From a virus: DNA of 34,446 nucleotides. Location of the stretch: positions 1 through 34,446 of the IMG/VR virus record IMGVR_UViG_3300036770_001464. One strand, written 5' to 3'. This document shows, piece by piece, positions 1-34,446 of the stretch (the first letter of the stretch is position 1; every line of letters begins with the position of its first letter). Under the pieces are notes generated by a model that was given only the letters and a program-made list of their open reading frames with translations, was not told where the DNA came from and made no database searches. The position numbers and the translations under genes were made by a program.

Positions 1-127
1 AGAACCCCCTTGCTGAAGAGTTAAAGGGCGTAGCAGCAGCATTAGAAAATGCAATTGAGCAATTAGATTTTCTCATTCAAGGTATGTTAGTTGAATGCGA
101 TTGTGAGGATGGCTGTTGTAAATAATG
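1..127. repeat. Terminal redundancy, left copy
   Basis: These 127 bases are identical to the last 127 of the window. The repeat begins inside one small gene and ends on the start codon of the next, so it carries no gene boundary of its own. Exactly 127 bases is a common maximum k-mer of short-read assemblers, so this looks like the overlap left by a circular contig rather than a biological terminal repeat. Either way the genome appears complete. Confidence 0.95.
3..125 (+). CDS. 3' part of the join-spanning small gene
   Basis: This is the second half of a 53-residue protein whose start lies at 34283 near the other end of the window; it is read here only because the circle is cut inside the gene. 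The tail of the protein is acidic and cysteine-rich, with a CDCEDGCCK-like end. Its TAA overlaps the ATG of the next gene by one base (TAATG), which implies translational coupling. No function is recognised. Confidence 0.7.
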   Translation, partial: NPLAEELKGVAAALENAIEQLDFLIQGMLVECDCEDGCCK

Positions 128-874
128 TATATGAATGATGCTGGATACGAGGTGCCAGATAATCATATCTTAATAGTGCCACACTCTTTGGATATCCCAG
201 AACATGGTTATTACAATGAAGTTATTTTGCCACTTGCTGGAAAGGTAAAAAGAGATTGGTTCACTGATCATTTTTATTATTGTCTGCCAATTAACATTGG
301 AAATCAATATGGCTTCTTAATTAAGTCATTAGTAGACTTTGATGCAATTTGGCCAGGTGGAGAAACAAATCCAGTTATTACTATTCTTGATAATTCAAAT
401 GACCATAAGCAGACAATTAAGAATGGCTTTGGAAGTGGAATCATAACAATTCAAAATAGATTTGCTTTGAAGACACCGCCAGGAATTAATATAATGACAA
501 TACAGCCACCAAATATGTTTATTCCTGGAACAGTGGCTATGACTGGTGTTATTGAAACAGACAACATTCGTAGAGACTTTACATTCAATTTGAAAATAAC
601 TGTTCCTGACTATAAAGTAGAAGTTCGTAAAGGCGATCCATTGGGTGCCTTCATTCCTATTCCTCGCAATTTTGTAGAGAAGTTTGAGGTAGTACCTGCA
701 ATAGATATTTTTGAGCGGGAAGTAGTAGAAAACGACATTCAAGAATCACAAGTACTAAGTAATGAAAGACAGACAGTAGATTTAGTAAAGCCTCATCAAT
801 CTGGAAGAAGATATTTTAGTGGTAAACATTCAGATGGCACTAAATATCCAGAACATCAAAAGAGGGTTCCATGA
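125..874 (+). CDS. DUF6065-like protein
   Basis: This is a 249-residue soluble protein. Its central pattern resembles the uncharacterised DUF6065 family known mainly from environmental phages: LPINIGNQYGF near residue 53, an aromatic/acidic WPGGETN stretch, a GSGIITIQ strand, a KTPPGINI segment, then an ETDNIRRDFTFNLKI strand and KGDPLGAFIPIPR. The family has no assigned biochemical role. The gene starts on a TAATG overlap with the upstream small gene and ends on an ATGA overlap with a glycosyltransferase, so all three should be made from one transcript. The last 60 residues are polar and probably disordered. The family call rests on remembered motifs and was not checked by search; the open reading frame itself is secure. 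Confidence 0.75.
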   Translation: MYMNDAGYEVPDNHILIVPHSLDIPEHGYYNEVILPLAGKVKRDWFTDHFYYCLPINIGNQYGFLIKSLVDFDAIWPGGETNPVITILDNSNDHKQTIKNGFGSGIITIQNRFALKTPPGINIMTIQPPNMFIPGTVAMTGVIETDNIRRDFTFNLKITVPDYKVEVRKGDPLGAFIPIPRNFVEKFEVVPAIDIFEREVVENDIQESQVLSNERQTVDLVKPHQSGRRYFSGKHSDGTKYPEHQKRVP

Positions 875-1929
875 GATTTCATCTTATAGCATTACCACAT
901 ACACAAGTAACTAAAGCATTCAGTACATGTGCCTACACAGAGAAGACTCTTGAATTTGCTAACATGATGACTTCCCTTGGTCATGAGGTTTATTTATATG
1001 GGTCTGGAGATAAGACAGAAGCAAATGCAACAGAATTTATTTCATGCCTGCCAGAACAAGACAGAATTGAAGCGGTAGGTGATAGACACTACACATCTGC
1101 TTCATTTGATAATAGTCTTCCTCATTGGCAGATATTTAATCGTAATGCAATTGCTGAAATAGGCAAACGAATTGAACAAAAAGATTTTATCTGTATTATT
1201 GGCGGTTTAGCACAAAAACCAATAGCAGATGCATTTCCATCACATATATCTGTAGAATATGGAATTGGATATTCAGGTATATTTAGCAGATTTAAAGTAT
1301 TTGAATCACATACATGGAGATCAGCAGTTTCTGCACAAAATAAAAATGCTGCTTCCATTGATATTAATTTCTATGACACTGTAATTAATGGTTATTTTAA
1401 TCCTGCCAGTTTTTCATACAAGAAATCTGACAGAAAATATTATCTTTATATGGGTAGAATGACACAACGCAAAGGTGTGGACATAGCCAGCCAAGCCTGT
1501 GAAAGATTAGGCGTTGAATTAATCATGGCTGGATCTGGTGATTACATCCCTAAATATGGAACCTACATAGGCGAAGTAAAGGCTGATGACAGGGCAGACC
1601 TATTTAGAGGAGCCATAGCCACCTTTACTCCTACGATTTATCAGGAACCCTTCTGTAATGTCCATATTCAGTCTATGGCGGTAGGAACACCTGTTTTGAC
1701 TACGGATCATGGAATCTTCGTAGAAACCGTCCAGAATGGCTTTAATGGCTTTAGAGGGCATATTCTGAGGGACTTCACAAAAGCGGCGGAAGATGTAAAA
1801 AGCCTGGATCATAAAGCAATAGCCATAGATACATATAATAAATACTCCACAGATACAATTAAATATAAATATGATGCATATTTCCAAAGATTATTAACAT
1901 TATTTGGAGATGGCTGGTACTCAGTTTGA
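871..1929 (+). CDS. Glycosyltransferase family 4-like protein
   Basis: This 352-residue GT-B fold protein should transfer a sugar from a nucleotide-sugar donor to an unknown acceptor, such as virion protein, host surface glycan or modified DNA. The C-terminal donor domain starts near residue 189 with YLYMGRMTQRKGVD, followed by the LIMAGSGD strand and the donor motif EPFCNVHIQSMA. The usual EX7E motif is altered: E259 is present, but the second acidic position (267) is glutamine. The N-terminal half carries a typical GT4 opening, with ANMMTSLGHEVYLYG. The gene overlaps the upstream DUF6065-like gene by four bases, and its stop codon lies inside the -35 box of the next promoter. The fold call is strong. 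Donor and acceptor are unknown, and the E-to-Q change could alter or weaken activity. Confidence 0.85.
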   Translation: MRFHLIALPHTQVTKAFSTCAYTEKTLEFANMMTSLGHEVYLYGSGDKTEANATEFISCLPEQDRIEAVGDRHYTSASFDNSLPHWQIFNRNAIAEIGKRIEQKDFICIIGGLAQKPIADAFPSHISVEYGIGYSGIFSRFKVFESHTWRSAVSAQNKNAASIDINFYDTVINGYFNPASFSYKKSDRKYYLYMGRMTQRKGVDIASQACERLGVELIMAGSGDYIPKYGTYIGEVKADDRADLFRGAIATFTPTIYQEPFCNVHIQSMAVGTPVLTTDHGIFVETVQNGFNGFRGHILRDFTKAAEDVKSLDHKAIAIDTYNKYSTDTIKYKYDAYFQRLLTLFGDGWYSV

Positions 1930-1955
1930 CAACATATGAAAACATCTGGTATACT
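1926..1955 (+). promoter_or_regulatory. Consensus sigma-70-type promoter
   Basis: TTGACA at 1926-1931 and TATACT at 1950-1955 are separated by 18 bases. The TGA stop of the glycosyltransferase (1927-1929) lies within the -35 box. Transcription would begin near 1962 and serve the genes from 2004 onwards. Confidence 0.75.
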
Positions 1956-1981
1956 GTATACATACAGTTCAAAAGACTGTA
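1954..1981 (+). promoter_or_regulatory. Operator-like dyad and leader hairpin
   Basis: CTGTAT and ATACAG arms (1954-1967) straddle the expected transcription start. TACAGT (1963-1968) and ACTGTA (1976-1981) form a perfect six-base stem around a seven-base loop at the 5' end of the transcript. Such symmetry could be a repressor site or an mRNA-stabilising hairpin. No binding protein can be named. Confidence 0.4.
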
Positions 1982-2003
1982 AATACTACTATCAGGAGAA
2001 GAT

Positions 2004-2165
2004 ATGAATAACTTAGAAACACTAAGCCCAGATGCATTAATTTGTGCGTTTTGTGAAGGCTTTATTGCAAATGAAATAGATTATACAAAGACACAATTCT
2101 GTGTACCATGTCACGAATATAAGGGCGTAACAACTGTCAGAGAATATCTGGAGGTGTACGCATAA
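2004..2165 (+). CDS. Small zinc-finger-like protein
   Basis: This is a 53-residue protein beginning MNNLETLSPDALICAFCEGF. Two CxxC pairs (CAFC and CVPC, about 17 residues apart) suggest a single zinc-binding knuckle. A good ribosome binding site (AGGAG, 1994-1998) precedes the ATG, and its TAA overlaps the next ATG as TAATG. It is the first gene behind the promoter at 1926. The function is unknown; nucleic-acid or protein binding is plausible for a zinc knuckle of this size. Confidence 0.7.
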   Translation: MNNLETLSPDALICAFCEGFIANEIDYTKTQFCVPCHEYKGVTTVREYLEVYA

Positions 2166-2866
2166 TGAAGAAATGTAATAAATGTAATCAAGAAAAAGAA
2201 CTTACAGAATTTTATTCTTCTAAAACATATAAAAGATATAAGGATGGCGTAGATCATTTTTGCAAAAATTGTAGAAATGGAGATACCCTAAAATATCACA
2301 GAGGTCCAGCCAATGTAGTTTGTACAGTTGATGGCTGTGAAATTAGACATTATGCAAAAGGCTATTGCCGTTTACATTATGATCGTATAAGAAATAATGG
2401 AAGAATATATACACTTAGAGAAGTAATTCCAGCAGATGTAGAAAAATTGTTTTATAAAGAAGTAAATGGAAAAATGCAAAAAGCAGGAATTTATTCTTTA
2501 GAACGCAGATTAGAACAAAAATATAATATGACATTAGAGCAGTATGAATTCTTTGCTCAACATGGTTGCAATGTTTGTGGATCAGAAACAGGCTCAAGGT
2601 CTGAAAGAAATCTACATGTAGACCATGACCACAAATGCTGCCCTGGAGTTAATTCATGTGGCGAATGCGTAAGAGGTGTTGTATGTGGTAAATGCAATAC
2701 TGCAATTGGATATTACGAAAGAGGAAAACTTCGTGATGATTATCCAAACAAAGCAAAGATTGTTAAATACCTTGATGATTATGAGACTCGTGTTAAGAAA
2801 CTTGATAATCTAAGAAAATGGCACGACATTATCGTAGACCCTGAAAATAAGCGTCAGGAGTGGTAA
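2165..2866 (+). CDS. Endonuclease VII-like nuclease
   Basis: This 233-residue protein resembles the recombination endonuclease VII family (T4 gp49 type), which resolves branched DNA before packaging. The C-terminal half has the family core: CNVCGS, then LHVDHDHKCC with the metal-binding and catalytic His/Asp residues, then VRGVVCGKCNTAIGYYERG, giving paired cysteines around an HNH-type site. The N-terminal half adds a zinc ribbon (CNKCNQEK ... CKNC) and a CRLHYDR segment with CTVDGC, a small zinc module often fused to phage nucleases. A GGAGG ribosome binding site (2150-2154) lies ten bases upstream. In a genome without recognised replication or recombination genes, this is one of the few DNA-processing enzymes. 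Confidence in the nuclease family is high; its precise substrate is inferred. Confidence 0.88.
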   Translation: MKKCNKCNQEKELTEFYSSKTYKRYKDGVDHFCKNCRNGDTLKYHRGPANVVCTVDGCEIRHYAKGYCRLHYDRIRNNGRIYTLREVIPADVEKLFYKEVNGKMQKAGIYSLERRLEQKYNMTLEQYEFFAQHGCNVCGSETGSRSERNLHVDHDHKCCPGVNSCGECVRGVVCGKCNTAIGYYERGKLRDDYPNKAKIVKYLDDYETRVKKLDNLRKWHDIIVDPENKRQEW

Positions 2867-2870
2867 TGCT

Positions 2871-3260
2871 ATGGATAAAAGAACTTGCATCAAATGCGAG
2901 ATGGAATATCCTCTCACAGACAAATACTTTGCACTCGTTCATGGGTCAGAAACAAGAAGGCTCACAATTTGCAGAGAATGTAGAAAAGAATACGATAGGC
3001 AGTACAGACTTAACAAGAAGCAAGAATCAACAGGGGAAGATATGTATACAATAAAAGAAGAACCAATAGAATCACAGAAACATAGAATGTTAAAAGCATT
3101 TAACTATATACACATACAAGCATATGGAGAACCCATGACACAAATGATATACTGGTGCAAGACAGATGATTGCGTTCAGATTAATGATCAAGAATGTGGT
3201 GCATGTAATAAGCCTATGGAAAAGATTGGCTTTGTAGAATATAGCGAGGATGATAAGTAA
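2871..3260 (+). CDS. Zinc-ribbon protein, unknown function
   Basis: This is a 129-residue protein with two cysteine modules. The N-terminal CIKCEMEYPLTDKYF ... CRECRKEYDRQYR pattern is a short zinc ribbon of the type seen at the front of the neighbouring endonuclease VII-like gene, which suggests shared ancestry. The C-terminal part has CKTDDC and CGACNKP. The ATG at 2871 was chosen because it keeps the N-terminal zinc ribbon; an overlapping frame beginning at 2860 has no recognisable motif. Its TAA overlaps the next ATG by one base. There is no catalytic motif; it may bind nucleic acid or act as an accessory factor to the nuclease. Confidence 0.7.
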   Translation: MDKRTCIKCEMEYPLTDKYFALVHGSETRRLTICRECRKEYDRQYRLNKKQESTGEDMYTIKEEPIESQKHRMLKAFNYIHIQAYGEPMTQMIYWCKTDDCVQINDQECGACNKPMEKIGFVEYSEDDK

Positions 3261-3514
3261 TGGAATACTTATGGATACTTGGAACAGCATTAACTGCATA
3301 TGTAAGTGGTAGAAATGTAATTGCATGGACAATAAGTGCATATTTCTTTGGATGGGTTGCATTCGCATTAGTTGCATTTATGCCAAAGAAGTTAGATGTA
3401 TTTAAGAAGAGAGCAGAAAGGTTTAGTGATTGGGCAGAAAGTAAGGCAGCCAAGAATGAAATGGGCGACTTCAATACTGTTGATGATCTATTCAAACAAT
3501 TACAAAATAATTAA
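3260..3514 (+). CDS. Small membrane protein with cytoplasmic helical tail
   Basis: This is an 84-residue protein. Residues 2-17 (EYLWILGTALTAYVSG) and about 21-41 (IAWTISAYFFGWVAFALVAFM) are hydrophobic and can form two membrane helices. The rest is a charged, helical tail (KKLDVFKKRAERFSDWAESKAAKNE). Its start overlaps the previous stop (TAATG), so it belongs to the same operon. It is not next to the lysis genes and lacks diagnostic holin features, so a role in membrane association or superinfection exclusion is only a guess. Confidence 0.65.
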   Translation: MEYLWILGTALTAYVSGRNVIAWTISAYFFGWVAFALVAFMPKKLDVFKKRAERFSDWAESKAAKNEMGDFNTVDDLFKQLQNN

Positions 3515-3525
3515 GGGGTTAGTAA

Positions 3526-4281
3526 ATGGAATGTCAACTGTGTCAACATCAGGCAAGAGAGAATAAGAATCTCTGCAGACGATGCGAACTTACATTAAGA
3601 GAGAATATCTCTGACATTCCTACCCTACAACAAGAAGCAAAAGGTTTCCTGGTTCCAGGACGAACTGGGTCAGGATCTCCTACCAATGAACGATCAATAG
3701 GATTTAATGTGGCAGCGATGGATTATTCTATGGCTACAGACATATTACCAGCCTTACATAAATATGAGGCTTTGATACGCAAAGGTAGAAATCTAACACC
3801 ACCAGCCCTGTTGAGGAGAAAGTCAAGCATAGAGGCAGAGGTTGCTGCAACAGCCCAGTTCCATCTACAGCATTTAGACTGGACACTTCAGCAGGATTGG
3901 GTTGGTGATTTTGCGAGGGAAGTCAGAGAAATCCATGCTAAAGGAAAAGCAGTAACTAAATCCTTTATAGAAAAGACAAGAAGAATACCATGTCCTACAG
4001 ATCAATGTAAGGGTAGGGTAGCCATAGATATAGAAGACATATTAGGTGAGGTATCTTGTATAAAATGTCATTCATCTTGGACTCTTTATAGACTATTACA
4101 ATTGGCTATGAATAACCCAGATAAAAGGTTTTGGCTGGATATTGAGGCTATTTGTCTATGGTTAAATATCACCAAGAGGATAGCCATGAAGGTTATAGAG
4201 GAATACGATATACCTAAACGCAATGGTTTATATGACCTTGCAAGCATAGTTAGATTAAGAAATGAAGTTGCAAGTTTTTAA
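3526..4281 (+). CDS. Zinc-ribbon and helix-turn-helix protein
   Basis: This 251-residue protein is a likely DNA- or RNA-binding factor. Residues 3-20 hold CQLC ... CRRCELTLRE, a zinc knuckle. Residues about 163-189 hold CPTDQCKGR ... CIKCHSSW, a second zinc ribbon. The last 50 residues (IEAICLWLNITKRIAMKVIEEYDIPKRNGLYDLASIVRLR) look like a MerR/excisionase-style winged helix with a tyrosine/aspartate turn. Comparable two-zinc plus helix-turn-helix proteins occur in actinobacteriophages. A GGGG-type ribosome binding site lies at 3513-3517. It is the best candidate in this genome for a transcriptional regulator of the several consensus-like promoters. The promoter of the next unit begins in its last codons. 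Confidence 0.7.
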   Translation: MECQLCQHQARENKNLCRRCELTLRENISDIPTLQQEAKGFLVPGRTGSGSPTNERSIGFNVAAMDYSMATDILPALHKYEALIRKGRNLTPPALLRRKSSIEAEVAATAQFHLQHLDWTLQQDWVGDFAREVREIHAKGKAVTKSFIEKTRRIPCPTDQCKGRVAIDIEDILGEVSCIKCHSSWTLYRLLQLAMNNPDKRFWLDIEAICLWLNITKRIAMKVIEEYDIPKRNGLYDLASIVRLRNEVASF

Positions 4282-4296
4282 TTTATCTGGTAAAAT
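4268..4296 (+). promoter_or_regulatory. Promoter TTGCAA-N17-TAAAAT
   Basis: TTGCAA (4268-4273) and TAAAAT (4291-4296) are spaced by 17 bases, with a TGG just before the -10 box (extended -10). The promoter lies across the stop codon of the helix-turn-helix gene. It has the same shape as the TCGCAA-N17-TAAAAT promoter before the terminase genes. Transcripts would serve the genes at 4345 and 4593. Confidence 0.6.
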
Positions 4297-4344
4297 GAGA
4301 GGGTCTGTACTCAGTGCACCCAAAAACAGGGAGGAGTCACGCAG

Positions 4345-4575
4345 ATGTATAATCTTCATTTAGTTATAGGCCCATGCCAAGTCCATTTAGAAACAGATGA
4401 ACGCCTAAGTTTTGACGGTATAGAAACATTACTCAACAGAGGAACACTCACAGCATTAACACTATTCAATGGCCACATGGGAGCAATGGTTAAGTATGAG
4501 CAAGAAATAGAACAAGACCATGATTGTGAAGAATGTGCTATAGAAGAAATAAATAATAATAACGATTTAGAATAA
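4345..4575 (+). CDS. Small acidic protein, unknown
   Basis: This is a 76-residue protein with no recognised domain. The first 55 residues read as a small alpha/beta unit (MYNLHLVIGPCQVHLE ... LTALTLFNGHMGAMVKYE), and the tail is acidic with one CEEC pair and an Asn run. It has one of the strongest ribosome binding sites in the genome (GGGAGGAG, 4329-4336, eight bases before the ATG) and its own promoter, so high expression is likely. The leader from about 4303 to 4344 holds no gene. Confidence 0.65.
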   Translation: MYNLHLVIGPCQVHLETDERLSFDGIETLLNRGTLTALTLFNGHMGAMVKYEQEIEQDHDCEECAIEEINNNNDLE

Positions 4576-4592
4576 TATATTTAAAAAATAAT

Positions 4593-4892
4593 ATGAAAAG
4601 ATTTATGACCCCCTGCCTGTACTGTGGAGTGTTGTCAAGATCATCTACTTGTAAACAATGTTTGTATGCCATCCAGGCGAGGGACCCAAAGAGACGAGAA
4701 AGAAATAAAGCCTACGACCATGAGTGGAATAAACTCTCAAGATTAGCAAGACAAATACAGCCATGGTGTAGCAGATGCGGAAGTCAAAAAGACCTAACGG
4801 CGGATCACATATTATCTCTGGCTAATGGAGGAAGTAACACCCTTTCCAACATTATGGTTTTGTGCAGATCTTGTAATTCAAGTAAGAAATAA
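4593..4892 (+). CDS. HNH endonuclease next to terminase
   Basis: This 99-residue HNH nuclease has two CxxC pairs of the zinc site (CSRCGS and CRSCNSSK), the catalytic region ADHILSLANGGSNTLSNIMVLC and an N-terminal extra zinc knuckle (CLYCGV ... CKQC). In many HK97-type phages an HNH protein beside the terminase is required for specific cos cleavage and packaging; the position just upstream of the small terminase fits that role. The start has no clear Shine-Dalgarno sequence, only an A/T-rich leader (4576-4592), unlike most genes here, so it may rely on coupling or S1-type initiation. Nuclease family is firm; the packaging role is inferred from context. Confidence 0.88.
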   Translation: MKRFMTPCLYCGVLSRSSTCKQCLYAIQARDPKRRERNKAYDHEWNKLSRLARQIQPWCSRCGSQKDLTADHILSLANGGSNTLSNIMVLCRSCNSSKK

Positions 4893-5077
4893 ATCTAATC
4901 TAATTTAAATAAATATAATAAATCTATAGGCCTGTACTGGCATTTCCTGGTATGGGTATTTTTCTGTGCGTGAAAAAACACAGGAAACCCTGGGCGACCC
5001 TTTCTGTATATTCTCGCAAAATTATGAGATTTATGATAAAATGTACAAATTACGCAAAACGGACAAAAGGAAAATAA
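4893..5077. other. Non-coding gap before terminase, candidate cos region
   Basis: There is no gene in these 185 bases. TTTCCTG (4943-4949) and CAGGAAA (4981-4987) form an inverted repeat around a nested TTTTTC/GAAAAA stem (4959-4977). The position between an HNH nuclease and the terminase small subunit is where cos sites of HK97-type phages usually lie. A promoter occupies the right end. No cleavage site can be read directly. Confidence 0.35.
5014..5042 (+). promoter_or_regulatory. Promoter before terminase genes
   Basis: TCGCAA (5014-5019) and TAAAAT (5037-5042) are 17 bases apart. This is the same spacing and -10 box as the promoter at 4268, including the following G. TATGAT at 5032-5037 is an alternative -10. 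It would drive the terminase, S1 and downstream morphogenesis genes. Confidence 0.5.
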
Positions 5078-5611
5078 ATGACAGCAGGTAGGCCGCCAAA
5101 GCCAACGGAATTAAAAAGGCTGCAAGGAAATTTAGGTCACAGAGATTTACCAGACTTAAATAACATTACGCATTTGCCCATGGCAAAAGAAATTCCACCT
5201 GCTCCTGAAATTTTGCAGGAACATGGAAAAAATCTTTGGAACAGAGCGTGGGGCATGGCCATAACTTGGCTGAGTCCTGTTAGTGATATTGATGCAATTT
5301 ACAATGCAGCCACTTTGGCAGATGCATCTGAAGCAGCAAGAAATAAATATATGGCTACTTTGGAAGCCAATGATGGACGAGCATTTGTTGCAATTAATAA
5401 AGCCTACACAGACGCATTAACTTCTTTGGGATTTGATCCCATAAGTAGATCTCGTCTTGGTGTGGCGGAAGTTAGAGCAGCAACTTCAATAGATAAATTA
5501 TTGGAGAGACGAGAAAACCGCAAACGGATTGCAGAATCTGAGGCGGTAATTATAATAGGGGAAGAATCAAATAATGACACAACAGGAAATGACAACACAG
5601 GAGTTTCTTGA
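5078..5611 (+). CDS. terS: Terminase small subunit, P27 family
   Basis: This 177-residue protein should recognise the packaging site and load the large subunit. The opening GRPPKPTELKRLQGNLGHRDLP is the hallmark of the P27-type small terminases (PF05119), with a conserved helical core (LWNRAWGMAITWLSPVSDIDAIYNAATLADAS). The helical C-terminal arm contains LGVAEVRAATSIDKLLERR, followed by an acidic Asn-rich tail expected to be flexible. It begins a packaging operon behind a non-coding gap. Its last 38 bases overlap the start of the S1-domain gene in another frame, so the two should be translationally linked. The family assignment is confident from the N-terminal motif and the neighbour two genes downstream. 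Confidence 0.92.
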   Translation: MTAGRPPKPTELKRLQGNLGHRDLPDLNNITHLPMAKEIPPAPEILQEHGKNLWNRAWGMAITWLSPVSDIDAIYNAATLADASEAARNKYMATLEANDGRAFVAINKAYTDALTSLGFDPISRSRLGVAEVRAATSIDKLLERRENRKRIAESEAVIIIGEESNNDTTGNDNTGVS

Positions 5612-6365
5612 GGCAATAGATGCTTCAATGAAATATTTTACAAAAGGTCAAATAGTATCTGGCACAATTGTTCAAATGGACAATTATGGAGCACTCGTTG
5701 ACATAGGGCATAAGACAGAGGCTTTTATTCCGAAATCGGAAATAACTGCTCGTAAGGATGCCAGTATCAACGATATTATTTCTATTGGCGCAAATGTTGA
5801 GGGTAAGATAATTGGCAGAAATGCTGATGAAGATCAATATATCGTTTCCCTTAAAGAAGGTGAAATGGAAGCCATTTGGAATGACCTTCAAAATAAATAT
5901 GAAATATCCATTCCTGTTATTGGCAAAGTAATTAAAGTTGTCAAAGGCGGACTTATAGTTGATATTGGTGTTAAGGCCTTTTTGCCTGGATCATTAATTG
6001 ATGTAAATAGAGTTACAGATTTTGCAGCATATGTAGGCCATGAATCCGAATTTATTATTAATTCAATTGATAGGGCTAAAGGAAGTGTCGTTCTAAATCG
6101 TCGTGCACTTTTAGAGCAGGCAATTAAAGAAGACAAGATTATTGAATTTGCTAAATTAGCAGTAGGCCAAATACATAAGGGTAAAGTATCAGGTACTGCT
6201 GATTATGGCGTATTTGTTGAAATTGGAATGCTTGCAGGATTGATTCATAAAACACAAATGGGTGAACTCACACCTGAATCATTTACACTGGCTCAGGAAG
6301 TAGAAGTTGAAATTATTGAAATTGACTTTGAAAAGAGCAGGTTGTCGTTAGCATTTAGAGGTTAA
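5574..6365 (+). CDS. Three-repeat S1-domain RNA-binding protein
   Basis: This 263-residue protein is built of three S1 (OB-fold) repeats, like a shortened ribosomal protein bS1. Repeat 1 is about residues 20-95 (GQIVSGTIVQMDNYGALVDI ... EAFIPKSE). Repeat 2 is about 105-180 (IPVIGKVIKVVKGGLIVDI ... AFLPGSLID). Repeat 3 is about 193-262 (GQIHKGKVSGTADYGVFVEI ... AGLIHKTQMGEL), with DFEKSRLSLAFRG closing it. S1 domains bind single-stranded RNA, and bS1 delivers mRNA to the 30S subunit. GGGGAAG (5558-5564) precedes the ATG; a second ATG at 5589 also follows a purine run. The gene sits between the two terminase subunits, an odd place for an RNA-binding protein. It may steer translation towards phage mRNAs; a packaging role cannot be excluded. 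Confidence 0.9.
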   Translation: MTQQEMTTQEFLEAIDASMKYFTKGQIVSGTIVQMDNYGALVDIGHKTEAFIPKSEITARKDASINDIISIGANVEGKIIGRNADEDQYIVSLKEGEMEAIWNDLQNKYEISIPVIGKVIKVVKGGLIVDIGVKAFLPGSLIDVNRVTDFAAYVGHESEFIINSIDRAKGSVVLNRRALLEQAIKEDKIIEFAKLAVGQIHKGKVSGTADYGVFVEIGMLAGLIHKTQMGELTPESFTLAQEVEVEIIEIDFEKSRLSLAFRG

Positions 6366-6366
6366 T

Positions 6367-7875
6367 ATGACTTGGCCTCCAACATTTTTATCTCCCATCT
6401 CAGAAACTGAATTAGCCAACTCTCGTGGTTATGAGGTTATAGATTTTATTGAGACTCTTTGTCATTTAACAGAAGACTCTATTGCTGGTAAGACTGGTGA
6501 TAATTTTATTCTGCGTGACTGGCAAAAAGACTTACTCATACATCTATATGCAGAACGAGAAGATGGGTTACTAAAACATCGTCGTGCTCTAATTGGCGTC
6601 CCTCGCAAGAACGGCAAGAGTGCTTTAATTGCTTCTCTTGTTTTAGAGCAAATTGTTTTAGGTGTAAATGGTGGTCAAATATATTCTGCAGCAGCAGATA
6701 AAGAACAGGCTCGTATCATTTTTAAAACGGTAAAGAAGATGATTGAATTAGAACCTGAATTAAGCGAGATGTTAGAAGTTTATCAGAATACTATTTACAA
6801 TCCAACTACTGGATCTGTCTATAGGGCTTTATCGTCTGAATCATTTACAAAAGAAGGTCTTAACTCTACTTTTATTGTAATTGATGAGTTACATGCACAG
6901 CAAAACAGAGAACTTTATGATGTTTTATCTCTATCTATGGGTGCTCGTTTAGAACCAATGCTTGTAGCAATTACTACAGCAGGTACTAAATATGATTCTG
7001 CTGGTAAAGATTCACTTTGCTACTCTATGTATAATCGTGGAGTTCAAATAGCAAAAGGTGAAGTTGAAGATCCTTCTTTCTTTTTTGCCTGGTATCAAGG
7101 TAGCGAAAAACTTAATTATAAGGATCCAAAGAACTGGTATTTAGCAAATCCATCTATGGGAGACATAGTTTCTGAAGAGGATATGCAATCTGCAATGCTA
7201 TTAACACCAGAAGCAGAATTTAAAACTAAGCGTTTAAATATATGGACCTCTACAGGTCAATCTTGGATTCCGTCAGATGCTTGGGATGCTCTGTTTGAAA
7301 AAGATAGAGAAATCATTCCAGGGGAGGATGTTATCCTGGCATTTGATGGTGCTTTTTCTAATGACTCAACAGCAATTGTTGCCTGGTACTTAGGTGGAGA
7401 GAAGCCACATTTAAAAGTGGTAGACTTATGGGAACTACCACAAATAGACCCAGATCCATTATGGTCAGTGCCAATTGCAGAAGTAGAAAAGACACTTGTT
7501 GATACTTATAGAGATCCAAATATAAGCGTTAGAGAAGTTGTTTTTGATCCTGCAAGATGGTCAAGAACATTTATGCTGCTTGATGAAGAAGGAATGCCAG
7601 TAATTTCATATCCAAACTCTGCAGAGAGAATGGTGCCTGCAACGCAGAAATTTTACGAGGCAGTCATGAATCAATCATTTACCCATGATGGTGATGAAAG
7701 ATTATCAAGACACATAGCAAATACCGTTACTAAAACATCCAGTCGTGGTATTATGGTAGCAAAGGCTACAAACAAAAGAAAGATTGACGCTGCGGTAGCA
7801 GCAATATTTGGTTATGATAGGGCTACAGCACCAAAGCCACCTAAACAACCAACAGCAAGAATACACTTTGTATAA
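6367..7875 (+). CDS. terL: Terminase large subunit
   Basis: This 502-residue packaging motor has an N-terminal ATPase and a C-terminal RNase H-like nuclease. The Walker A motif is GVPRKNGKS at residues 77-85, the form used by Terminase_1 (PF03354) proteins. The Walker B strand is FIVIDEL with D173 and E174. The nuclease domain opens with ILAFDGAFSNDST (first catalytic Asp about 327) and continues with the VREVVFDPARW segment and the terminal DAAVAAIFGYDRA acidic site. The size is usual for the family. Its ATG lies one base after the S1 gene stop, so all three packaging-operon genes are co-translated. With an HNH neighbour and HK97-type portal, cos-type packaging is the likely mode. Confidence 0.96.
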   Translation: MTWPPTFLSPISETELANSRGYEVIDFIETLCHLTEDSIAGKTGDNFILRDWQKDLLIHLYAEREDGLLKHRRALIGVPRKNGKSALIASLVLEQIVLGVNGGQIYSAAADKEQARIIFKTVKKMIELEPELSEMLEVYQNTIYNPTTGSVYRALSSESFTKEGLNSTFIVIDELHAQQNRELYDVLSLSMGARLEPMLVAITTAGTKYDSAGKDSLCYSMYNRGVQIAKGEVEDPSFFFAWYQGSEKLNYKDPKNWYLANPSMGDIVSEEDMQSAMLLTPEAEFKTKRLNIWTSTGQSWIPSDAWDALFEKDREIIPGEDVILAFDGAFSNDSTAIVAWYLGGEKPHLKVVDLWELPQIDPDPLWSVPIAEVEKTLVDTYRDPNISVREVVFDPARWSRTFMLLDEEGMPVISYPNSAERMVPATQKFYEAVMNQSFTHDGDERLSRHIANTVTKTSSRGIMVAKATNKRKIDAAVAAIFGYDRATAPKPPKQPTARIHFV

Positions 7876-7883
7876 GGAGAAAT

Positions 7884-8027
7884 ATGAAAAAGCCTAAGAT
7901 AGATTGGTCAGTTATCACAGAGATGACTGGTGTAGGTCTTGCTACATATGGAATTTATTTAGTTGATAAAGCAGCAGCATTTATTGGACTGGGAGTATTC
8001 TTGGTCTGGTTAGTGGAAAAGGAGTAA
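7884..8027 (+). CDS. Small single-pass membrane peptide
   Basis: This is a 47-residue protein behind a good ribosome binding site (AAGGAGA at 7874-7880). After a basic N-terminus (MKKPKIDWS) come hydrophobic segments containing GVGLATYGIYLV and AAAFIGLGVFLVWLVEKE, enough for one or two short membrane helices. Similar tiny membrane peptides appear among phage structural genes without a known role. It ends one base before the next gene, with GGAG at its 3' end serving as that gene's ribosome binding site, which supports it being real. Confidence 0.65.
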   Translation: MKKPKIDWSVITEMTGVGLATYGIYLVDKAAAFIGLGVFLVWLVEKE

Positions 8028-8028
8028 C

Positions 8029-8377
8029 ATGGCTACAGCAGGTACATATAATATCACTATGGATCAAGGCGCCCAATGGACGCTTACTGTTGTCTATGAA
8101 GATAATAATGGAAATCCAATTGATCTAACTGGCTATACAGCCAAGATGCAATTGCGTAAGAAGTTTGATTCTGCGACTTCTGTGCTAACTCTTGAAAGTC
8201 CTTCTTCAGGAATTGTAATCACACCTTTAACTGGAACTCTTGAACTTACTGCCACAACTGCACAAATGCTTACAATTGAAGGCGGAATTTATGTTTATGA
8301 CTTAGAAATATCAAGTGGCGGAGTCGTCACAAGATTAATGATGGGTTCAGCAACCGTAAGATCTGAGGTAACTAAGA

Positions 8378-8385
<8 letters not shown>
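8029..8385 (+). CDS. Ig-like virion or baseplate-type protein
   Basis: This 118-residue all-beta protein resembles N-terminal modules of phage baseplate/tail proteins (BppU-like). Its pattern is typical of that group: [35 protein letters not shown] and [20 protein letters not shown]. Such proteins commonly sit just before fibre genes and probably attach or decorate fibres. It overlaps the giant fibre gene by eight bases, so the two are made together. There are no enzymatic motifs. The structural call is from pattern similarity and context. Confidence 0.6.
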
Positions 8386-12700
<4,315 letters not shown>

Positions 12701-12714
12701 GGAGAATAGGTTAA

Positions 12715-14118
12715 ATGAGTCTATCTAAAAGATTAAGAGCCTCTGGAGAACAGAGAGTTGGTAATAACCAGTACATTGAACCTCTTATTCCACCACGCCC
12801 ACTTTATGGTGTTGCCAATGCAGGTGTTTATGTAGATGCAGATTCTGCATTACGAATTTCTACTGTTTATTCATGTGTAAGACTTCTTGGAGATACCGTT
12901 TCGTCTTTGCCAATGGGTGCTTATGTACGCAGAGGCCGTAATCGTATTTCTTATGCTGCTGTTTATGGAAGCACTCCTGAATGGGTAAATAAGCCAAATC
13001 CAGAAGCAACAAGACTTGAATTTATTGAGCAGATTATTACATCTCTACACCTACATGGAAATGCTTATGTTCTAACTGTCAGAGACGACATGGGCGAGGT
13101 AGTAGAAGTATATGTTCTCAATCCCAATGATGTAAAGATAGAAAGACCATTCCCAGGAGAACCATTAGTATATAAGATTAGAGATGAACTCAATAATTTT
13201 ACTCGTGTCTTGACAAAAGATGACATTGTTCATATTCCTATGATGAAGGTTCCTGGATCGCACTATGGCCTTAGCCCTATTGGTGCCTGCCGTATGTCTG
13301 TAGGTATTTCTATGGCTTCTGACACATATGCCTCTTCGTATTTTGGTAATGCTGCAAATCCTGCAGGTGTTATTGAAGTAGCAGGAGAATTAACAGATGA
13401 GCAAGCAGCAGATATTAAGCGCCAATGGAATCAAAATCATGGTGGCCCATACATGTCTGGATCAACTGCAGTTCTATCTGGTGGAGCAGCATTTAAGCCT
13501 TTATCATTAAACGCTGCAGACGCCCAATTAATAGAAAGCAGAAAATTCAATGTGGAAGACATTGCGAGAATTTTTAGAGTCCCACTAAGCCTATTAGGTC
13601 ATCCAGTTTCAGGGGCTATGTCTTATGCTTCTGTTGAAGCCCAGAACCTTTCCTTCGTTCAACATTCTCTACGCCCATTGCTTGAGAGAATTGAACAAGC
13701 CCTATCGCCATTGCTTCCAGAACCAGATGGGTTTATTAGATTTAATTTAGATGCCTTGTTGCGTGGTACGACATTAGAAAGATTTGATGCCTACACAAAG
13801 GGTCTAAGAGAAGGCTTCCTAAGCCTAAATGATGTTCGTTCATTTGAAGATCTTTCACCTCTTGGAGAGGCTGGAGATCAATATAGACTTCCTCTACAAA
13901 ATATTGATGCTGCACAAGCACCACTTGTAGGAGATAAACTCAAGGCAGAAGTTATGTCTATCCTTGTACAGGCTGGATATAACCCAGATGATGTTTCTAA
14001 GTTAATGGGTCTTGAAGAAATCTCTCACACAGGATTACCTTCTGCTCAGTTACAGCAGGTCGCTTTAATTGATCCAGAAAATCCAGATGCTGTTTACAGC
14101 GATGAGGTGAAGGAATAA
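12715..14118 (+). CDS. Portal protein, HK97 family
   Basis: This 467-residue protein forms the dodecameric ring for DNA entry and exit. The opening matches the HK97-type portals (PF04860): ALRISTVYSCVRLLGDTVSSLPMGAYVR near residue 45, then LHLHGNAYVLTVRDDMGEVVEVYVLNPNDVKI and VLTKDDIVHIPMMKVPGSHYGLSPIGACRMSV. The IARIFRVPLSLLGHP segment follows near residue 285. Length is typical. GGAGA upstream at 12701-12705 serves as the ribosome binding site. The stop overlaps the protease start as TAATG, so portal and protease are coupled, as in other HK97-type heads. Confidence 0.95.
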   Translation: MSLSKRLRASGEQRVGNNQYIEPLIPPRPLYGVANAGVYVDADSALRISTVYSCVRLLGDTVSSLPMGAYVRRGRNRISYAAVYGSTPEWVNKPNPEATRLEFIEQIITSLHLHGNAYVLTVRDDMGEVVEVYVLNPNDVKIERPFPGEPLVYKIRDELNNFTRVLTKDDIVHIPMMKVPGSHYGLSPIGACRMSVGISMASDTYASSYFGNAANPAGVIEVAGELTDEQAADIKRQWNQNHGGPYMSGSTAVLSGGAAFKPLSLNAADAQLIESRKFNVEDIARIFRVPLSLLGHPVSGAMSYASVEAQNLSFVQHSLRPLLERIEQALSPLLPEPDGFIRFNLDALLRGTTLERFDAYTKGLREGFLSLNDVRSFEDLSPLGEAGDQYRLPLQNIDAAQAPLVGDKLKAEVMSILVQAGYNPDDVSKLMGLEEISHTGLPSAQLQQVALIDPENPDAVYSDEVKE

Positions 14119-15749
14119 TGCCTTACGGAATATCTGATAGTCAAAGCGATTGTGCAAATTGGGCGGTAGTTAAAGAAGAGTCTGATGGCTCATATACTAC
14201 TATTAAATGCCATGATAATAAACAAGATGCAATTGATCAAATGGTAGCAATATCAATATCAGAAGAAATTGATCCACTTGGAGAAGTAAGAGAAGTGGGA
14301 ACAGTTCCACAATTTATAAGAGATAATGCAAAAAGAGGATTGGACTACTTGGCTGAAGGTTTTGGCGGAGATGGTCTGACAGATGCTACAAAGCGAGAAG
14401 CGAGAGAAATGGCAGCAGGACGCATATCTGAAAATAAGGTACGCAAAATGGCTCCATGGTTCGCCAGACATAAAGCAGATGGAGATGCTCCTAAAAATAG
14501 CAACCCATCAGATCCAGAATATCCTGGTGCTGGATTAGTAGCATGGTTACTATGGGGCGGAGATTCTAATTTCTCTGATAGAGCACAAAACTGGGCACAA
14601 CGCCAAATTGATTCATTAAACAATGAAGAAAATAAAGCAAGGAGTAAAATGAAAAAGACAGAACGCCGTACCTTTACAGTAAGGAACATAGAAACAAGGG
14701 CAGAAGACGGTACACTGCGTATGGCTGGCTATGCTGCGGTATTCAATGAGCCATCCTTGCCACTACCATTTATAGAGAAGATTGCACCAGGTGCATTCAG
14801 AAAGACTCTAACAGAGACACCAGATGTTCGTCTACTTATTAACCATGAAGGATTGCCTTTAGCAAGAACTAAAAATGGTACAATGAGATTATACGAAGAT
14901 AATAAAGGTCTTTATTTTGAGGCAGAGTTAGCAGACACCCAAGAAGCAAGAGATCTTCATACTCTTGTTGCTCGTGGTGATGTGGATCAAATGTCCTTTG
15001 CATTTAGAGTAATTCGCCAGAAATGGAACGATGATCGTACAGAAAGAATGCTTACAGAGGTATCTTTGGCTGATGGAGATGTGTCTATTGTGACCTATCC
15101 AGCATATCCAGCAACCTCTGTAGAGGCGAGGGAAGCCCTAAAGAGAGCATTAGCAGAAATTAAAGAAGGAAGAGAAATATCTGGAGAATCATTATTGGTT
15201 CTACAACAGGTATTTGGAGATTTATCAGAAGGCCATGAATACATCATGAGAGCAGTAGAAGTTATGTCTATGTTGCTTGGAAATGGCGAAATGGAAGAAG
15301 AAAGCATGGATCCATATGCTGATGTAGAAGATGATGAAATTGAAGAAGAAAGTCGTGAGCAGGTTGGAGATTTCGTATCTTGGGATTCTGCTGGCGGTAC
15401 AGCACAAGGTCGTATTATACAAATTAAGAGAACTGGCTCTATTAATGTTCCAGGATCTGATTTTACAATCAATGCAGAAGAAGGCGATCCAGCAGTTCTA
15501 ATTCGTGTATATGAAAGAGTTGAAGGCGGATGGAAGCCTACAGATACTCTTGTTGGACACAAAATGTCTGAACTAAGAGTTATTGATCCTCTTGAAGCAC
15601 CAGAAGAAAACTCTTCAATTACTACAATAATCACAGATACACCTGGAGAAGGTTCTAAGGTTATTGGAGAAATTCCTTCTACACAACTACTTCCAACAGG
15701 AAGAAAATATTCTCTACGCCTTGCACAGGCTAAGAGAAACACACTATAA
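14118..15749 (+). CDS. Prohead protease with N- and C-terminal added domains
   Basis: This 543-residue protein has at least three parts. Residues about 55-165 carry a domain known from other phage proteins (RGLDYLAEGFGGDGLTDATK, VRKMAPWFARHKAD, AGLVAWLLWGGD) without known function. Residues about 180-350 are the HK97 prohead protease (U35, PF04586), with catalytic H243 in LINHEGLPLARTKNG and S293 in DQMSFAFRV; it cleaves capsid and scaffold during maturation. Residues about 416-500 resemble the hypervirulence-associated Tudor-like domain (GDFVSWDSAGGTAQGRI). An in-frame ATG with a strong ribosome binding site at codon 178 could give a 366-residue protease by itself. The long start overlaps the portal stop. 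Protease identity is secure; roles of the extra domains are unknown. Confidence 0.92.
   Translation: MPYGISDSQSDCANWAVVKEESDGSYTTIKCHDNKQDAIDQMVAISISEEIDPLGEVREVGTVPQFIRDNAKRGLDYLAEGFGGDGLTDATKREAREMAAGRISENKVRKMAPWFARHKADGDAPKNSNPSDPEYPGAGLVAWLLWGGDSNFSDRAQNWAQRQIDSLNNEENKARSKMKKTERRTFTVRNIETRAEDGTLRMAGYAAVFNEPSLPLPFIEKIAPGAFRKTLTETPDVRLLINHEGLPLARTKNGTMRLYEDNKGLYFEAELADTQEARDLHTLVARGDVDQMSFAFRVIRQKWNDDRTERMLTEVSLADGDVSIVTYPAYPATSVEAREALKRALAEIKEGREISGESLLVLQQVFGDLSEGHEYIMRAVEVMSMLLGNGEMEEESMDPYADVEDDEIEEESREQVGDFVSWDSAGGTAQGRIIQIKRTGSINVPGSDFTINAEEGDPAVLIRVYERVEGGWKPTDTLVGHKMSELRVIDPLEAPEENSSITTIITDTPGEGSKVIGEIPSTQLLPTGRKYSLRLAQAKRNTL
14639..14651 (+). promoter_or_regulatory. Internal ribosome binding site and in-frame start
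   Basis: AAGGAG (14639-14644) lies four bases before an ATG (14649-14651) in the protease frame. Translation from here yields a protein beginning MKKTERRTFTV, the usual beginning of U35 proteases. This implies a 366-residue form in addition to the 543-residue one. Confidence 0.65.
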
Positions 15750-15750
15750 A
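15721..15750 (+). promoter_or_regulatory. Capsid promoter TTGCAC-N18-TATAAA
   Basis: TTGCAC (15721-15726) and TATAAA (15745-15750) are spaced by 18 bases and overlap the protease stop codon. Transcription would start near 15757, giving the capsid gene its own mRNA with a leader of about 110 bases. Confidence 0.5.
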
Positions 15751-15753
15751 ATT

Positions 15754-15772
15754 CCTATTAGAAAATAATAGG
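15754..15772 (+). promoter_or_regulatory. Leader hairpin before capsid gene
   Basis: CCTATTA and TAATAGG form a perfect seven-base stem with a GAAAA loop at the expected 5' end of the capsid mRNA. A 5' hairpin of this kind often stabilises messages. The rest of the leader to 15867 has no gene and ends in a good ribosome binding site (AAAGGAG). Confidence 0.45.
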
Positions 15773-15867
15773 GCGAAGTCGGAGCAAAACTCACACCCTG
15801 TAAGCGTCGTGAGATCCATTGCCACCACCTCAATAAACAAATAAACTCATAAAAGGAGAACAATACA

Positions 15868-17220
15868 ATGTCTTATTTAGACAAGTTGATTGAACGCCGT
15901 GAGTCTGTTAAGGCTGAAATGGATGCCGTTCTTGAAGCAGTTGCTGCAGAGAACCGCACTGACCTTACAAATGATGAGTCAGCAAAGGTTGATGCCCTTG
16001 TTGAGGAGTCACGCTCATTGGATTCAAAGATTGAAAAGTTCAAGGCACAAGCAGATGCTGATGCTAAGGTTGCAGAAGTTCGTGCAGCAGTAGCAGATGT
16101 TGCTTTGCCAAAGACAACCGCTACAACAAAGATTGTAAGCGAACCACGCACATACACACCTGAATCAGGTTCCTCATTCATTGCTGATGCTTACAATGCA
16201 CAGTACAAGGGAGATTTCGCAGCACAAGAGCGTCTATCTCGTCACATGAAGGAAGAGTCTGTAGAGCGTCGTGATGTTGGCACTGCTAACTTCTCAGGCC
16301 TCGTTATTCCACAATACCTCGTTGATCTTGCAGCACCGTTTGCTCGTGCAGGTCGCCCAACCGCAGACTTCGCAACCAACAAACATGCTCTTCCAGCAGC
16401 AGGTATGACAATTAATATCTCACGCATGACCACAGGAACTTCTGCAGCAGTTCAGGCTTCTGAAAACTCAGCAGTATCTGAGACAAACGCTGATGATACA
16501 CTTTTGACTATTGATGTTCGCACAATTGCAGGACAGCAAGATCTATCAAAGCAGGTTATTGAGCGTGGTACAGGTGTTGATGCATTTGTAGTACAGGATC
16601 TAATCCGTGCTTATCATACACAACTTGATGATCAGATTCTAAATGGTTCTGGTTCTTCAGGACAAATTCTTGGTCTACGCAACACATCTGGCGTTAACTC
16701 AGTAACTTACACTGATGCTGCACCATCTGTTGCTGCACTATATCCAAAGTTGGCTGACGCTTATCAGCAAATCCAGACTGGCGTATTCATGAATCCTACA
16801 CACTGGATCATGCACCCACGCCGTCTTGCATTCTTGCTATCTGCTGTTGATGGCCAGGATCGTCCACTCGTACTACCTACTGCAAATGGCCCAATGAACG
16901 CATTTGCAACAGGAGCAGGCGCTGCTTCATATGGTAACTCAGGTTACACATTGATGGGTCTTCCAATCATCGCAGATGCAAATGTCATCACAAACGGTGG
17001 TTCTGGAACTGACGAAGACGAAATCTACTGCGTAACTGCACCTGAATTGCACCTTTGGGAGCAAGGAGGAGCACCATTTGCACTTTCATTTGATGCAACT
17101 GGCGCAGGCAGCCTAACCGTTAAGTCTGTAGTATACGGATACTCAGCATTCTCTGCTGGTCGTTATCCTGCTGCTGCTTCTGTAATTAGCGGTACTGGTT
17201 TAGTAGCACCAACATTCTAA
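15868..17220 (+). CDS. Major capsid protein, HK97 fold
   Basis: This 450-residue capsid subunit resembles PF05065. The first 100 residues are a charged coiled-coil delta domain (LIERRESVKAEMDAVLEAVAAENR ... LDSKIEKFKAQADADAKVAEVRAAV), normally removed by the prohead protease. The mature part has the LVIPQYLVDLAAPFARAGRPTADFATNKHALPAAG segment and the QDLSKQVIERGTGVDAFVVQDLIRAYHTQLDDQILNGSGSSGQILGLRNTSG core. WIMHPRRLAFLLSAVDGQDRPLVLP follows in the A-domain. Arginine is coded by CGT/CGC and lysine almost always by AAG, unlike neighbouring genes that favour AGA and AAA, consistent with very high expression. Its own promoter and terminator bracket the gene. Confidence 0.96.
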   Translation: MSYLDKLIERRESVKAEMDAVLEAVAAENRTDLTNDESAKVDALVEESRSLDSKIEKFKAQADADAKVAEVRAAVADVALPKTTATTKIVSEPRTYTPESGSSFIADAYNAQYKGDFAAQERLSRHMKEESVERRDVGTANFSGLVIPQYLVDLAAPFARAGRPTADFATNKHALPAAGMTINISRMTTGTSAAVQASENSAVSETNADDTLLTIDVRTIAGQQDLSKQVIERGTGVDAFVVQDLIRAYHTQLDDQILNGSGSSGQILGLRNTSGVNSVTYTDAAPSVAALYPKLADAYQQIQTGVFMNPTHWIMHPRRLAFLLSAVDGQDRPLVLPTANGPMNAFATGAGAASYGNSGYTLMGLPIIADANVITNGGSGTDEDEIYCVTAPELHLWEQGGAPFALSFDATGAGSLTVKSVVYGYSAFSAGRYPAAASVISGTGLVAPTF

Positions 17221-17232
17221 GTTAGATTTGCA

Positions 17233-17259
17233 TAGATTAGATATTTGAAAACTAATCTA
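17233..17259 (+). other. Hairpin behind capsid gene
   Basis: TAGATTAG (17233-17240) and CTAATCTA (17252-17259) form a perfect eight-base stem with an 11-base loop, without a T tract. It may protect the capsid message from 3' decay rather than end transcription. Confidence 0.5.
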
Positions 17260-17285
17260 CTGCAATACTTAGAGTAATCTAAGGG

Positions 17286-17325
17286 AAGGGCAGGTTAAGC
17301 AACCCCGACTTGACCTGCCTTTCTT
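17286..17325 (+). terminator. Rho-independent terminator after capsid
   Basis: GGCAGGTTAAG (17289-17299) pairs with CTTGACCTGCC (17309-17319) with one G-U pair, loop CAACCCCGA, extended outward by AA/TT, and is followed by TTTCTT. The modest T tract suggests partial read-through into the tail genes, which have no clear promoter of their own. Confidence 0.75.
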
Positions 17326-17338
17326 AAAACGAGGGAAT

Positions 17339-17440
17339 ATGAAATTATTAAAAATTCTTAGAATTAAAAAAGAAACAGCAACTGCTAATCCTAAAATGGA
17401 GAAAGCAATGCTTCCAAAATTGGAGAAGAGGAAAAGATGA
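17339..17440 (+). CDS. Small basic peptide between capsid and connector
   Basis: This is a 33-residue, strongly basic peptide (MKLLKILRIKKETATANPKM ... LEKRKR). GAGGG (17331-17335) precedes its ATG, and its TGA overlaps the connector ATG as ATGA. Its main role may be translational coupling of the connector gene behind the terminator, since that gene has no separate leader. No domain is recognised. Confidence 0.5.
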   Translation: MKLLKILRIKKETATANPKMEKAMLPKLEKRKR

Positions 17441-18060
17441 GTCAACCTACGAATGTCTATACGACCTTGGCTGATGTAAAAAACAGCCTACAGATTGAAG
17501 ACAGCAATGATGATGTTGCCATTCAAGCAGCGATATTATCTGCAAGTCGTATGATTGACGAATACTGCCAAAGATTTTTTTATCAAGAGGGTACATTAGC
17601 AGCACCTGCTACAAGATACTATACAGCAGTAAGCCCATGGTATATAGAGACAGACGACATTGTACAAATAACACAATTAGCCTGTGATCCATCATTTGAA
17701 CAGACATATGATCAGATTTGGAATATAACAACACCACCATTAGATGTAATGTATGAACCTGTCAATAACCCACAAAAAGGGTGGCCATATACAAGAGTAT
17801 TAGCCATTGGATCATATGTATTCCCATATTTCTTTCCACAGACAGTAAAAATAACAGGTATATTTGGATTCCCAGAAGTACCTTATGAAGTAGAATTAGC
17901 CTGCAAATTACAGGCAGCAAGATTATTTATTAGAAAACAATCACCATTTGGTATTGCAGGATCAGTAGAATTGGGTACAGTAAGATTAAATTCAAGACTG
18001 GATCCAGATGTAGAAATGTTGTTAAAGACATTCCGTAGAAATAAAGGACTCGCATACTAA
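17437..18060 (+). CDS. Head-tail connector protein (gp6-like)
   Basis: This 207-residue protein matches the helical adaptor placed after the capsid gene in HK97-type phages. It opens with YTTLADVKNSLQIEDSNDDVAIQAAILSASRMIDEYCQRFF, the typical gp6/gp15-like helical start of connectors that bind the portal ring. A beta-rich middle and a terminal LACKLQAARLFIRKQSPFGIAG helix follow. Spacing and order (capsid, connector, next tail-end protein) support the call. Its stop overlaps the next start as TAATG. Confidence 0.82.
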   Translation: MSQPTNVYTTLADVKNSLQIEDSNDDVAIQAAILSASRMIDEYCQRFFYQEGTLAAPATRYYTAVSPWYIETDDIVQITQLACDPSFEQTYDQIWNITTPPLDVMYEPVNNPQKGWPYTRVLAIGSYVFPYFFPQTVKITGIFGFPEVPYEVELACKLQAARLFIRKQSPFGIAGSVELGTVRLNSRLDPDVEMLLKTFRRNKGLAY

Positions 18061-18464
18061 TGATAACAAGCATAAGCGCTGTCAGAGACGGTATCAAGAA
18101 AAACTTACAGACAATAACTAACATGAGAGTCTATGACTTAATCCCTGATGTTGTTGTTCCTCCATGCGCTGTTGTTGGTCAATTAGACTTTCAATTTGAT
18201 GCAAGCATGGCTCGTGGATTAGATACAGCATCATGTGATATATATGTTCTTGTTCAAAGATTCTCTGAAAGAGCAGGACAAGACAAACTTGATGAATATT
18301 TGGCTGGTGGTGGACCTAAATCTATAAAGGGTGCCATTGAGTCAGATCTAACCTTAAATGGTTCAGTAAAAACATGTAGAGTAGTAAGTGCTGAAAGCGG
18401 TACTTATCAGACAGGCGATCAGACATATTTATCTTATCGTTATAACCTCGCAATTTGGGGATAG
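18060..18464 (+). CDS. Tail terminator or neck protein
   Basis: This 134-residue protein has the layout of lambda gpU-like tail terminators or related neck proteins: an N-terminal helix (SISAVRDGIKKNLQTI), a VPPCAVVGQLDFQFDASMARGLDTASCDIYVLVQRF strand pair and a final strand QTYLSYRYNLAIWG. It lies between the connector and tail tube genes, the expected place for a protein that caps the tail tube. No separate head-closure protein is recognised between 17437 and 18703, so one of these proteins may serve both purposes. Family evidence is pattern and position only. Confidence 0.65.
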   Translation: MITSISAVRDGIKKNLQTITNMRVYDLIPDVVVPPCAVVGQLDFQFDASMARGLDTASCDIYVLVQRFSERAGQDKLDEYLAGGGPKSIKGAIESDLTLNGSVKTCRVVSAESGTYQTGDQTYLSYRYNLAIWG

Positions 18465-18472
18465 GAGAAACA

Positions 18473-18700
18473 ATGGAATATATAGTTACCTCAAGTAAAA
18501 GGATTTGCGGTAAGATTAATGGTGAAAAACTTACCGTAGATGATATAATTGCTAATGGAGGAAAAGTTGAAAGACTTCTCGCAGCAGGCGTTATAAAAGA
18601 AGCAACAAAGACACCAAAAGTAAAAGAAGAAATAAAAGAAGAAGTGCAGGAATCAGAAGTTCCTGTTTTTAACACATATAACTATGAAGGAGATAAATAA
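18473..18700 (+). CDS. Small charged protein, unknown
   Basis: This is a 75-residue protein. The ATG at 18473 is preferred over an upstream one at 18455 because it follows AGGAG at 18463-18467 with correct spacing and begins after the previous stop. The first 45 residues form a small alpha/beta unit (MEYIVTSSKRICGKINGEKL, VDDIIANGGKVERLLAAGVIKEA); the rest is Lys/Glu-rich and probably flexible. Small proteins of this kind precede tail tube genes in many siphoviruses; a role in tail assembly is likely but not shown. Confidence 0.65.
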   Translation: MEYIVTSSKRICGKINGEKLTVDDIIANGGKVERLLAAGVIKEATKTPKVKEEIKEEVQESEVPVFNTYNYEGDK

Positions 18701-18702
18701 TC

Positions 18703-19134
18703 ATGGCGTATACACCAATTGTTTTGACTAATGCCTTTGTAAGCATTGACGGACAGGATTTTTCTGATCATGTTACAAGCGTTACTCTTAATCAAAATGT
18801 TGACGCAGTTGAGACAACTACAATGTCTTCAGCAGGAGCAAGAACTCGTGTTGGAGGTCTAAAGGACAATTCAGTAACAATTGAATTTAACCAGGACTTC
18901 TCAGCATCAGAGTTGGAAGCAACCGTCAACGACGCAGCAGCCACATGGGTTGGAAGAAACGATATTACAGTTATCGTTAAGCCAGATGGTGGAACAACTT
19001 CAGCAACAAATCCAGCATATACATTTGATGTGCTTGTTTCTGAGTGGACACCACTAAACGGTGCAGTTGGCGAACTTGCCACTGTTTCTGTTACCTGGCC
19101 AACAAATGGCGCAATTGTAAAGACAACAGCGTAA
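18703..19134 (+). CDS. Major tail tube protein, copy 1
   Basis: This 143-residue beta-rich protein is the likely tail tube subunit. Key segments are IVLTNAFVSIDGQDFSDHVTSV, a loop with TTTMSSAGARTRVGGLKD, the strand NSVTIEFNQDFSASELE and the closing WTPLNGAVGELATVSVTWPTNG. It is co-located with the tail chaperone pair and tape measure. Codon use leans to AAG and CGT, as in the capsid gene, which fits high expression. A paralogue follows immediately. Which copy makes the main tube cannot be decided from sequence alone, but the codon bias favours this one. Confidence 0.82.
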   Translation: MAYTPIVLTNAFVSIDGQDFSDHVTSVTLNQNVDAVETTTMSSAGARTRVGGLKDNSVTIEFNQDFSASELEATVNDAAATWVGRNDITVIVKPDGGTTSATNPAYTFDVLVSEWTPLNGAVGELATVSVTWPTNGAIVKTTA

Positions 19135-19141
19135 GGAAATC

Positions 19142-19582
19142 ATGGGAGCAATAGTCTTAACAAATGCTTATGTGCAATTGCAGGAAGTCTCCTCTGGAGT
19201 CACCTGGGATATTTCAGATTTCGTAACAGGAATCACTATATCTACTTCACATGAACTTATTGAGACTACCCAAATGAACGATGTTTATAGGAAAATGATT
19301 GCGGGTTTAGGACAGAATCAGGTCACATTTGAATTTAATCAAGACTTTGAATCAGTCATAAACGCATCAGTTGGAGGCTTAGAGTCAGTTATCTATCCTC
19401 TTATAGGTACTACAATTAGATGTAGAGTTAGACCTGTAAATGCTGCTGTTAGTGCAATTAACCCTCAGTATCGTTTTGACATGGTAATATCTGAATGGAC
19501 GCCACTTTCGGCATCAGTTGGAGAATTATCTACAGCAAATGTGACTTGGCCAATTACTGGCGAGATTACAAAAACAACATAA
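19142..19582 (+). CDS. Tail tube protein, copy 2 (paralogue)
   Basis: This 146-residue paralogue of the previous gene shares the same order of motifs: IVLTNAYVQLQ, DISDFVTGITIS, TTQMNDVYRKMIAGLGQ, NQVTFEFNQDF, NPQYRFDMVISEWTPLSASVGELSTANVTWPITGEITKTT. The two proteins match best in the N-terminal strand, the FEFNQDF strand and the last 40 residues. Codon bias is weaker than in copy 1. It could be a minor tube component, a tube-tip adaptor or a divergent replacement. A ribosome binding site (AAGGAAA) bridges the seven-base gap from copy 1. Confidence 0.8.
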   Translation: MGAIVLTNAYVQLQEVSSGVTWDISDFVTGITISTSHELIETTQMNDVYRKMIAGLGQNQVTFEFNQDFESVINASVGGLESVIYPLIGTTIRCRVRPVNAAVSAINPQYRFDMVISEWTPLSASVGELSTANVTWPITGEITKTT

Positions 19583-19601
19583 CCTTAAAGGGGTAAAATA
19601 A

Positions 19602-19880
19602 ATGGATGGACTACATATAAAAGTAAAGACAACTGACGGAACTGATGGAACATTTCCATTGCGTCCAAAGTCAATTGTTCAGTTTGAGCAAAAGTTTAAT
19701 AAGGGATTTGCTAAGTTACTTAGCGAAGACCAGAAACTTGAGCACATCTACTACCTTGCTTGGAGTGCACTAAAAGACTCTGGGAAAGCAGTAAAGCCTT
19801 TTGGCGATGCCTTTCTTGACACCTTAGACAGTGTTGAGTTGGTGGTAGACCCAAATTCCGAATCCACAGAGATAGCCTAA
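19602..19880 (+). CDS. Tail assembly chaperone, short form (gpG-like)
   Basis: This 92-residue protein occupies the place of lambda gpG, the chaperone that coats the tape measure during tail assembly. It has a small beta N-terminus (DGLHIKVKTTDGTDGTFPL), then helices (FNKGFAKLLSEDQKLEHIYYLAWSALKDSG). A slippery heptamer at 19850 near its end permits a minus-one shift into a longer partner. Positions between tail tube and tape measure genes and the presence of the shift signal make the assignment strong despite low sequence conservation in this group. AAAGGGG (19586-19592) is the ribosome binding site. Confidence 0.85.
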   Translation: MDGLHIKVKTTDGTDGTFPLRPKSIVQFEQKFNKGFAKLLSEDQKLEHIYYLAWSALKDSGKAVKPFGDAFLDTLDSVELVVDPNSESTEIA

Positions 19881-20011
19881 CTTATACAGTTGCAGTTATT
19901 TCTGTGGAAACAGGAGTTTCACCAGTGGATCTGCTTGAAGCACCTGATGGTGTACTTGAAGCAATGGTTATTTATCTAAAAGAAAAGCACAAGGAGACGA
20001 GCAGGAAATGA
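19602..20011 (+). CDS. Tail assembly chaperone, frameshift form (gpGT-like)
   Basis: A minus-one ribosomal shift at CCCAAAT joins the first 85 residues of the short form to 51 residues read in the other frame from 19856, giving a 136-residue protein. The added part starts FRIHRDSLTYTVAVISV and ends with a helix containing EAMVIYLKEKHKE. This second frame has no start codon near its beginning and is open right up to the next gene, whose ATG overlaps its TGA. In lambda and most long-tailed phages this ratio-controlled pair is essential for tape measure packing. Both the site and the open second frame are visible here; the shift efficiency is unknown. Confidence 0.85.
19850..19856 (+). promoter_or_regulatory. 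Slippery site CCCAAAT for minus-one frameshift
   Basis: The zero-frame codons are CCA AAT preceded by C, a perfect X XXY YYZ heptamer. After slippage both tRNAs re-pair on CCC AAA. It sits 24 bases before the zero-frame stop. Confidence 0.85.
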
Positions 20012-20550
20012 GCCAAGATGCAATAGTGTTGACTGGATTGAAAGAAACAATTGACGCTTTGCAGGCCTTTGACAAAGATGCAGTTAAGCAATTTAGAAAA
20101 GTTATTAATACTGAACTTAAAATTGCTAAAGAAGATGCACAAAGTTTTGTCAAAGCAAAACCGCCATTAAGTGGGTGGAATGTCACTCCTGCTCGTAATC
20201 CTCGTACTCGTGGTGGTGCTGGTTGGCCATCATGGGATCAGTCCATTATTAAGGCTGGAATAACCTCCACAAAGGCTGAGGGTAAGGTAAGAGGCGATTA
20301 CACAACCTCAGCAGGTGCCTTAAAGAATATATCTGCAGCAGGTGTTATTTATGAATTGGCTGGTAGAAAGAATAAAACTTCTGGGAAAAACGGTTTCATA
20401 AGTAATATTGAAAACAGAGAAGGAGATGCTTCTCGTTTGGTATGGAAGTCAGTAGATAAAAATAAAGACAGAATCATCAAAAATGTTTCAGAAGCATTAG
20501 ATGTAGCAAAAGCAAAATTACAAAGGCATTTAGATGCGAGGAAGGGATAG
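20008..20550 (+). CDS. Phage morphogenesis protein, HK97 gp10-like
   Basis: This 180-residue basic protein begins with a helical segment (GLKETIDALQAFDKDAVKQFRKVINTELKIAKEDAQSFVKAKPPLSGW) and contains a Gly/Arg loop (RNPRTRGGAGWPSWDQSI), followed by a helix-rich end (VDKNKDRIIKNVSEALDVAKAKLQRHLDARKG). The pattern resembles gp10-like tail completion proteins, which normally are coded upstream of the tail tube gene; here it lies between the chaperones and tape measure. It overlaps the frameshift form by four bases (ATGA). A second candidate for a tail-end protein is at 18060, so the exact role is uncertain. Confidence 0.6.
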   Translation: MSQDAIVLTGLKETIDALQAFDKDAVKQFRKVINTELKIAKEDAQSFVKAKPPLSGWNVTPARNPRTRGGAGWPSWDQSIIKAGITSTKAEGKVRGDYTTSAGALKNISAAGVIYELAGRKNKTSGKNGFISNIENREGDASRLVWKSVDKNKDRIIKNVSEALDVAKAKLQRHLDARKG

Positions 20551-20553
20551 CAA

Positions 20554-23484
20554 ATGGCTCAAGGAGCAGTATACGCACGAATAATATCCCAGTACACCGC
20601 TAAAGGTAGTAAAGAGGCTCAAAAGGATCTCAAAAAACTTGAGTATCAGATGGATGGCTTTGCAAGAAAGGCCAAAAGAGCATTTGGTATTGCTACAGCA
20701 GCAGCGACTGCATATGCAATTAAACTATCAAAAGATTCTGTTCAGGCTGCCCAAGATGATATCAAAGAGCAAATTCTTCTTACTACCACACTCAAAAATG
20801 TTACAAATGCTACAGAAATTCAAATTGCTGCAGTACAACAATACATAGATAAAACAGAATTGCTCACCAATCTTCAAGGTGATGAGTTAATTCCAAGTTT
20901 TAATCAATTACTTGTAGCAACTGGTGATAGCACTAAGGCTATGCTGTTGCAGAGCGTTGCAATTGATACAGCAGCAGGCACAGGAAAAGATTTAGCAGCA
21001 GTTTCGGCAGCCTTAGCCAAGGCAGCAAATGGTAATTTTACAGCGCTAAAGAAATTAGTTCCTTCATTAGATGAGAACATTATTAAGAATAAAGATTTAG
21101 GTGCTGCTTTAACTGCCCTTGATAAGACCTATGGCGGTACAGCAAAGCGTTTAGCAGACAAAGACCCATTTGGAAAATTGGCGGTAGCGACTGAGAAATT
21201 TAAAGAGAAAATAGGTTATGCATTAATACCTGCTCTTACACAACTTGTAACACATCTTACAGAAGATGTAATTCCACAACTTGAATACTGGTTAGAATTA
21301 AATAGAAATGGCATAGATCAAGCATTAGAATCTGCTGTTGGAAATATAAAAGAATTTACTAAGGCTTTAGGTAATATATTTGATTATCTAAAAGCAATTA
21401 ACCAAGTATTGCCTCTTGGTGTAGCAGGATATATTCAGTTAGGTGCTGCTATTTATGGAATTGGCAAAGCAATTGCATTTGCTGGATTTGCAATAAAGTC
21501 TTATACAACATTCCAAAAGGCAAATTTTGCTGCAAATATGGCAAATAAGGAAGCAGTCACAGGTCTTGCAAAACTTGTTCGTGAATCAAACGACATAACA
21601 AAACAAGGCAATTTTGTTCAAAGAGCCTTTAATAAACAATTAGTTGCCTTTCTTACCTTAGCAAAATCTTATTTAATTGTTGGTCCTAAGATGGCTTATA
21701 CAAATGCCATGATGGCTGGAAGCCTAAAAGGATTAAGTGGAGCAGCACTTGTTGCAAATGCTTCTCTAAAGGCTCTTAGGGCAACCATTGTAGGTGCTAT
21801 TAAGTTTGTAGCAAAATACTGGAAGGCAATAGCAGTTCTTATTGCAGCCCTCAAGGTTTTTGATTGGATCCACAAAAAGATTACTGGCAATGACAAGGTA
21901 ACTTTAAGCGCAGCAGCCCAAGCAGCAGAGAATCGTATTGCTGCTACAAATAAACTAAACGATTCTATGGATAAGGCTCTTAACAAGTATAAAGAAGAGC
22001 AATCAGCCATAGCAAACATGACTCAAGAAGAGAAGGATCGTGCTAAGGCTTTAGCGGATATGGCTGCAAAGCAATTGGCTGATGAAAAGCGTCAAGCAGC
22101 AGCAGAAGCAAAGAGAGCGTCAGTATTAGCAAGACTTGCCAAATTACAGCAGGTACCTGGAAAGGGTAAGGCTAAGGTTGGAAAACTTGTTCCTACAAGC
22201 ACTCTTGAGGCGGCAGAGCAAGAAGCAATTAATTTTAGAGCAGCAGAATTACTACTATTAAAGCAAAAGGATAATGCTGAAGAATTAAAGAGATTAAAGG
22301 CTTTACAGGAAAGAATTGAATATCAGAAACTCGTAAATGAATTATCAATGAGATATGTTGATATTCTTCGTGTTCTTGGTGATCAAAAGATTACTGATGA
22401 TGAAATTAAGGCTCTTTCTATTGGCTGGAAATTACCAATTGAGGCAGTTAAGGCATATTTAATTCAATTCCAGGCAGTATCTGATGGCAAGATTAGCAAT
22501 GATGAAATTGAGAACCTTGCTAAGACTTGGGGTTCTACCAAGGAACAAGCAGAGAAATACCTACAATTCTTTAATTATCTAAATGACGGTATCTTAAGCG
22601 ATTCTGAAATTAAGAAATTAATGACAAGTTGGGGTATGACTGAAGCCCAAGTCCGTCAGTACGCAGATTTTGTTCAAGTAGTCAGCGATGGCAAATTAGA
22701 TGATTCTGAAGTAGTTAAACTACAACAAAAGTGGAAACTATCTATAGATGAGGTTGTTGATTACATCAAGAAGATTGGTTCTCCAGTTGCTTATTCAGGT
22801 ACCCTGATTGATCCTGCTAAGGCAGCAGAAATTGGATGGCTAAATGCTACAGCAGCCCTACAGAGATATTTAGATCTTCTCAAGTCTGGTACTGGTGGCA
22901 CAATTACTCCTACAAATCCTGTAGTTCCAGTTGTTCCTGTAGTTCCAGTTACTCCTGGAGGAAAGCCTGAAGTAGTTACGCCAGATGGTCTTGGTGGAAG
23001 TCGGACTGATTCATCAGCAGCAGCAGCAATAGCATATGCGGTTGCAAAGGCTGCAGGAGATATGGAAACAGCAGCAAAGGCTGCAGCACAGGTAAATCCA
23101 AGTACTTTAGCAGCAGGAGAATCTGGTGCAATTGGTGCAGCATCAATAGCAGCACAATTAAAAGCAGCAGAAGAAAAGGTTGCTTATGCAGCCACCCTTG
23201 CTGGATTTAAAGAAAAGGAAGCAGCAGACGCAGCAGCAGCGTCAGCAGCAACAATTATTTCAGATGCAGCACAAGATGCAGCAGAAAGAGCAAGATTTAG
23301 AGCAATGACAGGAACTACCACTGCAGCATCAAGCATTAGTGGTGGGAACTTAATGGCTGCACCAGTTGTTAATATTACTGTTCAAGGATCTGTAACTACT
23401 GAACAAGACTTAGTAAACACAGTAAGAAATGGACTCTTAGGAACACAATACAACGGTAATTCATTACTATTACAGGCGATCTAA
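20554..23484 (+). CDS. Tape measure protein with EF-hand-like repeats
   Basis: This 976-residue protein sets tail length. Using about 1.5 angstrom per residue, the tail would be near 145 nm. The N-terminal region is helical and basic (GSKEAQKDLKKLEYQMDGF). Hydrophobic stretches near residues 285-318 and 420-440 may insert in the host membrane during DNA entry. A long coiled coil (about 450-590) precedes four tandem repeats of about 35 residues at roughly 604-740, each with an Asp-Gly loop: GDQKITDDEI, SDGKISNDEI, NDGILSDSEI, SDGKLDDSEV. A Val-Pro linker (about 787-800) and a 140-residue Ala-rich region follow. The repeats look like single EF-hand loops and could bind calcium. Confidence 0.93.
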   Translation: MAQGAVYARIISQYTAKGSKEAQKDLKKLEYQMDGFARKAKRAFGIATAAATAYAIKLSKDSVQAAQDDIKEQILLTTTLKNVTNATEIQIAAVQQYIDKTELLTNLQGDELIPSFNQLLVATGDSTKAMLLQSVAIDTAAGTGKDLAAVSAALAKAANGNFTALKKLVPSLDENIIKNKDLGAALTALDKTYGGTAKRLADKDPFGKLAVATEKFKEKIGYALIPALTQLVTHLTEDVIPQLEYWLELNRNGIDQALESAVGNIKEFTKALGNIFDYLKAINQVLPLGVAGYIQLGAAIYGIGKAIAFAGFAIKSYTTFQKANFAANMANKEAVTGLAKLVRESNDITKQGNFVQRAFNKQLVAFLTLAKSYLIVGPKMAYTNAMMAGSLKGLSGAALVANASLKALRATIVGAIKFVAKYWKAIAVLIAALKVFDWIHKKITGNDKVTLSAAAQAAENRIAATNKLNDSMDKALNKYKEEQSAIANMTQEEKDRAKALADMAAKQLADEKRQAAAEAKRASVLARLAKLQQVPGKGKAKVGKLVPTSTLEAAEQEAINFRAAELLLLKQKDNAEELKRLKALQERIEYQKLVNELSMRYVDILRVLGDQKITDDEIKALSIGWKLPIEAVKAYLIQFQAVSDGKISNDEIENLAKTWGSTKEQAEKYLQFFNYLNDGILSDSEIKKLMTSWGMTEAQVRQYADFVQVVSDGKLDDSEVVKLQQKWKLSIDEVVDYIKKIGSPVAYSGTLIDPAKAAEIGWLNATAALQRYLDLLKSGTGGTITPTNPVVPVVPVVPVTPGGKPEVVTPDGLGGSRTDSSAAAAIAYAVAKAAGDMETAAKAAAQVNPSTLAAGESGAIGAASIAAQLKAAEEKVAYAATLAGFKEKEAADAAAASAATIISDAAQDAAERARFRAMTGTTTAASSISGGNLMAAPVVNITVQGSVTTEQDLVNTVRNGLLGTQYNGNSLLLQAI
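22366..22773 (+). repeat. Four EF-hand-like repeats in tape measure
   Basis: Four units of about 105 bases encode (S/N)DGK(I/L)xDxE(I/V)xxLxxxWG-like modules followed by a Tyr-containing helix. Protein conservation exceeds DNA conservation. The acidic loop spacing resembles EF-hand calcium sites. Confidence 0.75.
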
Positions 23485-23485
23485 A

Positions 23486-24763
23486 ATGATACAACCACAG
23501 GTACGAGTAGAAATTGACTTCTCAAACGGACCATCGTTTGGATATCCTCTTATTCTTGGAGATTTCTCTTATGGTATTTTAGATACAAATGTTTTAGGAG
23601 ATGCGCCTGCAGACATTGTTGATATTACCTCACAAGTACGAAAAGTGTCTACTCGTAGAGGTCGTAACCGTATTCTTTCACAATTTGAGGCTGGAACTGC
23701 GACGGTAACATTAAATGACCCTAATGGTGATTTTAATCCACAAAATCCATCCTCTCCATATTTTTCTAAATTACTACCATTACGCAAAATAAGAATATTT
23801 GGCATAACCGAATATGCTGGAGACACTGTAGAAATTCCTTTATTTGCAGGATATGTAACTACATTTGATACTAACTTTTATGTAGGAACTAATGAAGATT
23901 CTTTAGTCACCTTACAATGTGTAGACGGATTCCGTCTGTTGGCAAATGTTTCCACAGAAGATGCTCCAGTTCCAGGTGCCACAGCAGGTCAACTATCAGG
24001 TACAAGAATAGAAACATTACTTGATTTTGCTGGATTCCCAGATTCTATGCAGGCTATTCAGCCAGGAAATTCAACAGTACAAGCAGACCCTGGTGGAAAT
24101 AGGTCAGTATTACAGGCTGTTCAAACAGTAGAACAATCAGAATTTGGTGGATTCTATATGACTCCTACTGGTAAGGCAAGATTTATTCAAAGATCTTATG
24201 TATCTCAGTTAGCAGATGTAGTTCCAGTTAAATATACAGATTCTACAACTCCTGCAGCAGATGAATATCCATATTCTAATCTTGATATTGCTTTTGATGA
24301 TCAACTTATTTTAAATGATGTTACCGTCACAAGATTAGGTGGAACACCTCAAACTGTTATAAGTCAGCCAAGCATTGATGTATTTTTCTATAAGTCTTCA
24401 GCAAGAAGTGACCTCTTGATGCAGACAGATGCAGAAGCATTAAGTCAGGCACAAATGATTGTAGCCTCTCGTAGTAATGCTACTATACGAATAGATTCTA
24501 TGTCATTAAATCTAAATGGCGTTGTAGATGAATTAAATACTCTACAAAATTTATCATTAGACATTTATACATTAATAAACATAGAAAAAGAAGTTCCAGG
24601 TGGATCAACAATCTCAAGCGAGTTATTCGTGCAAGGTGTGCAGCATGACATTACTCCTAATTCCTGGAATATTAAAGTCTACACAGCAGAACCAATTATT
24701 CAGGCATTCATTTTGGATTCAACAACCCAAGGTGTGCTTAATCAAAATGTTCTAACTTACTAA
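23486..24763 (+). CDS. Minor tail protein, tail-tip hub type
   Basis: This 425-residue protein resembles the minor tail proteins that follow tape measures in actinobacteriophages and act as a combined distal-tail and hub component. Its signature is VRKVSTRRGRNRILSQFEAGTATVTLNDPNGDFNPQNPSSPYFSKLLPLRKIRI near residues 50-105, followed by beta-rich repeats and a LEFVQGV-like closing region (ELFVQGVQHDITPNSWNIKVYTAEP). It starts one base after the tape measure stop. No enzyme domain is visible. It probably forms the ring to which the fibres attach. Confidence 0.85.
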   Translation: MIQPQVRVEIDFSNGPSFGYPLILGDFSYGILDTNVLGDAPADIVDITSQVRKVSTRRGRNRILSQFEAGTATVTLNDPNGDFNPQNPSSPYFSKLLPLRKIRIFGITEYAGDTVEIPLFAGYVTTFDTNFYVGTNEDSLVTLQCVDGFRLLANVSTEDAPVPGATAGQLSGTRIETLLDFAGFPDSMQAIQPGNSTVQADPGGNRSVLQAVQTVEQSEFGGFYMTPTGKARFIQRSYVSQLADVVPVKYTDSTTPAADEYPYSNLDIAFDDQLILNDVTVTRLGGTPQTVISQPSIDVFFYKSSARSDLLMQTDAEALSQAQMIVASRSNATIRIDSMSLNLNGVVDELNTLQNLSLDIYTLINIEKEVPGGSTISSELFVQGVQHDITPNSWNIKVYTAEPIIQAFILDSTTQGVLNQNVLTY

Positions 24764-24777
24764 GAAGGAGAATAAAT

Positions 24778-25497
24778 ATGCCTACAGGCAGTCCAAACGC
24801 TGGTTATCTTACCTTTAACACAGGTGATGTATTAACCGCAGCACAGGTACAATACAACCTGCAGAATCAATCAATAATGTATTTTGCTGATGCTGCAGCG
24901 AGAGATGCTGCCCTAACAGCAGGTATTCGTCAAGAGGGTATGTTTGCCTATCTGGCTGATACAAATACAACAGTATATTATGATGGCACTGCATGGCAGT
25001 CATTTGGTACTGGAGATGTAACAGGCCTCACAGCAGGTACTGGCATTGAAATTACCAATGCCTCTGGTCCTGTTCCAACTATTGCAATAGCAGATAATCC
25101 TGTTTTAACATCACCAAAAGAGACAGTTGATATTATTGGAGCAGGTGCTACTGGCCCAATTAATCTTGATGTTCTTACATCTGCTGTTCAGGTTCGTACA
25201 GGAAATGCAACAGGAAACTGGACACTAAATGTTAGAGGAGATGGTTCAAATAGCCTTGATTCATTAATGACAACTGGAGAACAAATCTCTGTTGTTTTGG
25301 CACAGCCAAATGGTGGAACAGCATACTATCCAACAGGATTTACAATTGATGGATCTGCACCTGCAAGCATTAAATGGTTAGGTGGAACAGCACCTGCATC
25401 TGGTAATATTAATTCCACAGATGTATATGTTTATACAATTATAAAAACATCAGCAGCAACATTTACAGTTTTTGCATCACAAAATAAGTTTGCTTAA
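24778..25497 (+). CDS. Minor tail or small fibre protein
   Basis: This 239-residue protein is beta-rich and Thr/Gly-rich. The N-terminal third contains a trimeric fibre-like block (GDVLTAAQVQYNLQNQSIMYFADAAARDAALTAG, LADTNTTVYYDGTAWQSF), followed by GDVTGLTAGTGIEITNASGPVPTIAI, a pattern common in phage fibres. The rest looks like a lectin-like sandwich domain (VQVRTGNATGNWTLNVRGDG). A GGAG ribosome binding site (24766-24769) precedes the ATG. Host-surface binding at the tail tip is likely, in addition to the giant fibre at 8378. Confidence 0.72.
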   Translation: MPTGSPNAGYLTFNTGDVLTAAQVQYNLQNQSIMYFADAAARDAALTAGIRQEGMFAYLADTNTTVYYDGTAWQSFGTGDVTGLTAGTGIEITNASGPVPTIAIADNPVLTSPKETVDIIGAGATGPINLDVLTSAVQVRTGNATGNWTLNVRGDGSNSLDSLMTTGEQISVVLAQPNGGTAYYPTGFTIDGSAPASIKWLGGTAPASGNINSTDVYVYTIIKTSAATFTVFASQNKFA

Positions 25498-25516
25498 TAA
25501 TTAAAAGGGAGTAATT

Positions 25517-26128
25517 GTGAGTCCATTACAGCGTTTTCCAAGTGGAATAGGCGTACATCTTAGACTTGTGCCGCCACCACCACCGCCGCCGCCGCCTCCA
25601 GTTGCTCCTCCTCCTGTAGCGCCTCCTCCTGTTGCGCCTCCTCCTGTTGCGCCTCCTCCTGTTGCGCCTCCTCCTGTTGCGCCTCCTCCTGTTGCGCCAC
25701 CACCAGTCGCTCCACCACCAGTGGCGCCTCCACCAGTGGCACCTCCACCAGTGGCACCTCCACCAGTGGCACCTCCGCCTGTGGCTCCACCACCAGTAGC
25801 ACCACCACCAGTCGCTCCACCACCAGTGGCACCTCCACCAGTGGCGCCTCCACCAGTGGCACCTCCACCAGTCGCTCCACCACCAGTGGCGCCTCCGCCA
25901 GTGGCTCCGCCTCCAGTAGCACCACCTCCTGTTGCGCCTCCGCCAGTGGCTCCGCCTCCAGTAGCACCACCTCCTGTTGCGCCTCCGCCAGTGGCACCAC
26001 CACCAGTGGCTCCGCCTCCTGTTGCGCCACCGCCAGTAACACCGCCATACACAGGATTCTGTGAAGAGGGATCACCATTCGTTGGCTGCGATGGCGTGTT
26101 TGGTTCCTGTTTCGGTTGCGCTGTCTAA
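25517..26128 (+). CDS. Polyproline PPPVA-repeat protein
   Basis: This 203-residue protein begins with a GTG codon behind AAAGGGAG. After 18 residues it has ten consecutive prolines and then about 29 tandem PPPVA units, ending with a 29-residue tail that contains four cysteines (CEEGSPFVGCDGVFGSCFGC). Such a chain should adopt a stiff polyproline-II rod of several tens of nanometres, comparable with plant extensins. Each PPP would stall ribosomes without EF-P. It follows minor tail genes and is probably a virion spike, spacer or fibre. Codons in the array vary at third positions (CCA/CCT/CCG, GTT/GTG/GTC/GTA), so the protein repeat is kept by selection. A repetitive antisense frame is a shadow. 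Confidence 0.8.
   Translation: MSPLQRFPSGIGVHLRLVPPPPPPPPPPVAPPPVAPPPVAPPPVAPPPVAPPPVAPPPVAPPPVAPPPVAPPPVAPPPVAPPPVAPPPVAPPPVAPPPVAPPPVAPPPVAPPPVAPPPVAPPPVAPPPVAPPPVAPPPVAPPPVAPPPVAPPPVAPPPVAPPPVAPPPVAPPPVTPPYTGFCEEGSPFVGCDGVFGSCFGCAV
25570..26040 (+). repeat. Tandem 15-base repeats encoding PPPVA
   Basis: About 30 units of the form CCN-CCN-CCN-GTN-GCN lie head to tail. Local runs are identical (several GCGCCTCCTCCTGTT units near 25620-25690; GTGGCACCTCCACCA units later), which suggests recent slippage or unequal exchange within an older array. Confidence 0.9.
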
Positions 26129-26138
26129 TAAAACAAAA

Positions 26139-26168
26139 GGGTAGGGTAGTAGAAATGCTACCCTACTC
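26139..26168 (+). terminator. Strong hairpin after tail genes, possible terminator
   Basis: GTAGGGTAG (26141-26149) and CTACCCTAC (26158-26166) form a perfect nine-base stem, extendable by two pairs. There is no T tract after it on the plus strand; the A-rich stretch before it would be the T tract for the opposite strand, although no minus-strand gene is present. It may act as an mRNA-protecting hairpin or a weak terminator. Confidence 0.5.
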
Positions 26169-26174
26169 AATAAA

Positions 26175-26183
26175 TGATACAAT
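26175..26183 (+). promoter_or_regulatory. Extended -10 promoter, weak -35
   Basis: TGATACAAT is an extended -10 box about 20 bases before the gene at 26204. No good -35 box lies 16-18 bases upstream because the hairpin fills that space. It could begin the decoration-enzyme operon. Confidence 0.35.
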
Positions 26184-26203
26184 AGACCTATTAAAGGAGA
26201 ATA

Positions 26204-26650
26204 ATGAAATACGCTTGTGTAGTAAAAAACAATGAAGGTACTTGGGACATTTGGCGTGAAGCCACTTATGGAACAGCACAAAGTCATCCAAATCTTGTTG
26301 TAAAGCAGGACAGACTTGCAAATGCTGTAAACAGTGGATTACCAATTACTGGAATTGTTTTAACAGAACACGAACATGCAGGTATGCCTGGTGCAAAATG
26401 GGACGGAATAAAGTTTTCTGATGGTGATAAATCATCAGTTAAAGAAGATGTTGATTGGAGCACAAGAGAATTATATGGCTATGTTTGTGATGATACGATT
26501 ATTTATGCTTTTATTACAGAAAAAGGTCATCCATATCAATTACAATGTGAAGCAATTTTTGATAGTGAAACAACTATAATTGAAGTTCCAGAAGGTCAAA
26601 CTGCTAAAATTGGTGATGTTTGGGACGGCGAAAATATAATTAGTTCTTAA
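26204..26650 (+). CDS. Unknown protein opening the enzyme cluster
   Basis: This 148-residue soluble protein is of unknown function, with no familiar motif. It is rich in aromatic and acidic residues, with CVVKNNEGTWDIWREATYG, an HEHAGMPGAKWDGIKFSDGDKSS loop and a beta-strand end (TTIIEVPEGQTAKIGDVWDGENI) that resembles the small tail-fibre-associated domains with VPEGQ...GDVWDG seen in other phages. AAAGGAG (26193-26199) is a good ribosome binding site. It precedes the oxygenase genes in the same direction, so it may be the last virion gene or the first member of the modification cluster. Confidence 0.6.
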   Translation: MKYACVVKNNEGTWDIWREATYGTAQSHPNLVVKQDRLANAVNSGLPITGIVLTEHEHAGMPGAKWDGIKFSDGDKSSVKEDVDWSTRELYGYVCDDTIIYAFITEKGHPYQLQCEAIFDSETTIIEVPEGQTAKIGDVWDGENIISS

Positions 26651-26668
26651 ATAATAAAAGGGGTAAGC

Positions 26669-26896
26669 ATGTCTAAATGGGAAGAATGGAAAAAGGCTGT
26701 AGGTGAAACAAGACCTTGGCATCTTTTAGACCACACAAAAATAGTAGATGATCCTAAAATAGCAGAAAATAGATATGAGATTTGTAAAGGATGCCCAGAA
26801 TTTATTAGGGTTACAAAACAATGTAAAAAATGCGGGTGTTTCATGAAGGCTAAAACCCAATTAGAAACAGCGATATGTCCTTTAGGAAAATGGTAA
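26669..26896 (+). CDS. Small zinc-ribbon protein, DUF6171-like
   Basis: This 75-residue protein shows the pattern RPWHLLDHTKIVDDPKIAENRYEICKGCPEFI...KQCKKCGCFMKAKTQLETAICPLGKW. This is a recurring phage and bacterial family (DUF6171-like), with five cysteines arranged as a CxxC...CxxCxC zinc site. In other phages it also lies beside 2-oxoglutarate oxygenase and glycosyltransferase genes, as here. Its function is unknown; the conserved core suggests an accessory factor of the cluster. AAAGGGG (26656-26662) precedes the ATG. The 3' end overlaps an upstream candidate start of the next gene. Confidence 0.75.
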   Translation: MSKWEEWKKAVGETRPWHLLDHTKIVDDPKIAENRYEICKGCPEFIRVTKQCKKCGCFMKAKTQLETAICPLGKW

Positions 26897-26898
26897 TT

Positions 26899-27456
26899 AT
26901 GAAAAATCCAATTATTGTAGACTCAGTATTTGATTTAGTTTCTTTTGATAGGTTAAAAGAGACAATGTTTAATTTGCCAAAAACCAAAGAATCATATGAT
27001 TTTGGCTTTGGAAGATATCATGTGAACCACGAAATATTACAGGAATATACAGAAAAAGCCTTACCTATTGCAAGAGAATATTTTAATAGCAGTACATTAG
27101 TTCCTTCCTATACCCTTTTTTCTCATTATGAGGGTAAGGATGCAAAACTCAAAAAGCACAAAGACGACAATGCCTGTACTTATACCTTAGATATGTGCGT
27201 TTATCAGTCAGAACCATGGGATTTGTGGGTAGATGATAAGGCTTATAGATTACATCCAAATCAAGCCTTAGCATATTATGGCAATGATCAAGAGCACTGG
27301 AGAGAAGAATTCCCTAACCCAGATACTAATTATGTAGCAATGATATTTTTTCATTTTGTTGAACCAGATCATTGGTGGGTTCAAAAAGGTCCAGGGTATT
27401 TAGAAGTTATTCGTGGAAATATTTCAGAGGAAGAATATGTCAAAGCAAATAATTAA
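26899..27456 (+). CDS. 2-oxoglutarate/Fe(II) oxygenase-like protein
   Basis: This 185-residue protein has the double-stranded beta-helix signs of a 2-oxoglutarate/Fe(II) oxygenase: LFSHYEGKDAKLKKHKDDNACTYTLDMCVYQ, with HKD as the HxD metal pair, and a distal histidine in GNDQEHWREEF, followed by the YVAMIFFHF strand. The usual distal arginine or lysine that binds oxoglutarate is not obvious. The start at 26899 was preferred, since it avoids most overlap with the preceding gene; in-frame ATGs at 26875 and 26890 also exist. It is the first of four related enzymes in a row. The substrate is unknown. Confidence 0.72.
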   Translation: MKNPIIVDSVFDLVSFDRLKETMFNLPKTKESYDFGFGRYHVNHEILQEYTEKALPIAREYFNSSTLVPSYTLFSHYEGKDAKLKKHKDDNACTYTLDMCVYQSEPWDLWVDDKAYRLHPNQALAYYGNDQEHWREEFPNPDTNYVAMIFFHFVEPDHWWVQKGPGYLEVIRGNISEEEYVKANN

Positions 27457-27964
27457 AGAATGCAGAGACACAGATAGCGTACATGTATTTCGTAATCTAT
27501 TTACAGATCTTCCAGCATGGGAAGATTTCTTTAGGCATATTAGTGACGGATTAGAAATAAAAGATTATTCTGGCGGTAATTCTGGATCAAAAGAAGTAGT
27601 TGGAAAAGTAAATTTCTGGTCAAGATTAACAATGACCTTAGAACAACCAACATCTGAATATTATAAAAATATTGATATATATAGACAACAGTTAGAAGAA
27701 TTTCAAGATTATAGATTTACTGGTAGTTTTTGTGCAGTAAGTATAACAACTAACGAGCCTACAACTGGAAAACACAATGATCCAGTAGATGTATTTTATC
27801 TACAGTGCATCGGAAATGTTAAATGGAATATCTATAAAGATTCTGTAGAAGAATATATATTAGAACCAGGAGATGTTATCTATGTACCTGCTGGAGTTAT
27901 GCATGAGGTCTTTTCTTTAAGCCCTCGTGCTTCTATATCTTTCATGTTTTCAAAAGGGGAATAA
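27437..27964 (+). CDS. Cupin/JmjC-like oxygenase
   Basis: This 175-residue protein has a cupin barrel. The motif TGKHNDPVDVFYLQCIGNVKWNIY supplies an HND (HxD-type) metal pair, and YILEPGDVIYVPAGVMHEVFSLSPRASISFMF gives the second cupin motif with the distal His. This is the layout of JmjC/asparaginyl-hydroxylase-like and small cupin oxygenases. The ATG at 27437 was chosen because of GAGGAAG just upstream; it overlaps the previous gene by 20 bases. An earlier in-frame ATG at 27413 is less well placed. It is probably an Fe(II)-dependent hydroxylase acting with its neighbours; substrate unknown. Confidence 0.72.
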   Translation: MSKQIIKECRDTDSVHVFRNLFTDLPAWEDFFRHISDGLEIKDYSGGNSGSKEVVGKVNFWSRLTMTLEQPTSEYYKNIDIYRQQLEEFQDYRFTGSFCAVSITTNEPTTGKHNDPVDVFYLQCIGNVKWNIYKDSVEEYILEPGDVIYVPAGVMHEVFSLSPRASISFMFSKGE

Positions 27965-28554
27965 TGATAAAACAAATACTTGCACCAGGAATTATCTTGT
28001 ACAAAACTGATAAAGACCAGGTTAAGAATATAAAGAATGCCATAGAAAAGACCATTGAAGGCAAATGGAGACAGGCTGGCGTAGTAAATACAGATACATA
28101 TGATGGTGAATTAAATACTACCTCAAGAAAATGCTATGACTATGCAATTGATCAGGGAATGACTGCAGAAGAAGTTAATCTACTTAATTTGACAGATGCA
28201 TGGATTAACCCCACAATTGAAGATTTTAGAGCAGAGTATCAAGCAGAGAATATTATTCGTGGTCCATATATTTATCTTAAATATGAAAACAGTGATAAGT
28301 TTGATTGGCACATAGATGATGGCGGAAAGTATCCAAGAACTGTGTCAGTATCCGCATATCTGAATGACGATTATGAAGGCGGAGAAATAGAATTTAAACA
28401 CTACAACATTAGCCATAAACCATCTGCTGGTGACATTATTGTTTTTGGAAGTTCTTTTACTTATATGCATAGGGTAAAGCCAGTTATTTCTGGCATAAGG
28501 TATGCAGTAGTAAATTGGTATAGATATTCAACTTACCCATGGGTGATTCAATGA
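27964..28554 (+). CDS. Prolyl-4-hydroxylase-like oxygenase 1
   Basis: This 196-residue 2-oxoglutarate/Fe(II) dioxygenase resembles the prolyl 4-hydroxylase superfamily. The metal pair is in FDWHIDDGGKYPRTVSVSAYLNDDYEGGEIEF (HID). The product-side core is PSAGDIIVFGSSFTYMHRVKPVISGIRYAVVNWYR, with the distal His and an Arg that should hold the oxoglutarate carboxylate. It starts on a TAATG overlap with the previous gene and ends with ATGA into the dehydrogenase. The family hydroxylates proline, lysine, nucleic-acid bases or small molecules; the nearby polyproline and collagen-like proteins make virion proline an attractive substrate, but this is inferred. Confidence 0.85.
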   Translation: MIKQILAPGIILYKTDKDQVKNIKNAIEKTIEGKWRQAGVVNTDTYDGELNTTSRKCYDYAIDQGMTAEEVNLLNLTDAWINPTIEDFRAEYQAENIIRGPYIYLKYENSDKFDWHIDDGGKYPRTVSVSAYLNDDYEGGEIEFKHYNISHKPSAGDIIVFGSSFTYMHRVKPVISGIRYAVVNWYRYSTYPWVIQ

Positions 28555-29831
28555 ACATAGGATTTATTGGGTTAGGAAAACTTGGACTCCCTTGCGCTGC
28601 AGCAATGAGCGTAAAAACAGGAAAAACAATTTATGGATACGATGTTAATCCTAACATACAAAAATATATTGATGACAGAAAAACTCCATACATTGAGGGG
28701 CAATTAGAAGAATACTTATCAAATGCTGACTTTAGTATTAAAGAGTCTATAGATGGTGTTTTAGATAATGCTGACATTGTTTTTGTGGCAGTTCCTACGC
28801 CTCACATAGAAAGATTTGAAGGCAATTGCCCTATGCCAGATGATCGTGCAGACTTTGATTATAATTATTTAAAAGATGTAGTAAAGAAAATACAAATATA
28901 TTTGGAAAATAACAAAGATAAAAATCTTGACATTGTAATTATTTCTACAGTATTGCCAGGAACAATAAGATCTCAAATATTACCGCTTTTGACAATGAGA
29001 GAGGGAGTAAATTTATTCTACAATCCCTACTTTATTGCTATGGGAACAACAATTCATGACTTTTTAAATCCTGAGTTTATTTTGATTGGCAGAGTGTCAG
29101 AAGATTCTGAGCGTTTAGTTTCTATATATAAGAGTTTCTTATCTTGCCCAATTGTAGAGATTACTTTAGAATCAGCAGAATTAACCAAGGTGGCATACAA
29201 CACATTTATTGGAATGAAGATTGTTTTTGCTAACACCCTCGCAGAAATAACAGAAAAAATAGGTGGGCATGTTGACGAAGTTACTAACACCTTATCTCTT
29301 GGTAGCAATAGAATTATCTCTAATAGATATATGAAGGCTGGAATGGGAGATGGCGGTGGCTGTCACCCAAGAGATCAAATAGCCATGTCTTGGTTAGCAC
29401 AAAAACTTGACCTATCCTTTGACATATTTGAAATGATTGCAAAGGCAAGAGATGAACAAAGTTTATATTTTGCAAAACTATTAAAAAAATATCAAGAAGA
29501 AAGACGCCAAAAGGTAATAATTTTAGGTAACTCTTACAAAAAGAATGTTGGAATAACTGTAGGAAGTCCATCAATTTTATTGCAGCATTATCTAAAAGAA
29601 TTAGATGTAGATTTTATAGCATTTGATCCATTGCAAAAAGAAGAAGACCTTATTTGTGATGGTCCAAGTATATTCTTTGTTGCAACACCGCATGATGTTT
29701 TTCAAACATTGTCATTACCTGAAGAATCTATAGTTATAGATCCATGGGCAAATGGAAATAATCCGTCAGTAAGCAGGCAGTACCTTGTTTGGTATAAAGG
29801 AATAGGAAGACCTGTAGAGATAGTCCTATGA
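28551..29831 (+). CDS. UDP-glucose/GDP-mannose dehydrogenase family protein
   Basis: This 426-residue protein belongs to the family that oxidises UDP-glucose, GDP-mannose or UDP-N-acetyl sugars to uronic acids with NAD. The N-terminal NAD site is IGFIGLGKLGLPCAAAM. ADIVFVAVPTPH follows in the substrate loop. ESAELTKVAYNTFIGMKIVFANTLAEI carries the conserved Lys and Asn, and GMGDGGGCHPRDQIA contains the catalytic cysteine. A C-terminal Rossmann domain (KVIILGNSYKKNVGITVGSPS) ends it. The ATG at 28551 overlaps the upstream stop as ATGA and starts at the usual position; an upstream ATG at 28539 would lie inside the previous gene. It likely supplies an activated sugar for a phage glycosyltransferase. 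Confidence 0.88.
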   Translation: MNIGFIGLGKLGLPCAAAMSVKTGKTIYGYDVNPNIQKYIDDRKTPYIEGQLEEYLSNADFSIKESIDGVLDNADIVFVAVPTPHIERFEGNCPMPDDRADFDYNYLKDVVKKIQIYLENNKDKNLDIVIISTVLPGTIRSQILPLLTMREGVNLFYNPYFIAMGTTIHDFLNPEFILIGRVSEDSERLVSIYKSFLSCPIVEITLESAELTKVAYNTFIGMKIVFANTLAEITEKIGGHVDEVTNTLSLGSNRIISNRYMKAGMGDGGGCHPRDQIAMSWLAQKLDLSFDIFEMIAKARDEQSLYFAKLLKKYQEERRQKVIILGNSYKKNVGITVGSPSILLQHYLKELDVDFIAFDPLQKEEDLICDGPSIFFVATPHDVFQTLSLPEESIVIDPWANGNNPSVSRQYLVWYKGIGRPVEIVL

Positions 29832-30865
29832 GTCTGACATACATTGGTTACTCACAAAATGGCTTAGGAAATCAATTCTGCAGTCTACAGTTATTTGCAG
29901 GATTACTTGGTCAATTTAAAGATACAAATATTAATTTAGTGTGGAAACTGCCATACAATAATATGCAGGATCCGCAGGTAGAAAAACACAATAAAGTAAA
30001 TACTTCAAAGATTGACAAGTATTTAGATAACTCAAAAAACCCAACATTATTTGATTTAGTTAATTTTGATTATGATAACTATACCCTGTATGAGAATGAC
30101 TATTTTATTAAAAATAGATCCAAGGTTAATTTAATTCATGCCCAGAAATCTTATATGAATGTATCTGGTAATACAAAAGATGAAGATGGATTTTCGTGCG
30201 GGAAAACAAAGATAGACCTTAAAGAAGACATGCATAATCTAATTACTATGACCCTTGTTTGGTATAGCAGATTCTTTTATGACAGGTCTGCAGACATAGA
30301 CAATAATCTAAGCAAGTTTAAATTCAAAAAAGAATACTACGAATTGGCTGAAAAGATAGCCAAGCATTATGGGAAATATAACGGCACTCAACTGAGATTA
30401 ATGCCAGACCATCATCAGTACTATAAGTTTACAAAAGATAAATTTGAAGAAGGTCTTAATAAGTTTGATGACAATAGCCTGCCTATTCTTTGCAGCGTAG
30501 ATGATTTTAATCATAATTATATAGTCGGAAATAAAGACAGGCTAATTTTATTAGAAGATATTATTATGCAGGAGTTCTTAGATGATTTCAAGCAATTGGA
30601 GTTTCAGCATAGAATAACAGTTGCCTTGATAAGTGCATTAGTTATGTCAATGGCAGACGATTTTATTGGAACGCCGTTTTCTACTTTTAGCACAATGATC
30701 TATCAACTAAGAAATAACAGGGTAGATGAAAGATGGAAATACTATCCTTCCAATAACCCTCTTTTTAGTTCCTATGATGTAAACACAACGCCATATAGTT
30801 GGTCAAATCTTACAGGAACAGTTTCGTGGGAAAGAGACTGGAAGGAGTCAAAACTAAATGTTTAA
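29828..30865 (+). CDS. Fucosyltransferase-like glycosyltransferase
   Basis: This 345-residue protein shows two features of GT-B fucosyltransferase-like enzymes (GT11/O-fucosyltransferase superfamily): GYSQNGLGNQFCSLQLFAGLLG at the N-terminus, a GLGNQ motif that binds near the acceptor, and VMSMADDFIGTPFSTFSTMIYQLR in the C-terminal domain, where a Ser/Thr/Phe motif contacts GDP-fucose. NGTQLRLMPDHHQYY supplies the central Arg. It overlaps the dehydrogenase by four bases. Acceptors of the family include glycans and protein Ser/Thr. Donor sugar is not provable here; no GDP-fucose pathway genes are in this genome, so it would have to use a host donor. Confidence 0.68.
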   Translation: MSLTYIGYSQNGLGNQFCSLQLFAGLLGQFKDTNINLVWKLPYNNMQDPQVEKHNKVNTSKIDKYLDNSKNPTLFDLVNFDYDNYTLYENDYFIKNRSKVNLIHAQKSYMNVSGNTKDEDGFSCGKTKIDLKEDMHNLITMTLVWYSRFFYDRSADIDNNLSKFKFKKEYYELAEKIAKHYGKYNGTQLRLMPDHHQYYKFTKDKFEEGLNKFDDNSLPILCSVDDFNHNYIVGNKDRLILLEDIIMQEFLDDFKQLEFQHRITVALISALVMSMADDFIGTPFSTFSTMIYQLRNNRVDERWKYYPSNNPLFSSYDVNTTPYSWSNLTGTVSWERDWKESKLNV

Positions 30866-31424
30866 TGCCATAACAAAAGATAATTTTATAAGTGCAGAAA
30901 ATTGCAAATATCTAATAGAAACAGCAATTAAATCAGATTTATGGGAAAGCGGTGGCACAGAATTTTGGTCAAATCGTGTAATTAACTATGAGTTAATGTA
31001 TTCATACGATATAGAAGCAGCAAGAATAATGTTAGACGCAAATATTAGATGTTCTAATGTAATTAAAAATAACTATCATGTGCCTGATATTTATTCAGAT
31101 ACCTTGCAAATTGTTAGGTGGTTTCCAGGAATGGAACAGCCTCCACATGCAGACGATATGACAAATACAGATATCCTTGGCTTTGAGCACAGGGCATTTG
31201 GATCAATAATTTATCTAAATGATGACTACGAAGGCGGTAATACCTATTACCCAAATTACGACATAAGAATTACTCCTAAGTCTGGGACACTGGCTATACA
31301 TCCAGGAGATCCTGAACACCTTCATGGAGTAACAAAGATAGAAGGCGGTATGAGATATACAATCGCTTCTTTCTGGACACCTTTCAAAAACAAAGGCCAT
31401 GAATGGCGCAAGGAGAACAAATGA
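30858..31424 (+). CDS. Prolyl-4-hydroxylase-like oxygenase 2
   Basis: This 188-residue protein is a second prolyl-4-hydroxylase-like dioxygenase. The metal pair is in RWFPGMEQPPHADDMTN (HAD), then RAFGSIIYLNDDYEGGNTYYPNYDIRITPKSG, and the distal His and oxoglutarate-binding Arg are in PEHLHGVTKIEGGMRYTIASFW. The phrase LNDDYEGG is shared with the first copy, so the two are paralogues. AAGGAG (30843-30848) gives a good start, and eight bases overlap the glycosyltransferase gene. Together with the other oxygenases it forms a four-gene modification set around two sugar genes. Substrate unknown. Confidence 0.85.
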   Translation: MFNAITKDNFISAENCKYLIETAIKSDLWESGGTEFWSNRVINYELMYSYDIEAARIMLDANIRCSNVIKNNYHVPDIYSDTLQIVRWFPGMEQPPHADDMTNTDILGFEHRAFGSIIYLNDDYEGGNTYYPNYDIRITPKSGTLAIHPGDPEHLHGVTKIEGGMRYTIASFWTPFKNKGHEWRKENK

Positions 31425-31663
31425 GCATAGAGCAGTGGGCAGGCTTTATAGTTTCTGCAATTTCAATAGTAGTAGCATTCGCTGGATCAGTAAAGTGGCT
31501 GGTAAAGCACTATCTATCAGAACTAAAGCCAAATGGAGGCAGCAGTATCAAAGATCAGGTAAATAGACTTGAAGCAAGAATGGATCAGATTTTTGTGCTT
31601 TTACTTGAATCTGATAAACCTAAGCCACGCAAGAAAAAAACATTTCAGACAAAGGGCGAGTAA
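31421..31663 (+). CDS. Holin-like membrane protein with coiled coil
   Basis: This 80-residue protein has one hydrophobic helix (WAGFIVSAISIVVAFAGSVKWLV, residues about 6-28) followed by a coiled-coil region (SSIKDQVNRLEARMDQIFVLLLE) and a basic tail (KPKPRKKKTF). This arrangement is usual in small phage holins of Gram-positive hosts, including the LKPNGGSS linker seen in actinobacteriophages. The start at 31421 follows AAGGAG (31410-31415) and overlaps the previous stop as ATGA; an earlier ATG at 31403 lacks a ribosome binding site. Located immediately before the endopeptidase gene. Confidence 0.75.
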   Translation: MSIEQWAGFIVSAISIVVAFAGSVKWLVKHYLSELKPNGGSSIKDQVNRLEARMDQIFVLLLESDKPKPRKKKTFQTKGE

Positions 31664-32118
31664 TGAAAAAATCTCAAAATGGATGGCCTGCATCACCTCA
31701 TCAGAAATTAATAGGAATAAAGTTATTTGTTATTCCAGGCACTGATATAAAAATAAGATGCCAGAAACATGCTGGAAAGATCTTGGCAGCCTTTGCAGGT
31801 GAATTTAACGCTCAAGTAGAACCTATTGAAGGTGGAGTGTTTGATGATTGGTCATACGCTTATAGAGAAGTAAGAGGTAGTGATTCTGTTTTGAGCAATC
31901 ACTCATCAGGAACTGCTATAGACTTGAACGCAACTAATCACATTTTGGGAGCAGAAGATACTTTTACTAAAAAACAAATTAAAGTTATCAGAGAATTATG
32001 TAAGAAATATGGAATTCGTTGGGGTGGCGATTACAAAGGGCGTAAAGATGAAATGCATTTTGAAATCGTAGAAACACCTGACGAAGTAAAAGCAAGAATA
32101 AAAAATATGAAACTCTAA
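31663..32118 (+). CDS. M15-family L-Ala-D-Glu or D,D-endopeptidase, endolysin
   Basis: This 151-residue zinc peptidase should cut peptidoglycan cross-bridges or stem peptides at lysis. The zinc motif SNHSSGTAIDLNA has H80 and D87. DEMHFEIVETPDEV carries the third zinc ligand and active-site Glu near the C-terminus. This matches VanY/endolysin Ply500-type M15 enzymes. There is no signal peptide, so release should need the holins on both sides. The start overlaps the upstream stop as TAATG. The host is likely a bacterium with a peptide stem accessible to these peptidases, as in actinobacteria. The family is confident; the exact bond is not. Confidence 0.88.
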   Translation: MKKSQNGWPASPHQKLIGIKLFVIPGTDIKIRCQKHAGKILAAFAGEFNAQVEPIEGGVFDDWSYAYREVRGSDSVLSNHSSGTAIDLNATNHILGAEDTFTKKQIKVIRELCKKYGIRWGGDYKGRKDEMHFEIVETPDEVKARIKNMKL

Positions 32119-32127
32119 AGGAGAATC

Positions 32128-32343
32128 ATGGCTAAAGCAAAAATAGAAATATCTAACAAAGACAAGTTAATCTCAGGATTAAATTCCTATCTCAGAGCAG
32201 CAGTTGCTGCGGTTGTCGCCATGTGGATGGCTGGACAGACTGAGCCAAAGGTACTTGCTAATGCATTTATTGCAGGTCTTCTTGGTCCTATCCTAAAAGC
32301 GGTAGATCCAAAAGCAACAGAGTTTGGCATAAAAGTAAAATAA
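32128..32343 (+). CDS. Second holin-like membrane protein
   Basis: This 71-residue protein has LRAAVAAVVAMWMAGQTEPKVLANAFIAGLLGPILKAVDPKATEFG, giving two short hydrophobic helices separated by a polar TEPK turn. Proteins of this design lie just downstream of endolysins in many actinobacteriophages and are taken as holins. Start AAGGAG at 32118-32123. It may pair with the membrane protein at 31421 as holin and antiholin. The following promoter lies in its last codons. Confidence 0.75.
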   Translation: MAKAKIEISNKDKLISGLNSYLRAAVAAVVAMWMAGQTEPKVLANAFIAGLLGPILKAVDPKATEFGIKVK

Positions 32344-32353
32344 CTGATAAAAT
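32324..32353 (+). promoter_or_regulatory. Promoter TTGGCA-N18-TAAAAT
   Basis: TTGGCA (32324-32329) and an extended -10 (TGATAAAAT, -10 at 32348-32353) are 18 bases apart and overlap the end of the holin-like gene. Transcription would start near 32360 and read into the long structured leader of the transglycosylase gene. Confidence 0.5.
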
Positions 32354-32359
32354 TAGATA

Positions 32360-32555
32360 GTACGAACACCGCACCCTCTAAATAATAGAATTGGCGGATC
32401 ATCGTATAAGGCCCTGGGAGCGATTCTGGGGCCTTCTAACACTATACGGAACGACCAAGGCCTGAAAGTGTCTTAAAACCGCCTTAGAAGGCGTTTAAAG
32501 GGCATCTGGAAGGAAACTCATGGGGTTATCATGGGGCTAACCAAGGAGAAGACCT
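32360..32555 (+). ncRNA. Structured leader with competing hairpins
   Basis: These bases hold no recognised protein gene. A 12-pair hairpin capped by a GCGA tetraloop (32408-32435) is flanked by CGTAT/ATACG arms. GGCCTT in its 3' arm can instead pair with AAGGCC at 32457-32462, so two forms exclude each other. A second imperfect hairpin (32472-32500) has CGCCT/AGGCG at its top, and GGTTA/TAACC (32524-32542) forms a third. The design is like a cis-acting regulatory leader; the ligand, if any, is unknown. Confidence 0.4.
32520..32540 (+). CDS. Possible six-codon leader peptide
   Basis: An ATG at 32520 opens a six-codon frame (MGLSWG, then TAA) preceded by GGAAGGAAA (32508-32516). It ends 15 bases before the candidate AUU start of the transglycosylase and lies within the last leader hairpin. 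It could couple translation to the enzyme. Too short to be certain. Confidence 0.25.
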   Translation: MGLSWG

Positions 32556-32558
32556 ATT
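32543..32558 (+). promoter_or_regulatory. Ribosome binding site with AUU as start codon
   Basis: AAGGAG (32543-32548) is followed after seven bases by ATT (32556-32558) in the transglycosylase frame. The downstream ATG (32583) has only two bases after its GGAG. AUU gives the protein a basic n-region before the hydrophobic segment. Confidence 0.45.
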
Positions 32559-32957
32559 AGGAAAAATACAATAATAGGAGCGATGGCTGTATTAATATCA
32601 GTTTTATTAGTACAACTAACTGCTCCAACTCCAGCAGTACCAGTAGTTTACGAACCAAGGCCATTATTGGCTCAGGTGAGTGCAAAGGCGGTAGCCAAAG
32701 AATTACTGAATAAAAAGCAATATGCTTGCCTTGCAAAACTGATTGGAAAAGAATCAGCATGGAGGCCAGAAGCCAAAAATCCAAGATCTACAGCATCAGG
32801 CATAGGTCAATTATTAGACAAGACCTATAGAAATCTTGGAATGAATAAATCTGATGCAGGAGTAGCACAATTGGTTGCTACGCTATCATATATACACAGA
32901 AGGCATTACACACCATGTGGTGCCTGGAAACATTTTCAACACAAGGGATGGTACTAA
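32556..32957 (+). CDS. Secreted lytic transglycosylase (SLT-like)
   Basis: This is a 133-residue form if AUU is the start, 124 residues if the ATG at 32583 is used. With AUU the N-terminus reads basic RKN, then hydrophobic IIGAMAVLISVLLVQL, then a Pro/Ala cleavage region, a proper signal peptide; the ATG form lacks the basic part. The domain is a small goose-lysozyme/SLT fold: CLAKLIGKESAWRPEAKNPRS (catalytic Glu), ASGIGQLLDKTYRNLG and LSYIHRRHYTPCGAWKHFQHKGWY. It would cleave glycan strands from outside the membrane, aiding lysis or acting at entry. The two cysteines may form a disulphide. Its TAA overlaps the next ATG. Similar single-domain secreted enzymes occur in actinobacteria. Confidence 0.82.
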   Translation: MRKNTIIGAMAVLISVLLVQLTAPTPAVPVVYEPRPLLAQVSAKAVAKELLNKKQYACLAKLIGKESAWRPEAKNPRSTASGIGQLLDKTYRNLGMNKSDAGVAQLVATLSYIHRRHYTPCGAWKHFQHKGWY

Positions 32958-33049
32958 TGGAAGAAAAAGAAGTTGAAAAAGAACAACAATTTTTTGTTTA
33001 TGAAATGGATGAAGAAGGAATTTTCCTTAAAGTAGTATATCCTGTTTGA
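32957..33049 (+). CDS. Small acidic peptide before regulatory region
   Basis: This is a 30-residue acidic peptide (MEEKEVEKEQQFFVYEMDEE ... YPV). It starts on a TAATG overlap with the transglycosylase, and its TGA lies inside the -35 box of the next promoter, like the stop of the glycosyltransferase at 1929. The coupling supports expression. No domain is recognised. Confidence 0.5.
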   Translation: MEEKEVEKEQQFFVYEMDEEGIFLKVVYPV

Positions 33050-33075
33050 CATAGGGTTTTTGCCTATGTTATAAT
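33046..33075 (+). promoter_or_regulatory. Perfect consensus promoter TTGACA-N18-TATAAT
   Basis: TTGACA (33046-33051) and TATAAT (33070-33075) are both perfect and 18 bases apart. Transcription would start near 33082. The next terminator ends at 33165, so the transcript would be about 80 bases with no convincing gene. Confidence 0.8.
33049..33069 (+). promoter_or_regulatory. Perfect dyad inside the promoter, candidate operator
   Basis: ACATAGG (33049-33055) and CCTATGT (33063-33069) form a perfect inverted repeat that fills the space between -35 and -10 boxes. A protein bound here would block RNA polymerase. As RNA it could also be a hairpin at the 3' end of the lysis transcript. Confidence 0.55.
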
Positions 33076-33081
33076 AGGTAT

Positions 33082-33165
33082 ATTCTTTGTTGCCATACAT
33101 TGAATAACATCACCTCCTGATGATGAAAATAGCCTCCAGCACTCTAAACCTGGAGGTTATTTTTT
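33082..33165 (+). ncRNA. Candidate small RNA with anti-Shine-Dalgarno loop
   Basis: The unit runs from a consensus promoter to a strong terminator with no convincing gene between. Near its middle CATCA (33108-33112) and TGATG (33118-33122) form a stem that displays CCTCC (33113-33117) in the loop; the stretch ATCACCTCCT equals the tail of bacterial 16S rRNA. C-rich loops of this kind in bacterial small RNAs pair with Shine-Dalgarno sites and block translation. Complementary sites occur in this phage upstream of genes 2004 and 2165. The 5' end is estimated from the -10 box; expression and targets are untested. Confidence 0.55.
33131..33165 (+). terminator. Rho-independent terminator
   Basis: CCTCCAG (33133-33139) pairs with CTGGAGG (33150-33156), extended by AG/TT, with a ten-base loop, and is followed by TTATTTTTT. 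It is the best terminator in the genome and ends the short transcript from 33082. Confidence 0.88.
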
Positions 33166-33170
33166 ATAAT

Positions 33171-33200
33171 TTGACATTAGAAAAACTCTTCTGCTACAAT
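33171..33200 (+). promoter_or_regulatory. Promoter TTGACA-N18-TACAAT
   Basis: TTGACA (33171-33176), TG before the -10 and TACAAT (33195-33200), 18 bases apart, lie directly behind the terminator. ACTCTT/AAGAGT arms (33185-33190, 33201-33206) flank the -10 box. Transcription would start near 33207. Confidence 0.7.
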
Positions 33201-33203
33201 AAG

Positions 33204-33350
33204 AGTACTTCAGGGCGTTTAGCGATTGCATCAATGTTGGTTCTGAAGGGACTACGGGCAGGTTGCTTGAGTCTCGTTGAATTCTCACGAAGAGTGCTGA
33301 ATTACGAAGTAGTACTAATGGCGAAGCCATATCTTTTAACAGAAGATTTT
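33204..33350 (+). ncRNA. Candidate structured RNA behind second promoter
   Basis: No convincing gene lies here. AGTAC/GTACT and TTC/GAA segments (33204-33211 with 33306-33316) can close a long outer stem. CTTCAG/CTGAAG (33208-33213, 33243-33248) is a local alternative, GACT/AGTC and CAC/GTG pairs lie inside, and ATGGC-GAA-GCCAT (33318-33330) is a perfect terminal hairpin. The 3' half has a vague likeness to RNAs from the right ends of TnpB elements, but no tnpB is present. It could equally be a 5' leader of the next operon. Confidence 0.35.
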
Positions 33351-33363
33351 CATATGTTAAAAT
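33336..33363 (+). promoter_or_regulatory. Promoter TTAACA-N16-TAAAAT
   Basis: TTAACA (33336-33341) and TGTTAAAAT (extended -10, box 33358-33363) are 16 bases apart. Transcription would start near 33370 and serve the operon that runs from 33414 across the join to 1929. Confidence 0.5.
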
Positions 33364-33413
33364 CCGACATGGGCAGACATTAGAAAAGAAAAGATTAAAG
33401 GGGTAATGTAAGT

Positions 33414-33638
33414 ATGGGAAGTAATATTAATTGGATAGATGAAAGAAGTCCTTTTAAAAGAGAAAAAGAATATTTAGATAATAGTAATACTAATAAAGCA
33501 TGGAAAACTATTATTAATGTTTTTGAAGATATTAAGTGTGATGCCTGCACAAGAAGAATTAAAAAAGGCCAAAAGATTTTGATCCATTCTGAAACAAGTT
33601 CAAAAATGCATTTAGCCAAGGACTGCAAATTATGGTGA
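33414..33638 (+). CDS. Small protein with Cys/His motif, unknown
   Basis: This is a 74-residue protein starting MGSNINWIDERSPFKREKEY. Its second half has CDACTRRIKKGQKILIHSETSSKMHLAKDC, a possible zinc site (CxxC ... H ... C) resembling the LIM/PARP-type zinc ribbons of some phage proteins. AAAGGGG (33397-33403) precedes the ATG, with a longer spacer than usual. It opens the left-arm operon of small genes. No function can be assigned. Confidence 0.6.
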   Translation: MGSNINWIDERSPFKREKEYLDNSNTNKAWKTIINVFEDIKCDACTRRIKKGQKILIHSETSSKMHLAKDCKLW

Positions 33639-33742
33639 TTAAATACATTATTGGTGGCTGTGCATTAGGAATAATCTTAGGTAATTTAACAATAGGCATA
33701 GGTGCTGCTATGGCTTTATATTTTTGGAGGAATACTAAATGA
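33632..33742 (+). CDS. Tiny glycine-rich membrane peptide
   Basis: This 36-residue peptide is nearly all one hydrophobic helix with glycine zippers (GGCALGIILGNLTIGIGAAMALYFW) between short polar ends. It starts inside the end of the previous gene (ATG 33632, or GTG 33635 as GTGA) and ends as ATGA into the next gene, both signs of coupling. Peptides of this type can oligomerise in membranes; whether it is a toxin, holin-like or exclusion peptide is unknown. Confidence 0.6.
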   Translation: MVIKYIIGGCALGIILGNLTIGIGAAMALYFWRNTK

Positions 33743-33984
33743 AAGAAGTAGGACTTCAAAGTAGATTTTGGAAACATAATAAGCCAGAAGAATTAAATCA
33801 AATGACTGATGAACAAGTCTTGCAGATTATTGATGAATACCTTGAAAGATACATTGAAGGTTTTGAAAAGCGTAATCCTGGTCAAGACCTACCAAACATA
33901 GGTACAACTTTGGCGGAAGTCAGAAATAAAAGAACCAATATATCTAAGAAACCAATTATTCCTGGGAGAAGATCCTATGAATGA
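33739..33984 (+). CDS. Small helical protein, unknown
   Basis: This 81-residue protein has an amphipathic helix-rich N-terminus (NQMTDEQVLQIIDEYLERYIEGFEKRNPGQDLPNIGTTLAEVRNKRTN). GGAGG (33726-33730) is a strong ribosome binding site, also a potential pairing site for the CCUCC-loop RNA. The start overlaps the previous stop (ATGA), and the stop overlaps the next candidate gene. No family is recognised. Confidence 0.6.
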   Translation: MKEVGLQSRFWKHNKPEELNQMTDEQVLQIIDEYLERYIEGFEKRNPGQDLPNIGTTLAEVRNKRTNISKKPIIPGRRSYE

Positions 33985-34153
33985 ACCAAGAAGATATTTT
34001 GCTAAATGGTTAAGAGGAGAACTAATGTCTATTAATAAAGAAGAAGATTTTAAGCCTATTGAGGTTAAGAATGGTCAAGTAATCCGCTCAAATAAAAGCG
34101 GTACTGTTAGAACAATTCTTGGCGCTATAAAAGATTTGAGGAAGAATAAATGA
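33977..34153 (+). CDS. Small basic protein, unknown
   Basis: This is a 58-residue protein from ATG 33977, or 42 residues from ATG 34025, which has the better ribosome binding site (AGAGGAGA). The sequence MSINKEEDFKPIEVKNGQVI ... SGTVRTILGAIKDLRKNK contains a small beta/helix unit. It ends on an ATGA overlap with the next gene. Too short to be found by simple length filters, but the overlaps on both sides argue that it is real. Confidence 0.5.
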   Translation: MNEPRRYFAKWLRGELMSINKEEDFKPIEVKNGQVIRSNKSGTVRTILGAIKDLRKNK

Positions 34154-34335
34154 ATACCTGGAGTATAATAGAAGGCGATATAGTTTTGTCTTCAGATGAT
34201 GAAGAACAAATGCAATTTGCAAATGCCTGGATTTTAAATCTTGTGCAGCAAATTAGACTACAAGTGATAGAGGAGTTAGAAAATGGGAGGAGCGTCGTAT
34301 CCGATGAACCTGAACAACAAGAACCCCCTTGCTGA
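34150..34335 (+). CDS. Small acidic protein, unknown
   Basis: This is a 61-residue protein (MNTWSIIEGDIVLSSDDEEQ ... LENGRSVVSDEPEQQEPPC) with a helical core (FANAWILNLVQQIRLQVIEEL). GAGGAAG (34138-34144) precedes the ATG. Its last 53 bases overlap, in a different frame, the gene that spans the join. No family is recognised. Confidence 0.55.
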   Translation: MNTWSIIEGDIVLSSDDEEQMQFANAWILNLVQQIRLQVIEELENGRSVVSDEPEQQEPPC

Positions 34336-34444
34336 AGAGTTAAAGGGCGTAGCAGCAGCATTAGAAAATGCAATTGAGCAATTAGATTTTCTCATTCAAG
34401 GTATGTTAGTTGAATGCGATTGTGAGGATGGCTGTTGTAAATAA
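34283..34444 (+). CDS. Join-spanning small acidic Cys-rich protein
   Basis: This 53-residue protein begins MGGASYPMNLNNKNPLAEEL and continues as a helix (ALENAIEQLDFLIQGMLVE) to a CDCEDGCCK end. AGGAG (34271-34275) lies eight bases before the ATG. It overlaps the previous gene by 53 bases in another frame. Its stop overlaps the DUF6065-like gene start, visible in the left copy at 123-127. The four cysteines at the end could bind metal. Confidence 0.6.
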   Translation: MGGASYPMNLNNKNPLAEELKGVAAALENAIEQLDFLIQGMLVECDCEDGCCK

Positions 34445-34446
34445 TG
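34320..34446. repeat. Terminal redundancy, right copy
   Basis: Identical to bases 1-127. See the left copy: the window is a closed circle of about 34,319 bp with one k-mer-sized overlap. Confidence 0.95.

Follow-up and report, generated by a model that had tools for sequence, protein, structure and literature searches.

In plants, extensins and other HRGPs carry low-complexity proline repeats that are hydroxylated by P4H (prolyl 4-hydroxylase)-type enzymes and then glycosylated by hydroxyproline O-glycosyltransferases. In the Skp1 pathway of Dictyostelium and Toxoplasma, a 2OG prolyl hydroxylase acts in the cytoplasm and a glycosyltransferase then modifies the hydroxyproline (PMC3515798, PMC11570480). 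Among viruses, mimivirus hydroxylates and glycosylates its own repeat protein with a collagen lysyl hydroxylase and a glucosyltransferase (PMC9546862), and chlorovirus PBCV-1 encodes a prolyl 4-hydroxylase acting on proline-containing peptides, for which a review gives the role in replication as unknown and describes no matched substrate module (PMC7019647). For phages of bacteria, virion glycosylation by phage glycosyltransferases has been suggested for the actinophage Maravista (PMC11256854), and structure-based annotation of aquatic phages has yielded thousands of EGLN3-like (prolyl hydroxylase) proteins for which no substrate is named (PMC12774648). According to a 2012 study of collagens carried by phages, bacteria and viruses do not have the prolyl hydroxylases needed (PMC3368898).

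The window studied here (the whole 34,446-nucleotide stretch of DNA that was analysed) comes from a freshwater phage and represents a circular genome of ~34.3 kb, with an exact 127-bp terminal repeat in the record. No close DNA relative of it was found among the annotated phages searched, and no relative of the anchor gene fib239 in the bacterial genomes searched for related loci; the terminase (46% to Pontimonas phage phiPsal1) hints at an actinobacterial host. Every gene named in the initial annotation was recovered in its place on the + strand, and the features are as follows.

24778..25497, + strand: tail-region protein phrog_5906 ('fib239'; E 2.5e-26), the syntenic anchor
25517..26128, + strand: proline-repeat protein, the proposed substrate (GTG start; N-terminal peptide, 30 x PPPV(A/T), Cys-containing C-terminal tail)
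26204..26650, + strand: small protein with no assigned function, encoded next after the repeat gene and showing little co-variation with the enzymes
26669..26896, + strand: DUF6171, Cys-rich and zinc-ribbon-like (PF19668, 28.5 bits against a cut-off of 27)
26875..27456, + strand: OxA, 2OG-Fe(II)-type oxygenase fold (invariant H95/D97...H141 in the alignment; AlphaFold model)
27413..27964, + strand: OxB, JmjC_2/cupin oxygenase (JmjC_2, 48.8 bits against a cut-off of 22; invariant H121/D123...H164)
27964..28554, + strand: OxC, P4H-type 2OG-Fe(II) oxygenase (PF13640, 55.8 bits against a cut-off of 27)
28539..29831, + strand: nucleotide-sugar (UDP-glucose-type) 6-dehydrogenase (TIGR03026, 207.6 against 189.8 bits; catalytic GGGC motif)
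29828..30865, + strand: OFucT, distant relative of protein O-fucosyltransferases (PF10250, below cut-off)
30858..31424, + strand: OxD, second P4H-type 2OG-Fe(II) oxygenase (PF13640, 32.3 bits against a cut-off of 27)
125..874, + strand: DUF6065 (Pfam search), after the lysis genes and across the circular join
871..1929, + strand: GT-B glycosyltransferase at a second site, after the lysis genes (PF00534, 57.5 bits against a cut-off of 26.4)

Because the terminal repeat makes the record circular, the last two genes also lie downstream of the module; in loci L001, L002 and L098 the DUF6065 gene stands directly 3′ of the OxD gene. The enzymes had been placed directly after the PPPVA gene. They do lie downstream of it, but two small genes (26204–26650 and 26669–26896) intervene, and the second, DUF6171, was found in both proline-rich and threonine-rich modules.

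The GTG of the repeat gene is preceded by a Shine–Dalgarno-like AAAAGGGAG, and fib239 was immediately upstream of this gene in the clade members examined. The protein begins with a conserved peptide, SPLxRxPSGIGxxLR, followed by an array of 30 units (29 PPPVA and one PPPVT) written in 18 distinct DNA spellings. As 76 of the 77 differences from the majority base among the units fall at third codon positions, the repeat is conserved as protein and is not chance DNA. A low-complexity proline repeat conserved at the protein level is thus present, as in extensins and HRGPs; their Ser-Hyp4 motif is absent, the PPPVA repeat having no Ser.

Four oxygenase/cupin-like genes, two of them P4H-like, had been predicted, and the alignments agreed: all four have invariant HxD...H iron sites, and OxC and OxD match PF13640. 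The H116, D118 and H169 iron triad of OxC/OxD and the distal R179 for 2OG were invariant in 29 sequences. Among solved structures, the OxC/OxD profile was closest to protein prolyl and lysyl hydroxylases, i.e. Bacillus anthracis P4H (E 1.3e-10), P3H1, LH3 and a mimivirus-type lysyl hydroxylase. The B. anthracis enzyme has a collagen-like substrate. Free amino acids and small molecules are further substrates of P4H-like folds, which counts against the reading of these proteins as modifiers of a proline fibre. OxA had no match in Pfam, and its PHROG family is labelled 'ferrochelatase', an assignment ruled out by the AlphaFold model (pLDDT 92.8), whose double-stranded β-helix is the 2OG-oxygenase fold. 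This model aligned with 2OG oxygenases at VIA-align Z values of 14–16 over 141–174 residues, the fold matches being PiuC/PKHD, PHD2 and P4H; its nearest matches were PHD2 on the one hand and PiuC/PKHD and small-molecule oxygenases on the other, which likewise counts against the proline-fibre reading. A conserved Arg/Lys at the usual 2OG-binding position (~10 residues after the second His) was not seen in the OxA alignment, which has R143 at +2. The nearest solved relatives of OxB include protein hydroxylases of the ribosomal-oxygenase type. The C-terminal dimerization and winged-helix domains of that ROX family are absent from OxB and, since the protein (183 aa) stops after the JmjC domain, it was not filed as a ROX. 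The OxC/OxD profile relatives, together with the co-variation with proline repeats described below, indirectly suggest these oxygenases as candidate peptidyl prolyl hydroxylases.

Of the two sugar enzymes within the module, the predicted UDP-sugar dehydrogenase scored above the TIGR03026 cut-off with the GGGCHPRD catalytic Cys motif present, and its scores against the substrate-specific equivalog models were far under their cut-offs. The 'fucosyltransferase-like' gene proved to be a distant relation of PF10250, but fell short of the Pfam cut-off (17.1 against 31.5 bits); 10 of 13 members of its family matched PF10250 (best E 2.3e-5), and the POFUT2 profile gave E 0.0015. Its structure prediction (pLDDT 48) was left unused.

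With the adjacent tail gene fib239 as anchor, we compared loci of relatives (the clade) carrying different repeats. A downstream oxygenase was present at 38/38 proline-rich loci and at 0/5 threonine-rich loci, the latter keeping glycosyltransferases; in whole records, PF13640 or OxA was found in 12/12 proline-rich compared with 0/7 threonine-rich ones. A further scan for threonine-rich arrays gave nothing beyond the seven known records. As the threonine-rich modules are interrelated (thinning at 80% leaves one), they represent one to four independent losses of the oxygenases, not five. Oxygenases were retained where the repeat consists of little besides P and T (TPTP, 3/3) or is nearly pure P (L188), whereas T/A repeats with 15% P had none, and so proline is the shared residue. 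For the collagen-like fibre also noted in the initial annotation, the comparison speaks neither for nor against a role as substrate: a collagen-like stretch was found in 72/80 terminase-anchored relatives, and no threonine-rich record examined was seen to reach that gene.

Outside the clade, all 17 informative OxA loci had a proline-rich array 1–3.5 kb upstream and none downstream, compared with 0/49 control phage loci anchored on UGDH. The recurring order there was P-rich protein–DUF6171–OxC–OxA–GT, and in other phages proline-rich arrays were often fused to tail fibre, minor tail or virion domains, with differing N-terminal domains. Co-occurrence across phages, the test set in advance for the initial annotation, was thus present both within and outside the clade. 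Partial Mantel analysis of 40 loci showed that the enzyme set correlated with the 2-mers of the repeat (r=0.455, p<=0.0005), and the correlation persisted when modules were thinned at protein-identity thresholds of 90%, 80% and 70% (r=0.39, 0.42 and 0.44; p=0.0005, 0.003 and 0.02 respectively). Tree-based independent-pairs tests, for which there were too few well-supported branches, gave no significance. Related phages appear, from their sequences, to swap the enzyme set when the repeat changes.

We consider it likely that the 2OG oxygenases of this module hydroxylate a proline-repeat virion fibre, which glycosyltransferases then decorate, and that threonine repeats are glycosylated directly. 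The repeat protein would be a virion fibre or stalk with a short anchoring N-terminus, a polyproline-like shaft and a Cys-rich tip; its gene position and the fusions in other phages suggest a place in the virion, where it would be displayed. OxA, OxC and OxD, with the JmjC-type OxB, would hydroxylate shaft residues, mainly proline, and OFucT, perhaps with the glycosyltransferase at 871–1929, would attach sugars to the new hydroxyls, partly fed by the nucleotide-sugar dehydrogenase. Proline would then be the target and hydroxyproline the acceptor of the sugars. The mostly-threonine shafts of sister phages, already bearing hydroxyls, may keep glycosyltransferases with no need of an oxygenase. 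The original proposal, that the phage hydroxylates its own proline-rich proteins and adds sugars, is thus supported for the repeat protein by co-occurrence and by the tracking of repeat by enzymes, hydroxylation and sugar attachment being deduced from the enzyme families and this co-variation.

An alternative would be that the oxygenases modify the repeat for stiffness, solubility or cross-linking, and that the sugars go to Thr/Ser, to the Cys-rich tip or to other virion proteins. A glycosyltransferase was present in the module at 31 of the 34 loci whose downstream sequence extends 4 kb or more, which favours the main reading; the other three, with oxygenases but no recognized glycosyltransferase in the module, fit this alternative. 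So does GTgnt, a glycosyltransferase of some related phages (the window itself has none), which accompanies Thr-containing repeats (TPTP, TTTT and PPPIIAT); a radical SAM/SPASM protein, also common, points the same way. In favour of the main reading, GTgnt belongs to PF11397, as does the GlcNAc transferase that acts on Skp1 hydroxyproline; in a PDB sequence search GTgnt had no match, and GT254 had no convincing one (best E 0.4). Against this alternative, repeat class and glycosyltransferase type still go together when neither Thr nor Ser occurs in the core unit, GT61 occurring with PPVV repeats (7/8) and OFucT with alternating P-V/A/I repeats (8/8), and we regard it as unlikely.

Phage glycosyltransferases and UGDH beside tail genes are usually taken to remodel host surface glycans or small molecules (in superinfection exclusion or metabolism), e.g. 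in pelagimyophages (PMC7029224), and the enzymes here could do so unconnected to the repeat protein. This view predicts neither the tracking of the repeat over its neighbours, nor the disappearance of oxygenases where the repeat is threonine-rich, nor the 17/17 pairing, and is quite improbable here. Even less probable is pure linkage, in which repeat and enzyme genes move as one block of the variable late region with no functional tie. In its favour, the genes are neighbours in a frequently recombining region, the anchor-gene tree giving 24 changes of repeat class. However, repeat and enzymes are physically separated by the C-terminal tail of the repeat protein and the next gene (their mutual correlation being 0.48), and both of these hardly correlated with the enzyme set once the repeat was accounted for (r=0.04, p=0.22 and r=0.08, p about 0.05 respectively; upstream gene, r=−0.08); other phages show the pairing too, there with N-terminal domains that differ. 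Linkage alone is thus rejected by the partial Mantel tests and largely refuted. Modification of phage DNA bases (TET/JBP-like), with sugars placed on DNA, has a sub-threshold Tet_JBP match of OxD in its favour (12.4 against 34.9 bits), but most of the profile relatives in the PDB hydroxylate proteins, and the protein-repeat correlation would be left unexplained, making it negligible.

Returning to hydroxylation followed by glycosylation of the fibre, we searched the open-access literature and found no earlier report of such a phage module. Among the accessory genes of aquatic phages, 2OG-Fe(II) oxygenases are frequent and lack an explanation, and one group of them here gains a candidate substrate together with a natural control, the threonine repeats. 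If true, hydroxyproline-type glycosylation, usually considered eukaryotic, would extend to phages of bacteria; from the many paired repeats one could read which substrate rules the hydroxylases and glycosyltransferases obey, and a toolkit for hydroxylated, glycosylated polyproline fibres made in bacteria would be available.

In actinophage virion glycosylation, as proposed here, glycosyltransferases act on the phage's own particle, and the hosts are possibly actinobacteria here too. Mycobacteriophage work has reportedly found phage glycosyltransferases acting in this way; neither an oxygenase step nor a swapping of enzymes to match a repeat is known to us in those phages. The B. anthracis collagen-like prolyl 4-hydroxylase (PDB 5hv0 and 3itq), the best solved match of the OxC/OxD profile, is a cellular enzyme. 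The mimivirus system, whose solved viral-type lysyl hydroxylase counterpart 6ax6 was also among the profile matches, modifies collagen lysine in a eukaryotic giant virus, whereas the arrays here are proline-rich and belong to phages of bacteria. Skp1 is modified at one proline of a folded regulator, whereas the phage repeat offers tens of prolines. Compared with extensins, the present system is phage-encoded, has a bacterial host without ER/Golgi, uses PPPVA, PPVV or PTPVA rather than Ser-Hyp4 and other glycosyltransferase families, and its chemistry is a proposed one. Somewhat more tentatively than for the mechanism itself, yet on balance favouring it, we suggest a widespread modular phage system in which a rapidly diversifying, displayed proline-repeat fibre has its enzyme kit swapped to match, a counterpart of plant extensins and animal mucins.

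Searches confirmed the arrangement described in the initial annotation, in which a PPPVA-repeat gene is followed by oxygenases, a dehydrogenase and a fucosyltransferase-like gene (OFucT), the last being a distant relation of protein O-fucosyltransferases that scored under the Pfam cut-off. On the + strand the gene order ran terminase, collagen-like fibre, portal-like gene, capsid region, tape measure, tail proteins, the cluster and lysis-type genes (structural names assigned by eye except for those searched).

6367, + strand: terminase
8378–12700, + strand: collagen-like (GPT/GAT) fibre with YadA-like repeats, between the terminase and portal genes
12715, + strand: portal-like gene
20554, + strand: tape measure
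23486, + strand: tail protein
24778–25497, + strand: tail protein (phrog_5906; the anchor gene)
25517–26128, + strand: repeat gene, GTG start preceded by AAAAGGGAG
26669–26896, + strand: DUF6171 gene
26875–27456, + strand: oxygenase OxA
27413–27964, + strand: oxygenase OxB
27964–28554, + strand: oxygenase OxC
28539–29831, + strand: UGDH-type dehydrogenase
29828–30865, + strand: OFucT
30858–31424, + strand: oxygenase OxD

The repeat protein consists of SPLQRFPSGIGVHLR, 29 PPPVA units plus one PPPVT, and a short Cys-containing tail. Its 30 units have 18 DNA spellings, and of their 77 differences 76 affect the third base of a codon and none the second, so that the gene is translated and under strong selection on its amino-acid sequence. 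Efficient translation of PPP runs generally requires EF-P. The polyproline shaft and Cys-rich tip, adjoining tail genes, suggest that the protein is a virion fibre.

Related loci were collected by scanning with an N-terminal peptide motif (52 stretches) and with the upstream tail gene (80 loci kept). Where a locus extended far enough, the tail gene was almost always followed directly by a similarly built repeat protein, in which a low-complexity array stands between a conserved N-terminus and an exchangeable, Cys-rich tail. The array was PPPVA, PPVT, PPVV, PTPVA, alternating P-V/A/I, PPPIIAT, TPTP, almost only P, or TTTT combined with A and an occasional P. The Cys-rich tails (C-terminal 35–40 residues) are shuffled among arrays, and the presence of the same tail on TTTT, PPVV and PVPV arrays suggests an exchangeable tip.

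We compared 43 distinct loci whose downstream sequence spans at least about 0.9 kb, classed by the whole repeat protein as proline-rich (18–50% P) or threonine-rich (7–13% P). At least one oxygenase lay downstream in 38/38 proline-rich loci, whereas none was found in the five threonine-rich loci; a whole-record search with the curated PF13640 model and an OxA profile gave matches in 12/12 and 0/7 records respectively. Threonine-rich loci retained DUF6171 and a radical SAM/SPASM protein and, on long enough contigs, a PF11397 glycosyltransferase, often with an NAD-dependent epimerase. An anchor-gene tree implied four changes of threonine-rich state and four of oxygenase absence; because the branches concerned mostly have weak support and the threonine-rich modules resemble one another, this amounts to one to four independent losses. 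Modules with TPTP arrays, composed essentially of P and T, and one with a nearly pure P array retained oxygenases, but those with T/A arrays of 15% P had none, suggesting that proline is the target.

The threonine-rich repeats are mucin-like (TTTTAAP and similar; L088, L174, L181, L210/L241, L247, L265 and L266), and their longer contigs encode PF11397 and DUF7164 proteins, both putative glycosyltransferases, and no oxygenase. The radical SAM/SPASM protein, possibly a further peptide modifier of the repeat, is common in both kinds of module (L181, L210, L247, L281 and others), and the Cys-rich DUF6171 protein (CxxCGCF) is the most constant module gene across every repeat class.

The association extended beyond the relatives sharing the anchor gene. 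An OxA-family scan gave 40 distinct loci without a detected anchor, on contigs of up to 136 kb. In all 17 having at least 2.5 kb upstream, a low-complexity proline-rich array lay 1–3.5 kb upstream of OxA, and in none of the 17 downstream. Such an array was present within 5 kb in 0/49 UGDH-anchored phage loci; because these controls were unmatched for phage type, the exact rate is not a probability, strong though the contrast is. The recurring order was proline-rich protein, DUF6171, OxC, OxA, glycosyltransferase and epimerase, with differing N-terminal domains, several of which matched PHROG tail-fibre, minor-tail or virion-structural families. Aromatic proline arrays (PPFFPPFFP) adjoin or mix with PTPVA-type arrays in other phages (L312, L340, L341, L346 and L366).

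Among 40 non-redundant loci, enzyme content correlated with the dipeptide composition of the repeat when the C-terminal tail, the next gene (26204–26650 in the window) and the upstream gene were controlled for (r=0.455, P≤0.0005). It was not predicted by the tail (0.04) or the upstream gene (−0.08), and barely by the next gene (0.08, P about 0.05); tail and next gene, themselves correlated at 0.48, sit between the repeat and the enzymes. The correlation held at 22, 12 and 9 loci when modules alike at 90, 80 and 70% were removed. A glycosyltransferase was present in 31 of the 34 loci that continue for 4 kb or more downstream, and its type followed the repeat class: GT61 with PPVV (7/8), GT254 with PTPVA (3/3), OFucT with alternating P-x (8/8) and PF11397 with TPTP and TTTT, the PPVA, PPVT and PPPIIAT classes having mixed types. 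Alternating-proline modules (L193, L204, L205, L212, L283 and L286) combine OFucT with an SGNH-like protein and a NodU-type carbamoyltransferase, making O-carbamoylated or acylated sugars possible.

OxC and OxD passed the PF13640 model and kept HxD...H...R in 29/29 aligned relatives. Their profile best matched Bacillus anthracis prolyl 4-hydroxylase among solved structures (E=1.3e-10), and also P3H1, LH3, viral prolyl 4-hydroxylase, a mimivirus-type lysyl hydroxylase and PHD2; OxC alone was nearest to the PKHD-type family including PiuC, then to P4H. OxA matched no Pfam family; all of 28 relatives keep its iron triad, and its AlphaFold model (pLDDT 92.8) is a 2OG-oxygenase fold to which PiuC, PHD2 and P4H are close, with small-molecule oxygenases tying. 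The modelled fold argues against its 'ferrochelatase' PHROG label. By fold and triad, the families so called, phrog_2954 and phrog_3531, contain a 2OG-type oxygenase, and the name is probably a mis-annotation, one that extends to cyanophages S-SM1 and S-RIM32. OxB, of the JmjC_2/cupin type, has an invariant iron triad; its solved relatives include ribosomal-oxygenase-type protein hydroxylases, whose C-terminal domains it lacks. It occurs mainly with units having V/I before A/T (PPVA, PTPVA, PPVT and PPPIIAT; the window, L173, L186, L190, L206, L238, L245, L267 and L268) and not with PPVV or TPTP; it may act on a non-proline residue. The dehydrogenase passed the nucleotide-sugar dehydrogenase model.

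An exact 127-bp terminal direct repeat (1–127 and 34320–34446 of 34446 bases) indicates a complete circular genome of about 34.3 kb, in which the DUF6065 and glycosyltransferase genes at the window start belong after the lysis genes. The terminase was 46% identical to that of Pontimonas phage phiPsal1, with Streptomyces phages next closest, a hint of an actinobacterial host; a search of bacterial genomes found no relative of the anchor gene. Just upstream of the terminase, 5574–6365 encodes a protein resembling, by eye, several tandem S1 domains (ribosomal protein S1-like). Collagen-like stretches occur in 72/80 terminase-anchored relatives.

Taken together, our comparative results support the main part of the original interpretation, that the phage hydroxylates and glycosylates its own proline-repeat protein, with the chemistry inferred. 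The oxygenases would hydroxylate shaft prolines and glycosyltransferases would use the new hydroxyls, a step that threonine shafts would bypass; the sugars might shield the fibre, keep it soluble or help attachment. Searches of open-access full texts turned up no description of a phage module for hydroxylation and glycosylation that is matched to proline repeats. Phage 2OG oxygenases similar to EGLN3 have been described with no substrate named (PMC12774648), and pelagimyophage glycosyltransferases have been interpreted as O-antigen modifiers (PMC7029224). In 2012 the prolyl hydroxylases needed for collagen were stated to be absent from bacteria and viruses (PMC3368898). Chloroviruses encode a P4H of unknown role (PMC7019647), hydroxyproline glycosylation occurs on Skp1 (PMC3515798), and mimivirus collagen undergoes virus-encoded hydroxylation and glycosylation (PMC9546862).

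Follow-up and report, generated by a model that had tools for sequence, protein, structure and literature searches.

A probable antisense small RNA gene with an anti-Shine-Dalgarno loop in a family of uncultured tailed phages

What is encoded by a stretch of phage DNA that carries a perfect promoter and a terminator with no gene between them? The window (the whole 34,446-nucleotide stretch of viral DNA that was analysed) is tailed-phage DNA, in which terminase, portal, protease, major head protein, endolysin and transglycosylase genes were found. The unit in question sits 3' of the transglycosylase gene (32583-32957) and of a 30-codon acidic open reading frame (ORF; 32957-33049), the TGA stop codon of which is overlapped by the -35 box of the promoter. 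A preliminary description of this DNA had interpreted the unit as an anti-Shine-Dalgarno (anti-SD) small RNA (sRNA), and comparison with related sequences supports that interpretation. We consider it likely that positions 33046-33165 are a free-standing gene for a trans-acting antisense sRNA of a phage family, whose CACCUCC segment would mask the ribosome-binding site (RBS) of its target (Table 1). No PHROG match was found for the acidic ORF of the window; in most relatives, the sRNA promoter follows a short acidic ORF of about 30-40 codons, or two such ORFs in tandem, and these vary fast. The roughly 240 nt between 32343 and the transglycosylase gene (32344-32582) hold no clear gene and contain short inverted repeats, such as AAAACCGCCTTAGAAGGCGTTT, and are possibly another RNA.

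Table 1. Features of the sRNA gene in the window and of similar units in a distant lineage (positions are those of the window unless a locus is named).
Feature	Position	Strand	Remark
Sigma-70-type promoter, TTGACA-N18-TATAAT, extended -10 (TG)	33046-33075	+	Same geometry in about 50 related loci
Small RNA, about 84 nt	33082-33165	+	Start predicted from promoter, end from T-run; unit conserved, 55 loci
5' hairpin AUUC/GAAU showing loop 1 (UUUGUUGCCAUACAUU)	33082-33105	+	Predicted fold; other group C members have different stems, same GUUGCCAU loop
Conserved loop GUUGCCAU, complementary to AUGGCAAC (start codon context)	33089-33096	+	Invariant in 9/9 distinct group C sequences, also in L258
Second hairpin CAUCA-CCUCC-UGAUG, anti-SD loop	33108-33122	+	CCUCC unpaired probability 0.93 in window
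CCUCC anti-SD core	33113-33117	+	37/38 distinct types; invariant columns 11-17 of A2
Intrinsic terminator, 10-nt loop CACUCUAAAC	33126-33165	+	Stem and T-run
Promoter, CACCUCC and terminator units, distant lineage	L084 3283-3410; L087 510-640	-	After late genes

The perfect promoter noted in the preliminary description holds up: the -35 box (33046-33051) and the -10 box (33070-33075) match the consensus at 12 of 12 positions around an 18-nt spacer, with TG ahead of the -10 box, and a mean of only 0.09 such sites per window is expected by chance (200 dinucleotide shuffles). The dyad described between the boxes is also present, as the perfect inverted repeat ACATAGG/CCTATGT (33050-33071). Relatives do not keep this repeat; many group A promoter spacers have TTATAACACCTGC in common instead, and both spacer sequences are possible operators. 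The terminator consists of a 14-bp stem (AAAATAGCCTCCAG, 33126-33139, with CTGGAGGTTATTTT, 33150-33163) around a loop at 33140-33149 and is followed by T; it was missed by a simple scan because its loop is 10 nt long. While a strong terminator is indeed found, its distance from the expected start (33082) is 45-84 nt and not exactly the 56-90 bases given earlier. No gene lies between promoter and terminator, as had been claimed, in that relatives have no conserved reading frame there. A separate promoter at 33171-33200 begins the next transcription unit, and the 84-nt sRNA unit therefore stands alone. As judged from sequence, an own promoter and an intrinsic terminator that enclose no conserved frame are as expected of a trans-acting anti-SD sRNA.

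Scans with the transglycosylase and with promoter-loop patterns revealed the promoter-hairpin(s)-terminator unit in 55 loci (the window and 54 further viral loci), nearly all at the same place. As some loci are pieces of the same contigs entered twice, the 38 distinct 5' domains provide the safer count. The preliminary description had named loop conservation as a test of the sRNA and a protein frame conserved across the loop bases as grounds against it; CCUCC is kept in 37 of the 38 types, and no such frame exists among the relatives, where ATG-to-CCTCC frames and lengths change and a conserved peptide is therefore disfavoured. The one type lacking CCUCC (L029) has another C-rich loop, CUCCC, and carries GCUCCCUUUC, which resembles the second hairpin of L158 (CAUCCCUUUCUGG). 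A DNA similarity search among named phages yielded nothing relevant. An exact search of viral contigs with ATCACCTCCTGATGATG matched only unrelated coding sequence; the loop is conserved and the stem sequence is not. Most pattern matches in unrelated contigs, among those listed, were set aside as lacking a terminator. A promoter, AACACCUCCUUUU and a terminator do occur together at L310 4445-4560, on a contig none of whose proteins matches the window.

The 5' domains fall into three groups. In group A, CUAUG-(N)-CACCUCC-(N)-CAUAG stands right at the RNA start and the CACCUCC columns are invariant; in group B, the form is GUUGA-UUACCUCCU...UCAAC, in most cases with a further hairpin after it; and in group C, which includes the window, a hairpin with the GUUGCCAU loop is followed by CACCUCCU, which lies either in another hairpin or in an open linker. 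CACCUCCU (33111-33118 in the window) is the group C form around CCUCC and is invariant in that group. The five-base CCTCC loop described earlier is found on its CATCA (33108-33112) and TGATG (33118-33122) stem, and the reported match to the 16S rRNA 3' tail is likewise confirmed, with ATCACCTCCT at 33109-33118 identical to part of the bacterial 16S tail. The sequence from 33082 to 33167 folds 6.9 standard deviations better than shuffles, mostly because of the terminator; the portion ahead of the terminator has a fold z of -2.7. Each of the 38 distinct 5' domains is predicted to fold more stably than its dinucleotide-shuffled versions (z below -1 in 38/38, mean -2.3), and CCUCC is predicted to be mostly unpaired in them (mean probability 0.82), so that the anti-SD segment is both conserved and predicted to be single-stranded, as in known trans-acting anti-SD sRNAs.

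The stems that enclose CCUCC have unrelated sequences, yet all of them pair: CUAUG/CAUAG, CUAUA/UAUAG, GUUGA/UCAAC, AUUGC/GCAAU (the stem of L139), CAUCA/UGAUG and GUCAG/CUGAC. L078, L135, L142, L151 and L087 have CCUCC in an open linker and not in a stem-loop. Between groups, stems differ around a constant CCUCC; within group A, the stem pairs in all members with one compensatory change among 5 pairs. Since the group A stem hardly varies, the evidence for structure comes from stem replacement between groups. In group C, the stems shift, and RNAalifold on a MAFFT alignment therefore recovered just 4 pairs. The gene has been kept through full stem turnover. Terminator loops in the relatives are mostly 10-19 nt long, C/U-rich and NCUCCCRUUCUC-like, while other terminators of the same phages mostly have loops of 4-6 nt; a few of the latter also have UCCCC loops, and the motif is therefore not unique to the sRNA. 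L038 and L040 have the same 5' domain and different terminators, a pattern which suggests that terminator modules are exchanged between members. The terminator loop may also take part in pairing.

Carriers of the sRNA form one clade in a maximum-likelihood tree of the transglycosylase (support 99/99), and all nine members examined of the sister clade lack the unit in the stretch behind the transglycosylase (up to 700 nt). A unit of the same plan is also present in a second phage lineage, represented by L084 and L087, which have almost no protein in common with the window (the L087 portal belongs to another family). Each has a promoter and a hairpin, then an open region that contains CUUCACCUCCG or UCUCACCUCCA, and a terminator with a C-rich loop; between the two, the hairpins differ while CACCUCC stays, and the L087 hairpin, GUUAGUUCUUGCCAAUUAAC, is similar to the one in L021.

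The host is probably an actinobacterium, because both the transglycosylase matches and the nearest portal point to actinophages. Transglycosylase matches among named phages are almost all to Actinobacteria phages, with two records carrying no name beyond Caudovirales; judged by its portal, the closest named phage is Pontimonas phage phiPsal1 (41.6%), from which an aquatic source may be guessed. CACCTCC is absent from the holin-HTH gap of phiPsal1, and WhiB, a hallmark of actinophages, was not found in the window. A search for the group A hairpin pattern across 85,000 species genomes gave two chance matches, in Bacteroidales-type genomes, so there is no host copy of this hairpin form.

How would such an RNA act? 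It would be transcribed from its consensus promoter, probably by host RNA polymerase, and would end at its own terminator. The short hairpins would keep CACCUCC single-stranded for pairing and, in the subgroup of the window, GUUGCCAU as well. CACCUCC is the complement of GGAGGUG, and the GGAGGUG Shine-Dalgarno (SD) sequence of a target mRNA could pair with it while a AUGGCAAC start paired with GUUGCCAU, keeping the 30S subunit off the message. In group C, GUUGCCAU and CACCUCCU are, in that order, antisense to AGGAGGUG...AUGGCAAC, an RBS plus start codon. The linker between these two invariant 8-mers varies in length (7 to about 22 nt), as would fit pairing in trans but not a minus-strand gene. 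Such a gene, which would start AGGAGGTG...ATGGCAAC, was rejected, as its SD-to-ATG distance would range from 9 to 23 nt and its frames stop after 3-10 codons. The same pair (AGGAGGUG plus AUGGCAAC) occurs at no phage gene start in the examined loci, which makes a host mRNA the likely target. Were this so, the sRNA would be a family-wide tool for host takeover at translation initiation in uncultured, probably aquatic actinophages, and its short exact pairing sequences (CACCUCCU and GUUGCCAU) would make the target predictable and testable given a host genome.

The preliminary description had offered either a silencing RNA or a mimic of the 16S tail. While its anti-SD reading is supported, a plain mimic is made less likely by the second conserved loop, GUUGCCAU, of group C, which favours a specific antisense to an RBS and start codon. 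It is unlikely, for this reason among others, that the RNA serves a general host shut-off in which a 16S-tail mimic binds any mRNA with a strong GGAGGU while phage messages with AAGGAGA escape. Such a shut-off, which would discriminate between messages by splitting the anti-SD sequence, fits the starts of phage genes, which carry AAGGA (162), AGGAG (137) and GGAGA (121) far more often than GGAGG (23) or GGAGGTG (3; n = 506, automatic gene calls), but this bias may merely mirror that of the host itself. It also fits the predicted pairing of the exposed segment, at -18.7 kcal/mol with a perfect GGAGGUGA and about -6.6 with AAGGAGAA, and the base after CCUCC in group A, which is mostly G or A and not the U of 16S rRNA, so that pairing with AGGAG is limited. 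Hitting all mRNAs, however, would require a very high RNA copy number.

The best-known phage antisense RNAs, c4 of P1 among them, target genes of the phage itself. Control of this phage's own genes, for example a gene translationally coupled to a small conserved ORF that precedes it (window 2165, GGAGGTGTACGCATAATG) or the tape-measure gene, appears rather improbable here. Ranking of phage-internal targets in several genomes gave no clear winner: the 2165 junction or its counterpart comes first or near first in the window (-13.8), G005 (-13.7), G011 (-16.6) and G014 (-13.5) but ranks low in G010 and G015. The start at 2165 is one of the three with GGAGGTG, and GGTG...GCAT(A)ATG is kept at the junction though the next gene differs. 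Even so, the evidence for 2165 as a target is weak, because these nucleotides also code for the C-terminal end of the protein upstream and GGUG pairs just as well with the 16S tail; in addition, AUGGCAAC is absent at this junction. Within 2004-2170, the small conserved ORF runs into the beginning of the gene that follows (TAATG), which in different phages is endonuclease VII-like or another gene.

It is very unlikely that the RNA acts as a decoy, either for proteins such as Era or S1 that bind the 3' end of 16S rRNA or for an RNase or toxin cleaving that end. While GAUCACCUCC in L030, L031 and L034 is identical to the 16S tail, L023 has UUGCCUCC and L020 has UUACCUCC, so that CCUCC alone is near-universal and the AUCA portion is not conserved; the nucleotide following CCUCC is variable, and GUUGCCAU would be left unexplained. 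Most improbable is an attenuator or 5' leader in which a conditional terminator controls the genes that lie downstream, with CCUCC competing for the GGAGG that the window terminator contains, since group A terminators lack the GGAGG needed for an alternative pairing of loop and terminator, and a separate promoter serves the operon downstream, also in relatives.

A trans-acting antisense sRNA that masks an RBS would work as other RNAs with anti-SD loops are established to do (PMC3927594, PMC10746234; for c4 RNA, PMC12197685). Staphylococcus aureus RNAIII, CyaR and AbcR1 bind the RBS of mRNAs through loops whose anti-SD motifs are at least partial (PMC3927594); these RNAs differ from the phage sRNA in size, host and sequence, and none is known to be encoded by this phage family. 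The alpha-r14 or "cuckoo" sRNAs are described as keeping an ultraconserved anti-SD motif unpaired on highly different stems (PMC10746234, PMC3927594). The phage sRNA resembles these alpha-r14/NfeR1/cuckoo RNAs of Rhizobiales in being free-standing and in presenting an unpaired anti-SD motif in constant loops on diverging stems, and both carry C-rich motifs in multiple loops. However, only alpha-r14/cuckoo RNAs, in genomes of Alphaproteobacteria, have three hairpins (four in the RFMSmelA099 model) that show CCUCCUCCC, whereas each phage RNA has one CACCUCC and a CUCCCRUUCUC-like terminator loop. The phage sRNA is also phage-borne, has GUUGCCAU as a second loop in one subgroup, and shows no sequence kinship to them. 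The c4 antisense RNA of phages P1 and P7, which acts on the phage's own antirepressor mRNA, is likewise phage-encoded, with complementary stretches that likely lie in loops and pair around the RBS (PMC12197685), but no phage gene start in the examined loci fits both loops of the phage sRNA. No covariance model of Rfam 15 matched above its gathering score (the best sub-threshold match was Yfr10, E 0.23), and no phage sRNA family of this kind was found in the open-access literature. We regard the phage sRNA as a new family whose proposed mode of action is already known, one that falls outside alpha-r14/cuckoo and probably outside c4 too.

A second RNA, a highly conserved leader, was observed in the window at 33205-33395, between the promoter at 33171-33200 and the gene at 33414. 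In other relatives this position is occupied by an ORF or by one of several conserved leaders that differ greatly. The leader of the window has no Rfam match and, with 44 pairs of which 13 show changes on both sides (RNAalifold, 11 relatives), may represent a new class of structured RNA.
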